IMG/VR virus record: IMGVR_UViG_3300044712_000645
Location: 1-41,129 of that record
Strand: one strand, 5' to 3'
Origin: a virus
DNA: 41,129 bases
In this document: positions 1 to 41,129 of the stretch, piece after piece
How the letters are laid out: each line of letters opens with the position of its first letter
How positions within the stretch are numbered: the stretch's first letter is position 1
Notes under the pieces: model-generated
Database searches by the model: none
What the model saw: only the letters and a program-made list of their open reading frames with translations
Told to the model about the DNA's origin: nothing
Program-made: the position numbers and the translations under genes

Positions 1-127
1 CGCAACGGCAGCGCATTCCCAAGTCGTCAACGTGTCTTTGTCTGATTTGGTTTCTCTTGTAGCTGGCGACTATATCGATATTAGGGTTTTCCAAAACTCT
101 GGCGGCGCAATCAACGTCGATCAAGGG
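1..127. repeat. Terminal direct repeat, left copy (circular join)
   Basis: These 127 bases are identical to the last 127 bases of the window (41003..41129). The repeat lies inside a tail-fibre gene and has no gene or repeat boundary of its own. It is best read as the overlap left by assembling a circular or circularly permuted genome; 127 is also a common maximum assembly k-mer length. A true physical terminal repeat is possible but less likely because it cuts a coding frame that continues perfectly across the join. Confidence 0.95.
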
Positions 128-157
128 AACGTAGCTATCCAGCGGATCGGTAACTAA
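1..157 (+). CDS. Tail fibre, 3' end (continues from 38547..41129)
   Basis: This is the carboxy end of the tail-fibre gene that starts at 38547. Mapping base 1 onto 41003 makes base 1 the third base of a codon, so codons start at 2, 5 and so on, and the frame closes at TAA 155..157 with the residues QRIGN. The joined gene is 2613 bases, 870 residues. This end finishes the second of two related C1q/TNF-like beta-sandwich domains, the probable receptor-binding tip. The stop overlaps the ATG of the next gene (TAATG), so the two are probably translationally coupled. Confidence 0.9.
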   Translation, partial: ATAAHSQVVNVSLSDLVSLVAGDYIDIRVFQNSGGAINVDQGNVAIQRIGN

Positions 158-279
158 TGCGCCTCCTAATCCTCACCCTCACCCTCACCCTCATCCTGCT
201 CGCATCGTGCTCTAGCCGTAAGGTGATGAAGGACTGCGAGCACTTGGAAGGAGACTTCTGGTCATGCGAGAAGCCCTAA
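157..279 (+). CDS. Tiny lipoprotein (40 residues), spanin-like candidate
   Basis: A 40-residue frame starts at the ATG that overlaps the tail-fibre stop. It has a short charged start (MR), a hydrophobic stretch of repeated Leu-Thr (residues 3-15) and a lipobox LASC with Cys18, then a 23-residue polar tail with two more cysteines. This is the layout of a lipid-anchored outer-membrane peptide in a Gram-negative host. The Leu-Thr stretch comes from a short ctcacc DNA repeat. Small phage lipoproteins of this size are often outer-membrane spanins, but this one lacks Pro richness and lies beside tail genes, so spanin is only one option. Its end overlaps the next gene by 16 bases. Confidence 0.65.
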   Translation: MRLLILTLTLTLILLASCSSRKVMKDCEHLEGDFWSCEKP

Positions 280-1028
280 AGCGAGAGTTCATCACGCAGG
301 GGCTGGCGCAAGACGGCCTTGGCCTTGGCAACCGAGAGAAGCCGCGTGTGATGCCAGATGGAACGACCGCAGTCACCAACGACAACGGCATCCTCTTTGC
401 CGTGTACGGCTATATGCAGCTTCACAAGTGGGGGATGATCGACGGCGCTGACTTCCTGCGCTTCACCCACGCAGTGAAGAGTCTGGAGGTCGAACCAGGG
501 CTCCATAAGCGTAGACCCGACGCCACCATCGAAGAGGCACACGACAACCGCGTGGCCATCGCCATCGGTGCGCTGATGGTGGATAACATCCAGATCGCCC
601 GCGACCTTCAGGACTACGGCGATCGCCATGGGTACCAGTTCTCGGTGCAGCCGCAAAACCGCGGGAGCTTCGCATGGAAGCGCCTGCTGCAAGGAGGCGA
701 CATCGCCATCCTCAAGCTGTGCGCTGGACGGATGCCCTATATGCTGGAGTGGATCTGGATGATCGGCGGGATGTTGACGGCCGTGTGCAAGGGGTGGTGT
801 TCCACGTGGAACCTTTTCTATCTTCGCTCCTATGGCGTTGACCTTGCGCTCAGCCGCTTTGCCACTTCTTCTTGGGGACCTTTCAAGGTATCATGGGCCA
901 TAGCTAGACCTATTCTGCACCTCATAGCCAGCAAGCGATTCGGGGGGCTTGGACCTTCGCTGAAGCAGTACTTTGGCGCGGGCCACATTCTCTACAAGAT
1001 GGAGACGCATGGCTCAGTTCACAGTTAA
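264..1028 (+). CDS. Conserved-looking tail-region protein of unknown function
   Basis: A 254-residue protein that I do not recognise with confidence. The first two thirds are soluble and helical, with polar motifs such as NDNGILF near residue 40, EVEPGLHKR near 75 and EEAHDNRV near 90. A hydrophobic, Trp/Met-rich stretch at about residues 158-175 could be a membrane segment or buried helix, and the tail is basic. It lies between the fibre and the nozzle-like protein, overlapping both neighbours by 16-20 bases, so it belongs to the tail operon and may be a virion or fibre-accessory protein. The ATG at 264 follows a GGAG-like site (249-252). Confidence 0.7.
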   Translation: MREALKREFITQGLAQDGLGLGNREKPRVMPDGTTAVTNDNGILFAVYGYMQLHKWGMIDGADFLRFTHAVKSLEVEPGLHKRRPDATIEEAHDNRVAIAIGALMVDNIQIARDLQDYGDRHGYQFSVQPQNRGSFAWKRLLQGGDIAILKLCAGRMPYMLEWIWMIGGMLTAVCKGWCSTWNLFYLRSYGVDLALSRFATSSWGPFKVSWAIARPILHLIASKRFGGLGPSLKQYFGAGHILYKMETHGSVHS

Positions 1029-3561
1029 AGACTTTGACGGCGGGCAGACGGACTTCCCCATCTCGGCCCCAGCCAACAAGTTCGAGAAGGCCGACAACCT
1101 GGTCATCAACCAGTATGGTGACCTTGAGACCCGTCCAGGTCTACTCTACGACTTCACAACAAGCGGTGCACGCGCAAGACTCAGTACAACGCGCGTTGGT
1201 CTCCTTGCTCCGCAGTGGACCGGCGCTGGTCGCAGCTTCACGCTGCTCAAGCAGAACGCAACCAAGCTGTTCTACGACAACGGCACGGCCAAGACCGAGC
1301 TAGTAGGCCCTGGTGCTGCGTCCGCATTCAACGTGTCGTCGATGACCGACGAGGTATCCTTCTCCTTTGGCGAGTGGAACGAACACACGCTCATCACCCA
1401 CGAGTCCCCATGGCAGCTTCCGGTTAAGGTGTACCGTGATGGCTCAGGAGCTCTGACGCTGAGAACCGCAGGGCTCCCTCCGGTTGCTGCTAGTGGTGTC
1501 AGCATTACGGGCGGTGCAGGCTCATCCTTCATCTACGCCTTCGCTTACAAGTACTCTTATAGCGTCGGGTCCACGTCCTACGAGGATATCGGTCGGCCGT
1601 ACCTGAAGGAGTTCGCATCCCTGTCGGCTGATCCTTCGGCAACGCCCCACGCGATCTCAAGCATCCCGGTGCTGGCCAACGGAACAGGCGAGCACTACGA
1701 CACAACAAACATCAAGGTCACCATCTGGCGCACGACCGCTGGAGGATCCGTGCTCTACTACGTGGGCGAGGTGACCAACGGTACGACCACGTTTAACGAC
1801 AACGTGACCGATGCCACGCTCCTTGCCGCCAACAACACGATCTACACGGCTGGAGGCGCTCTTGAGAACGACCGCCCGCCCAAGTGCAAGTACGTTCACT
1901 CGACCTCAGATCTAACCTTCTGGGCACACGGCTATGAAGTCACAACCGCAGGAGCGGACGGGGACTTCATCCCTCAGCGCGTGTGGCAGTCAAAGCGCGG
2001 CGATCCTGACTCGGTACCGGCTGGTAACTTCACCGACATCGAAGAACCCATTACGGCCATCTCGTCGATCAAGTCCGTTCCGATCATCTTCGGCGAAAAC
2101 TCCGTCTACAGGCTAGATGGCACGTTTGACGACTTGGGCCGCGGGGGGCTCTTCCCACGCAAGATCTCCGACCGCGTGGGGTGCGTTGGTCACTTGTCGG
2201 TCGTGCAGACACTTGATGGCCTGTACTTTGCGGGCAACGATGGCTTCTACTTTACCGACGGGTACAACATCCAGAGCCTTTCGGCTGAGGACTTCAAAGA
2301 GACGTACTCGCAGCTCATCTTGACTGATCTCCAGAAAAAGCGCATCTACGGCACCTTCGATAGCATCAACAAGCGCATCCTTTGGTCAGTGCACGATCCG
2401 GCCCGCGATACAGATGAAGAAAACAACACAATCTTCTGTATGTACGTTCCGGCTCGTAAGTTCACCAGATGGCACTCGGGCTATGAGGGATCTGGTCCGT
2501 TCTTTGAATCCTCTGCGACGGTCGGAGGCGGGGGCACAACGCTCACCGTCGGATCAACGGCGGGCATTGAAGTTGGCGACTGGGTGCAGATCGTAGGCTA
2601 CGAGAACATGGGCCTGTATATCACGGCCGTCACGTCAACCGTCATCACGCTGAGCGCTGCAAGCGGCGCCACTGGAACGGTCGACATCCAGGTGTTCTCC
2701 AACGAACCCGACCAGGTGGATGTGTATGGCCAGTTCCAGCCGTCGGCTGTTCTGTATGCCAACTCCACCGTGTGGCAAGGTGATGGCCGCGGCTTCACGC
2801 TCAAGTACAACAACGACACGCTGTATGACGTGATGGTGGATACCAGGATCAGCTCGGCTGGGGTGACCGCTGTCACACCGGTGAAGCGGTCCATTCTCTT
2901 CAACTACGCAGGCCCGATCCTTGATCTCGGCACAACCGAGTACCGCAAGTGGGTGAACACCCTTGTTGTGAAAGCTCGTCCTAGGGTCGACGTGAGCGCT
3001 CAAACGGCTATCCAAGCCTACAGCGAAAACGACGACAACGACTTGCTCCAGGAGATGCGTGTCATCTACTCCACAGCGTTCTACCGCTGGGGGACTTCTG
3101 AGGTAAGCTACGGCGACCCTCGCCTGTGGCGTCGTCGCCAGAAGATTGTCGACGAGTCGCGCAGGTTTCCAAAGAACTCTCTTCGCTGCGAGTACAAACA
3201 GATCCACTTCAGGGCGGGGTTCGTCAACATCCTCAACTCCGACTCTTATGGTGAGATCTCATCTAAGACCTATAGCAGCACGCCGAACACGACTGCGATC
3301 GTTATTCCCTCCTCATGGCCCGATGACCTGTACAACTCGTGGATCTACCCTGAAGGTGGCACTACGGGGTACAAGATCTTGTCTAAGTCCGGCAACACGC
3401 TCACAGTCCTTGGCGACTACAGCGGCGTCACAACCAACCAGTGGGTGGTCAAGTCGTATCCGGTTGATAACTACCTCAACCTCATTGAGTACTCGCTGTA
3501 CTACGAGGTGATGGGTCAAACGCAGTCTGGATACAGGTCCGACCCTGGAGGCAACGCGTGA
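1009..3561 (+). CDS. Tail nozzle / tail tubular B-like protein
   Basis: An 850-residue protein starting MAQFTVKDF at 1009, preferred over the upstream start at 973 because a GGAG site lies just before it and the start avoids a long overlap. Its opening (interaction segment, then NKFEKADNLVINQYGDLETRPG) and the central signature GENSVYRLDG followed by CVGHLSV and GLYFAGNDGFYF are typical of the beta-propeller nozzle proteins that close the podovirus tail (T7 gp12-like or P22 gp10-like). A region near residues 505-560 (VGSTAGIEVGDWVQI) looks like an inserted small beta-domain. It sits in the tail operon immediately before the small linker protein and adaptor. The family call is from motif memory, so exact homology is uncertain. 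Confidence 0.75.
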   Translation: MAQFTVKDFDGGQTDFPISAPANKFEKADNLVINQYGDLETRPGLLYDFTTSGARARLSTTRVGLLAPQWTGAGRSFTLLKQNATKLFYDNGTAKTELVGPGAASAFNVSSMTDEVSFSFGEWNEHTLITHESPWQLPVKVYRDGSGALTLRTAGLPPVAASGVSITGGAGSSFIYAFAYKYSYSVGSTSYEDIGRPYLKEFASLSADPSATPHAISSIPVLANGTGEHYDTTNIKVTIWRTTAGGSVLYYVGEVTNGTTTFNDNVTDATLLAANNTIYTAGGALENDRPPKCKYVHSTSDLTFWAHGYEVTTAGADGDFIPQRVWQSKRGDPDSVPAGNFTDIEEPITAISSIKSVPIIFGENSVYRLDGTFDDLGRGGLFPRKISDRVGCVGHLSVVQTLDGLYFAGNDGFYFTDGYNIQSLSAEDFKETYSQLILTDLQKKRIYGTFDSINKRILWSVHDPARDTDEENNTIFCMYVPARKFTRWHSGYEGSGPFFESSATVGGGGTTLTVGSTAGIEVGDWVQIVGYENMGLYITAVTSTVITLSAASGATGTVDIQVFSNEPDQVDVYGQFQPSAVLYANSTVWQGDGRGFTLKYNNDTLYDVMVDTRISSAGVTAVTPVKRSILFNYAGPILDLGTTEYRKWVNTLVVKARPRVDVSAQTAIQAYSENDDNDLLQEMRVIYSTAFYRWGTSEVSYGDPRLWRRRQKIVDESRRFPKNSLRCEYKQIHFRAGFVNILNSDSYGEISSKTYSSTPNTTAIVIPSSWPDDLYNSWIYPEGGTTGYKILSKSGNTLTVLGDYSGVTTNQWVVKSYPVDNYLNLIEYSLYYEVMGQTQSGYRSDPGGNA

Positions 3562-3896
3562 GCACGCTGCGTAGGCCCATCCTTGAGGATATCAAAGACC
3601 CCAGGGTGCGCGAGTCGCTCCAGTGGATGTATGAGTACCTGATCTCGGAGCCCCTGCTCCTTGGTAAGTTTGACTTCTTTGAGGTCACAACTAAGGGGGC
3701 GGTGACGGCTCTGAAGGTGCCTCATAACCTTGGTTTTAGGCCCAAGGACATCATCGTCACATCGCAGATAGGCGGCACTGCCACCTTTCTTTATAACCAA
3801 TTCACGGCAGAATATGTGGTGCTCACAACAACCGCTGGTATGACGCTCAGATTTTTTGGGGGAACGTATGAGTCAGAAAACGTACAGCGCGCTTAG
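3558..3896 (+). CDS. Small tail-associated protein (112 residues)
   Basis: A 112-residue protein with a GTG start that overlaps the previous TGA (GTGA) and is preceded by a GGAG site. The first 35 residues are a charged amphipathic helix; the rest looks like a small beta-domain (NLGFRPKDIIVTS, then GMTLRFFGGTY). Proteins of this build sit between nozzle and adaptor genes in other short-tailed phages and may line the tail or join the fibre. No enzyme motif is visible. The end overlaps the next start by 29 bases, so the set is translationally coupled. Confidence 0.7.
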   Translation: MSTLRRPILEDIKDPRVRESLQWMYEYLISEPLLLGKFDFFEVTTKGAVTALKVPHNLGFRPKDIIVTSQIGGTATFLYNQFTAEYVVLTTTAGMTLRFFGGTYESENVQRA

Positions 3897-4788
3897 GCTC
3901 TTTGTACAAAACAAACTAGACCTCAGGGATGAGGACTTCATCGATGACGCCGAAATCCTCGAATACACCGAGGAGGCGCTCAAGTACTGCGAAGCTGAGG
4001 TCCACAAGCTTGGCATCGAGGACCAGTACTTCGTGGCCCACGCTCCCATTACCTTGGTCAATGGCAAGTTTGACTACGCCCTGCCAAGTAACATCTACGG
4101 CAACAAGATCCTTAAGGCGCTCTACTCCAATGGGACCTTCACCACGCCGCTTAAGCGTGTGACCGACTCGCGTAGGTTCGAGCGCTCAGAAGATGTGCGC
4201 AAGTATGGCACGGTCACATCCGGCGAATACGGCTATATGCTGGTCAACAACGACATCCGCCAGGGGACGAGGATGCGCCTGTACCCCACGCCCACCGAGT
4301 CGAGCACAACGCTCAGCACCACGGGTACGGTTGCCACGACGGCCGTGCTCAGCGCACTTGGCTCCACCAGTGGGGTGGCTCCTGGATGGTTCGTCTCCGG
4401 GGCATCGATCGCATCCGGCACGCTTGTTCAGACGGTTGACTCTGGAACGCAGGTTACGATGAGCGCCGAGGGGCTTGCAGCTTCGGTGGGTGAAACGATC
4501 ACCTTCACCGAGCCCAGGCTTCAAGTGTGGTATATCCGCCGCGTTGCTATCCCTACGGCCGACACCGACATGATCGACTTTCCTGAGTTCTGGCATTTTG
4601 TAGCGCAGCACGTTGTTGTAAACTGTCTTAAGAAGGAAGTGGGTAACTCGCGACTTCAAGTGGAGGCCATCACGCTGGAGGAGTACCGCAAGCAAATGCT
4701 TGAGACGCTCACCAACATGGTCCCCGACCAAGACACGATGATTGAGCAAGATCTTAGCTTTTCTGATTGGAGTATGACGCATGGCTAG
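3868..4788 (+). CDS. Head-tail adaptor (connector) protein, gp4/gp11-like
   Basis: A 306-residue protein starting MSQKTYS at 3868, chosen because GGGGGAA precedes that ATG; an upstream TTG at 3856 is also open. The start is a helical bundle (DEDFIDDAEILEYTEEALKY) followed by a beta-sheet part with YALPSNIYGNKILKAL and RMRLYPTP, which matches the general plan of adaptor proteins that bind the portal ring in short-tailed phages. Residues about 145-215 contain a low-complexity Thr/Ser/Gly insertion (STTLSTTGTVATTAV) resembling a small surface beta-domain. It lies between the nozzle and internal protein genes. The assignment is by fold-level resemblance. Confidence 0.65.
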   Translation: MSQKTYSALRLFVQNKLDLRDEDFIDDAEILEYTEEALKYCEAEVHKLGIEDQYFVAHAPITLVNGKFDYALPSNIYGNKILKALYSNGTFTTPLKRVTDSRRFERSEDVRKYGTVTSGEYGYMLVNNDIRQGTRMRLYPTPTESSTTLSTTGTVATTAVLSALGSTSGVAPGWFVSGASIASGTLVQTVDSGTQVTMSAEGLAASVGETITFTEPRLQVWYIRRVAIPTADTDMIDFPEFWHFVAQHVVVNCLKKEVGNSRLQVEAITLEEYRKQMLETLTNMVPDQDTMIEQDLSFSDWSMTHG

Positions 4789-5596
4789 AAAAGTAACCGC
4801 CGATGGATACGTGATCGACCCTAGTTCAGGGAGAAAGACTGGACAGCGGGCAGATGGCGTCAACCCATACGCACCGGCGCAAAAGCAAGCCTTCGTTCCG
4901 CGTGCTGGGATGTACGACATGAACACGGAAGAGGGACAGCAAGCGTACCGCAGGCTCAGCAAGGATCAACGTGCTGCATATGACCGCGTGCAGCAGCAGG
5001 CAGACATCGGCCGCGCTGAGAGGGAGATGAATAAGATCCTGAACCAGCGTCCCGAACTCAAGTCGATCATGGGTTCTGATGAAGCCAAGTTTATGCAGCA
5101 GGAGGCATATGGTGGAGGCCCCCTGGCTGAGTTCCAAGCCATGCGTGAGAAGGCTCGCCTTGGTGCTGAGCAGGGACGGCAACGCCTTGCACAGGGGCTT
5201 AGCGATGAGCTTCAGAACCTCTCCACTAGCCAAGCTGGTCAAGCGGCCAACGCCTACAGCCAACTGGCTCAATCGGGTGGCCTTAGCTCTGGAGCGCGTG
5301 AGCGCATCGCAGGTGGGCTTGGCCAGCAGGCTCTTGCCGCCCGTCAGGCATCGCGCCTGCAAAACCAGCGGCAGGGTATGGAGCTTGAGAGTAACCTCCA
5401 GCAGGGTATGCAAGATCTCATCGGCCAAGAGGCGTCGACCCGCCGCGGGCTTCAAAACGCCTACATGGCGATGAAGGGCCAGGACCTTGCAACGCAGAAC
5501 CAGTTCGCTCAAGACGTATTCGCCAAGAAGGCGGACGTTCAATCCAACCTTGCCAAGGCGCGCATGGACGCTGCGGCTAACGCTTACAGAAAATAA
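4781..5596 (+). CDS. Putative internal virion (ejection) protein, helical
   Basis: A 271-residue protein very rich in Ala, Gln, Arg and Glu, with almost continuous predicted helix from about residue 50 and no cysteine. Repeated Gln/Ala segments (SQAGQAANAYSQLAQSGG, LGQQALAARQASRLQNQRQG) are typical of podovirus internal core or ejection proteins that form the trans-envelope channel. Its ATG overlaps the adaptor stop by eight bases, and three more proteins of similar character follow. The function is inferred from composition and position only. Confidence 0.6.
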   Translation: MARKVTADGYVIDPSSGRKTGQRADGVNPYAPAQKQAFVPRAGMYDMNTEEGQQAYRRLSKDQRAAYDRVQQQADIGRAEREMNKILNQRPELKSIMGSDEAKFMQQEAYGGGPLAEFQAMREKARLGAEQGRQRLAQGLSDELQNLSTSQAGQAANAYSQLAQSGGLSSGARERIAGGLGQQALAARQASRLQNQRQGMELESNLQQGMQDLIGQEASTRRGLQNAYMAMKGQDLATQNQFAQDVFAKKADVQSNLAKARMDAAANAYRK

Positions 5597-5610
5597 GGGG
5601 AGAGTAAAAA

Positions 5611-5997
5611 ATGTTACCGTTACTTGCAGTAGGTGGTGGCCTTCTTCAAGGCGCTCTTGGAGCGATCAAAGCCAAAGGCGAGCGCAAGCGCGCCGAAGAG
5701 ATGGAGCGCGAAAACCGTTCGGCCAACGTGATGGACCAGGCTTGGGCAGGGATGCTCGGACAGAAGGAGCGTCGCCAAGAGACGTTTGATAAGCCGTCCG
5801 TTCTTGGCGGTGCGCTCCAAGGCGCCATGGCTGGTGCTATGCAGGGGTCTAACATCTACCAAGGGCTGAAGGACTCCGCACTCAATCGTCAGATGAAGGA
5901 AAAGCTCCTTGGTCAAGGAGCTCAAGTTCTTGGCGGAGAAGCGACAAGCGATCCCAATCTGTTGGCGTTTCGCGACTACTACATGAATAAAGTCTAA
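5611..5997 (+). CDS. Putative small internal virion protein with Gly/Ala helix
   Basis: A 128-residue protein with a strong GGGGAG site before its ATG. The first 20 residues (MLPLLAVGGGLLQGALGAIKA) are hydrophobic and glycine rich, and a second Gly/Ala stretch (LGGALQGAMAGAMQGSNIY) is at about 65-85. Such Gly-zipper helices occur in phage ejection proteins that insert into membranes during DNA entry. The remainder is polar helix. The context (between two helical ejection candidates) supports this, but there is no domain I can name. Confidence 0.6.
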   Translation: MLPLLAVGGGLLQGALGAIKAKGERKRAEEMERENRSANVMDQAWAGMLGQKERRQETFDKPSVLGGALQGAMAGAMQGSNIYQGLKDSALNRQMKEKLLGQGAQVLGGEATSDPNLLAFRDYYMNKV

Positions 5998-6009
5998 AAG
6001 GAGTTTCAC

Positions 6010-6954
6010 ATGGACCAGCGGGAATACTTACAAGCGCTTCTTGACGAGCAACGCAAACAAGAAGAACAAGCTCGCGCAGCCGCTCAAGAAGAGTTGGCTT
6101 CCCGTCTGGAAGCCTCTCCGTCTACCATTGATTGGAGCCCACTCGCCGCTCAGCTTGATCAATGGGCCGGTGGAGATCTTGCCAGCATTGGCGCATCTTC
6201 CGGGCTTCGCCAATCGCAAGCGGCTCAAAAGAGAATTGATGAGCTGTCTGGTAAAACATTGGCTACGCCCAAAATTGCATCCAGCAGCGACATCGCCATC
6301 AAGCTTGCCACCATGGAGGCAAAAGATGAAGCGGCAAAATCCAAGGCCGCACTGGATGAGGCAAAGTCTGACAAGAAAGAAATGCGGCAAGATCTTGATC
6401 TCGAAAACAAACTTCGTGACGACTTCACCAAGTCGGATGTCACCAAGGAATACAACCAAGCGGCATCTGGCATTTCCAAACTCAGATCTTTAATGTCATC
6501 CACGAATCAAGGTGGTGGAAATGATATCGCCTTGGTGTACGCATTTATGAAGTCGCAAGACCCAGGCTCCGTCGTTCGCGAGGGAGAATACGCGACTGCG
6601 CAAAAATATGCAGGAAGTTTGTACGACAAGTTTAGGATCAACGTCGACAGGTTGGCAGGTGGCAAGGATGTTTTGACTCCAGAGCAGCGCAACAGCTTGG
6701 CTATGGCGGCAGAAGCTGCCTTTGAGGCTCAGCAAGGGATGTTTGATAAGTACAAAAAACAATACGAAGAGCAAGCTAAGGAGCTAGGTCTAAAGCCGTC
6801 CAGAGTTGTTATTACCGCATCCCCATCTGGCTCCAAAATCACAGAACAGCAACAAAAACAGACGCCGCCTCCTAGTGGAGGACTTTCAGAAGAGAAGCGC
6901 AAGCGACTTGAAGAATTACGCGCAAAAAAAGCCGCAGGACAACTTGGAGGATAA
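6010..6954 (+). CDS. Putative internal virion / ejection protein (314 residues)
   Basis: A 314-residue, mostly helical and highly charged protein with a strong AAGGAG site before its ATG. Residues 1-35 are an acidic coiled coil; about 100-145 is a Lys/Asp-rich coiled coil (AKDEAAKSKAALDEAKSDKK); 185-250 is a more globular helical part with IALVYAFMKSQDPGSVVREGEY, a segment common in phage structural proteins of this kind. The end is Pro/Gln-rich and then basic. It ends directly before the next ATG (TAA then ATG). It is likely a component of the ejected core. Confidence 0.65.
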   Translation: MDQREYLQALLDEQRKQEEQARAAAQEELASRLEASPSTIDWSPLAAQLDQWAGGDLASIGASSGLRQSQAAQKRIDELSGKTLATPKIASSSDIAIKLATMEAKDEAAKSKAALDEAKSDKKEMRQDLDLENKLRDDFTKSDVTKEYNQAASGISKLRSLMSSTNQGGGNDIALVYAFMKSQDPGSVVREGEYATAQKYAGSLYDKFRINVDRLAGGKDVLTPEQRNSLAMAAEAAFEAQQGMFDKYKKQYEEQAKELGLKPSRVVITASPSGSKITEQQQKQTPPPSGGLSEEKRKRLEELRAKKAAGQLGG

Positions 6955-8253
6955 ATGACGGAAGCCGAAGAGTTAGAACTGCTGGAGTTAGAGGCAGAAG
7001 CCGCGGCGGCGGCTGGATCGGATGACGTAAAAGAAGAAAAGCCATCGCTACTCATGCGTGGCCTAAGCGCAGCTGGTAAGGCTCTCGACTACGCAGGCGG
7101 CATCGCTCGCACGGCCATCGCCAACCGTCCTGAGGTACTCATGGCCGAAGCTCTCACGGCGGGCAAGCCCGTAGATCAGATTGGCCGCGGTTGGGAGGAG
7201 ATGAAGCAAGCGCTTCTGGCCAACCCCAAGACATCGTCGGAGCTGATGGAGTCACGTGGTGTTCCTGAGATGGGCTCCATGGAACTACCCCTCCTTGGAC
7301 GTGTGACGGGCCGGGGGGCTCTTGGCATGGCGGCAGACATCGCCACCGACCCGCTCACGTATGTGGGGGGAGGCATGGCAGCTAAGGGCATCAAGAGCGC
7401 TGCAGAAGAGCTGTACTCGCGCGCATTCAAGAACGTGGATCTCGCGTTGGAGAAGGCGGGCAATGGTGAAAAGGCTATGTCCAAGCTGCTCTTGGGGCAA
7501 ACAAAAGCCGTCCCCGGGAGCAAGCTTGGTCTCGTGACCGAAGCCATCCCTACTGGCTCGTCCAAGCAAATGGCAGCAACGGTTGACGACATGGCCGAAA
7601 AGCTCTTGGAACAAAAGACGGCCCAACTGGCTGCGGCTGATGCGACTGGTAGAAACGTAGACCTTCTTGGCGCGCTTGAGAAATACTCCGATGATCTCGA
7701 CGCCATCATCCGCGGCAACAATGAAAACGCAGCTCAAGCCGCGATGACTGCGAAAGGTAATCTCCAAGGACAGATCGAACGCCTCAAATACAACCGAGCG
7801 CAAGGCGTGCCGCTTCTGGCAAGCGAAGCCGATGCCATCAAGACGAGCCTCTACGAGGATCTCCCGGAGAACGTGTGGAACACGCTTACCAGGACTAAGA
7901 CGGGGCAGCGCTTGGCCAAGAACGTAGCAAAACTCACCAAGGTGAGTATCGAGCAAGCAGTGCCCGAGGTGAAGGAAACCAACCGTCAGCTGGGCATTTT
8001 GCTTAGCGCAAGAAAACCTCTCTCTAAGGAAGTCGGCAAAGAGACCACTCGCAACGCCGTCACATCGGTCGATGGAGCGCTTGCATGGCTTAGCCCAAAG
8101 AGCGCCATCACCAAGAAGGCGGCCGACATTTCCAAAGAGGCGTGGTTCAACACGAAGGCTGGTAAAGCGCTTCTTAAGAACGCCGACACGCTTGGCATGG
8201 GTGGCACGGGCCTGCTACTGCAATCGCTGCGCCCTGGTCGTGAGGAGGAGTGA
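6955..8253 (+). CDS. Large internal virion / ejection protein (432 residues)
   Basis: A 432-residue protein with an acidic Glu/Leu/Ala-rich start (residues 1-20), then a hydrophobic Gly/Ala region containing GRGALGMAADIATDPLTYVGGGMA at about 120-143, split here only by its neighbours. The ADIATDPLTY motif is a recurring element in phage internal virion proteins. The remaining sequence is amphipathic helix (residues 175-400). The compact, rightward group of four such genes after the adaptor is the usual place for ejection proteins. No peptidoglycan-cleaving motif is seen, so if the phage carries a virion lysin it is elsewhere. Confidence 0.7.
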   Translation: MTEAEELELLELEAEAAAAAGSDDVKEEKPSLLMRGLSAAGKALDYAGGIARTAIANRPEVLMAEALTAGKPVDQIGRGWEEMKQALLANPKTSSELMESRGVPEMGSMELPLLGRVTGRGALGMAADIATDPLTYVGGGMAAKGIKSAAEELYSRAFKNVDLALEKAGNGEKAMSKLLLGQTKAVPGSKLGLVTEAIPTGSSKQMAATVDDMAEKLLEQKTAQLAAADATGRNVDLLGALEKYSDDLDAIIRGNNENAAQAAMTAKGNLQGQIERLKYNRAQGVPLLASEADAIKTSLYEDLPENVWNTLTRTKTGQRLAKNVAKLTKVSIEQAVPEVKETNRQLGILLSARKPLSKEVGKETTRNAVTSVDGALAWLSPKSAITKKAADISKEAWFNTKAGKALLKNADTLGMGGTGLLLQSLRPGREEE

Positions 8254-8411
8254 TGCCATACAAGTCAGATGCTCAAAGAAGGTTCTTCCACAGCAAGGGT
8301 GCCAAGGACGCTGGCATCACCAAGGCTGACGTGAATAAGTGGGACAAGGAGTCCAAGGGTATGAAGCTCAACGCTTACGCTTCACTTAAGAAGGCTTCTT
8401 CCGAAAAGTGA
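8253..8411 (+). CDS. Small basic phage protein (52 residues)
   Basis: A 52-residue frame, too short for usual ORF lists, starting at ATG 8253 that overlaps the previous TGA (GTGATG context) after a strong GAGGAG site. It begins MPYKSDAQRRFFHS, a start seen again and again in small phage proteins of unknown role, and continues with GITKADVNKWDKE. The protein is basic and helical. It is the last gene of the rightward structural block and overlaps the leftward metallopeptidase gene tail to tail by 26 bases. Confidence 0.75.
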   Translation: MPYKSDAQRRFFHSKGAKDAGITKADVNKWDKESKGMKLNAYASLKKASSEK

Positions 8412-8622
8412 ACGCGTGAGCCAGTCCCTGGGACAGGCATTCTACAAGCTGTTCTTCGACGTCAGGGTGCCAATCGGAGCGCTGATGAAAGCCAGCCTCC
8501 AAGATCTCAGCATGGCACACCTCGTGGAGTAGCGTGGCTTCCACCTCGTGTCTTACGTCAACGTAGATCGCGTGGCCGTTGGGGTCGCAGAGTCCTGCGA
8601 TCTCCTGGCCTTCTCCGTCCAC
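8386..8622 (-). CDS. Metallopeptidase-like protein (HExxH), start uncertain
   Basis: The frame encodes a zinc-peptidase-like active site HEVCHAE (HExxH plus downstream Glu) followed by a helical end. GTG 8622 is the start that avoids overlap with the upstream HNH gene (TAGTG), giving 78 residues. However the frame is open upstream to 8814, and the residues just before the GTG (HIRVGRRDYRLIWCHKI) look like the natural beta-strand start of this family of small phage peptidase-like proteins. An ATG at 8695 followed by an extra G is one base out of frame with them. The true start is therefore unsettled and may have been displaced by an indel. The role of these proteins in phages is unknown. Confidence 0.6.
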   Translation of the reverse strand: MDGEGQEIAGLCDPNGHAIYVDVRHEVEATLLHEVCHAEILEAGFHQRSDWHPDVEEQLVECLSQGLAHAFTFRKKPS

Positions 8623-9116
8623 TATCTTATGACACCAGATAAGGCGGTAATCTCGTCTTCCAACTCGGATATGAGTGCCATAACGGCGCGCCCATTTCTT
8701 GTCTTTGACCGGCTCAAAGCCAAAGCGGTTAGCTTGGGAAGCATTTTTTGTATATGCCAACACAGCCCCCTTATCGACAGGCGCCCCTTGATCCGGTTGC
8801 ACGTCCAACAGCAAGGAACGGTATTTTGCTTAGTATAGCCGATGGTGGCATCTAACCGATCGATGCCCTGATATTTTAGGCTGGCGTCAAATTCCCGGTA
8901 GGATGGCCCAACGGCCTTGACCAGGTTGTTCGCTGGGGGGCGGCCGCAGAAGTAGCAGTCCTGCGATGCCAAGTACTTGTAGTCCTCAAGGTCCAGCCTC
9001 CACTCCACCTTGTGAGCGCGCCGGGCCATCTCGTGTTTTTTGACATTGTAGAGCTGCCGAAGGAGGTGACCCCGTTGATCTAGGGGCTTGGCCTTACGCC
9101 TCAGGCATCGGCCCAT
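8622..9116 (-). CDS. HNH-type endonuclease-like zinc-finger protein
   Basis: A protein of 164 residues if started at ATG 9116, which follows an AGGTG site and overlaps the previous gene by 23 bases; the frame is open to 9191 and an internal ATG at 9029 is also possible. It has two Cys pairs (CYFC and CWTC) flanking GIDRLDATIGYTKQNTVPCC, the pattern of phage HNH nucleases of the zinc-bound treble-clef type, with NRIKG as the terminal asparagine helix. The first motif His is replaced in GIDRLD, a change seen in this subgroup. It may be a free-standing homing endonuclease or a functional nuclease of the recombination block. Confidence 0.75.
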   Translation of the reverse strand: MGRCLRRKAKPLDQRGHLLRQLYNVKKHEMARRAHKVEWRLDLEDYKYLASQDCYFCGRPPANNLVKAVGPSYREFDASLKYQGIDRLDATIGYTKQNTVPCCWTCNRIKGRLSIRGLCWHIQKMLPKLTALALSRSKTRNGRAVMALISELEDEITALSGVIR

Positions 9117-9342
9117 GGGTGAACACCTGCCGCGAGAAAAGACACTTGCGCGCACGCTCAAGCTCCCCCTCGGTAAGGAAGTCATCTTCAAAGCCTTCCA
9201 GGATCTCGCACGCGATGTCTTTAAGGTAGTCCATCACGAGCTGGTTACCGGCGAACTCCTCGGCAAGCTCGGATGCGACAGTAAAGAGCATGGGAATGTT
9301 GTGACATCCCTCAAGTCTTGCGATTGCTTCCTGAATCGTCAT
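9094..9342 (-). CDS. Small hypothetical protein (82 residues)
   Basis: An 82-residue, mostly helical, acidic protein (MTIQEAIARLEGCHNIP; later DYLKDIACEILEGFEDDFLTEGELERA). No domain is recognised. It is the first gene of a leftward trio with the HNH protein and the metallopeptidase-like protein, and its end overlaps the HNH start. Upstream is a 19-base gap to a rightward small gene, so a divergent promoter may be squeezed into that overlap zone. Confidence 0.6.
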   Translation of the reverse strand: MTIQEAIARLEGCHNIPMLFTVASELAEEFAGNQLVMDYLKDIACEILEGFEDDFLTEGELERARKCLFSRQVFTHGPMPEA

Positions 9343-9361
9343 GGCTCATAATTAGAGTACC

Positions 9362-9520
9362 ATGGCTGAAAAAGAAGACAAATGGGCCGCCTGGCGCGGC
9401 AAGGCGAACCAAGGAAGTAACTACGAGAAGGCGCAGGAAGGCTTCAAGAAAGCTGCCTCAGACAATCCGGTGATGAATGCCTACCGCGCCCTTATGGGTG
9501 AGAAAAAGAAAGACGGCTAA
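9362..9520 (+). CDS. Small rightward protein inside the leftward block (52 residues)
   Basis: A 52-residue frame starting MAEKEDKWAAWRG and ending GEKKKDG, hydrophilic and helical, with both ends charged. It is the only rightward gene between 8411 and 14268 and faces leftward genes on both sides. Its stop overlaps the YqaJ gene stop by four bases. No clear Shine-Dalgarno site precedes the ATG; CATAATTA about 10 bases upstream could be part of a promoter giving a leaderless or short-leader transcript. Its amino-acid composition and natural-looking sequence argue for coding, but the context makes it less certain. Confidence 0.5.
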   Translation: MAEKEDKWAAWRGKANQGSNYEKAQEGFKKAASDNPVMNAYRALMGEKKKDG

Positions 9521-10449
9521 GTTTCCTTGCTTGAGGGCGTTCTGATCGTGAACACCTCAACAGGCTTCTTCTGGTACGCCTTCAACTCTTCGGGCGGGAT
9601 ACCGCGGTCCTTGATAAATCGCGCATAGTCAACACCGCCACTTCGAGACGTAACGCTGACACGATGACCCGCAAGCGTTCGGATGGCGGGGTGGCCTTGT
9701 ATAAATCCGCGTACACTTTCTTTAACAGCTTCAATCTCTCCTTCGACGAGAGCCTTTTGGACTTTGAGCGCTTCATACTTCTCCAGTAACTCATCTAGCT
9801 TGCGGTCGGCAACCGGCACATAATCTTTATCCGTAAGGGGCGGGGGCACGTCCTGTTGCACGTTGGTGAGCCAGAAGTAATCCACCGCCTTCTCGATCTC
9901 CGCCTGCTGCTCAGGTTCGGCGTCAACACGGATCACGTGCATCGACTCATCTTCAGGGCGGAAGCTGATGAAGAGGCAGTATGCCGCCTTCGACACGAAC
10001 AGGTTCCACTGGATCTGGCAGTAGTAGTACTCGGGGATGCGCTCCTTCATGGGGAGCGTAGCGTCTCCTGCCTTGGCGTGCGGAAGCTGCCCCATGCACT
10101 TGATCTCCATGATTGAGTTGTCGTCAACATTGTACCCGTCATCTGAGCACAGGTGCCAGGGCTTAAGCCCTTGCCACGTCTTGGGGCGGAAGGACTTAAG
10201 ATGCTGACGCTCGTAGATCGCTCGGCACGTCTCCTCACCCAAGATGCCACGCATGACGTGGGGCTTGGAGCTGATGTCCTCGGGGATCATGCGCTTGGTC
10301 TTTTCCTGCCAAAGGTGATAGGCGGTGCGGTAGGGCGAGATTCCAAGGATCGCGGCGATCTCAGATCCCCCGATGCCTTTCGACCTTCTGTCGTGGAAGG
10401 ACTGCGGCTTTTGGAACGAACCGTATACTCGTTGCTCTACTTCAGACAT
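9517..10449 (-). CDS. YqaJ-family exonuclease (viral recombinase nuclease)
   Basis: A 310-residue protein started at ATG 10449 because AAGGAG lies five bases upstream; an in-frame ATG at 10476 is less likely. It has the lambda-exonuclease fold markers of the YqaJ family: GGSE at 27-30, RGILGEE with Glu72, Asp103, the MEIKC segment with catalytic Glu115 and Lys117, and QIQW with Gln145/147. It would digest one strand of duplex ends to give single strands for annealing. A coiled-coil end (residues 200-240) follows. It lies with a Sak4-like ATPase and a DUF669 protein, which makes a recombination module. Confidence 0.88.
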   Translation of the reverse strand: MSEVEQRVYGSFQKPQSFHDRRSKGIGGSEIAAILGISPYRTAYHLWQEKTKRMIPEDISSKPHVMRGILGEETCRAIYERQHLKSFRPKTWQGLKPWHLCSDDGYNVDDNSIMEIKCMGQLPHAKAGDATLPMKERIPEYYYCQIQWNLFVSKAAYCLFISFRPEDESMHVIRVDAEPEQQAEIEKAVDYFWLTNVQQDVPPPLTDKDYVPVADRKLDELLEKYEALKVQKALVEGEIEAVKESVRGFIQGHPAIRTLAGHRVSVTSRSGGVDYARFIKDRGIPPEELKAYQKKPVEVFTIRTPSSKET

Positions 10450-10634
10450 ACAATCTCCTTCACGCTGTCCACGCACAAGCGCAGCTCTTTGTTCTCAAGT
10501 CTCACGTCCTCAAGGTCGGCCATGAGTCGCTGGATGATGCCCACCAAGATGTCGGTCGTGTACATATCCTTTTCGATGGCCGCACACTCTTCTGTGGTGA
10601 AGTTACGGTTGTGCCACATTCCGGGAATGATCAT
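10437..10634 (-). CDS. Small hypothetical protein (65 residues)
   Basis: A 65-residue protein starting MIIPGMWHNRNF with AAGGAG before the ATG. The second half is a helical segment with a Leu/Glu heptad-like pattern (RLMADLEDVRLENKELRL). It overlaps both the VRR-NUC gene and the YqaJ gene in the same leftward operon. It may be a small accessory factor of the nuclease or a DNA-binding coiled coil; no family is recognised. Confidence 0.7.
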   Translation of the reverse strand: MIIPGMWHNRNFTTEECAAIEKDMYTTDILVGIIQRLMADLEDVRLENKELRLCVDSVKEIVCLK

Positions 10635-10944
10635 GGAGCTTCTCCTTTAGTTCTTCGAGCGAGCGGATGAGCAGATAATTTGCCCCACGCTTCTCAAGTT
10701 GATACTGGAACATGCGCTGATGCTCAGACTGCCGCCCCGCCTGTGTCTTGAACTCAATAAAAAAAACAACCCCGTCACCACGGACTGCGACGCAGTCGGA
10801 CACGCCGGGGAGATGGAAGGGAGAGCGTTTACGGAAGGCCCCTTGAGCTGCGTCGTACACCGCCCCGTTCTGAACTTTCCACGCGTAGTACCCGTTCTGG
10901 TTGAGCCAGGTAAGGCAGGCGCGCTCAATCTCAAGTTCCCGCAT
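10603..10944 (-). CDS. VRR-NUC domain nuclease
   Basis: A 113-residue protein that is essentially one VRR-NUC (PD-(D/E)xK superfamily) domain: helix with Glu5, GVSDCVAV with the metal-binding Asp near residue 49, FFIEFKTQAG giving the E-x-K pair at about 63-65, then the SEHQRMFQYQLEKRGANYLLIRS helix-strand end, split here only by its neighbours. Such phage nucleases act as structure-specific nucleases, for example on flaps or Holliday junctions. It lies directly after the SF2 helicase gene (12 bases apart), so the two may work together in recombination or replication-fork repair. Confidence 0.88.
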   Translation of the reverse strand: MRELEIERACLTWLNQNGYYAWKVQNGAVYDAAQGAFRKRSPFHLPGVSDCVAVRGDGVVFFIEFKTQAGRQSEHQRMFQYQLEKRGANYLLIRSLEELKEKLHDHSRNVAQP

Positions 10945-10956
10945 CCAGCCATAGTA

Positions 10957-12810
10957 CTAGAACCCCAGCCGTAAGAAACGCTTGTCAGCTGCATCCATCG
11001 GCCCGGTGCGTAGAACGCGTCCACCGAGGTGGCGCTCGATCGCTTCCGTGTGGAGGCGGATGGTGATTTTCGCCTGTTTCTTCTCGGATGCCGTCTTGGG
11101 CTTCGATGGCTCCTCGCCATAGTCCTTGATCACGCGGTGGCTGCGGTAGCTGGCTGGCTGCCCAGGCTTGAGCGTCACCTCTACGGCCTGCACCGGTGTC
11201 CCTCCAGTGTCTGCCATCTCCTTGGTTGAGATGATGCGCCCTGAGAGGTCTTTCAGCAGCTGCTCGATCCTGCGCTCAATCCCCTCAAGCCACGCCTTCT
11301 GGTCATAGGGCAGCGAGTAGTCGATGGTGGCAAACGCCGCGTTGCGCAGGATGACCTCAAAAAATCGCACCCCTTGCGGCGTCTGGACATGAAGGATGAG
11401 TTCCTTGGTCCTTCGCCTTACGTCTTCGGTGCGTCCTAGGGGCCGAAAGCGGTAGTAGGTCACGATGCCCGAGACCGTCTTAGGCTCAGCCTTGGGCTTC
11501 TCTTCGGTGTGGTAGAGGCTACCTTCCTGTGCGCTGTCGTGCAGCGATGAGTCCACCTTGCGCTTAGTGCTAAGCTCAATCATCTTCCCGCAGTCGTGGC
11601 ACGTGATCGTGTCCTGAGCGTGGCTCGGAAAGCTGAAGGCGCCGCAGTGTGGGCACACGATGGTGCGAAGATCGCTCGTGATGGACTCAGCCGTCTTCGC
11701 ACTCCCTCGGGGCTGCGCTAGGAACGGACGTGAGATCGGACCACACGCCTCCACCACTCCGCCGTAGTCAAGTACAAGCGCTGTGCTCTTGCCCGTGGAC
11801 GGCGATGGACGCAGGGCTCTCCCCACAAGCTGCACGTAGAGGGTCGGCCGACGCGTTGGTCTTAGCAAAACGATGCAGTCGAGTGGGGGATAATCGAACC
11901 CCTCTGAGATCATGGTCACAAAACAACAAAAACGAACAGAGTCGTCCGTCTCAAAGGCGCCAAGAGAAACGTCGTTATCCTCATCCTGCGAGTGAACGAG
12001 AGCTGAGCGCTCTCCAAGAGAGGTCAAGATGTCGTGGATCAGCGTTGCGTGATCAATCGAAGCGCAGGCGATGCCGATCTTCCTGCGGTCGTGAGCGTGA
12101 GCGATGATGTCAAGAACCTGTTTGCGGGCTAGCTCGGGGTCGGCTGCAAGCTCTGCGACCGACCACTGCGAGTACTCCCCAGTGGAGTCAACGTGCAGCC
12201 GTGAGGTGTCAAACGAAAGAGCTTGGCCGGAGCGCATGATGGCCCGCACGGTGTAGCCGCGCTCGGTTGTCCACACGAGATCTCGGTCAAAGCAAAGGTG
12301 CGTGAAGAATCGCCCAGTGCCATAGCTCAGCTGTGTGCCGTGATAAGGCGTGGCCGTCATGCCGAGCACACGCGTCGTCGTGGGGGCAAGAGATAGAACC
12401 CGCTTAACCGTTGAGTAGTACTGGCTGTCAGGGACAAGGTCCGTGCAGCGATGCTGCTCGTCTACAACCACGAGATCAAAAGCGGGCAGCTTGCGGCGGC
12501 AAACCGTTTGATAGGTCGCAACCACAAGCTGCCCTGAAACGTCCACCGTCCCGTAGCCGTGGGAGGCTACAGTTGTTAGCTCGGGGGGGAGCAGTTTAAC
12601 AAAGCTCTGGACGATGGAAACCTTAGGCACAAGGATAAGAGCTCGGTAGTCGGGCTTGCGCTCAAGAAGCTGGCGGATGAACTCCGCAGCCATCGTCGAC
12701 TTGCCAGAGCCGGTAGGCAGCTTGACCAGCGCTGTCCCCCGCCCTTGGCGAAATTCGGAGCGTATCGCTTCGACGCACTCAAACTGATAATCTCGTGCCT
12801 TGAAGTTCAT
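10957..12810 (-). CDS. SF2 DEAD/DEAH-type DNA helicase with zinc ribbon
   Basis: A 617-residue superfamily 2 helicase of the restriction-type (ResIII/UvsW-like) group. Motif I is LPTGSGKST (31-39), motif II DEQH (117-120), motif III TATPY (152-156), motif V ISEGFDYPPLD (301-311) and motif VI QLVGRALRPS (327-336). A four-cysteine zinc ribbon (CPHC 386-389 and CHDC 404-407) follows, then a C-terminal domain of about 200 residues with conserved-looking YRFRPLGR. The ATG overlaps the DUF669 gene stop (TAATG). It probably unwinds DNA for replication or recombination. The missing replicative helicase of other phages may be replaced by this protein or by the primase fusion. Confidence 0.93.
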   Translation of the reverse strand: MNFKARDYQFECVEAIRSEFRQGRGTALVKLPTGSGKSTMAAEFIRQLLERKPDYRALILVPKVSIVQSFVKLLPPELTTVASHGYGTVDVSGQLVVATYQTVCRRKLPAFDLVVVDEQHRCTDLVPDSQYYSTVKRVLSLAPTTTRVLGMTATPYHGTQLSYGTGRFFTHLCFDRDLVWTTERGYTVRAIMRSGQALSFDTSRLHVDSTGEYSQWSVAELAADPELARKQVLDIIAHAHDRRKIGIACASIDHATLIHDILTSLGERSALVHSQDEDNDVSLGAFETDDSVRFCCFVTMISEGFDYPPLDCIVLLRPTRRPTLYVQLVGRALRPSPSTGKSTALVLDYGGVVEACGPISRPFLAQPRGSAKTAESITSDLRTIVCPHCGAFSFPSHAQDTITCHDCGKMIELSTKRKVDSSLHDSAQEGSLYHTEEKPKAEPKTVSGIVTYYRFRPLGRTEDVRRRTKELILHVQTPQGVRFFEVILRNAAFATIDYSLPYDQKAWLEGIERRIEQLLKDLSGRIISTKEMADTGGTPVQAVEVTLKPGQPASYRSHRVIKDYGEEPSKPKTASEKKQAKITIRLHTEAIERHLGGRVLRTGPMDAADKRFLRLGF

Positions 12811-13283
12811 TAGTAGAGTGTCTTAGCCGTCTGCGCTGCGGTAGGGGTGGCGACACTCTTCTTGCTGGCCGAAGCTGCAAGCGGCTTGAAGGTCACCGAG
12901 TGGCGATCATAGCCTTTGGCGTCCTTGCCTGAGTTCTTGTAGTAGAAGCGGATCGGCGCTCCTTTGATGTGGGCTGCGATCTCATCGAGCGTATGGAAAG
13001 AGTCCTTGCCACTCTCAATGCCGTACTTGCAAATGTCGGCAAGCTTGCCGTGTGCGATGCTCACGGCTTTAGGATTCTGGCTCAGCAGCGAGAGGTTCTC
13101 AAACACCACGCGGTTGCCAGGCTTGGTCTTAAGCTTCATCTTGATGTACTGCGTGTTGGTTGCCTGGCTCGTGGCCACCGTGGCATCATCAATCACGCCA
13201 TCGTATTCGCCATCGGCCAGAGGCTCCATCGGCTTGCCAAAGTCACGGCCTGTGGGTGGTGCGTTGAAGTCGAGTTTGATCAT
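12810..13283 (-). CDS. DUF669-family phage protein (ssDNA-binding-like)
   Basis: A 157-residue protein starting MIKLDFNAPPTGRDF with LADGEYDGVIDDATV and IKMKLKTKPG, the hallmark beginning of DUF669 proteins, which lie beside RecA-like and annealing proteins in many phages and are thought to bind single-stranded DNA. The end is low-complexity Ala/Ser/Lys/Thr, like the flexible tail of SSB-type proteins, but lacks an acidic tip. Its ATG overlaps the Sak4 gene stop (TAATG). The function is known only by association. Confidence 0.82.
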   Translation of the reverse strand: MIKLDFNAPPTGRDFGKPMEPLADGEYDGVIDDATVATSQATNTQYIKMKLKTKPGNRVVFENLSLLSQNPKAVSIAHGKLADICKYGIESGKDSFHTLDEIAAHIKGAPIRFYYKNSGKDAKGYDRHSVTFKPLAASASKKSVATPTAAQTAKTLY

Positions 13284-13978
13284 TACTGAGCGCCTTTCAT
13301 CTTGTTGAGAACGTGCATGAGGTTAGCCGGTTCCAGCTCGTCGAGCTTGCCGGATCTGTCCTTGGCTTGGGTCTTGGCCGTTGTGCGAGTGACGAACGTG
13401 CGCTGGCCGTCGATGACCACCATGCGGAACACTTCGTCAAACTGCGGGAGCAGATACTCCTTGGCCTTCTTTCCGCCGATATCAGGATACGTGAACGACT
13501 GGTTGTCCTGGTCCTCAATGCGGCCTTCCAGGGCGGTGAAGATTACCGTGTAATGGCCGATGTCGCGGAAGAACTTAAGCATATCCATCATGGCCTTGGT
13601 GTATTCGCCCCAACCTTGGAAGCCGGGGAACTTGGCCGTCATCTTCTTGTGCACGTTCTGAGCGATCTCAGTGAGCGAGTCGATGAACAGGTAGTCGTAC
13701 TTAGCCTTCGTTGACGGAAGTTGAACGAACTGCATGAATTCCTGAAGCCGCTCAAAGCGCATATCTTCCGGGATCAAAATACCTTCATCATTCTTCGAGA
13801 GCGAGATCGAGTGGATGCTTGTGCCGTGAAGGGAAGCAAGTCCAGACTCGGCGTCAAGAAGAAGAACGCGCTCTTGAGGCAGCGACTTGACTGTTGAGGT
13901 CTTGCCCATGCCAGATGGTCCGTAGACGCAGATGTAGCTGGGCTTCATGTGAAGATCAGCGGTTGAATGAATTTTCAT
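13283..13978 (-). CDS. Sak4-like RecA-fold ATPase (recombination)
   Basis: A 231-residue P-loop ATPase with Walker A GPSGMGKT at 20-27 and Walker B YLFIDS ending at Asp100, and a conserved FTALEGR strand at about residue 155. The size and the pairing with a DUF669 protein and a YqaJ nuclease fit phage Sak4 (shortened RecA/Rad51-like) proteins that promote single-strand annealing. No separate full-length RecA or Erf/RecT is present. The ATG overlaps the XRE gene stop by four bases. An alternative is a more general AAA-type phage ATPase; the pattern is the same. Confidence 0.87.
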   Translation of the reverse strand: MKIHSTADLHMKPSYICVYGPSGMGKTSTVKSLPQERVLLLDAESGLASLHGTSIHSISLSKNDEGILIPEDMRFERLQEFMQFVQLPSTKAKYDYLFIDSLTEIAQNVHKKMTAKFPGFQGWGEYTKAMMDMLKFFRDIGHYTVIFTALEGRIEDQDNQSFTYPDIGGKKAKEYLLPQFDEVFRMVVIDGQRTFVTRTTAKTQAKDRSGKLDELEPANLMHVLNKMKGAQ

Positions 13979-14205
13979 CGTGCACCGCCGCCGTACCAGC
14001 TAGCTGGCTTGACCCGGTTGTGGGTCACTTTAGCGATCTTCACGATCAGATCGTAGCGCGGGATAGCGCGTCCGTTGTACCAGAGCGAGACGATGGACGA
14101 CGTTACGCCCACCTTCTGCGCAAAATTCTTATGTGCGCCATAAGAATCTCCGATGAAACGACGCAGATGTTCGTTCAGCGGATATTTTCTTCGAGCCGTT
14201 GTCAT
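13975..14205 (-). CDS. Small XRE/Cro-like HTH regulator
   Basis: A 76-residue protein if started at ATG 14205, which has a near-perfect AGGAGG site nine bases upstream; the frame is open to 14244. It holds one helix-turn-helix of the lambda Cro/XRE type (FAQKVGVTSSIVSLWYNG, roughly residues 28-45), then a basic and Gly-rich end. It heads the leftward replication operon and faces the rightward primase gene across 62 bases, the usual place for a switch regulator. It is too small to carry a dimer/cleavage domain, so it is Cro-like and not a CI-like repressor. Confidence 0.8.
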   Translation of the reverse strand: MTTARRKYPLNEHLRRFIGDSYGAHKNFAQKVGVTSSIVSLWYNGRAIPRYDLIVKIAKVTHNRVKPASWYGGGAR

Positions 14206-14267
14206 TTTCAAAAACCTCCTGTTATGCCTGGCAGCCTTAACCACTCTATGAAGGGAGTCAAAAAATC
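14206..14267. promoter_or_regulatory. Divergent control region between XRE and primase genes
   Basis: This 62-base gap separates two divergent operons. It contains a strong ribosome site on each strand: AGGAGG on the minus strand (complement of cctcct near 14215-14220) and GAAGGGAG (14252-14259) on the plus strand. Promoters for both directions must lie here or inside the first codons, but no convincing -35/-10 pair is seen by eye. The HTH protein made from one side is the natural candidate to bind here. Confidence 0.45.
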
Positions 14268-16697
14268 ATGCCAACAATTTATCAATCATATGCCGCACGG
14301 TTCCACGAGATCGGGTACCAGCCCGTTCCAGTCTTCGGCAAACGCGTGTTCCTAAAGGACTGGGCGCGCTGGTCTAAGGAGCCGATGACCGAGGTGGAGT
14401 TCTCACGCATCGAGTCACTGGACATGGGAGTCGGAGGCGCAGCGCACGGCGCAGGCATCGGCCTAGTCATGGGCGTGGGCGGACTGTGCGCCATCGACAT
14501 CGACACGGATGACGAGCGCATCCTCAAGCTCCTCCCGCAAAGCCCGATGACCAAACGCGGGCAGAAGGGCAGAACCGCGCTGGTGAGAAACGTGGGCGGC
14601 GTGGCCGTGAAGACGATGCGTGGCCTAGGTCCGGTTGAGGTGCTCGGCATCGGAGCTCAAACGGTGATCCCACCATCGGTACATCCATCCACTCAGAAAG
14701 CCTACCAGTGGGTGGAGGGGTCTGAAATCGTTCCCGCCTGCGAGCTGCCTGAGGTGGACGTGGCAGCGCTCTTCAAGCGGATGGAAGAGCTGTGCTTCAC
14801 GTACACCGTCACGCGTCCGGTAAAGGAGCTGCTTCATCCCGAGCAGCGCGAGATGGATGACGAGGACTGGATCTACGATGCAGGTCAGCACTCCGAGGAG
14901 CAGGCAGAGCGAGCAGGGCTGACGGTCGCAGCTGGCCGCAACAACTACCTCACCGCCGTGGCGTACTCGATCGCGTGCAACCAGAACCGCGGCGTGCTTC
15001 CCCTCACCATGGAGGAGATGACCTGCAAGCTCATCAGCGCCGACGACAAGGTCCATGCCAAGCACCCGCGAGGCCCGTGGCTGCGGGACGAGGGCGAAGG
15101 TCACCGAGAGCGCGGCGTTGAAGCGCGTGCAGCGGCGATGATCGAGCGAGCCCTGGAGTCATCCAAACGCAACGGCGACTACATGGAGCCGATCAACATC
15201 TCCATCGGAGGCGTGAAGCTGTCTGACATGTGGCGCCGCCTGAACTCAGACGGCACGGATCCGGGTGTGGGGGACGGTGTAAACACTGATGAGGATGACG
15301 AAGACGAGGACAACTTCCGTGTTAGCGCGTTCGAGGAGAACGGCAAGCTCCCGCCTTCGCTGTCTCGCCGCGTGAGCGATGCCGAGTACGAGTCACTCAT
15401 GAGTCACGTCGAGTTCCTGAATCACTGGAAGGGCTACGTGCGCATCCTGTCGCCTGCATACTCCCCGAAGCTGGCGCTGGGCGGCGGCCTTGCCGTGCTC
15501 TCAGCTATGGCCGCCAATCTGTTCACCTACAAGATGAACCGATCCAACCACTACATCATGAACATCGCCCCGACTGGCGCGGGCAAGGACGCCCCGCAGC
15601 TGGCCATCAAGCTCCTGCTCGGTCGGCTACAAGCGGAAGGAGTCAGCGTGTCGTCAACTGAAGCCTACAAGTCAGCATCATCGATCATGATGAACTTCTC
15701 GGTCGGACGCCGGATGCGGCTCGACGTGCAGGACGAGATCGGCCGGATGATGAAGGGCATGGGAAAGCCCGGCCATCCGCTCTACGGGTCGGTCGACCTG
15801 CTGTGCCAGCTGTGGTCGGCCAGCAAGTCGAGCATCGGATACCAGGCGGCACGGAGCCGTGAGCGTGAGGACTCGCTAATCGCCAACCCGTCGCTCACGC
15901 TCCTGGGGACGACAACGCCTGTGGGCTTCAGGGACGCGCTGACGGGCGACAACGTAGCGCAGGGGTTGATCCCTCGCCTTGTCACCTTCCACCAGGAGCG
16001 CGTCAAGGCGGAGGCAACACCGTTCGAGCCGCCTCGCCGTGTGGAGGTGCCTGGCGTTATTGTCGCCATGGCTAAGGACTTCCTTAGCCGTAAGGCTATG
16101 ACCCGCAACGGCGGCGTGCTCGTGAGCTTGCCGGAAGGCGCCATGGGGATCCCGATCGAACCGGAGGAGGTGGAAGCCGATGATACCTTCGAGCCAGAGG
16201 TAATGCGTATTCAGCGCGACATGCTGGACTACACGAACGCGCAAGCCGATGCGGGGACGACGGAGTCAGATATCATCGACATCCTTCAGCGTAGACGGGA
16301 GATGATCTACAAGCTTGCGCTGTGCTGGTACGTGGGCCAGAACGAGCGGTACAAGCTGAACGCGGAGGCCGCGCGGTGGGCTGAGACCATCATGGCCGGA
16401 TCGACCGATGAGCTGGGGGTGATGCTTGGGCTTAAAAACCGTGGGTTGGTTCAGTTTATGGAGATCGAGATCCGCAAGTGGGTTGAACGAGCAAGGCTTG
16501 GGTGGAAGCGCGAAGACAACCTGCGTTATAAGGTGAGCGAGCTTCTGACCAAAAGGATGGGGAGGGACCCCGCTTACCGAGAAGTGACCGCTGTAGTGCA
16601 AGGACTGTGCCAAACAGTGTTGGAACAGCGAGGAGTGGACTCGAAGGGCCGCAAGTTCTACGGAGTGGCTGCTCGGAGGTCAAAAACGCGTACCTAA
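14268..16697 (+). CDS. Primase-polymerase / DUF3987-like helicase fusion
   Basis: An 809-residue replication protein. Residues about 5-155 match a Prim-Pol (archaeo-eukaryotic primase-type) domain: KDWARWS near 30, acidic metal site AIDIDTDD (75-82), and VIPPSVHP with His139. A linker with an acidic run (Asp/Glu, about 335-350) follows. Residues about 370-620 resemble DUF3987 helicase-like domains: NIAPTGAGKDA is a Walker A variant near 432-442 and LDVQDEIG near 485 is a candidate Walker B. The rest (650-800) is helical. It would prime and unwind DNA at the origin. The spacing GAAGGGAG to ATG supports the start. No replicative DNA polymerase was found. Confidence 0.85.
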   Translation: MPTIYQSYAARFHEIGYQPVPVFGKRVFLKDWARWSKEPMTEVEFSRIESLDMGVGGAAHGAGIGLVMGVGGLCAIDIDTDDERILKLLPQSPMTKRGQKGRTALVRNVGGVAVKTMRGLGPVEVLGIGAQTVIPPSVHPSTQKAYQWVEGSEIVPACELPEVDVAALFKRMEELCFTYTVTRPVKELLHPEQREMDDEDWIYDAGQHSEEQAERAGLTVAAGRNNYLTAVAYSIACNQNRGVLPLTMEEMTCKLISADDKVHAKHPRGPWLRDEGEGHRERGVEARAAAMIERALESSKRNGDYMEPINISIGGVKLSDMWRRLNSDGTDPGVGDGVNTDEDDEDEDNFRVSAFEENGKLPPSLSRRVSDAEYESLMSHVEFLNHWKGYVRILSPAYSPKLALGGGLAVLSAMAANLFTYKMNRSNHYIMNIAPTGAGKDAPQLAIKLLLGRLQAEGVSVSSTEAYKSASSIMMNFSVGRRMRLDVQDEIGRMMKGMGKPGHPLYGSVDLLCQLWSASKSSIGYQAARSREREDSLIANPSLTLLGTTTPVGFRDALTGDNVAQGLIPRLVTFHQERVKAEATPFEPPRRVEVPGVIVAMAKDFLSRKAMTRNGGVLVSLPEGAMGIPIEPEEVEADDTFEPEVMRIQRDMLDYTNAQADAGTTESDIIDILQRRREMIYKLALCWYVGQNERYKLNAEAARWAETIMAGSTDELGVMLGLKNRGLVQFMEIEIRKWVERARLGWKREDNLRYKVSELLTKRMGRDPAYREVTAVVQGLCQTVLEQRGVDSKGRKFYGVAARRSKTRT

Positions 16698-17050
16698 AAT
16701 CAGGTAGTTAGAAATGGGGGGGGTCTGCATTTCCTGGGTTCAAAAAACTTCTCGAAATTGCAACCCCCCGCTTTTGTTGGCGTTTTTATGCACTCCCGTT
16801 TCCTGGTTCGCCTATATACGTATGGCTATATACACGTCTGCCTTTATAGATATATATATATATATATCCCTATGGTATATATATTATATCAACACTATCA
16901 GCTACTTGCGGATAGGAAATGCACCTATTGTACCTTGGTAAGTGTTCCCAAAGCTGTTCCCATTATCCCCACCCATCATCATGGTCAACATGCGAACCCT
17001 TCCGTGCGAACATAACATGTTTATACTGTCTACACTGTGGGTGGACCTCG
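16698..17050. other. AT-rich non-coding gap, candidate replication origin
   Basis: About 353 bases without a credible gene between convergent genes. Around the primase stop is a small hairpin (TACCT / AGGTA, 16691-16706). Then come a run of eight G (16716-16723) and, 40 bases later, six C (16764-16769), which could pair. A very AT-rich zone at 16811-16910 includes a TA alternation at about 16851-16867 and several TATATA steps. Short direct repeats follow: TGTTCCC twice near 16942-16960 and GCGAAC twice near 16992-17010. Beside the primase-helicase gene this composition suits an origin with an unwinding element; it may also hold terminators for the two convergent operons. Confidence 0.5.
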
Positions 17051-17557
17051 TCACTCTAGTGCTCCGATGATCTGACCGCGCTTGGTCTCGATGGCTGCTG
17101 TGGCCACGTAGTAGGCCGTGCTCGATAAGCTGCGATGCCCCAGCAAGTACTTCACGGTCATCATGTCGATGCCGCCCCCCAGCTGCGCGATGGCAAAGCC
17201 GGAGCGGAGGCTGTGGAGGCTGTACGGCGCAAGGAAGGGGTGCTCCTTACGCAGCAAGGACCACAGGTGCCGGAGTTTGCGCTTATACGCCTCATGGCTG
17301 ATATTGGCCGTGTCCACGAGGTGCTGAGGCCAGTGCATGGCCAAACGCGCTAGAAAGGCCTCAGGGAGCGGCACAACGTGATCCATGGACCCCTTAGCCG
17401 CCCTCACATGGACACCCGAGGACGTGAAGGCAAGGCTCCGCAGCTCGTGTGTGCGGCAGCCAGACCTGAGTAGGAGCTCAAAGGGGAGCAGGTCCGAGCG
17501 TGCGGCAAGGATCTGTATCAAGCGCTTCGCGTCGTCTGGCATCATGTGGACGGCCAT
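17051..17557 (-). CDS. Minimal tyrosine recombinase (catalytic domain only)
   Basis: A 168-residue protein that is nearly all catalytic domain of the tyrosine recombinase family. The full active-site set is visible: Arg35 (RSGCRTHELRSL), Lys55 in the beta-hairpin (AAKGS), His115 and Arg118 (HSLRSG), His141 (LGHRSL) and the Tyr149/150 nucleophile (STAYYV). Ordinary phage integrases are 300-400 residues with arm- and core-binding domains; those are absent here and the upstream gene is unrelated. The size is closer to FimB/FimE-type inversion recombinases. It follows the lipoprotein gene after 3 bases with a GGAG site. It may serve as an integrase, an inversion switch or a dimer resolvase. Confidence 0.88.
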   Translation of the reverse strand: MAVHMMPDDAKRLIQILAARSDLLPFELLLRSGCRTHELRSLAFTSSGVHVRAAKGSMDHVVPLPEAFLARLAMHWPQHLVDTANISHEAYKRKLRHLWSLLRKEHPFLAPYSLHSLRSGFAIAQLGGGIDMMTVKYLLGHRSLSSTAYYVATAAIETKRGQIIGALE

Positions 17558-17560
17558 GGC

Positions 17561-18148
17561 TTACTCCTCGTGGGTGACCGATATGCGCTTGCAGCCCTGC
17601 ACCCCGAAAGCGATGTCGTTCATGCACAACTCGACTGAAGCCGAATAACTCGTGTCCCAGCGAAAGCCCCGCATGATAAGTCCTGAGTCGTTCACATAAG
17701 CTGAGCTTTTCACGATCATGATGTCGCCGTTCCACCCCCCAGGCTGGTTGGCTCGGAAGTACAGGCCATGCAGACCGTTGGCGCTGTGGAGCAGCACTTC
17801 ACCGCGGTCCGTCCACCCATCGGCTAGACGCAGCTCAAGCGCGTCCACATCGCTGAGAGTGTGACCCATCGAGTACACGCGGTTGGTGTACGGGGCGAAG
17901 TTGATGTATTGCTCTTGCAAGCCAAGTTCCTGGAACGCTTCCACCGCAGTCATTACGTCTGCGGGGCACGTGCTCGTTTCTTCGCACGTGGCTTCGGTTA
18001 CGGGCTCCGCTTCGGTGACTGGATCTTGTGCTGGCACTTCGTCTGCGGGGCTCTCAGGTACGGGAGCGGGTTCGGTGAGTGCGCTTGCCACTTGGGGAGC
18101 CTCGCAGGCTGCTAGAATGGCGATGAGTGAGAGCGTAACGGTTTTCAT
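17561..18148 (-). CDS. Secreted lipoprotein of unknown function (195 residues)
   Basis: Started at ATG 18148, with AAGGAGG nine bases upstream; the frame is open to 18181. Signal peptide MKTVTLSLIAILAAC with lipobox Cys15. Then a Pro/Glu/Ala/Val-rich acidic linker (about 20-65), a cysteine pair (CEETSTC), and a C-terminal globular part (about 75-195) with beta-rich segments and two further cysteines (LCMNDIAFGVQGC). It would be membrane-anchored and face the periplasm or cell surface. It is co-transcribed with the recombinase. Lipoproteins made by temperate phages may block superinfection, which is one possible role here; no family is recognised. Confidence 0.78.
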   Translation of the reverse strand: MKTVTLSLIAILAACEAPQVASALTEPAPVPESPADEVPAQDPVTEAEPVTEATCEETSTCPADVMTAVEAFQELGLQEQYINFAPYTNRVYSMGHTLSDVDALELRLADGWTDRGEVLLHSANGLHGLYFRANQPGGWNGDIMIVKSSAYVNDSGLIMRGFRWDTSYSASVELCMNDIAFGVQGCKRISVTHEE

Positions 18149-18149
18149 G

Positions 18150-18308
18150 TTACTGGGCCTCCTTGAGGATTTTGGTAGCAAGCTTAACCAGGGTAGCAGC
18201 TTCAGCTTTGCGCGCAGGTGTTAATGTTGTGTTGCCTAAAGCGATACGCTTTAGCTCTTCGCTGATGAGCAGAAGCAGCAGTGTCTTTTCTTGTTGGCTA
18301 AGCTTCAT
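18150..18308 (-). CDS. Small helical protein (52 residues)
   Basis: A short frame read from ATG 18308 (MKLSQQEKTLLLLLISEELKR) with a helical, Leu/Lys/Ala-rich body. The frame is open to an ATG at 18377, but that longer start brings in a basic, low-quality stretch and lacks a ribosome site. It lies directly before the lipoprotein gene (stop and next ATG are one base apart). It could be a small regulator or a membrane-peripheral peptide; the run of five Leu is too short for a transmembrane helix. Confidence 0.55.
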   Translation of the reverse strand: MKLSQQEKTLLLLLISEELKRIALGNTTLTPARKAEAATLVKLATKILKEAQ

Positions 18309-18788
18309 ACTGGAAGATGTTGCACGAACTACGCCAATGCGGCGAGTCGAGCGATATTGAGTATTTGCAATCGCCAATCGCGAGATGTGCCAAGCGGCGA
18401 AATGCCAAACTTTTAATCAGAAATATGAAGCCTAGGTTAGGCCAGCCATTAAGTTGTTGAATTTGCTAAATTTCTCCAGTGTGTAGAACTTTTGAGCAAA
18501 GTGGCTACGGAAAATCCGCTTTTGTAAAAGGCGGCGATTGCAATAAATTCAATATCCAATTCCCAGAACGCCATCGATATATAGAGCGCCGCGCCACGCC
18601 ATGCGCCCGCCCGCCCCCTTGCGCGCCCCTCGCCGCCCGCTCGCGGAGTTCTCGCCACCGCCCCTTGCGCCATGCCTCGCCGCCACGTGACCGGGGGGTG
18701 GGGCTTTATATCTTGCCAATGTGGATATTCCCCACTCGCGTTTAAATTTTGACAAAGAAAAAAAACAAAAGCATGGTCCTTAAAGATC
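18309..18788. promoter_or_regulatory. Divergent intergenic region with AT-rich and C-rich halves
   Basis: About 480 bases with no credible gene (open frames on both strands here are low-quality). The left part (18380-18590) is AT-rich. The right part (18590-18700) is extremely G+C rich with C on the plus strand, and contains direct repeats 46-47 bases apart: CCCCTTGCGC at 18615 and 18661, and CCTCGCCGCC at 18628 and 18675. A TTGACA box lies at 18749, but no good -10 follows at 16-18 bases. The region separates leftward and rightward operons, so it should hold promoters for both, and the repeats could be protein-binding sites or an origin. Confidence 0.5.
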
Positions 18789-18992
18789 ATGAAAAGCTTT
18801 AAAGACGCCCTAACCACCCCACCCCTCACCAACGCTCAGGCCCGCGAGTACGCAGAAAACATCTTCCAGCGCCTCCACACGGCCGAGCAGGCCCTCCTAC
18901 GGCTAGAAAAGGTCCTCAACTACGCTTACCCGCTGGTGACCCCTGAGCAGCAACAAGAGATGGAGCGGCTTCTCCGTGACGACAACGCATAG
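18789..18992 (+). CDS. Small hypothetical protein (67 residues)
   Basis: A 67-residue helical protein (MKSFKDALTTPPLTNAQAREYAENIFQRLHTAEQ start region; later LLRLEKVLNYAYPLVTPEQQQEMERLL), with a predicted two-helix coiled coil. It is the first gene of the rightward accessory operon. The ATG has no strong ribosome site, so translation may depend on a leader that begins close by. Its end overlaps the next GTG start by 17 bases. No family is recognised. Confidence 0.65.
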   Translation: MKSFKDALTTPPLTNAQAREYAENIFQRLHTAEQALLRLEKVLNYAYPLVTPEQQQEMERLLRDDNA

Positions 18993-19329
18993 CTATCTTT
19001 GCGCCAAGTGTGAGCACACGTGGACGGCCAGTTCCACGAAGCGTCAGTGCCCTCGGTGTGGCTCGTATGAGACGGACTCGTGGGCAGCTGCCCAACTTGT
19101 CTCGGCGTCCAGACTCAAGGAAGTGTATTTCGCAGAGAAGAGCCTGAAGGCGGCAGCTGAGATCCTTGGCATCCCCGACCACAAGGCTCGTCGCATCAAG
19201 GAGATCTACGGCTGGCCGACGTTTACCATGTCAGACCGCATGGACGTGCTCTACGCACGTGAGCCTGCGCGTGCTCCCTCCAAGCGCCCCCGGTGGAGTA
19301 TGTACACGGCAGTGGAGACTGGCAAGTGA
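18976..19329 (+). CDS. Zinc-ribbon and helix-turn-helix protein (117 residues)
   Basis: Starts at GTG 18976. A four-cysteine zinc ribbon (Cys9, Cys12, Cys25, Cys28: CAKC and CPRC) is followed by AAEILGIPDHKARRIKEIYGWP at about 57-78, a likely helix-turn-helix DNA-binding region, split here only by its neighbours. The protein is basic at the end. It may be a small transcription regulator or a DNA-binding accessory protein of the operon. Its TGA overlaps the GTG of the nuclease gene (GTGA). Confidence 0.72.
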   Translation: MTTTHSYLCAKCEHTWTASSTKRQCPRCGSYETDSWAAAQLVSASRLKEVYFAEKSLKAAAEILGIPDHKARRIKEIYGWPTFTMSDRMDVLYAREPARAPSKRPRWSMYTAVETGK

Positions 19330-19955
19330 GGGTGCTCGTGTGGAACATCGAAAAGCGCCCGGAGCTGGTGCAGTGGGCTCATGCGGCCTACCGCCCCGAT
19401 GTGGCTCTCTTCCAGGAGTGGGTCCTTCCGGCTGAGCCGTACACCCATCCGGCCGTAGTGTGGGCCGAGTCGTTTCGCTCAGATTCCAGGCCGGTGGGCA
19501 CGGCTGTGTACGCGCGATCTCCTATGAACTTCGCCCTGCCCGTGCTCAGCCCCCATGCTGATCTTAGGGCTCGCTTCTGGCTAGGGCGTGTGCGTAAGGC
19601 GACGTGCGTGGCTCAGCTTGACTTAGGCATCACGCTGGTCTCCTTCCACGGCTACAACGGCTGGCCCAGGCGCAGCCCCCCACACCTGGCCGATCACGTG
19701 CGTGCCGTGCTGCGCGCGGTACCCCAGGGGCCGTGTCTGTTTGCCGGTGACTTCAACACGTTCACCAAGCAACACCACACGGTCGTAGCGGACCTGATGC
19801 GCGAGCACGGGCTCTCCCTGGCCGCTTCTGTGGCCTACGATGGTCGCCGCACGCTTGATCTGGCCTTCACACGCGGCCTGTCAGCGCGCCTTGTAGGCTC
19901 GGGCCGTTACCAGAGCGATCACCCGTACATGGTACTGGAGGTTTCCCATGCCTAG
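19326..19955 (+). CDS. Endonuclease/exonuclease/phosphatase (EEP) family protein
   Basis: A 209-residue protein starting at GTG 19326, which overlaps the previous stop (GTGA) and directly begins the domain (VRVLVWNIEKR). All family motifs are present in order: VWNIEKR with Asn (about 6), FQEW with the metal-binding Glu (about 31), SFHGYNG with catalytic His (about 107), AGDFNTF with Asp/Asn (about 143), TLDLAFTRG (about 184) and SDHPYM with the final Asp-His (about 200). EEP enzymes cut DNA, RNA or phosphodiesters. A compact phage copy may degrade host nucleic acid or act as a repair AP endonuclease. The start codon choice is well supported. Confidence 0.87.
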   Translation: MRVLVWNIEKRPELVQWAHAAYRPDVALFQEWVLPAEPYTHPAVVWAESFRSDSRPVGTAVYARSPMNFALPVLSPHADLRARFWLGRVRKATCVAQLDLGITLVSFHGYNGWPRRSPPHLADHVRAVLRAVPQGPCLFAGDFNTFTKQHHTVVADLMREHGLSLAASVAYDGRRTLDLAFTRGLSARLVGSGRYQSDHPYMVLEVSHA

Positions 19956-20172
19956 ACTTGAGAACTGGATTCTACACAACTTCGGCACGTGGTCAGCGCT
20001 TGAGGGTGACGTGTTCGAGGACCCGCGCTTTGCCGACGGGGATCGCATCCACACGTCGTATCTGCGTGCGTTCTCGCTTGACGAGAAGAAGGCGACCACA
20101 CGCAACACGGTGTATGCGCTTGGCCGCCCCGCAGGCGGATTACCCCGCGAGGAAGATGTGGTGCTGGTATGA
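19948..20172 (+). CDS. Hypothetical protein (74 residues)
   Basis: A 74-residue protein with the pattern MPRLENWILHNFGTWSALEGDVFEDPRF, then DGDRIHTSYLRAF and RNTVYALGRPAG. This beta-rich layout, with a threonine-serine step and a final LGRP, recurs in small phage and prophage proteins of unknown role. Its ATG overlaps the EEP gene end by eight bases and its TGA overlaps the next ATG (ATGA), so it is translationally linked to both. Confidence 0.65.
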   Translation: MPRLENWILHNFGTWSALEGDVFEDPRFADGDRIHTSYLRAFSLDEKKATTRNTVYALGRPAGGLPREEDVVLV

Positions 20173-20642
20173 GCGCAAGCGAAGCCTCGATGCGCCGGGC
20201 GCGTTACATTGTAGACATCGTTAGATCGTGTATTTTAGATGACTACCGCATAAATAAAGAGGCCGCCGTTAGGGCGGTCGCCGCCGCGCTCGATGAGGCC
20301 CAGGCGCTGCCGGATGGCGCGCAACACTGGAAAACGTGCGTCGATGTCAACTGCACTCATTGGGCTTGCAAGATGGGGCATGATGCAGTCGATGCTTACC
20401 GCCAGCTAAAGGCCCAGGCGCTGCCGGGGGAGTGTGACTGCGAGTTTGGTGGTGGATCGTTTCGACAATGCGACCGATGCCGTGCTCTTGCCCCCGCCCC
20501 CGAGCAGCAGGACGCCGAGTGGCCGAGTGAGGAAGAAGCTATAGATTTCGCCAAGCATCTCGACTCTGACGGCTATTTCGGCGCGATGGACATGTACCGC
20601 TGGCTCAAGGCATGGCAACAAAACAAAGGAGAAAAGAAATGA
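20169..20642 (+). CDS. Hypothetical cysteine-rich protein (157 residues)
   Basis: A 157-residue protein with a helical N-terminus (SMRRARYIVDIVRSCILDDYR) and two Cys-rich segments: CVDVNCTHWAC at about 57-67 and CDCEFGGGSFRQCDRC at about 89-104, which may bind zinc. The DNA segment ggcccaggcgctgccg occurs twice (near 20298 and 20410), encoding the repeated AQALP, a sign of internal recombination of modules. The C-terminal part is acidic. The function is unknown. Confidence 0.6.
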   Translation: MSASEASMRRARYIVDIVRSCILDDYRINKEAAVRAVAAALDEAQALPDGAQHWKTCVDVNCTHWACKMGHDAVDAYRQLKAQALPGECDCEFGGGSFRQCDRCRALAPAPEQQDAEWPSEEEAIDFAKHLDSDGYFGAMDMYRWLKAWQQNKGEKK

Positions 20643-20968
20643 ACATGGACCAACTAAAACAAGCCCTCGACATCGCAAAACTTCTTAATGGCGAAAACTG
20701 CGCGACAGATTTCCCAGAGCCCATTGGCCAAGAGTTATTTATTCGCACCGTAACGCTCTATTACACGGGGCGGCTCAAGAAAGTTTGCGGGCAGTTTATC
20801 ACACTCGAAAAAGCAGCGTGGATTCCTGATACTGGCCGTTTTAATGATTTCTTAAAAAACGGGAAAGCAAACGAGGTTGAGCCGTTTGAGGCCGATGTTC
20901 ACATTCCATTGGGCTCAATCATCGACGTGACTAAATGGGCGCATAAACTGCCCCAGGAGCAAAAATGA
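20639..20968 (+). CDS. DUF6948-like small phage protein (109 residues)
   Basis: Started at ATG 20639 because AAAGGAG lies just upstream; the frame is open to 20612. The central segment LFIRTVTLYYTGRLKKVCGQFITLEKAAWIPDTGRFNDFL, seen across residues about 33-72, has the strand-strand-AAW(I/Y) pattern of small phage proteins in the DUF6948 group (activity unknown). Its stop overlaps the repeat ORF start (ATGA). The family assignment is from pattern memory and should be tested by profile search. Confidence 0.55.
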   Translation: MNMDQLKQALDIAKLLNGENCATDFPEPIGQELFIRTVTLYYTGRLKKVCGQFITLEKAAWIPDTGRFNDFLKNGKANEVEPFEADVHIPLGSIIDVTKWAHKLPQEQK

Positions 20969-21180
20969 TTAACCAATCCATAGCCCGCGCAGGCTGGGAA
21001 TGGTCGTGGTCGTGGTCGGGGTCGCGGTCGGGGTCGTGGTCGCGGTCGGGGTCGCGGTCGGGGTCGTGGTCGCGGTCGTGGTCGTGGTCGGGGTCGCGGT
21101 CGTGGTCGTGGTCGCGGTCGTGGTCGTGGTCGCGGTCGCGGTCGCGGTCGCGGTCGTGGTCGGGGTCGGGGTCGTTATGA
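20965..21180 (+). CDS. Ser-X dipeptide-repeat ORF (71 residues)
   Basis: A frame that starts at ATG 20965 (overlapping the previous TGA) and has a 12-residue normal leader (MINQSIARAGWE) followed by 29 dipeptides of the form X-Ser, where X is Trp, Arg or Gly, ending with Leu and a TGA. The whole repeat is 29 perfect copies of NGGTCG, so the frame is kept open by a repeat length of two codons. Whether a protein is made is unknown; a Trp/Arg/Ser-rich low-complexity peptide would be disordered and could bind nucleic acid. It may instead be a non-coding repeat tract inside an operon. Confidence 0.45.
   Translation: MINQSIARAGWEWSWSWSGSRSGSWSRSGSRSGSWSRSWSWSGSRSWSWSRSWSWSRSRSRSRSWSGSGSL
21001..21174. 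repeat. 29 copies of hexanucleotide NGGTCG
   Basis: Twenty-nine exact head-to-tail copies of NGGTCG, 174 bases. The first base is T in 12 copies, C in 10 and G in 7, and is never A; the other five bases do not vary. The order of the variable base contains a duplicated five-unit block (G C G T C at units 4-8 and 9-13), so slippage or unequal exchange of 30-base segments has occurred. In the rightward reading frame the units are Trp-Ser, Arg-Ser or Gly-Ser. Copy number is likely to vary between isolates and may be misassembled. Confidence 0.97.
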
Positions 21181-21213
21181 GTTCGCGCCCGTATGGAGCG
21201 GAAGGAGTAGGGG

Positions 21214-21405
21214 ATGAGTGAATATGATGGCGAAGGATTGAAGGTTTTTTATTGGCCGCGCATGGATTTTATTTGCGTCGAAGGCTTTGACGATATTTCG
21301 CTCTATGAATGCCCCAACGTCACTCGCCCAAAAGATAAACGCAAATGGTTTTGGACTGAATTGGCTGGTTTTGAGCACGAGCTAATCGAGATTGGTGAGC
21401 TATGA
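21214..21405 (+). CDS. Small hypothetical protein (63 residues)
   Basis: A 63-residue acidic protein (MSEYDGEGLKVFYWPRMDFICVEGF) with GGAAGGAG upstream, beta-strand rich in the first half, ending ELIEIGEL. Its final codons overlap the next ATG by four bases. The gene is more AT-rich than the structural genes. No family is recognised. Confidence 0.65.
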   Translation: MSEYDGEGLKVFYWPRMDFICVEGFDDISLYECPNVTRPKDKRKWFWTELAGFEHELIEIGEL

Positions 21406-21719
21406 CCCACCCCCACGACGCGAGCGAAGAGCAATTTCAAGAAGAAGAGCGCGCATATTTGGAATGGCGCAAATCCAATCCAATGAGTTTAGGAGTAACA
21501 ACATTTCGAGCAGGCTACCGCGCAGCGATGTCCAAGGCGCAGGAATGGCCGAGCGCGCGTGTTGTAGCCATGGCGATTTTTCAAAGGATGCAACACGACA
21601 CTGGCGACCCAACGGCAGAGTGGGAGCATCTTGAAGAATGGCAGCGCGACGAATATGAGGCGGGAGCACGAGGTGCGCTTGACCTATTTAAAGCCCGGAT
21701 GCAGCGGGGAGGTGGGTGA
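21402..21719 (+). CDS. Small hypothetical protein with HPHDASE start (105 residues)
   Basis: A 105-residue helical protein. It begins MTHPHDASEEQFQEEER, almost the same start as the gene at 22113 (MNPHDASEK), and both share the DNA cccccacgacgcgagcga at their 5' ends. The rest differs (VTTFRAGYRAAMSKAQEWPSARVVA versus other sequence), so the two genes share a common start cassette joined to different bodies. The end carries GDLFKARMQRGGG-like residues; a related tail (NRMQREEK) ends the next gene. The function is unknown. Confidence 0.65.
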   Translation: MTHPHDASEEQFQEEERAYLEWRKSNPMSLGVTTFRAGYRAAMSKAQEWPSARVVAMAIFQRMQHDTGDPTAEWEHLEEWQRDEYEAGARGALDLFKARMQRGGG

Positions 21720-21865
21720 TGCAGTGGCTTGGTTTTATCCAAATTCTTCTGTCAGCAGTTCTAGCTATCTCAGGGGATGTTGAACAAGCGCAATACAGCG
21801 CAATTTGCGCCTGCTTTTTTGTTCTTGTTTCTATAAACAACCGGATGCAGCGGGAGGAGAAATGA
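21719..21865 (+). CDS. Two-helix membrane protein, holin candidate (48 residues)
   Basis: A 48-residue frame (too short for usual ORF lists) beginning at ATG 21719 that overlaps the previous TGA. It has two hydrophobic segments, about residues 4-17 (LGFIQILLSAVLAI) and 26-40 (SAICACFFVLVSI), joined by a short polar loop, and a charged tail (NRMQREEK). Small proteins with this layout include holins. The endolysin is about 1.2 kb downstream. The segments are short (about 14-15 residues), so membrane insertion is plausible but unproven. Confidence 0.55.
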   Translation: MQWLGFIQILLSAVLAISGDVEQAQYSAICACFFVLVSINNRMQREEK

Positions 21866-22116
21866 GGATCGTACTTGTGATTGCGGCTCATAGACGCGAC
21901 TTTGAAAATTGGATCGACGACAATGTGCCCCGCGATCACGTTCGGCAACGGCACAATGGCGATATCATCGTTGGCGACGCAATTTATAAGCGTATTTCTG
22001 ACCCGCTACAAATGCGCGGATACCACGGCGTTGAGGTTGTTATTACTGACCACGCTTGGGACGTTCAAGAAATGTCGCGTTTCGCTGACCTCGTAACTTT
22101 GGCGAGGCTACCATGA
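21862..22116 (+). CDS. Hypothetical protein (84 residues)
   Basis: Started at ATG 21862 (overlaps the previous TGA) because GGGAGGAG lies upstream; the frame extends further back to 21805. It begins with a beta strand (MRIVLVIAAHRRDFENW) and continues QRHNGDIIVGDAIYKRISDPLQMRGYHGVEVVITDHAW, an alpha/beta layout like a Rossmann or P-loop-lacking nucleotide-binding fragment; no motif identifies it. The end overlaps the next ATG. It is in the accessory operon. Confidence 0.65.
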   Translation: MRIVLVIAAHRRDFENWIDDNVPRDHVRQRHNGDIIVGDAIYKRISDPLQMRGYHGVEVVITDHAWDVQEMSRFADLVTLARLP

Positions 22117-22454
22117 ACCCCCACGACGCGAGCGAGAAGACGCCGGAGAGTCCAGAGGATATTGCCCGTGAGATATTAAATGGTTGCTCCGAGACTGCCT
22201 ATAGCGCGGTGAAAGTCTTTGCCCGTGAAAGGCTAGTGGAGCATCTCGCCGCCGCCATCCGCGCAGCGACCGAGCGCCAAGAGAAGCGGATTGCCGCGCT
22301 TAGAGCGGCGCTGGAGTTTTTAATTGAGAGAATTTCAATTTATCGGGAGTTAGATGTCCCACGCGCGTTAAAAAATAAGGCAGGTGAAATGCGTTATGGA
22401 TTCGATGACGCCATGCTCGCAGCCAGCGCCGCGCTGAAAGAAGATGAGAAATAG
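22113..22454 (+). CDS. Hypothetical helical protein with PHDASE start (113 residues)
   Basis: A 113-residue protein starting MNPHDASEKTPESPEDIAREIL, whose opening matches that of the gene at 21402 at both DNA and protein level. The body is predicted as long helices (FARERLVEHLAAAIRAATERQEKRIAALRAALEFLIERI) with a heptad-like pattern, so a coiled coil is likely. The stop TAG overlaps the next small frame, which begins at 22444. The function is unknown; the shared starts suggest cassette exchange between small accessory genes. Confidence 0.65.
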   Translation: MNPHDASEKTPESPEDIAREILNGCSETAYSAVKVFARERLVEHLAAAIRAATERQEKRIAALRAALEFLIERISIYRELDVPRALKNKAGEMRYGFDDAMLAASAALKEDEK

Positions 22455-22575
22455 TGTATATACGGCTTTGAAGGCGGCGGCGTGGAAGGACACGCAGGCG
22501 ATTTGCAGCGCCGGGGTTCTGTCTCTGCATCTATGGACCCAAAGCCGGAATCAAGCCCGGACCGCCTTCATTTAA
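22444..22575 (+). CDS. Possible small protein (43 residues) overlapping a structured RNA
   Basis: A 43-residue frame from ATG 22444 (MRNSVYTALKAAAWKDTQAI; ends SRNQARTAFI) overlaps the previous gene by 11 bases after GAAAGAAG. It looks natural enough to be coding: a helical start and no rare composition. It also lies exactly where the plus strand can fold into five stems (22470..22569). Either the peptide, the RNA or both could be real. A second frame (ATG 22533, 23 residues) is less convincing. Confidence 0.35.
   Translation: MRNSVYTALKAAAWKDTQAICSAGVLSLHLWTQSRNQARTAFI
22470..22569 (+). ncRNA. Cloverleaf-like folded region, possible structured RNA
   Basis: The plus strand can form a closing stem of 8 perfect pairs (22470-22477 with 22562-22569) that encloses four hairpins: 5 pairs (22480-22484 / 22491-22495), 4 pairs (22497-22500 / 22509-22512), 6 pairs including one G-T (22514-22519 / 22535-22540) and 4 pairs (22545-22548 / 22557-22560). 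This is 27 pairs in 100 bases, in the order of a type II tRNA. It is not a normal tRNA: the anticodon-position loop has 8 bases, the T-arm position lacks the usual TTC loop, and no CCA is encoded. It may be a regulatory or tRNA-like RNA, or a chance fold. Confidence 0.35.
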
Positions 22576-22607
22576 AGCGAAAACATCGTCGCCCAAAGTC
22601 CTAGGAT

Positions 22608-22623
22608 CTCAGTTTAAACTGAG
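22608..22623. promoter_or_regulatory. Perfect 16-bp palindrome before lipoprotein gene
   Basis: CTCAGTTTAAACTGAG is a perfect inverted repeat with no spacer, ending three bases before the ATG of the lipoprotein gene at 22627. Its position suits an operator for a dimeric regulator or a stem that masks translation start of that gene. Flanking bases do not extend the symmetry. Confidence 0.55.
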
Positions 22624-22626
22624 CGC

Positions 22627-22842
22627 ATGAAATACCTACTCGCACTCGTACTAATTCCCGCCTGCTCTGCTTTCGAGAAAAAACCAGACGAGCCCGTGAA
22701 GCCCCCGCGTCAGTGCAAGCAACAGCCCGCAGAACCCGCTCCACGCGATCCCACGATCCCCTGCAAGCGCGGCGACTGGTATGCGCCGGGGGACGCTACT
22801 TGCTCAAGTACGCTTGAGAAATGTCTAGCTAAGCGCGGATAA
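22627..22842 (+). CDS. Proline-rich lipoprotein, outer-membrane spanin candidate
   Basis: A 71-residue protein with a signal MKYLLALVLIPAC (lipobox IPAC, Cys13) and a mature part rich in Pro, Lys and Glu (EKKPDEPVKPPRQCKQQPAEPAP), then a compact end with several cysteines (CKRGDWYAPGDATC and later CLAK). Short proline-rich lipoproteins next to an endolysin are typical Rz1-like outer-membrane spanins. No matching inner-membrane partner lies beside it here; a candidate with one helix and a coiled coil is at 36628. It starts 3 bases after a palindrome. Confidence 0.6.
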   Translation: MKYLLALVLIPACSAFEKKPDEPVKPPRQCKQQPAEPAPRDPTIPCKRGDWYAPGDATCSSTLEKCLAKRG

Positions 22843-22855
22843 GGTACAATGGGCT

Positions 22856-23083
22856 ATGCCCATCTACTCAATTCCCAGCTTTGCTGAGATCAAAAAGCGG
22901 TTAGAAGATGAGGGGCGTGCCTCAACGCGCAATGTTGAGGTGGCCCTGATCGTCTATCACTGGATTGTGCGCTCTATCGTCTCAGGATACGATCTGGCAC
23001 ATGAAGAAACTCATCGAAGCACTCCGAAAACTCCTGTTTGGCCGTACAAAAGCGCCCCCGACACCCCCGAAAGCGCCCCCTAG
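22856..23083 (+). CDS. Small hypothetical protein before endolysin (75 residues)
   Basis: A 75-residue frame starting MPIYSIPSFAEIKKRLEDEG after an AAGG site, with a helical middle (VALIVYHWIVRSIVSGYDLAHE) and a Pro/Ser/Thr-rich end. The last third overlaps the endolysin gene start in another frame. The helical hydrophobic segment is about 17 residues and could be membrane-associated, so it may be a lysis partner. The long overlap lowers confidence that the whole frame is used. Confidence 0.45.
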   Translation: MPIYSIPSFAEIKKRLEDEGRASTRNVEVALIVYHWIVRSIVSGYDLAHEETHRSTPKTPVWPYKSAPDTPESAP

Positions 23084-24098
23084 CGCACCCCCCAAGAACC
23101 CCCATCCTGCGGGCTGGTTTTCAGCATATGACGCCCTTATTAAGGCGTCTTCGCTGCCTTTGCCCCCTCTTCCGGCACCTGCTCCCCAGTTCTTCCGCGC
23201 TTTGGCCACAGCTGAGAGTGGACTCAAGCCTTCGACCGTGTTTCGCGAGCCAGCTCCGCTCAACATCAACTCGGTGGGGCTACTTCAGCTCTCCTTGAGT
23301 GATGTGAAGAACTACAAGGCTGAGCACCTTGGCATCACAAGCGAAGAGGATCTTAAGGACCCGATCAAAAACCTCCAACTCGGCCTTTTGATCATGTCGA
23401 AGCTCCACCAAAAGCACCCCACGCTCAACGTGTACCAAGTGGGGGGCAAGTACTGGTCGGCTCTTCGTTGGAACATCTACTGGCCAGGCAAGCGGCAGGA
23501 CGGCTTTGAGCGTTTCCGCAAGGCGCTGGGCCAGCAGCTATCTCCGATTGAGCCGCAGCCAGCGCAGGAGAGTGATCTCGCCAATCAGATCATTGCTATT
23601 ATCGCAGCTGACGTTGATGCCAAAATGCGCGAAACGCACGGCAAAAATAGAAGCCCTCGTATTGATAGCTTTAACAAACGCACTGGAGTGCCAATGGGGT
23701 CTCCGTACTGCATGGCTGGCGCTTGGTGTGCATTGGATGATGCGTGTAGGAAGTTGGGCTTGAAGAACCCAGTTCCACCAACCGCATCGTCTCAAGGGTT
23801 TTTCAATAATGCTCCATCGAAGTATCGGCATACAGATATGCTTGGCGCTATACCAATTGCCGCTTTTGGAGTGATGCAGCAAAAGAGTAATTCTTCTCGT
23901 GGACATATCTGGGTTAATAAAGCCAGTAAGAAGTCCGGCAGTAAAACTATATCGACACTAGAATATAACACTGGCCCCGACGGTGGCCGCGATGGTGATG
24001 GTGCTTATGCAAAAATCCGAAAGGTTGACGGCACTTCAACATTGAGACAGCGTGGATGGGTCGATGTGGTGGCGTGGGTGTTGGATGCAAATAAGTGA
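23001..24098 (+). CDS. Two-domain endolysin: transglycosylase-like plus CHAP/NlpC-like
   Basis: A 365-residue protein if started at ATG 23001; the frame is open to 22965. A basic helix (1-12) and a Pro-rich linker (18-60) precede an SLT-type lysozyme-like domain with FFRALATAESGL (catalytic Glu72) and NSVGLLQLS (90-98). The second half has Cys237 (GSPYCMAGAWC), His302 (RGHIWV) and Asn323 (TLEYN), the order of a CHAP/NlpC-P60-type cysteine peptidase or amidase. No signal peptide is evident. From about residue 195 onward codons become more AT-rich, so the domains may have different origins. It is followed by an HNH gene. Confidence 0.82.
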   Translation: MKKLIEALRKLLFGRTKAPPTPPKAPPSAPPKNPHPAGWFSAYDALIKASSLPLPPLPAPAPQFFRALATAESGLKPSTVFREPAPLNINSVGLLQLSLSDVKNYKAEHLGITSEEDLKDPIKNLQLGLLIMSKLHQKHPTLNVYQVGGKYWSALRWNIYWPGKRQDGFERFRKALGQQLSPIEPQPAQESDLANQIIAIIAADVDAKMRETHGKNRSPRIDSFNKRTGVPMGSPYCMAGAWCALDDACRKLGLKNPVPPTASSQGFFNNAPSKYRHTDMLGAIPIAAFGVMQQKSNSSRGHIWVNKASKKSGSKTISTLEYNTGPDGGRDGDGAYAKIRKVDGTSTLRQRGWVDVVAWVLDANK

Positions 24099-24561
24099 AC
24101 CAGATGTGATGTACGGTCTCCCGTGCGGAAATTTTGTGCGCATATCACTCAGTGATTGGACCAAGTGCTCAGGATTTACGTGGTATTTATCGGCGGCGGA
24201 TAAAAAACGCTATGTGAAGTCCACCGTTAATAGGAGATCTGTGTATATGCACAGAGTGATTATGTCCGCCACTCAAGGGCAATACGTGGATCACGCTAAT
24301 GGAGACACTTTAAACAATACAAGAGAAAATTTGAGGATTGCTACAGCAAGTCAAAACGCAGCTAACTCGGAGACAGGTCCATTGTGTGGCGTGTACCAAT
24401 ACAAAAACCGAACTAAACCTTGGTACGCATATGTGTATAAAAACGGTAAGCGGTTCGCGTCATATTTTCACACCAAAGATGAAGCGTTGGGGTGGAGAAA
24501 GAGTAAACATTTGGAGCTGTTTGGGAAATGGTCTTTTTTAGCCCGCGACGGTGAACAATGA
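24085..24561 (+). CDS. HNH homing endonuclease (with AP2-like C-terminus)
   Basis: Taken from ATG 24085 (158 residues), overlapping the endolysin end; ATG 24109 is an alternative and the frame is open to 24052. The centre has VYMHRVIMSATQGQYVDHANGDTLNNTRENLRIATASQNAAN, the HNH core: first His of HRVIM, DHANGD and N-x-x-x-NLR. The C-terminal part (GVYQYKNRTKPWYAYVYKNGKRFASYFHTKDEA) resembles an AP2-type DNA-binding fold. It is more AT-rich than the structural genes. Such genes are mobile free-standing homing endonucleases of phages. Its stop overlaps the next ATG by four bases. Confidence 0.88.
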   Translation: MQISEPDVMYGLPCGNFVRISLSDWTKCSGFTWYLSAADKKRYVKSTVNRRSVYMHRVIMSATQGQYVDHANGDTLNNTRENLRIATASQNAANSETGPLCGVYQYKNRTKPWYAYVYKNGKRFASYFHTKDEALGWRKSKHLELFGKWSFLARDGEQ

Positions 24562-25118
24562 TCCGCGCTCTCTTCATCTCAGGACAGCAGGGGGCAGGTA
24601 AGACGACGATTGCGTCCTTTGTCGCATCTCTGGCTAAGGCTGACGGCTTCGTGCCTGTAACGCTCAAGTTCGCAGACCCGCTCTACGAGATGCACGAAGC
24701 GATCATGGAGATCATGAGCAGCTACGGCATTCGTAGGCCCGACCAGAACCCTCACCGCGTACTGCTCCAGATGCTTGGCACCGACTACGGTCGCGTGCAC
24801 CTTGGCGAGAGCGTGTGGATTGACGCTTTCGCTCGGCGCGCACGCACGCTCCTTGACTCGCCCAAGGTCATTGTCCTTTGCGATGACGTGAGGTTTCCTA
24901 ACGAGCTCGTCTACGCTAAGGCTACAGGTGGAGTGACGGTAAGGCTTAGCGCTCCTGAGACGCAGCGCGCTTTGCGTGCGAAGAAGTGGGGCGGAACTTC
25001 GCACCCATCGGAGACGTCGCTGACTGGGGTACACGACTTTGACTTACACTTTGACACGTCTAGCACGCCCCCAGATGAGGTATCTGGTAAAATATGGACA
25101 TGGATGAAGTCCCACTAG
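24558..25118 (+). CDS. Deoxynucleoside monophosphate kinase (dNMP kinase)
   Basis: A 186-residue kinase. P-loop GQQGAGKTT at 9-17, a TLKFADPLY segment near 35-43, a lid-type arginine region (IRRPDQNPHRVLLQMLGTDYGR, 58-79) and the family signature LCDDVRFPNEL (107-117). It phosphorylates dNMPs to dNDPs and supports phage DNA synthesis. It is the first gene before the packaging genes; its end overlaps the small terminase start by 25 bases. No unusual residue change is seen. Confidence 0.9.
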   Translation: MIRALFISGQQGAGKTTIASFVASLAKADGFVPVTLKFADPLYEMHEAIMEIMSSYGIRRPDQNPHRVLLQMLGTDYGRVHLGESVWIDAFARRARTLLDSPKVIVLCDDVRFPNELVYAKATGGVTVRLSAPETQRALRAKKWGGTSHPSETSLTGVHDFDLHFDTSSTPPDEVSGKIWTWMKSH

Positions 25119-25771
25119 AACGCCTCCAGCCAGGAGGTCCGTTCGACGCCAAGGACCCGCGCTCGCTCTACAACATCATGCCACCTGAGTGTCGCCGAAC
25201 GGTTGACAACATGGGCGTGCATGATCTGCTGCAAGATGAGCCAAGTCTTGAGCGCAAGCTCAACCCTACGCCGATCTTAAACAGCGTTCGTATTGCCTTC
25301 TGGCAAGAATACGACATGGCGCAGTCAACGCTCACAAGCATGACCGTATCTGGTATCAAGAGCCACCTAGGGAAGGTGAGTGAGTCTGTCTTGGTGCGCG
25401 AGTACCTGTGCAATCCGGTTACGCTGCCTTGGATACTGATCCCGCCACGCGCGTATGACGAGATCGTGGAGGAGACGCTTTCACGTGGCCTTCGTCGTCT
25501 TAACGAGGTGCTCACGCTTCCGCTCACAACCCCCACCGGAGAAGTCGATCATGAGACAGCTAAGCTGATCCTCAAGACGGTTGCCTTCCTTGATGTGCGC
25601 AAGAACGGTATGCCCACGCAGCACCAGCACGTTACTCAGGACGTAAGGCAGCTTTCGGTGACGATGAACCAGCGGGACGTGAAGAAGCTCGGGCTTCCCA
25701 CGCGTTCTGATGAGCTTGACCGCAAGATCCGCGAGCTTGAAGAAAGGCTCAAGCTAACCCATGGCAAGTGA
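25094..25771 (+). CDS. Putative terminase small subunit
   Basis: A 225-residue protein that starts MDMDEVPLERLQPGGPFDAKDPRS (ATG 25094 or 25100) and ends directly before the large terminase with an 11-base overlap. The middle is helical (HDLLQDEPSLERKLNPTPILNSVRIAFWQEYDMAQ), and the end has a charged coiled coil (RSDELDRKIRELEERLKLTHGK). The position before TerL and the DNA-binding-like helical start fit a small terminase subunit that recognises the packaging site. I cannot point to a diagnostic motif, so the call is mainly by position. Confidence 0.6.
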   Translation: MDMDEVPLERLQPGGPFDAKDPRSLYNIMPPECRRTVDNMGVHDLLQDEPSLERKLNPTPILNSVRIAFWQEYDMAQSTLTSMTVSGIKSHLGKVSESVLVREYLCNPVTLPWILIPPRAYDEIVEETLSRGLRRLNEVLTLPLTTPTGEVDHETAKLILKTVAFLDVRKNGMPTQHQHVTQDVRQLSVTMNQRDVKKLGLPTRSDELDRKIRELEERLKLTHGK

Positions 25772-27329
25772 CGAGCAGGAGTCAAGAAAGCTACAGGAGG
25801 AGCTTGTTCAAGCCAAGCTAGCAAAGCTTGAGGCGCTTGAGCATGAGATCGAACTGCGCCGGAGATTACCGCATCGGTATTCGATGAAGTTCTTCCCTTG
25901 GCAGCGCGAGTGGTTCGATTGCCGCGAGAAGGTGCAGGTGCTCACAGCCGCGAACCAGGTTGGGAAAAGCCTGTGCATGATGCGTAAGACGATTGAATGC
26001 GCAATCAATCAGGAGCTGTGGATGCAGATGTTGCCTGAGAGCGGAGAGAGATCAAAGACGCTTTGGTACCTGTATCCCACGCGCGAGATGGCCATGGCTG
26101 AGTTCAACGACAAGTGGAGGCCGATGCTTCCGCCGAAAGATGATCCAGAGTACGGATGGACGTTGATAAAGCCAGACAAGGCTTCTCCTATAGTGACGTT
26201 TGACCACATCGGATCTTCGATACATTTCAAAACTTACTCACAAGGGGCTACGTATCTCCAAGCCGGTAGTGTCGGTTTTTTAGCAGCAGATGAAGAGCTG
26301 CCAGAGGAACTGATTCCAGAGCTTCAATCGCGCGTTGCAGCCACTAACGGCTACATGGTTTTCGGATTTACAGCAACCCTTGGTCAACAGATATGGAAGT
26401 CGATTGTCGAAGAGCGAACGATGTGGCCCGATGCGTGGGTGCGGCAGATTAGCCTCTACGACTGCCTTGAGTACGAGGACGGAAGTCCTACGATGTGGAC
26501 ACACGAGCGCATCAAGGCTCGCATCGACCAGTGCACCACGAAGGCCGAAGTGCAGCGCCGAGTGTTTGGCAAATTCGTCAAGGACGAAGGCCTTCGGTTT
26601 CCGCAGTTCGACCGAGAGATCCACTTGGCGCCTGAGCACCCCGTGCCCAAGGACTGGGAGGTGTGGTCTGGTGTGGACTACGGCTCAGGTGGCGAGCGTG
26701 GTCATCCAGCGTCCATCGTGTTCACGGCCGTATCACCCGACTACCGCCAAGCGCGTGTGATTCGCAGCTGGCGTGGGGATAAGATCGCCACCACAGCCGA
26801 GGACATCATTGATACGTGGGAGGAGATGAAGTCCACCATCCACAACAGGGTGGTGGCTACCTACTACGACTACGCGGCAGCTGATCTTGGTATGATTGCT
26901 GAGAGAAGAGGGCTCCCGTGGATGCGTGCGGATAAGTCGCGAGACTCGGGGAACTCGGTTCTAGCTGCGTTGCTCAAGTCTAAGGCCATCAAGTTCTACA
27001 TTCCGCATGAAGGCTCCGTTGTGCCGTCCATCTACCTTGAGGGGTTTAAGCTCGCCCAAGAACTGGAGTCGCTCGGGCAGAAGGTGGACAAGGTGCGGGA
27101 TAAGGATGACTTATGTGACGCTGCGCGTTATTCAATCGTGAAGATCCCGTTTGCGATTAGGTCTGGAGCTGAAAGCTACACGCTTGATTCCGCTCCGCGC
27201 GACACGCGGTCCTATGCTGCATATGAAGCTCGGCACGACCCCAAGGCGTTGCAAATGTGGACGACACATGATGATGTCTTGGATGGCGAGGGAGAGTTTG
27301 AATTTTGGAATGGGATGTTAGGGGATTGA
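25761..27329 (+). CDS. Terminase large subunit
   Basis: A 522-residue packaging motor. The ATPase domain has Walker A AANQVGKS (63-70), an adenine-motif-type FFPWQREWF (44-52), Walker B GFLAADEE with Asp177-Glu178, and a coupling segment FTATLG (203-208). The nuclease domain has the RNase H-like acidic residues: VWSGVDYGS (Asp306), TYYDYAA (Asp370) and KDDLCDA (Asp450/453). It pumps DNA into the prohead and cuts the concatemer. A headful strategy is likely given the circularly closing genome but cannot be read off this protein alone. TTG of the next gene overlaps its stop. Confidence 0.95.
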   Translation: MASDEQESRKLQEELVQAKLAKLEALEHEIELRRRLPHRYSMKFFPWQREWFDCREKVQVLTAANQVGKSLCMMRKTIECAINQELWMQMLPESGERSKTLWYLYPTREMAMAEFNDKWRPMLPPKDDPEYGWTLIKPDKASPIVTFDHIGSSIHFKTYSQGATYLQAGSVGFLAADEELPEELIPELQSRVAATNGYMVFGFTATLGQQIWKSIVEERTMWPDAWVRQISLYDCLEYEDGSPTMWTHERIKARIDQCTTKAEVQRRVFGKFVKDEGLRFPQFDREIHLAPEHPVPKDWEVWSGVDYGSGGERGHPASIVFTAVSPDYRQARVIRSWRGDKIATTAEDIIDTWEEMKSTIHNRVVATYYDYAAADLGMIAERRGLPWMRADKSRDSGNSVLAALLKSKAIKFYIPHEGSVVPSIYLEGFKLAQELESLGQKVDKVRDKDDLCDAARYSIVKIPFAIRSGAESYTLDSAPRDTRSYAAYEARHDPKALQMWTTHDDVLDGEGEFEFWNGMLGD

Positions 27330-27586
27330 TCCAGGTTCTAAAAACCTGTCATCAAACGGGCGTTTCTTCGTTCAAGCTAGGCGGCCTTGAGGTTACCTTT
27401 TCTGAAAAACCAGATACACTGGGGGAGCAGCAAGAGGTAAAAGGGCCGCCCTCCCCGCCTTTGGAGTATCGACCCGCGTCTCCTGAAGATGAGGCGTACA
27501 TCAAAGAACTTCAGCACGACGAGCTGCTGATCTCTGATCCTCTTGCCTACGAGAACAACGCTCTAGGAGAGGATAGCAGTGATTAA
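27326..27586 (+). CDS. Small hypothetical protein between terminase and portal (86 residues)
   Basis: Started at TTG 27326, which overlaps the terminase stop (TTGA); a second TTG at 27305 is also in frame. The beginning IQVLKTCHQTGVSSFKLGGLEVTF is a helix followed by two strands, a pattern seen in small proteins next to terminase genes. The end is acidic and Pro-rich. It overlaps the portal start by eight bases. The function is unknown. Confidence 0.6.
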   Translation: MIQVLKTCHQTGVSSFKLGGLEVTFSEKPDTLGEQQEVKGPPSPPLEYRPASPEDEAYIKELQHDELLISDPLAYENNALGEDSSD

Positions 27587-29699
27587 GATCGAATCCGCCA
27601 AGGACTTAGATAAGCTCTACACCGAAGCCGAAGAGGTCGATAAGAACGAGTTTGCGAAGATGCGCTCGAACCTGCTCATGATCGCAGGCGAGCACTACAA
27701 CAAGCGCAACACTCAATTCCAGCGCCTTCGCCAGGCGGCTGATCTCCAGGAGCAGGTTCGCATCCGGCTCACTAAGAACCACTTGGGGCGCATCATGCGC
27801 CGCACGTCGGGACTCATCGTTACATCCGCCCCCTCCGTCACGGTGGGGCCTAAGCACAAGAAAGAGCTTCAAGACCAGAAGGCAGCCGAGCTGAACCAAT
27901 CGGTCTGGAGCGATATCAAGGAGCGCAACGACTGGCCGCAGCTTGTGAACCAGTGGGCTGATGACTTCACCGGCATCGGTGAGGTGTGGGCTAAGCTCTT
28001 GTGGGATGAGTCCGCAGGCCCGGTCATCGGCTACGCTCAGCTACTTGATGACATGGGGATGCCCGTGGTCGACGAGATGGGTCAGCCGGTTCCTAACGAG
28101 AACGCGCCCGTGCACCAGGGACAGCTGCGCTTTGAAGAGGTTTTCGCGTTCAATATCCTTCGCGACCCGGCGAGCCAGGCGCTTAAAGACTCGCCCTACT
28201 ACTGCATCCGCAAGTCGGTGAACACCGATCGACTCAAAGCCATGTTCCCCGACCAAGCCGACAAGCTCGACGCGTCCAACGAGACGGCGTTCCTTGTGTT
28301 CGACGCTGGTCAAGGCTATCGCCGTAACAAGAAGAACGAGGTTCTAGTCAAGGAGTGGTACTTTAAGCCGTGCCCTGAGTATCCGAAGGGTCACTACTAT
28401 ATCCACGCCTGCGGCCAGATCCTGGACCAAGGTGAGCTGCCGGAAGGCATCTTCCCTATCGTGTGCGAGCGCTACGAGTCGATCCAGACCAAGTGCCGCG
28501 GCATCTCGGGCGTTGAGCCCCTGCGCCACTCGCAGCTTGAGCTCAATAGGGCGATCTCCAAGATCGCCGAAACTCAGATCACGCTGGGTGATGATAAGCT
28601 CATCTTACAAAACGGCGCCAAGGCTTCGGCTGGAGTCACCCTCCCTGGCATCCGTGTGGTCAATATCTCAGGCCCCGCCCCCGAAGTCCTCCCTGGTAGA
28701 TCCGGCGAGCAGTACGTGCAGTACGCACAGAACACGATCTCCGAGATGTACCAGCTGGCCGACATGGACGAGACCGAGGAGCTCTCGAACCTTGAGCCTC
28801 ATACGCTGCTGTACCGCGCAGCCAGCCAGAAGCGCAAGTTCTCGCGCCAGATCAAGACCTTTGAAGGGTTCTTAAAGCGCGTGTGCCAGACGGCTCTGCG
28901 CATGAGCAAGTACTACCTTCCTGATGACATGGTGGTCTACTCGGTAGGCCGCAGTGAGGCGATCAACATCCCCGAGTTCAAGAACACCAAGGACCAGAGC
29001 CTTGAGATCGTGGTTGAAGCTCAGGCCGATGATGTCGAGACTAAGCTTGGGCGGCAGCTTTCGATCACGAACGCTCTCCAGTACGTTGGCAGCCAGCTTG
29101 ACCCTGAGATGATTGGTATGCTGATCCGCCAGCTTCCCTACGCCAACGGGGATGCGATCTTCTCGAAGCTCACGATGAACGACGAGATGGCTACCAACGA
29201 CATCTTGGCTCTTGATCGTGGGGAGTATCCGATCATCACGCAAACGCAGCCGCACGAGTTCTTGGTGAACCGCGTGACGATGCGCATGAACTCCCCTGAC
29301 TTCATCATGTTGCCTGCTGAGATTCAGCAGGCGTACCAGCAGTACATCGCAGCGCACCTTGAGATTGTTGACCAGCAAAAGCAAGCTGCTCTGCGTGCAC
29401 AGTCCGGCTTTATCCCCGATGGTGGGGCTATGGTGGGCGTTGACTTCTTCGTACAGGACCCGAACAACCCCGAGCGCACGCGCCGGGCTCGCGTTCCTTA
29501 CGACTCGCTCAACTGGCTCATCCAGAAGCTCCAAGAGCAGGGGACGTTCAAGCGGCAGCTTGAGCTGATGCCGGAAAGTGCCGTCGCCTTGCTTGGAGCG
29601 GCAAGCCCAGAGTTTGCCGCGAACGCCGAGACATCTGGTCAGCCAGAGGCTCAGGGTGCCCAGGCGGAGGTAGTTCCGCCCTCGTCCGAGACGCTTTAG
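27579..29699 (+). CDS. Portal protein (P22-type)
   Basis: A 706-residue protein with a GTG start after TAGGAGAGG. It has the usual helical start (LDKLYTEAEEVDKNEFAKMRSNLLM), a conserved NHLGRIMRRTSGLIV segment at about 68-82, the WADDFTGIGEVWAKLLWD wing region at about 127-145, and a C-terminal barrel-like helical region with Gln/Ala (residues 580-700). The length and gene order (TerL, portal, scaffold, capsid) are typical of short-tailed phages with P22-like portals. Twelve copies would form the DNA channel and bind TerL and the adaptor. The stop lies in the loop of a small hairpin. Confidence 0.9.
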   Translation: MIKIESAKDLDKLYTEAEEVDKNEFAKMRSNLLMIAGEHYNKRNTQFQRLRQAADLQEQVRIRLTKNHLGRIMRRTSGLIVTSAPSVTVGPKHKKELQDQKAAELNQSVWSDIKERNDWPQLVNQWADDFTGIGEVWAKLLWDESAGPVIGYAQLLDDMGMPVVDEMGQPVPNENAPVHQGQLRFEEVFAFNILRDPASQALKDSPYYCIRKSVNTDRLKAMFPDQADKLDASNETAFLVFDAGQGYRRNKKNEVLVKEWYFKPCPEYPKGHYYIHACGQILDQGELPEGIFPIVCERYESIQTKCRGISGVEPLRHSQLELNRAISKIAETQITLGDDKLILQNGAKASAGVTLPGIRVVNISGPAPEVLPGRSGEQYVQYAQNTISEMYQLADMDETEELSNLEPHTLLYRAASQKRKFSRQIKTFEGFLKRVCQTALRMSKYYLPDDMVVYSVGRSEAINIPEFKNTKDQSLEIVVEAQADDVETKLGRQLSITNALQYVGSQLDPEMIGMLIRQLPYANGDAIFSKLTMNDEMATNDILALDRGEYPIITQTQPHEFLVNRVTMRMNSPDFIMLPAEIQQAYQQYIAAHLEIVDQQKQAALRAQSGFIPDGGAMVGVDFFVQDPNNPERTRRARVPYDSLNWLIQKLQEQGTFKRQLELMPESAVALLGAASPEFAANAETSGQPEAQGAQAEVVPPSSETL

Positions 29700-29708
29700 T
29701 CTCGGTTT
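29686..29708 (+). terminator. Hairpin at portal end, possible weak terminator
   Basis: CCGAGAC (29686-29692) and GTCTCGG (29699-29705) form a 7-bp perfect stem with a 6-base loop that includes the portal stop codon, followed by TTT. The T-run is short, so this may be a weak terminator or an mRNA stabilising stem that modulates portal versus scaffold levels. Confidence 0.5.
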
Positions 29709-29756
29709 AGCAGATGCGCCAAGACAAGAGGGACTTGCGGCGCATGGAGACCCTAG

Positions 29757-30689
29757 ATGGACGTTCAAGAAAACCAAGGACAAGCCACACCTGAAGCTCA
29801 ACCCGCGCCGGATGCGGCGAGCACGCAAGCCGCAGCTACGCCTGCTCAGCCCAGCAGCACCGATGGTGCATCAGCCCAGGCCGCAGCTAGTGCGGAGAAG
29901 CCTGCGTGGACGCCTGACTTCACCTACGAGTTTGATGGCAGGAAGCGTGAGATCGACCCGTTCTTTCGCGCGCTCATCAAGGACGAAGACTCGCTCAAGA
30001 AGGTGCGCGACTACGTTCAGCGTGCCGATGCCTTGGTCAAGTACAAGGGTAAGCTCGAAGGTTACGAAAAGGAGTGGAAGCCGGTTGTCGACCAGGTGAG
30101 CCAGCTCCAGAAATGGTACTCCAAGGGGGACCACGAGCGCGTGTTCCAGGCGCTTGGATACGACGACAACACTTTGTTCCAGTACGTGCGCCAAAAACTT
30201 GCCCAGGCGCAAATGCCTGATGACCAACGGGCGGCAATGGAAGCCAAGCGCAACGCGGAGCTTGCGCAAGAGCGGTTTTCAGAGGAATATAGTATGAGGC
30301 AGGCGGAGATCCAGCAAGAGCTCGCGCGTGTCACCCAGATCGAAATGGACATGGAGCTTGCAAAGCCCGAGTACGTTTCGATGCAACAAGCCTATGACAA
30401 GGCATATGGCGAGGGTAGCTTCAGGAGCCTCGTCATTGAACGCGGAGCCTACATGGTCGATCAGACCGGCTCCCATGTCCGCCCTGGAGAAGTTTTGAAG
30501 TCGGTTGCTCGTGACTTCATGCCGTTCATGTCGGCCAGCCAGCCGATGGCAGCTCAAGAGCAGATGACCCAACAACAACAAAAACCAAAAGTGATCCCCA
30601 ACGTGGGCAAGGGCTCAGGATCACCGGCCCGCAGCGCCATCAAGAGTCTTGCAGACCTTAAGAAGCGCGCTGCACAATTAGGAGAATAA
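29757..30689 (+). CDS. Scaffolding protein
   Basis: A 310-residue acidic protein lying between portal and major capsid genes. The first 60 residues are Ala/Gln/Pro/Thr-rich and disordered; residues 60-230 are charged helix with probable coiled coil (KLAQAQMPDDQRAAMEAKRNAELAQERF); the C-terminal part ends in a basic helix (AIKSLADLKKRAAQLGE), the type of segment that binds the capsid shell. This composition and position are those of tailed phage scaffolds, which guide prohead assembly and then leave. A GGAG site precedes the ATG. Confidence 0.85.
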   Translation: MDVQENQGQATPEAQPAPDAASTQAAATPAQPSSTDGASAQAAASAEKPAWTPDFTYEFDGRKREIDPFFRALIKDEDSLKKVRDYVQRADALVKYKGKLEGYEKEWKPVVDQVSQLQKWYSKGDHERVFQALGYDDNTLFQYVRQKLAQAQMPDDQRAAMEAKRNAELAQERFSEEYSMRQAEIQQELARVTQIEMDMELAKPEYVSMQQAYDKAYGEGSFRSLVIERGAYMVDQTGSHVRPGEVLKSVARDFMPFMSASQPMAAQEQMTQQQQKPKVIPNVGKGSGSPARSAIKSLADLKKRAAQLGE

Positions 30690-30692
30690 ACA

Positions 30693-31952
30693 ATGTCTGT
30701 TACTCGTAGTTTTAGCGCAATGCTCAAGGACTATATGCCCCTTGAGCTCCTCAAAGAAGAGATGATCAAGCGCGACTGGATGCTGTCCAACATCGAAATC
30801 GATGAAGGCTGGCGCGGCGCTTCCTCGACCTCTGGCGAAGCTGCCTACATCGTCCCCTTCGTGGGCGCTGGCGCATCGTCGGTTGAGTTCGGCAGCCTTG
30901 CTGCTGAGAACGACATCTCGGAAGATGCCTTCGTCCGCGGCCGCATCACGAGCCAAAAGCACGTGAACGGCACGATGAAGTTCAACTCGCGCGACCTCCA
31001 AGAGCATGATGGCGGTCCGAACGAGAAGACCTTCCTTAAGATCCTCCCCGACCGCATCGAGTCGATGATGGCTTACATGAAGGAAGTGGTCTCGATCAAC
31101 CTTCTCGGTGGTCCCCACTTCGCAACGGTCACTGACGCAACCAACGCTGCTTCTGGTATCGTGGTTGTCGATCGCATCGACCGCTTCGTGATCGGCCAAA
31201 AGGTTAGCTTGGATGACGACAACAGCGCAGCTCAGGCTTGCTACGTCACGGCCGTGAACATCAACACCAAGGAAGTGACGGTCTCGGCTACCCGCGGCGG
31301 CGCAGCCCTTGACGTGTCGGCCTACACCGTGGCTCAGAACGCCAAGTTCTACCACCCCGGCGCTCAGTCGGCTTCCTTCCAGTCGCTCTATGACGCTCTC
31401 CTCTCGGCAGCTAACGGTGGCGGCTCGACCCTTCACGGTGTCAGCAAGCTCGCTTACCCCTACCTGCAAGCGGTGAACGTGGCTGGTTCGTCGATCACGG
31501 CAGCCAACATCCTTGAGAAGCTCTTTGACGCTTACACGGAAGTTCGCACGCGCGCCAAGGGCAATGCCTCGATCATCCTCATGAGCTACAAGCACCTCGG
31601 ATCGATCATGAAGCTCATCGAGACCCAAAAGGGAGCCTACAAGGTCACCCCGACGGCAACCAAGGCTTCCGAGTTCGGCTGGACTGAGATCGAGATCACC
31701 TCGGTCAAGGGCAACCTCAAGCTCGTCGGCATCCAGGAAGCCAGCGACAGCTACATCGTGTTCCTTGATCCCAAGGCACTGTGCTTTGCTACCGACCGTA
31801 TGTTCCACCGCGAGAAGTCGCCGGACGGCAACGAGTACTACGTCGTTCGCGGCACCTCGGGCTACACCTACATCGTCGATATCTCGCTCCGTGGCGATCT
31901 CGTCGTGAAGGCACCCGGCCACTGCGGTATCATCTACGGCATCAGCTACTAA
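30693..31952 (+). CDS. Major capsid protein
   Basis: A 419-residue protein with a strong AGGAGA site before the ATG, directly after the scaffold gene. It has an HK97-type/P22-5-like layout: a helical N-arm (MSVTRSFSAMLKDYMPLELLKEEM), RASSTSGEAAYIVPF-like extended strands near residues 40-60, a long spine-like helix (LPDRIESMMAYMKEV, about 115-130), an inserted beta-domain with IGQKVSLDDDNSAAQACYVTAV (about 165-190) and a C-terminal strand set (GYTYIVDISLRGDLV). Codon use is strongly biased to highly used codons, unlike accessory genes, which fits the most abundant virion protein. Confidence 0.9.
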   Translation: MSVTRSFSAMLKDYMPLELLKEEMIKRDWMLSNIEIDEGWRGASSTSGEAAYIVPFVGAGASSVEFGSLAAENDISEDAFVRGRITSQKHVNGTMKFNSRDLQEHDGGPNEKTFLKILPDRIESMMAYMKEVVSINLLGGPHFATVTDATNAASGIVVVDRIDRFVIGQKVSLDDDNSAAQACYVTAVNINTKEVTVSATRGGAALDVSAYTVAQNAKFYHPGAQSASFQSLYDALLSAANGGGSTLHGVSKLAYPYLQAVNVAGSSITAANILEKLFDAYTEVRTRAKGNASIILMSYKHLGSIMKLIETQKGAYKVTPTATKASEFGWTEIEITSVKGNLKLVGIQEASDSYIVFLDPKALCFATDRMFHREKSPDGNEYYVVRGTSGYTYIVDISLRGDLVVKAPGHCGIIYGISY

Positions 31953-31971
31953 ACGGTTCGCATGAGGATAT

Positions 31972-31991
31972 GCCCCCCGCCTGAGGGGGGC
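31972..31991. terminator. Strong hairpin after major capsid gene
   Basis: GCCCCCC (31972-31978) and GGGGGGC (31985-31991) form a 7-bp all-GC stem with a 6-base loop, 20 bases after the capsid stop. No T-run follows on the plus strand (AAAAAAA is found instead), so it is a poor intrinsic terminator; it may shield the capsid mRNA end or be a processing site. Confidence 0.6.
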
Positions 31992-32021
31992 GACCTCTTA
32001 AAAAAATAGAAAGGACTCTAT

Positions 32022-32354
32022 ATGGCAGCATCTGCAAATGACGTTTTCCGTCTTAACCGCATGAACAAGCTGGCCCGCGAAGTTGGCCTGGGTGATCTTG
32101 TGAACATCCAAGTCTACGACTCGGCCGCTTCCGCTGGCGGTGCCGCTACCGAAACCCTGACTGTGACTGGTCTTGCCACCGGGGATACTATCCTCGCTGT
32201 GAGCCAGCTCACCAAGGGCGCTAACGGTACGGCTCTGATCAAATGGACCGACACCTCCCGCACCGCTAACCAGCTCGCCGTTGAGTGGACTGGTAACCCC
32301 GGCGCAGGCGCTGTGGTCCGCGTGCTCGTTCTTAAGGCCGCTTCTACGACCTAA
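32022..32354 (+). CDS. Small head protein, decoration candidate (110 residues)
   Basis: A 110-residue protein with AAGGA before its ATG. A short helical start (DVFRLNRMNKLAREVGLGDLV) is followed by a beta-rich Ala/Thr/Gly domain (TLTVTGLATGDTILAVSQL, then AVEWTGNPGAGAVVRVLVLK) like the strands of small capsid-decorating or head-stabilising proteins. It is the first gene after the capsid hairpin. It shares highly biased codons with the capsid gene, suggesting high expression. The function is inferred from composition and position. Confidence 0.6.
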   Translation: MAASANDVFRLNRMNKLAREVGLGDLVNIQVYDSAASAGGAATETLTVTGLATGDTILAVSQLTKGANGTALIKWTDTSRTANQLAVEWTGNPGAGAVVRVLVLKAASTT

Positions 32355-32367
32355 TAGGGGGTGACAT

Positions 32368-32679
32368 ATGGCGCAGTTTAAGTCGCTTGTTGTCACCGTC
32401 ACCACGGCTGGGACGGCGGTGCGTATGTCTTCTAGCGATCTTCGCGTGAAGAAGCTCATCGTCCGTCCTGCTGCGGCGAACACCGGCAACATCTTCATCG
32501 GCAACGATGGAGCTGGGGATGTGGATGTCTCGACGGGCCTTGCAATGGAACCTGCTGATCCGGCTCTCGTCTTGGGTGACGTTGAGATCGGTGGCGTGGA
32601 AGATTCCATCAACCTGAAGGATATGTGGGTGGACTCGTCGGTGAACGGCGAAAAGCTCACGGTACTCTACTTCTACTAA
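32368..32679 (+). CDS. Small structural protein (103 residues)
   Basis: A 103-residue beta-rich protein with GGGGGTGA before the ATG. It contains KKLIVRPAAANTGNIFIGNDGAGDV, which is closely related in style to RILTQGFAVRAESGNAGTVYMGDASV of the next gene: both carry (R)-x-x-(N)-x-G-(N/T)-x-(Y/F)-(I/M)-G, so the pair looks like a diverged duplication. Such small beta-proteins are found in phage head or tail regions. Its stop TAA overlaps the next ATG. Confidence 0.6.
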   Translation: MAQFKSLVVTVTTAGTAVRMSSSDLRVKKLIVRPAAANTGNIFIGNDGAGDVDVSTGLAMEPADPALVLGDVEIGGVEDSINLKDMWVDSSVNGEKLTVLYFY

Positions 32680-32984
32680 TGGCAACGGTACTCAAAACCT
32701 TTCGCAAGGTCTTAGGCTCTGGGAGTGCTGAGCAGTTGACCAGCTCGCGCATCCTCACCCAAGGCTTTGCCGTAAGGGCTGAGTCGGGGAATGCTGGCAC
32801 CGTCTATATGGGCGATGCCAGCGTGACCTCTACATCTGGTATGTTTCTTGACGCCGGTGAGTCCAATGAGAAGTACGCCCGAGCAATGGCTCGCGGTGTG
32901 AACACCGTATATGACCTAAGCAAGCTCTACATTATCGGCACTTCTGGTGACGCGGTAAGAGTAGAGTACGAAGCCGAGGAGTAG
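32679..32984 (+). CDS. Small structural protein, paralogue of its neighbour (101 residues)
   Basis: Started at ATG 32679 (TAATG overlap with the preceding stop); the frame is open to 32625 but that would create a long overlap. The core NAGTVYMGDASVTSTSGMFLDAG matches the preceding protein's NTGNIFIGNDGAGDVDVSTGLAM in pattern. The end is DLSKLYIIGTSGDAVRVEYEAEE. It is probably a small structural beta-protein; possibly both are parts of a fibre attachment or decoration complex. Confidence 0.6.
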   Translation: MATVLKTFRKVLGSGSAEQLTSSRILTQGFAVRAESGNAGTVYMGDASVTSTSGMFLDAGESNEKYARAMARGVNTVYDLSKLYIIGTSGDAVRVEYEAEE

Positions 32985-32986
32985 GT

Positions 32987-33133
32987 ATGGGCTACCTCCG
33001 CATCAGGCGCCCTGCTTCTGGAGGCACTGTAAGCGTCCCAGACAACGCGCTGCTTTTCTTTGATGCCGACGCTGGCGAGTACTACATCATCACCGACTCG
33101 CTTGGTAATATATTGACCTGGGAGACGGCATGA
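32987..33133 (+). CDS. Short protein before tail fibre (48 residues)
   Basis: A 48-residue frame, too short for usual ORF lists. It begins MGYLRIRRPASGGTVSVP, and continues NALLFFDADAGEYYIITDSLGN; the pattern resembles short beta-strand proteins found before tail fibre genes. Its start follows the previous stop by two bases (TAGGTATG), and its TGA overlaps the fibre ATG (ATGA). It may be a chaperone or attachment piece for the fibre. Confidence 0.65.
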   Translation: MGYLRIRRPASGGTVSVPDNALLFFDADAGEYYIITDSLGNILTWETA

Positions 33134-36100
33134 GAGTCCATGTAATTGAGTCTACTTCCAACCCATCCACGGCCCCCGATTTTGTAGGCCAGAAGTGGGT
33201 CAACACGTCGACTGGAGCTCGTTGGGAAGCCAAGGGCACTTCATCGTCATCTGATTGGGTCCGCACAGTTGAGGTCCCCGCAGGAGGCTCAAGCGGCCAA
33301 GCTCTCACGAAGTCCTCCAACACCGATTACGACATCGCATGGAGTACGGTTACTTCTGGCATCAACCAACTAACGGGCGATGTCACGGCAGGCCCCGGAA
33401 CTGGCTCGCAAGCTGCAACGCTGGCAGCTAGTGGGGTTACGCCTGGGAGCTACACTAACGCCGATATTACGGTTGATGCTAAAGGGCGTATTACCGCAGC
33501 TAGTAACGGAACTGGCGGCGGCGGAACCCCTGGCGGCTCAGACACTCAAGTACAGTTTAACGACGGCGGCTCCTTTGGCGGTGACTCCAATCTTCTTTGG
33601 GACAAGACCAACGACTCGCTGAACGTGCAGACGACGCTAAAGCAGCACCCGCTTCATGTGGCGGCAAGCTCTGGCCAAACGATTAACAACGTAACAACTG
33701 GAAGCATCTCGCAAGTAGCTGAGACGCTTAACACGAGCCCCACGGGGACGACTACCCTCATCGCAGAGTTTGCTACGCCAGGGTCTGTGAGCACGTCGCA
33801 AAATATGAGCGGCACGGGATACACGGCATCTGGTCAAACGATTGACTACGAAATTTACCCCGTTATCTACTCGGCAATCAGCAACCAATATTACTCGTCT
33901 GCAAACTTCCAAACGGCTACGTTTACCGACACGCTCAACGACAACAGTTCTTTTAGCATTGACTTAACTCTTCCGACTCCAGTTACGGATCAATCGCACT
34001 GGCTTATCCGCAAGCAAGTCAACGGCGGTGGATTTAACGACTCAATCGTAATTGTGGCGGCAACGTCTTACGAGGACCCCGCATTTTCTGGGAGCGCATC
34101 TTACACCTCGTGGCCGACAAGCTATGTTTTTAGCTACACCACGCCAACGGCTGGCTCTGGAGTGTCGGCGGGCCAAACAAATATCGGCTCGGGCGTATTC
34201 ACGGCCAACGGCACGACATACGATGTCGAAATTAGATCCGCAGCAAACATTGGCGGAGTGTTTTATTGCGAGCAGACTGGTACCACGCTTTCTCCCGCTT
34301 GGACCGATCCTAACGACTCATCGACGTTTGATCTAGACGTCACTTGGACGCCTGGCGGCGGTGATGACCAAGTGATTCGCATCTCAACTGACGGCGGCTC
34401 TAACTGGTCGTACCATTTCGTTGGAGGCATGAGCGGCGGTTATGTTTGGACTAACCCCGGAAGCGACTCCACAGCGCAGACCGCTTGGGGTAACGACATT
34501 GCTACGGCGCAGCTTCAATACGCATTTAAATGCTATGCCAAAACACAGGCCCCGTCCGGCAGTTTTGTTTTTAATCCATCGGCAAACACCTATTACGCAA
34601 CGCTCACGACCCCAAACGTCTATTACATCTTAAAACATTCGTTCTCTGGAATGCCTGGGGCTGGTGGCAAGATGATCGGCGACTACAACGCTGGCATCAC
34701 GAAAGGTTACGAGACAACCGCAAGCGAAGTAATTGACGCTGGCCTTGCGACGTGGCCCGGTGATACGACTGTTACGCCTAACGCCTTTGGCTTTAGCGGC
34801 ACAAGCCAGGTGCGGGAGTATAAACTTTACGGCTACAGCGGCTCGCTTCTCATCTATTCCACCACGGCATACACGCTGTCAACTTCTAACACTGGCGGAA
34901 GCAAATACGTCTCCGGCACGTTCTCTTATCCGGCTGGGATAACCACGGTTAAAATCACTCGCGGAATCAACGGCGCAGCCCATAGTGTATCGAAGACTTT
35001 TAACTCGCCGACTACTACATTTACCGACGATGCAGTTGACAACTCTTGGAGTGGTAACACGACGGTTAGCCCCACAACGGCGGTTCCTACAGCATCGCGC
35101 TTTGACTTAGAGCGCCCAACTATTTCGCAGTCCACTGACAACATCGCCGTCATTGAGACAACTGGCAGCGGCGAGAGATTTCCGTCTCTTTCGTTTGGTG
35201 TGGCCGTAAACCGCAATAGCGCCATCTCTTCAACCGTTACGAGGCTTGCGGCGCAAGTCTCAACTGGGCATCTCCTTGTTGGATCGGCCAGAGTAGTGGG
35301 TTATGCGACGGCTAGTTTTGGGACGGTAACTTACCAGCTTGGTTCAAGTTACGATTTCAACCTTAACAAGTCGTCTTCGGCGCATTTTACCGTATGGGGA
35401 TCGGATGTCTCCAACCCCATGGCATACTTCTACTCGGTCGGCGACAGCGGTAGAGGTACGGTAGTTTTTGGCCAAAGCGCCATTGCGCCTTCGGTTACGG
35501 GATCGAAAGTCGTTATCGCGCCCACGGCAGGCGGCACGACGGCACTGCATTTCCGTTACAGCGCAGGGGCAAATACATCGAACGTAATTTTGCTCGATGA
35601 AGCTGGCAGCTTTAAAGGCGGCTGGCAGCGTGACTCGCGCCTGTTCCTCAATGCCACGAGCCCCGTGGGGCAAAACTCATTCCTCTATATTGGTGGCACA
35701 AGCTCGGGCGCTCAAATTCTTTTGGCCGGATCGACGCCTGTTCCTAGCGCCGATGGGCAGATCACAAACGTCTCTGGGCAAAAGAGTCTTGTGGCTCATG
35801 TGGCTGGCGTGGCTCAATACCTCCAGGGAGTAGTTTTTTCGCAGACTGCGACTGTTACGGTAGCCAATAGCGTTGCAGAGACGACGCTAACTGGAAGCGG
35901 GGTTGGAACGCTCACGCTCCCGGCTAACTTCTTTGTAGCTGGAAAATCGGTAAGGCTTACGGCTTGGGGTTATCACTCTTCAGTATCCACGCCCACAATC
36001 AACGTCAGGTTTAAGCTCGGATCGACCACGATCGTATCGACGGGCGCGGTCAACTCTGGCAACGGTACAAATAATGGATGGCTTGTTGATGTCGTGCTAA

Positions 36101-36315
36101 CTTGCCGCACGACGGGCGGCTCTGGGACCGTGATCGCGCAGGGTATCTTTACTGAAAACCATGCACTCGGCGGAAGGCACGATATGGAGTCCACTGGGAC
36201 AACCACGATTAACACAACTACGTCGCAAGCTATTACGCTCACGGCTCAGTGGGGAACGGCCAGCGCGTCGAACACCATCTCTTGCACTAACTTAATTTTG
36301 GAGGTTCTAGCTTAA
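33130..36315 (+). CDS. Large tail fibre / appendage protein (1061 residues)
   Basis: A long Thr/Ser/Gly/Ala-rich beta protein. Residues about 1-65 form a capping domain; 66-130 contain GDVTAGPGTGSQAATLA and GVTPGSYTNADITVDAKGRI, a repeated tail-fibre shaft signature. Residues about 210-690 hold several related Ig-like repeats (for example YEIYPVIYSAISNQYYS and later YKLYGYSGSLLIYSTTAYT), and the end (900-1061) is a beta domain with GTLTLPANFFVAGKSVRLTAWGYHSS, a common fibre tip. The middle is more AT-rich than the head genes, which fits exchange of receptor-binding parts. Its stop overlaps the next ATG. Confidence 0.88.
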   Translation: MRVHVIESTSNPSTAPDFVGQKWVNTSTGARWEAKGTSSSSDWVRTVEVPAGGSSGQALTKSSNTDYDIAWSTVTSGINQLTGDVTAGPGTGSQAATLAASGVTPGSYTNADITVDAKGRITAASNGTGGGGTPGGSDTQVQFNDGGSFGGDSNLLWDKTNDSLNVQTTLKQHPLHVAASSGQTINNVTTGSISQVAETLNTSPTGTTTLIAEFATPGSVSTSQNMSGTGYTASGQTIDYEIYPVIYSAISNQYYSSANFQTATFTDTLNDNSSFSIDLTLPTPVTDQSHWLIRKQVNGGGFNDSIVIVAATSYEDPAFSGSASYTSWPTSYVFSYTTPTAGSGVSAGQTNIGSGVFTANGTTYDVEIRSAANIGGVFYCEQTGTTLSPAWTDPNDSSTFDLDVTWTPGGGDDQVIRISTDGGSNWSYHFVGGMSGGYVWTNPGSDSTAQTAWGNDIATAQLQYAFKCYAKTQAPSGSFVFNPSANTYYATLTTPNVYYILKHSFSGMPGAGGKMIGDYNAGITKGYETTASEVIDAGLATWPGDTTVTPNAFGFSGTSQVREYKLYGYSGSLLIYSTTAYTLSTSNTGGSKYVSGTFSYPAGITTVKITRGINGAAHSVSKTFNSPTTTFTDDAVDNSWSGNTTVSPTTAVPTASRFDLERPTISQSTDNIAVIETTGSGERFPSLSFGVAVNRNSAISSTVTRLAAQVSTGHLLVGSARVVGYATASFGTVTYQLGSSYDFNLNKSSSAHFTVWGSDVSNPMAYFYSVGDSGRGTVVFGQSAIAPSVTGSKVVIAPTAGGTTALHFRYSAGANTSNVILLDEAGSFKGGWQRDSRLFLNATSPVGQNSFLYIGGTSSGAQILLAGSTPVPSADGQITNVSGQKSLVAHVAGVAQYLQGVVFSQTATVTVANSVAETTLTGSGVGTLTLPANFFVAGKSVRLTAWGYHSSVSTPTINVRFKLGSTTIVSTGAVNSGNGTNNGWLVDVVLTCRTTGGSGTVIAQGIFTENHALGGRHDMESTGTTTINTTTSQAITLTAQWGTASASNTISCTNLILEVLA

Positions 36316-36635
36316 TGGGAATCAATTTGGCCGCACCGATTACGGTGCAAAAAACAATGGATGAGGCTTGGATCAAAGAGATCCGCATTGGCGGGCTTCC
36401 TGGCGGTAAATACGTCGCCGAGGTCCACTTGATCCCGTGGAACCGTGAGACTGGGGCTTATGAGGAGCGTGTGAGCCTTGAGCAGCATCCCGACATGGCT
36501 TTCGCCGTCGATGTCATGGAACGCATTTCTAGTCCCAAGATCAAGGCCGCTTACGATGCCTTGGTGGAAGCAGTGGCTGAGCTTCACGATGAAGTGAAGG
36601 CTCGCATCGCAGGACAAGGTGGAGGCAATGGATAA
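36315..36635 (+). CDS. Hypothetical protein after tail fibre (106 residues)
   Basis: A 106-residue protein (MGINLAAPITVQKTMDEAWIKEIRIGGLPGG) with a beta-rich start, then a helical end (FAVDVMERISSPKIKAAYDALVEAVAELHDEV). The ATG overlaps the fibre stop and the last codons overlap the next gene. Small beta/alpha proteins of this type after a fibre may help assemble it; no family is identified. Confidence 0.65.
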   Translation: MGINLAAPITVQKTMDEAWIKEIRIGGLPGGKYVAEVHLIPWNRETGAYEERVSLEQHPDMAFAVDVMERISSPKIKAAYDALVEAVAELHDEVKARIAGQGGGNG

Positions 36636-36876
36636 GAAGAGCATCATCGACGAAAAGACTCTCCTCCCAGTGGGATCAATAGTCATCCTCTTTGGCTTTT
36701 GCGCATGGCTCACAACCGTCTTTGCCCAAGGGCTTGAGAACCGCACCGACATCCAAGAGATTAAGTCCGACCGTCTTCGGGATATGGACAAGATCGACCA
36801 ACGGCTAGAAAAGATCGACCAAAAACTAGAAGACATTAGGAAGGAGCTGCTCAATGGACATGGAAAAGGAAGATAA
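36628..36876 (+). CDS. Single-helix membrane protein with coiled coil (82 residues)
   Basis: Started at ATG 36628, with GGAGG-like site (GGTGGAGG) directly upstream. A transmembrane segment at about residues 14-33 (LPVGSIVILFGFCAWLTTVF) is followed by a charged coiled coil (DKIDQRLEKIDQKLEDIRKELL). An inner-membrane anchor plus periplasmic coiled coil is the layout of an inner-membrane spanin (Rz-like), although it also fits small phage membrane proteins of tail or holin type. Partner lipoproteins exist at 22627, 37629 and 157. It lies in the tail operon. Confidence 0.6.
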   Translation: MDKKSIIDEKTLLPVGSIVILFGFCAWLTTVFAQGLENRTDIQEIKSDRLRDMDKIDQRLEKIDQKLEDIRKELLNGHGKGR

Positions 36877-37177
36877 GTACGGCGAAGAGGGTGTGCGTTG
36901 CGCAGCCGAGACGCTGATCAAGGCTGAGGATATCAAGAAAGACGCTAAACTTATGGCCCTTGTGAAGGGTCATATGGAGAAGTCGGCCAAGGCGATCAAG
37001 TCGATCAAGGAGCTGCGCAAAGTGGCAGCGGCCAAGATGGCTGAGCGCGAAGAGCCCGAAGAGGACGAGGGCGACGAAGAGGAGCTGGACGAGAAGCTCA
37101 TGACCGAAGAGGATAAGGCGGCGCTTCAAGAGCAAAAGAAGGTCGACAAGAACCTAGAGAAAATCAAGCTCAAGTAG
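36854..37177 (+). CDS. Highly charged helical protein (107 residues)
   Basis: A 107-residue protein with a Lys/Glu/Asp-rich body: a middle Lys/Ala helix (KKDAKLMALVKGHMEKSAKAIKSIKELRKVAAAK, about 28-62), then an acidic block (EEPEEDEGDEEELDEK). It may be a flexible tail-region or DNA-mimic-like protein, but no function is recognised. The ATG at 36854 overlaps the previous gene by 23 bases. Confidence 0.6.
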   Translation: MDMEKEDKYGEEGVRCAAETLIKAEDIKKDAKLMALVKGHMEKSAKAIKSIKELRKVAAAKMAEREEPEEDEGDEEELDEKLMTEEDKAALQEQKKVDKNLEKIKLK

Positions 37178-37204
37178 CATAATGACTACATCCAAGGAGG
37201 GAAT

Positions 37205-37492
37205 ATGCAAGACGTGAAAGAAACCAAGGAACTTATCAAAGGCATTCTCGAAGTCGTGAAGGTCTCGGCTGAAGTCTTCAAAGACGGCTTTCAAGCCCAA
37301 GATATCGTCGATGGATACATGAAGCTGGCCGCAGACCCGGTCAAGAAGGCAGCTCTTGAAGCCGCCTTGGCCAATGTCGGCGAAGTGCCGGAAGAGCTCA
37401 AAGACGTGAGCTTGGCTGAGGGTGTTGAAATCCTCGTGGTCGTGGCTCAAGAGCTTCCCGCGCTTCTTGAGGCATTCAAGAAGAAGGCGTAA
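37205..37492 (+). CDS. Hypothetical helical protein (95 residues)
   Basis: A 95-residue protein with a very strong AAGGAGGG site before its ATG. It is nearly all helix (KETKELIKGILEVVKVSAEVFKDGF, then LAEGVEILVVVAQELPALLEAF). Small helical proteins of this pattern are found in tail-end or lysis positions of phages, with unknown function. It ends directly before the next GTG. Confidence 0.65.
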   Translation: MQDVKETKELIKGILEVVKVSAEVFKDGFQAQDIVDGYMKLAADPVKKAALEAALANVGEVPEELKDVSLAEGVEILVVVAQELPALLEAFKKKA

Positions 37493-37729
37493 GTGGCTTA
37501 CGTCACGATGGTGCTAGAGGCTCTGCGGGCTATCCCGCAGATCCTCGGCCTGATCAAAACGATCTATCAAAGTATTGTCGAGCTGCGTGAAGCGGCTCTA
37601 ATCCGCGAAACCAAGGAGGCTGCGCGCAATGGAGATACTCGCAAGGTCGAAGAGAACATTGGCTCTCCTCGCGCTGGGCTGCCTAGTGGTGACCCTGACA
37701 GCGTCCTGCGACCGAAAGAAAGAAATTGA
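37493..37729 (+). CDS. Small helical protein overlapping a lipoprotein gene (78 residues)
   Basis: GTG start directly after the previous TAA. A hydrophobic amphipathic helix (AYVTMVLEALRAIPQILGLIKTIYQSIVEL, about 2-31) is followed by a charged part. The last 100 bases overlap the next lipoprotein gene in another frame, the arrangement seen in Rz/Rz1 spanin pairs. The helix is amphipathic, with charges, so it is not a standard membrane anchor. Confidence 0.55.
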   Translation: MAYVTMVLEALRAIPQILGLIKTIYQSIVELREAALIRETKEAARNGDTRKVEENIGSPRAGLPSGDPDSVLRPKERN

Positions 37730-37949
37730 CGCTCTATTCTGGGTTGGTTCTCCTCGCGACGTTGGTATCGTTCGCGACGTGGTGTGTACTCGCGAACTTG
37801 AGCTACAGGGCGTGTGCAAGCGTGGAGAGGTCCTTGAGGAGTTTCTTGCCGCAAGCAAGCCTTCGTTTGCAAACTACCGCTGCCTCCATGTGGAGGACTA
37901 CAACCGCCTGGTGGCGGAAGCGATGAAGAAGTGTAGAGGGGTTAGGTAA
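37629..37949 (+). CDS. Lipoprotein of 106 residues (outer-membrane candidate)
   Basis: A long signal region (MEILARSKRTLALLALGCLVV) ends in lipobox LTASC with Cys27. The mature part is charged, with several cysteines (CTRELELQGVC; RCLHVEDYNR; KKCRGVR). The start lies within the previous gene, offset by one frame. It may be an outer-membrane spanin (embedded-type architecture) or a lysogeny/exclusion lipoprotein. The mature domain is larger than typical Rz1 and lacks Pro richness. It ends eight bases into the following HNH gene, which runs in the opposite direction. Confidence 0.65.
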   Translation: MEILARSKRTLALLALGCLVVTLTASCDRKKEIDALFWVGSPRDVGIVRDVVCTRELELQGVCKRGEVLEEFLAASKPSFANYRCLHVEDYNRLVAEAMKKCRGVR

Positions 37950-38469
37950 CGAAATGGTCGCGCGCTTCGCGTTTAGCTTTTTTGTAATCCACCCTGTATT
38001 TGAGCCCTTTAATATAGTCGCTTCGGATGCGGTAAGCAGCGGCAATATCGTCGCATGGAATGCGGTGTAATCTGAGCGCTATAATCTCCACCATCTGGCT
38101 GTATGAAATTTTAGTGTTGGGGTGGGTATCGCCCTTTAAAGCCCAATTTCGTTTATTGGCGCGCGCGTGTTGTGCGTTACCTAGCACGGTGATGTATTCC
38201 AAGTTTTCTAACCTATCGTCGTCTTTTTTCAAATTTTTATGGTTACATATCAACCCGTTGGAGGGGCCGATAAAACTCATGAGGACGAGCCTGCATACGC
38301 GGAGCATTTTTATCGTAGTGGGTGAGTTATACAGGCCAACGCGCCTGTATCCGTCTTTATCTTTAAATGGGCGGAGTAGCCGGATTTTTTTTCGCAACGA
38401 TTTAACATCACCTCGGTTTGATATTTCATATCGCCCCTCGTATCCTGGAATTGGCTTCCAACATAACAT
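37942..38469 (-). CDS. NUMOD4/HNH homing endonuclease, inverted
   Basis: A 175-residue protein on the minus strand, the only leftward gene in the structural block. It has the NUMOD4 motif (WKPIPGYEGRYEISNRGDVKSL, about 4-25), then CRLVLMSFIGPSNGLICNHKNLKKDDDRLENLEYI (about 59-93), the HNH core, and a C-terminal helix-turn-helix-like part (YSQMVEIIALRLHRIPCDDIAAAYRI). The gene is clearly more AT-rich than its neighbours. It is a free-standing homing endonuclease inserted between a lipoprotein gene and a tail fibre. A 21-residue frame (38468..38533, plus strand) beginning MALARIRKELL lies beside its start and could be a remnant of the interrupted region. Confidence 0.9.
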   Translation of the reverse strand: MLCWKPIPGYEGRYEISNRGDVKSLRKKIRLLRPFKDKDGYRRVGLYNSPTTIKMLRVCRLVLMSFIGPSNGLICNHKNLKKDDDRLENLEYITVLGNAQHARANKRNWALKGDTHPNTKISYSQMVEIIALRLHRIPCDDIAAAYRIRSDYIKGLKYRVDYKKAKREARDHFVT

Positions 38470-38546
38470 GGCTTTAGCACGTATAAGAAAGGAGCTACTT
38501 GCGTCAACCGCAGACTTAGACAGGTGCGCGTAAGTTGTTGAATTAT

Positions 38547-41129
38547 ATGAGTAATATCACGGGCAATAATCCTCCGATCCTTAACGACACAGACTACGTA
38601 GACAAGATCAAAAACTCGCTCGATGCGATCGACACGCACGACCACACAACCGGCAAAGGCGTGCCGATTGGTACGACCGCTCTCGCCGATGGTTCGGTAA
38701 CGTCGGCCAAGATCGCTGACGGGACGATTGTCAACGGAGACATCAACGCAGCGGCGGCTATTGATCACTCCAAGCTGGCCAGCATGACGGCTGGCCAAGT
38801 GCTGCTGGGCAACGGCTCAAACGTCCCCACCTCTACGGCTCTCTCAGGCGACGTTACGGTCAACAGCTCGGGCGTGACGGCGATCTCAAGCGGCGCTGTA
38901 GTCAACGCCGACGTGAACGCTTCGGCTGCCATTGACCGCAGCAAGCTCGCATCTGGTACGGCAAGCCACGTGGTGATCAACGACGGCTCGGGAGTTATGT
39001 CCTCTGAGGCGCAGCTCGCCACATCTCGTGGTGGCACGGGTGTGAACTCGACCGCTACGTTCCCCACCACTGGAACGGTCGTGACGCGCACGGCAAGCGA
39101 GACGCTTACCAACAAGACACTCACCGCGCCCGTGATCGACCAGGCGCTTATGACCGACCAGGGGTCTACGCCCACGAGCCCCTCGGCTGGTACGACCAAG
39201 TTCTATTCCAAGACCGATGGCAAGCTTTACAAGCTGACTTCGGCAGGCGTTGAGCAAGAAGTTGGCGCTGGCGCTGGCGGCGGGACGATTAACTACATCT
39301 CGGCCAACTCCGATGCTGAGACTTCGACGACGGGCTGGGCGACCTATAAGGACGCAGCCCAGAGCACTCCAGTTGACGGGACAGGCGGCTCGCCCACGCT
39401 CACCTTTACTCGCACGACCACAACGCCTCTTCGCGGAACGGCAAGCTTTCTTGTCACCACGACGGCAGCGAACCTTCAAGGCGAGGGCGCATCGTTTGAC
39501 TTCACGCTGTCTGAGGCTGACAAGGCCAAGGTGCTCTCGATCTCGTTTGACTACGCCATCGCCTCTGGCACCTATGCCACTGGCGACATGACGGTCTATA
39601 TCTACGATGTCACCAACTCCACGCTAATCCAGCCCGCAGGGTTCCAGATCCAAGCTGTGGGTGGGACGCTTCCTAATAAACACATCGCGACCTTCCAGAC
39701 TTCGAGCAACGGTACAAGCTACCGCCTCATCTTCCATCGCGCAGTATCGACCGCCTCAGCCATGACGATGGAGATTGATAACGTCGTGGTCGGCCCGCAG
39801 ATTGTGCAGTATGGGGCGCCGGTTACGGATTGGCAGAGCTACACGCCGACTAGAAGCGAGACCACCAACCAAACAGTTGGAACTAACACCTATCGCCGCG
39901 TTGGTGACTCAATTGAAATTTACGGTCAAATTTCTTGGACAGGTGCTGGATCTGCTGCGAGCCCATTTACAGTCACGCTTCCCGCTGGGCTTACTTTTGA
40001 TACTACTAAGGTTAGCGCGTCTGCTCCTGGGACTACCCTAGGCGTGTTTCAATGGACTGACTCTGGCACTAACTTCAGAGTTGGAACGGTTCAGTATAGA
40101 ACATCCACTACTTATTCATTTATTTTAGATAGTGCGGCAGACAACATCTTCGCCAACGCATTTGCGAGTGGAGATATTTTATCCTGGAGAGCTACGGTCC
40201 CTGTGAGTGGATTTAGCTCCACCGTCCAAATGTCGTCCGACACCGACACGCGGGTTGTCTCTTGCAGCGCATACCGGAGCGGGACGCAGACAGGCGTTAA
40301 CCCCAACAACTCGCTCGTTAAAATTAGCCTCAACTCAGTCACGGCAAGCGGAGCTAAAGGCTGGGACACGCACGGCCAAATGGATGTGGCGACCAACTTC
40401 CGCTACACCGCTCCTGCCCCAGGATATTATCGGTTGAGCGGCGCTATTGAAGTCGCTGCTACAAACGTCCTCAATAGCGCGTACTCTCCCGTCTTCCGCG
40501 TAAACGGTTCCGATACTTCTTATGGGGCGAGCGCGCGGCCTTCAGCTGGAACTTCATTCACACTTTCGCATAGCACTGTGGTTCGCATGAACGCTGGCGA
40601 CTATGTCGAAATGTGGATCTACGGCGCAGGTAACAACTCTGCATCCACGCTCACCGTAAACGGCGGGGCAAATGCGACATACATGGAAGTCGAGCGTCTC
40701 TCCGGCCCCTCTGCGATTGCGGCTAGTGAGACGGTGGCGGCGAGGTACGATGCCACAAGCACGACTTCTATCCCTGACTCTGCAGCATCTCCTTTTACCG
40801 TGGTAAACTTCGCCACAAGAACAATCGACACGCATGGTTCGGTGACTACTGGAGCCTCGTGGAGATTTACTGCTCCGGTCGCCGGAACATATTCGGTTAA
40901 CGCGCGGGTTAGACTTGCTTCTGGCGGCGGCTGGGCAGCGGGTGAGGCTGCTAACATATATCTTGCAAAAAACGGAACACCGTCGCTTATCGGCCAAAAC
41001 GTCGCAACGGCAGCGCATTCCCAAGTCGTCAACGTGTCTTTGTCTGATTTGGTTTCTCTTGTAGCTGGCGACTATATCGATATTAGGGTTTTCCAAAACT
41101 CTGGCGGCGCAATCAACGTCGATCAAGGG
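38547..41129 (+). CDS. Tail fibre with tandem C1q-like tip domains (870 residues, cut by window end)
   Basis: Open from ATG 38547 to the window end in one frame; it ends at base 157 through the circular join, giving 870 residues. The N-terminal part has two tandem repeats of a fibre-shaft unit (GDINAAAAIDHSKLASMTAG and ADVNASAAIDRSKLASGTAS), then ATSRGGTGVNS and TASETLTNKTLTAPVI, a common shaft motif. A globular beta domain follows (about 260-560). Two related C1q/TNF-like domains occupy about 562-715 and 726-870; both carry DTHG, then W/FRFTAPxxGxYxV/L and GDYV/I. No good ribosome site precedes the ATG (TTG TTG AAT TAT before it), so initiation may be weak or start elsewhere. Confidence 0.88.
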   Translation, partial: MSNITGNNPPILNDTDYVDKIKNSLDAIDTHDHTTGKGVPIGTTALADGSVTSAKIADGTIVNGDINAAAAIDHSKLASMTAGQVLLGNGSNVPTSTALSGDVTVNSSGVTAISSGAVVNADVNASAAIDRSKLASGTASHVVINDGSGVMSSEAQLATSRGGTGVNSTATFPTTGTVVTRTASETLTNKTLTAPVIDQALMTDQGSTPTSPSAGTTKFYSKTDGKLYKLTSAGVEQEVGAGAGGGTINYISANSDAETSTTGWATYKDAAQSTPVDGTGGSPTLTFTRTTTTPLRGTASFLVTTTAANLQGEGASFDFTLSEADKAKVLSISFDYAIASGTYATGDMTVYIYDVTNSTLIQPAGFQIQAVGGTLPNKHIATFQTSSNGTSYRLIFHRAVSTASAMTMEIDNVVVGPQIVQYGAPVTDWQSYTPTRSETTNQTVGTNTYRRVGDSIEIYGQISWTGAGSAASPFTVTLPAGLTFDTTKVSASAPGTTLGVFQWTDSGTNFRVGTVQYRTSTTYSFILDSAADNIFANAFASGDILSWRATVPVSGFSSTVQMSSDTDTRVVSCSAYRSGTQTGVNPNNSLVKISLNSVTASGAKGWDTHGQMDVATNFRYTAPAPGYYRLSGAIEVAATNVLNSAYSPVFRVNGSDTSYGASARPSAGTSFTLSHSTVVRMNAGDYVEMWIYGAGNNSASTLTVNGGANATYMEVERLSGPSAIAASETVAARYDATSTTSIPDSAASPFTVVNFATRTIDTHGSVTTGASWRFTAPVAGTYSVNARVRLASGGGWAAGEAANIYLAKNGTPSLIGQNVATAAHSQVVNVSLSDLVSLVAGDYIDIRVFQNSGGAINVDQG
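41003..41129. repeat. Terminal direct repeat, right copy (circular join)
   Basis: The final 127 bases equal bases 1..127 exactly and lie inside the tail-fibre gene; see the left copy for the interpretation. Confidence 0.95.

Follow-up and report, generated by a model that had tools for sequence, protein, structure and literature searches.

The repeat tract in focus here makes up the main coding part of a small gene found in phages, which encodes a short leader followed by ([Trp/Arg/Gly]-Ser)n. This peptide gene and the neighboring gene for a protein with a predicted Sm/LSm fold form a conserved two-gene module, which is found in hundreds of environmental phage contigs. The peptide pattern is conserved rather than the DNA word, the unit order, or the length, and the array evolves by gain, loss, and homogenization of six-base units. 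The repeat peptide is described nowhere in the open-access literature and libraries searched. In its anatomy and mode of evolution, we regard the pair of peptide and Sm-like genes as a new kind of module, because the membership tests run for the peptide failed or did not place it in a known class; its function is a prediction.

Structure of the peptide gene

The window (the whole stretch of 41,129 nucleotides that was analyzed; IMG/VR record IMGVR_UViG_3300044712_000645) is a 41 kb virus record with genes for a terminase, a P22-like portal, a helicase, and a primase-polymerase. It has 29 perfect NGGTCG units at 21001-21174. GGTCG is invariant across the tract, and the first bases of the 29 units read TTTGCGTCGCGTCTTGCTTCTTCCCCTGG (12 T, 10 C, 7 G, and 0 A). 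The chance of zero A at 29 variable bases is 0.75^29 = 2.4e-4. This recount agrees with an earlier note on this DNA, which had described 29 perfect repeats without A at the variable base. The note had also pointed to duplicated blocks of five units. Such blocks exist but are not clearly above chance: the longest repeated unit block is 5 compared with a shuffle mean of 4.8, and the longest exact tandem block is 5 (P = 0.07).

As shown in Table 1, the tract lies in frame with a 12-codon leader that begins at an ATGA overlap and gives W/R/G-Ser dipeptides, just as the note had proposed. The peptide ORF (20965-21180) encodes 71 amino acids, MINQSIARAGWE-([W/R/G]S)29-L, including 13 Trp, 11 Arg, and 30 Ser, with a net charge of +10.

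Table 1. Features of the two-gene module in the window
Feature	Coordinates	Strand	Basis	Remarks
Predicted Sm/LSm-fold protein gene (class A)	20639..20968	+	ORF, family alignment A1, AlphaFold2, Foldseek	first gene of the module; stop TGA 20966-20968
Shine-Dalgarno-like AGGAG	20955..20959	+	sequence	five bases 5' of the peptide ATG, within the last codons of the Sm-like gene
12-codon leader MINQSIARAGWE	20965..21000	+	sequence/ORF	ATG overlaps the upstream stop (ATGA)
29 x NGGTCG	21001..21174	+	sequence, translation	29 [Trp/Arg/Gly]-Ser dipeptides
Last codon Leu (TTA) and stop TGA of the peptide gene	21175..21180	+	sequence, ORF	one codon after the array

The same anatomy is found in relatives. 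Their leaders are of the same type, M-N-x-A-x-x-R-x-G-[YFW]-[DE], and leader codons vary most at position 3 (0.59-0.65 per site vs. 0.23-0.40 at positions 1 and 2). A stop follows the last unit within three codons in 78% of complete relatives. Ser occupies 87% of the even positions in arrays, which is a strict two-residue period. Shine-Dalgarno-like matches of 5 or 6 bases are modestly enriched (21% vs. 6% at random places; 108 modules). AlphaFold2 models the window peptide mostly with low confidence (pLDDT 57), which fits a disordered chain but is weak evidence because the model was made from the single sequence, and strands are found only in and just after the leader (residues 3-16), also with low confidence. 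The tract has no match in Rfam, and PADLOC gave no match.

Another frame of the tract, Gly-Arg (GGT CGN), was considered. All variable bases are synonymous in it, and the upstream gene is read in the same frame, so that the product would be like the tail of SmD1. This frame was rejected because the stops TGA and TAG separate it from the upstream gene, relatives with NGGTCA or NGGAGC units lose Gly-Arg, and the leader and stop fit the Ser frame.

Predicted Sm fold of the partner protein

The genes preceding the arrays belong to one superfamily with two classes, A1 (47 members) and A2 (21 members), with a profile match of 96%. In the window, the start of the Sm-like gene overlaps the preceding gene (20169-20642) by ATGA, and the candidate starts are 20612, 20639, and 20645. 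AlphaFold2 (pLDDT 92) places an N-terminal helix before a strongly bent five-stranded barrel. Nearly all of the top PDB matches of this model in Foldseek are Lsm/Sm proteins (E 8.8e-4, probability 1.00), with a TM score of 0.72 by target length and 0.48 by query length. By these structure predictions, the upstream protein qualifies as an Sm-fold protein. The viral Foldseek matches of the model include proteins labeled DUF6948. Sequence profile searches place the protein in no library family, and no Pfam Sm/LSM or Hfq match was found. The A1 consensus [VI]-G-R-G-S-I-[IV]-D resembles the Sm2 motif with its R-G in the last loop, but R is found in only 51% and G in only 62% of the family. The window protein reads I-P-L-G-S-I-I-D and is without the Arg of this motif. 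Judging from the modeled fold, the Sm-like protein may bind RNA. Sm folds serve non-RNA roles too.

Distribution of the module

An exact scan of IMG/VR for eight NGGTCG units found at least 119 stretches. Among the matches listed, the flanks share the anatomy of small gene, ATGA-type overlap, short leader, array, and stop, and the small gene ends in LPRSQK or AIESFG.LK right before its stop. Among these listed matches also, 92 NGGTCG arrays come with enough sequence in front of them to judge the preceding gene, and 69 of these follow an Sm-like-type gene. In 59 of 62, the NGG codon continues the frame set by the first ATG. NGGAGC arrays, which were predicted, lie behind an Sm-like gene in 25 of 106 cases and are in frame in 17 of 18. 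The control word NGGACG (Thr for Ser) is found in 33 stretches in total, with 3 of 28 behind an Sm-like gene. Since so many independent contigs carry arrays, an assembly artifact of this window, which the earlier note had named as a possible refutation, is ruled out.

The association was also examined in reverse, with relatives picked by the Sm-like protein alone and not by the array; the class alignments for this search were themselves built from array-bearing loci. IMG/VR yielded 418 loci for class A and 303 for class B, and GTDB genomes yielded 9. The loci examined number 169 (the best 80 of 418 class A, the best 80 of 303 class B, and the 9 from GTDB). By a strict rule (five or more consecutive [W/R/G]S units), an array is found downstream on the same strand in 63 class A, 60 class B, and 6 GTDB loci. 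It is found only upstream, i.e., in reversed gene order, in 12 loci (6, 4, and 2, respectively). A same-strand undegraded array adjoins the Sm-like gene in 141 of the 169 loci vs. 5 of 169 in the opposite-strand control; these loci are the relatives nearest the query, and the array share may fall further out. Of the 28 loci without such an array, several are cut short by the edge of the contig or carry an array that has degenerated. That the association holds in reversed gene order argues for a functional link between the two genes.

Some loci depart from the simple arrangement. The array lies upstream of the Sm-like gene in, e.g., L152, L158, L183, L190, L193, L214, L263, and L273. Several tandem peptide-gene copies, each with its own leader, exist in L072, L043, L104, L112, L118, L125, and L018, and L125 has a duplicate of the Sm-like gene in addition to those of the peptide gene. 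In L149 and L087 (IMGVR_UViG_3300045141_000102), an ORF like an HNH homing endonuclease exists between the Sm-like and peptide genes.

Variation in array length

Loci L022 and L088 are 99.6% identical over 500 bp upstream, yet their arrays differ. Pairs with a contig-cut array or a misplaced start were left out of the length comparison. Among complete pairs that are 100% identical across 303 bp, lengths differ by 6 nt (L150/L151), 60 nt (L164/L167), 48 nt (L269/L275), and 84 nt (L271/L272), and complete pairs at 91-94% identity differ by 12 and 30 nt. All length differences between complete genes are multiples of the 6-nt unit. The tract is thus hypervariable, as the note had suggested from one sequence, since near-identical phages differ in array length and order; the idea that a two-codon unit keeps the frame open stands as well. 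Frameshifting copy numbers, which had been named as another refutation, were looked for across relatives and not seen. In locus L049 (near 1363-1674 of the reverse complement), an NGGTCG array has gaps that are not multiples of three and drifts through three frames, and it looks like a decayed copy.

Codon usage in the arrays

The closest relative, L128 (Sm-like protein 70% identical), has the same type of leader and NGGTCA units throughout. Units of other phages are NGGTCA, NGGTCT, NGGAGC, or NGGAGT, with a single Ser codon used array-wide. Of the 106 arrays that have 12 or more units, 45 use mainly TCG for Ser, 25 TCT, 21 AGC, 8 TCA, and 7 AGT. The TCN and AGY classes are mixed in no array. 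Because a switch between them needs two changes, it is Ser itself that is kept. The array-wide swap of the Ser codon (TCG, TCT, TCA, AGC, AGT) led us to reject a DNA word or binding-site array; the protein-binding array that the note had offered is abandoned, since the DNA word differs between phages and the peptide does not.

In nearly every array, the first bases of the units are T and G plus either A (54 arrays) or C (36 arrays), and A and C are seldom found together. The three codons of such an array are TGG (Trp), GGG (Gly), and one Arg codon, which is AGG in genomes of lower G+C content (mean 0.43) and CGG in those of higher (0.52). The window belongs to the CGG group and has no A at its variable base for this reason. 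"Never A" is thus true of the window but is not a special property of the site; it reflects the choice of a single Arg codon.

A single Arg codon is used in 90 of the 106 arrays. Within arrays, the Ser codon has an entropy of 0.20 bits vs. 1.52 bits for the first base, which is near log2(3), and the mean shares of W, R, and G are 0.32, 0.35, and 0.34. Unit order is near random, except that R and G alternate slightly more often than chance gives. W, R, and G are just what first-base changes of the Trp codon give, and Trp allows only G at the third base. Homogenization alone is insufficient because it would level the first-base column as well. Nor is a mutational hot spot at the variable base likely to be the sole cause, as A and C rarely co-occur in arrays. 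Probably, selection keeps the three-residue W/R/G mixture while the synonymous columns homogenize; selection for all three residues would explain both the persistent first-base mixture and the exclusion between A and C.

Proposed function and alternatives

The peptide may be an intrinsically disordered, strongly cationic, aromatic chain whose translation is coupled to that of the Sm-like protein. The Sm-fold protein would supply a specific binding surface on RNA (or ssDNA), and the repeat peptide would supply multivalent Arg/Trp contacts with Gly/Ser as spacers. The pair might coat phage or host RNA during infection or, by analogy with other low-complexity proteins, form a condensate. We favor this joint action on RNA or ssDNA tentatively, at somewhat less than even confidence. 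The window peptide and 110 arrays have the composition of condensate-forming low-complexity proteins (aromatic residues and Arg spaced by Gly/Ser), and composition is kept while order is free, as disordered multivalent chains allow. The nucleic-acid-binding peptide suggested in the earlier note is retained in this sense, as something that we only infer. A wider proposal is possible but on balance doubtful: that the module is a widespread viral system of a new kind, made up of an Sm-fold protein and a [Trp/Arg/Gly]-Ser peptide that stands free and evolves fast. Concerted evolution would fix all six-base columns of the peptide gene except the first base of the Trp codon, held by selection at the three-residue mixture, and the pair would form viral ribonucleoprotein assemblies in bacteria, in the manner of Sm proteins with Arg/Gly tails but split into two chains.

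A Trp/Arg-rich peptide could equally act on membranes. The main rival, which we consider unlikely, is a membrane-active cationic peptide for lysis, host killing, or superinfection exclusion, which the Sm-like protein regulates or restrains. The 13 Trp, 11 Arg, and charge of +10 in 71 residues are in its favor, as are the tolerance of order changes in Trp/Arg-rich antimicrobial peptides and a transglycosylase-domain gene about 2 kb downstream in the window (22965-24098). However, half of the residues are Ser, the peptide gene is coupled to the Sm-fold gene even in reversed order and not to lysis genes, and the module in MW202573 adjoins helicase and repressor genes. A silk-like or amyloid-like fiber or sheet that scaffolds a phage compartment is quite unlikely. 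An extended strand would put Ser on one face and W/R/G on the other, which suits the strict two-residue period (Ser in 87% of even positions) and the freedom of order and length on the other face, but predicted strands are confined to residues 3-16 at low confidence, and the high charge opposes simple stacking without a polyanion.

It is very unlikely that the nucleic acid itself is active, with GG every six bases serving as a platform in the mRNA or DNA (for example, as G-quadruplexes of two tetrads or as serial sites for an Sm-like ring). NGG is kept in nearly all arrays (GGG is 545 of 573 Gly codons, and AGG plus CGG are 669 of 697 Arg codons), but the other half of the unit varies (TCG, TCT, TCA, AGC, AGT), and only among Ser codons. 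Third-base deviations are similarly frequent in Arg/Gly codons (3.9%) and Ser codons (5.0%), so peptide selection plus homogenization is enough to account for how tightly GG is kept; the leader, start, and stop fit the Ser frame, and Rfam has no match. We give as little probability to a non-functional or selfish coding microsatellite that rides beside a useful gene. Slippage-type length variation and decayed-looking copies (L049 and the degenerate arrays in relatives) speak for it. Against it, the array stays in frame next to the Sm-like gene across both diverged classes and both gene orders, the W/R/G mixture persists though synonymous variants are homogenized away, and Ser is kept through two codon classes. 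The contingency-type locus of the earlier note, phase-variable by slipped-strand mispairing, is highly improbable. Unit number is indeed highly variable between near-identical phages, but with a 6-nt unit and differences of 6, 12, 30, 48, 60, and 84 nt, the frame is kept and nothing is switched off, and rare frame drifts (L049) resemble decay.

Comparison with known systems

Eukaryotic LSm/Sm proteins such as LSm4 and SmD1/SmD3 have Arg/Gly-rich tails. Like members of the Sm/LSm/Hfq superfamily, the module has a partner with a predicted Sm fold and an Arg-rich low-complexity chain alongside, but here the chain is encoded by a gene of its own, has Ser at every second residue, and contains much Trp. 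Among the loci examined, the Sm-like protein and the peptide were never seen fused. RS domains of SR proteins and sticker-and-spacer regions share Ser/Arg dipeptide repeats, aromatic and Arg residues with Gly/Ser between, and composition over order. Unlike the RS domains of eukaryotic SR proteins, the phage peptide is a free-standing microprotein without a folded domain in its chain, and Trp is about as common as Arg. Like Trp/Arg-rich antimicrobial peptides, it is cationic, rich in Trp and Arg, and order-tolerant; it is longer, half Ser, and the product of a cytosolic-type gene whose coupling is to the Sm-fold gene. Slippage-type copy-number variation within a coding tract is also seen in contingency loci and coding minisatellites, whereas the 6-nt units of the peptide gene keep the frame and there is no on/off switching. 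As in diversity-generating retroelements, variation is limited to particular codon positions, but the variable base is not adenine-derived (the window has no A) and units are gained and lost array-wide. No reverse transcriptase was found among the subset of window ORFs scanned.

Low-complexity regions of prokaryotes and phages are reported to be poor in aromatic residues and Arg (PMC6821194), so a common Trp/Arg-rich, composition-keeping family is unexpected. Its hundreds of natural variants offer a test of sequence rules for a disordered, composition-defined peptide. The link to the Sm-fold gene suggests that uncultured phages use the module to handle RNA, and only two small genes are needed to test this.

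Deposited records, hosts, and other repeats

A protein search of 50,697 deposited phage records gave matches only in two metagenome-derived records, and a DNA search of annotated phages gave no match. MW202573 carries MNAAIIRAGLDASWSWSW.., annotated as a hypothetical protein. In MW202825.1 (L298:3628-3640), tandem peptide genes end in Illumina-adapter-like letters, agatcggaagagcg, and the record is marked UNVERIFIED_CONTAM.

One GTDB match comes from an Isosphaeraceae (Planctomycetota) MAG, where it sits on a 649 kb contig with a terminase gene about 10 kb away; this suggests a Planctomycetota host. On this contig (L215 and L456-L457), the module is near terminase, ArdC, TrwC relaxase, ParB, and TraG genes, as in an integrated phage or phage-plasmid.

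The window has other repeats. AT-rich tandem repeats directly follow the primase gene (16813-16898) and could be a replication origin. Short tandem repeats are also found at 36790-36831 and 171-197 (a 21-mer x2 and CCTCAC x4.5).
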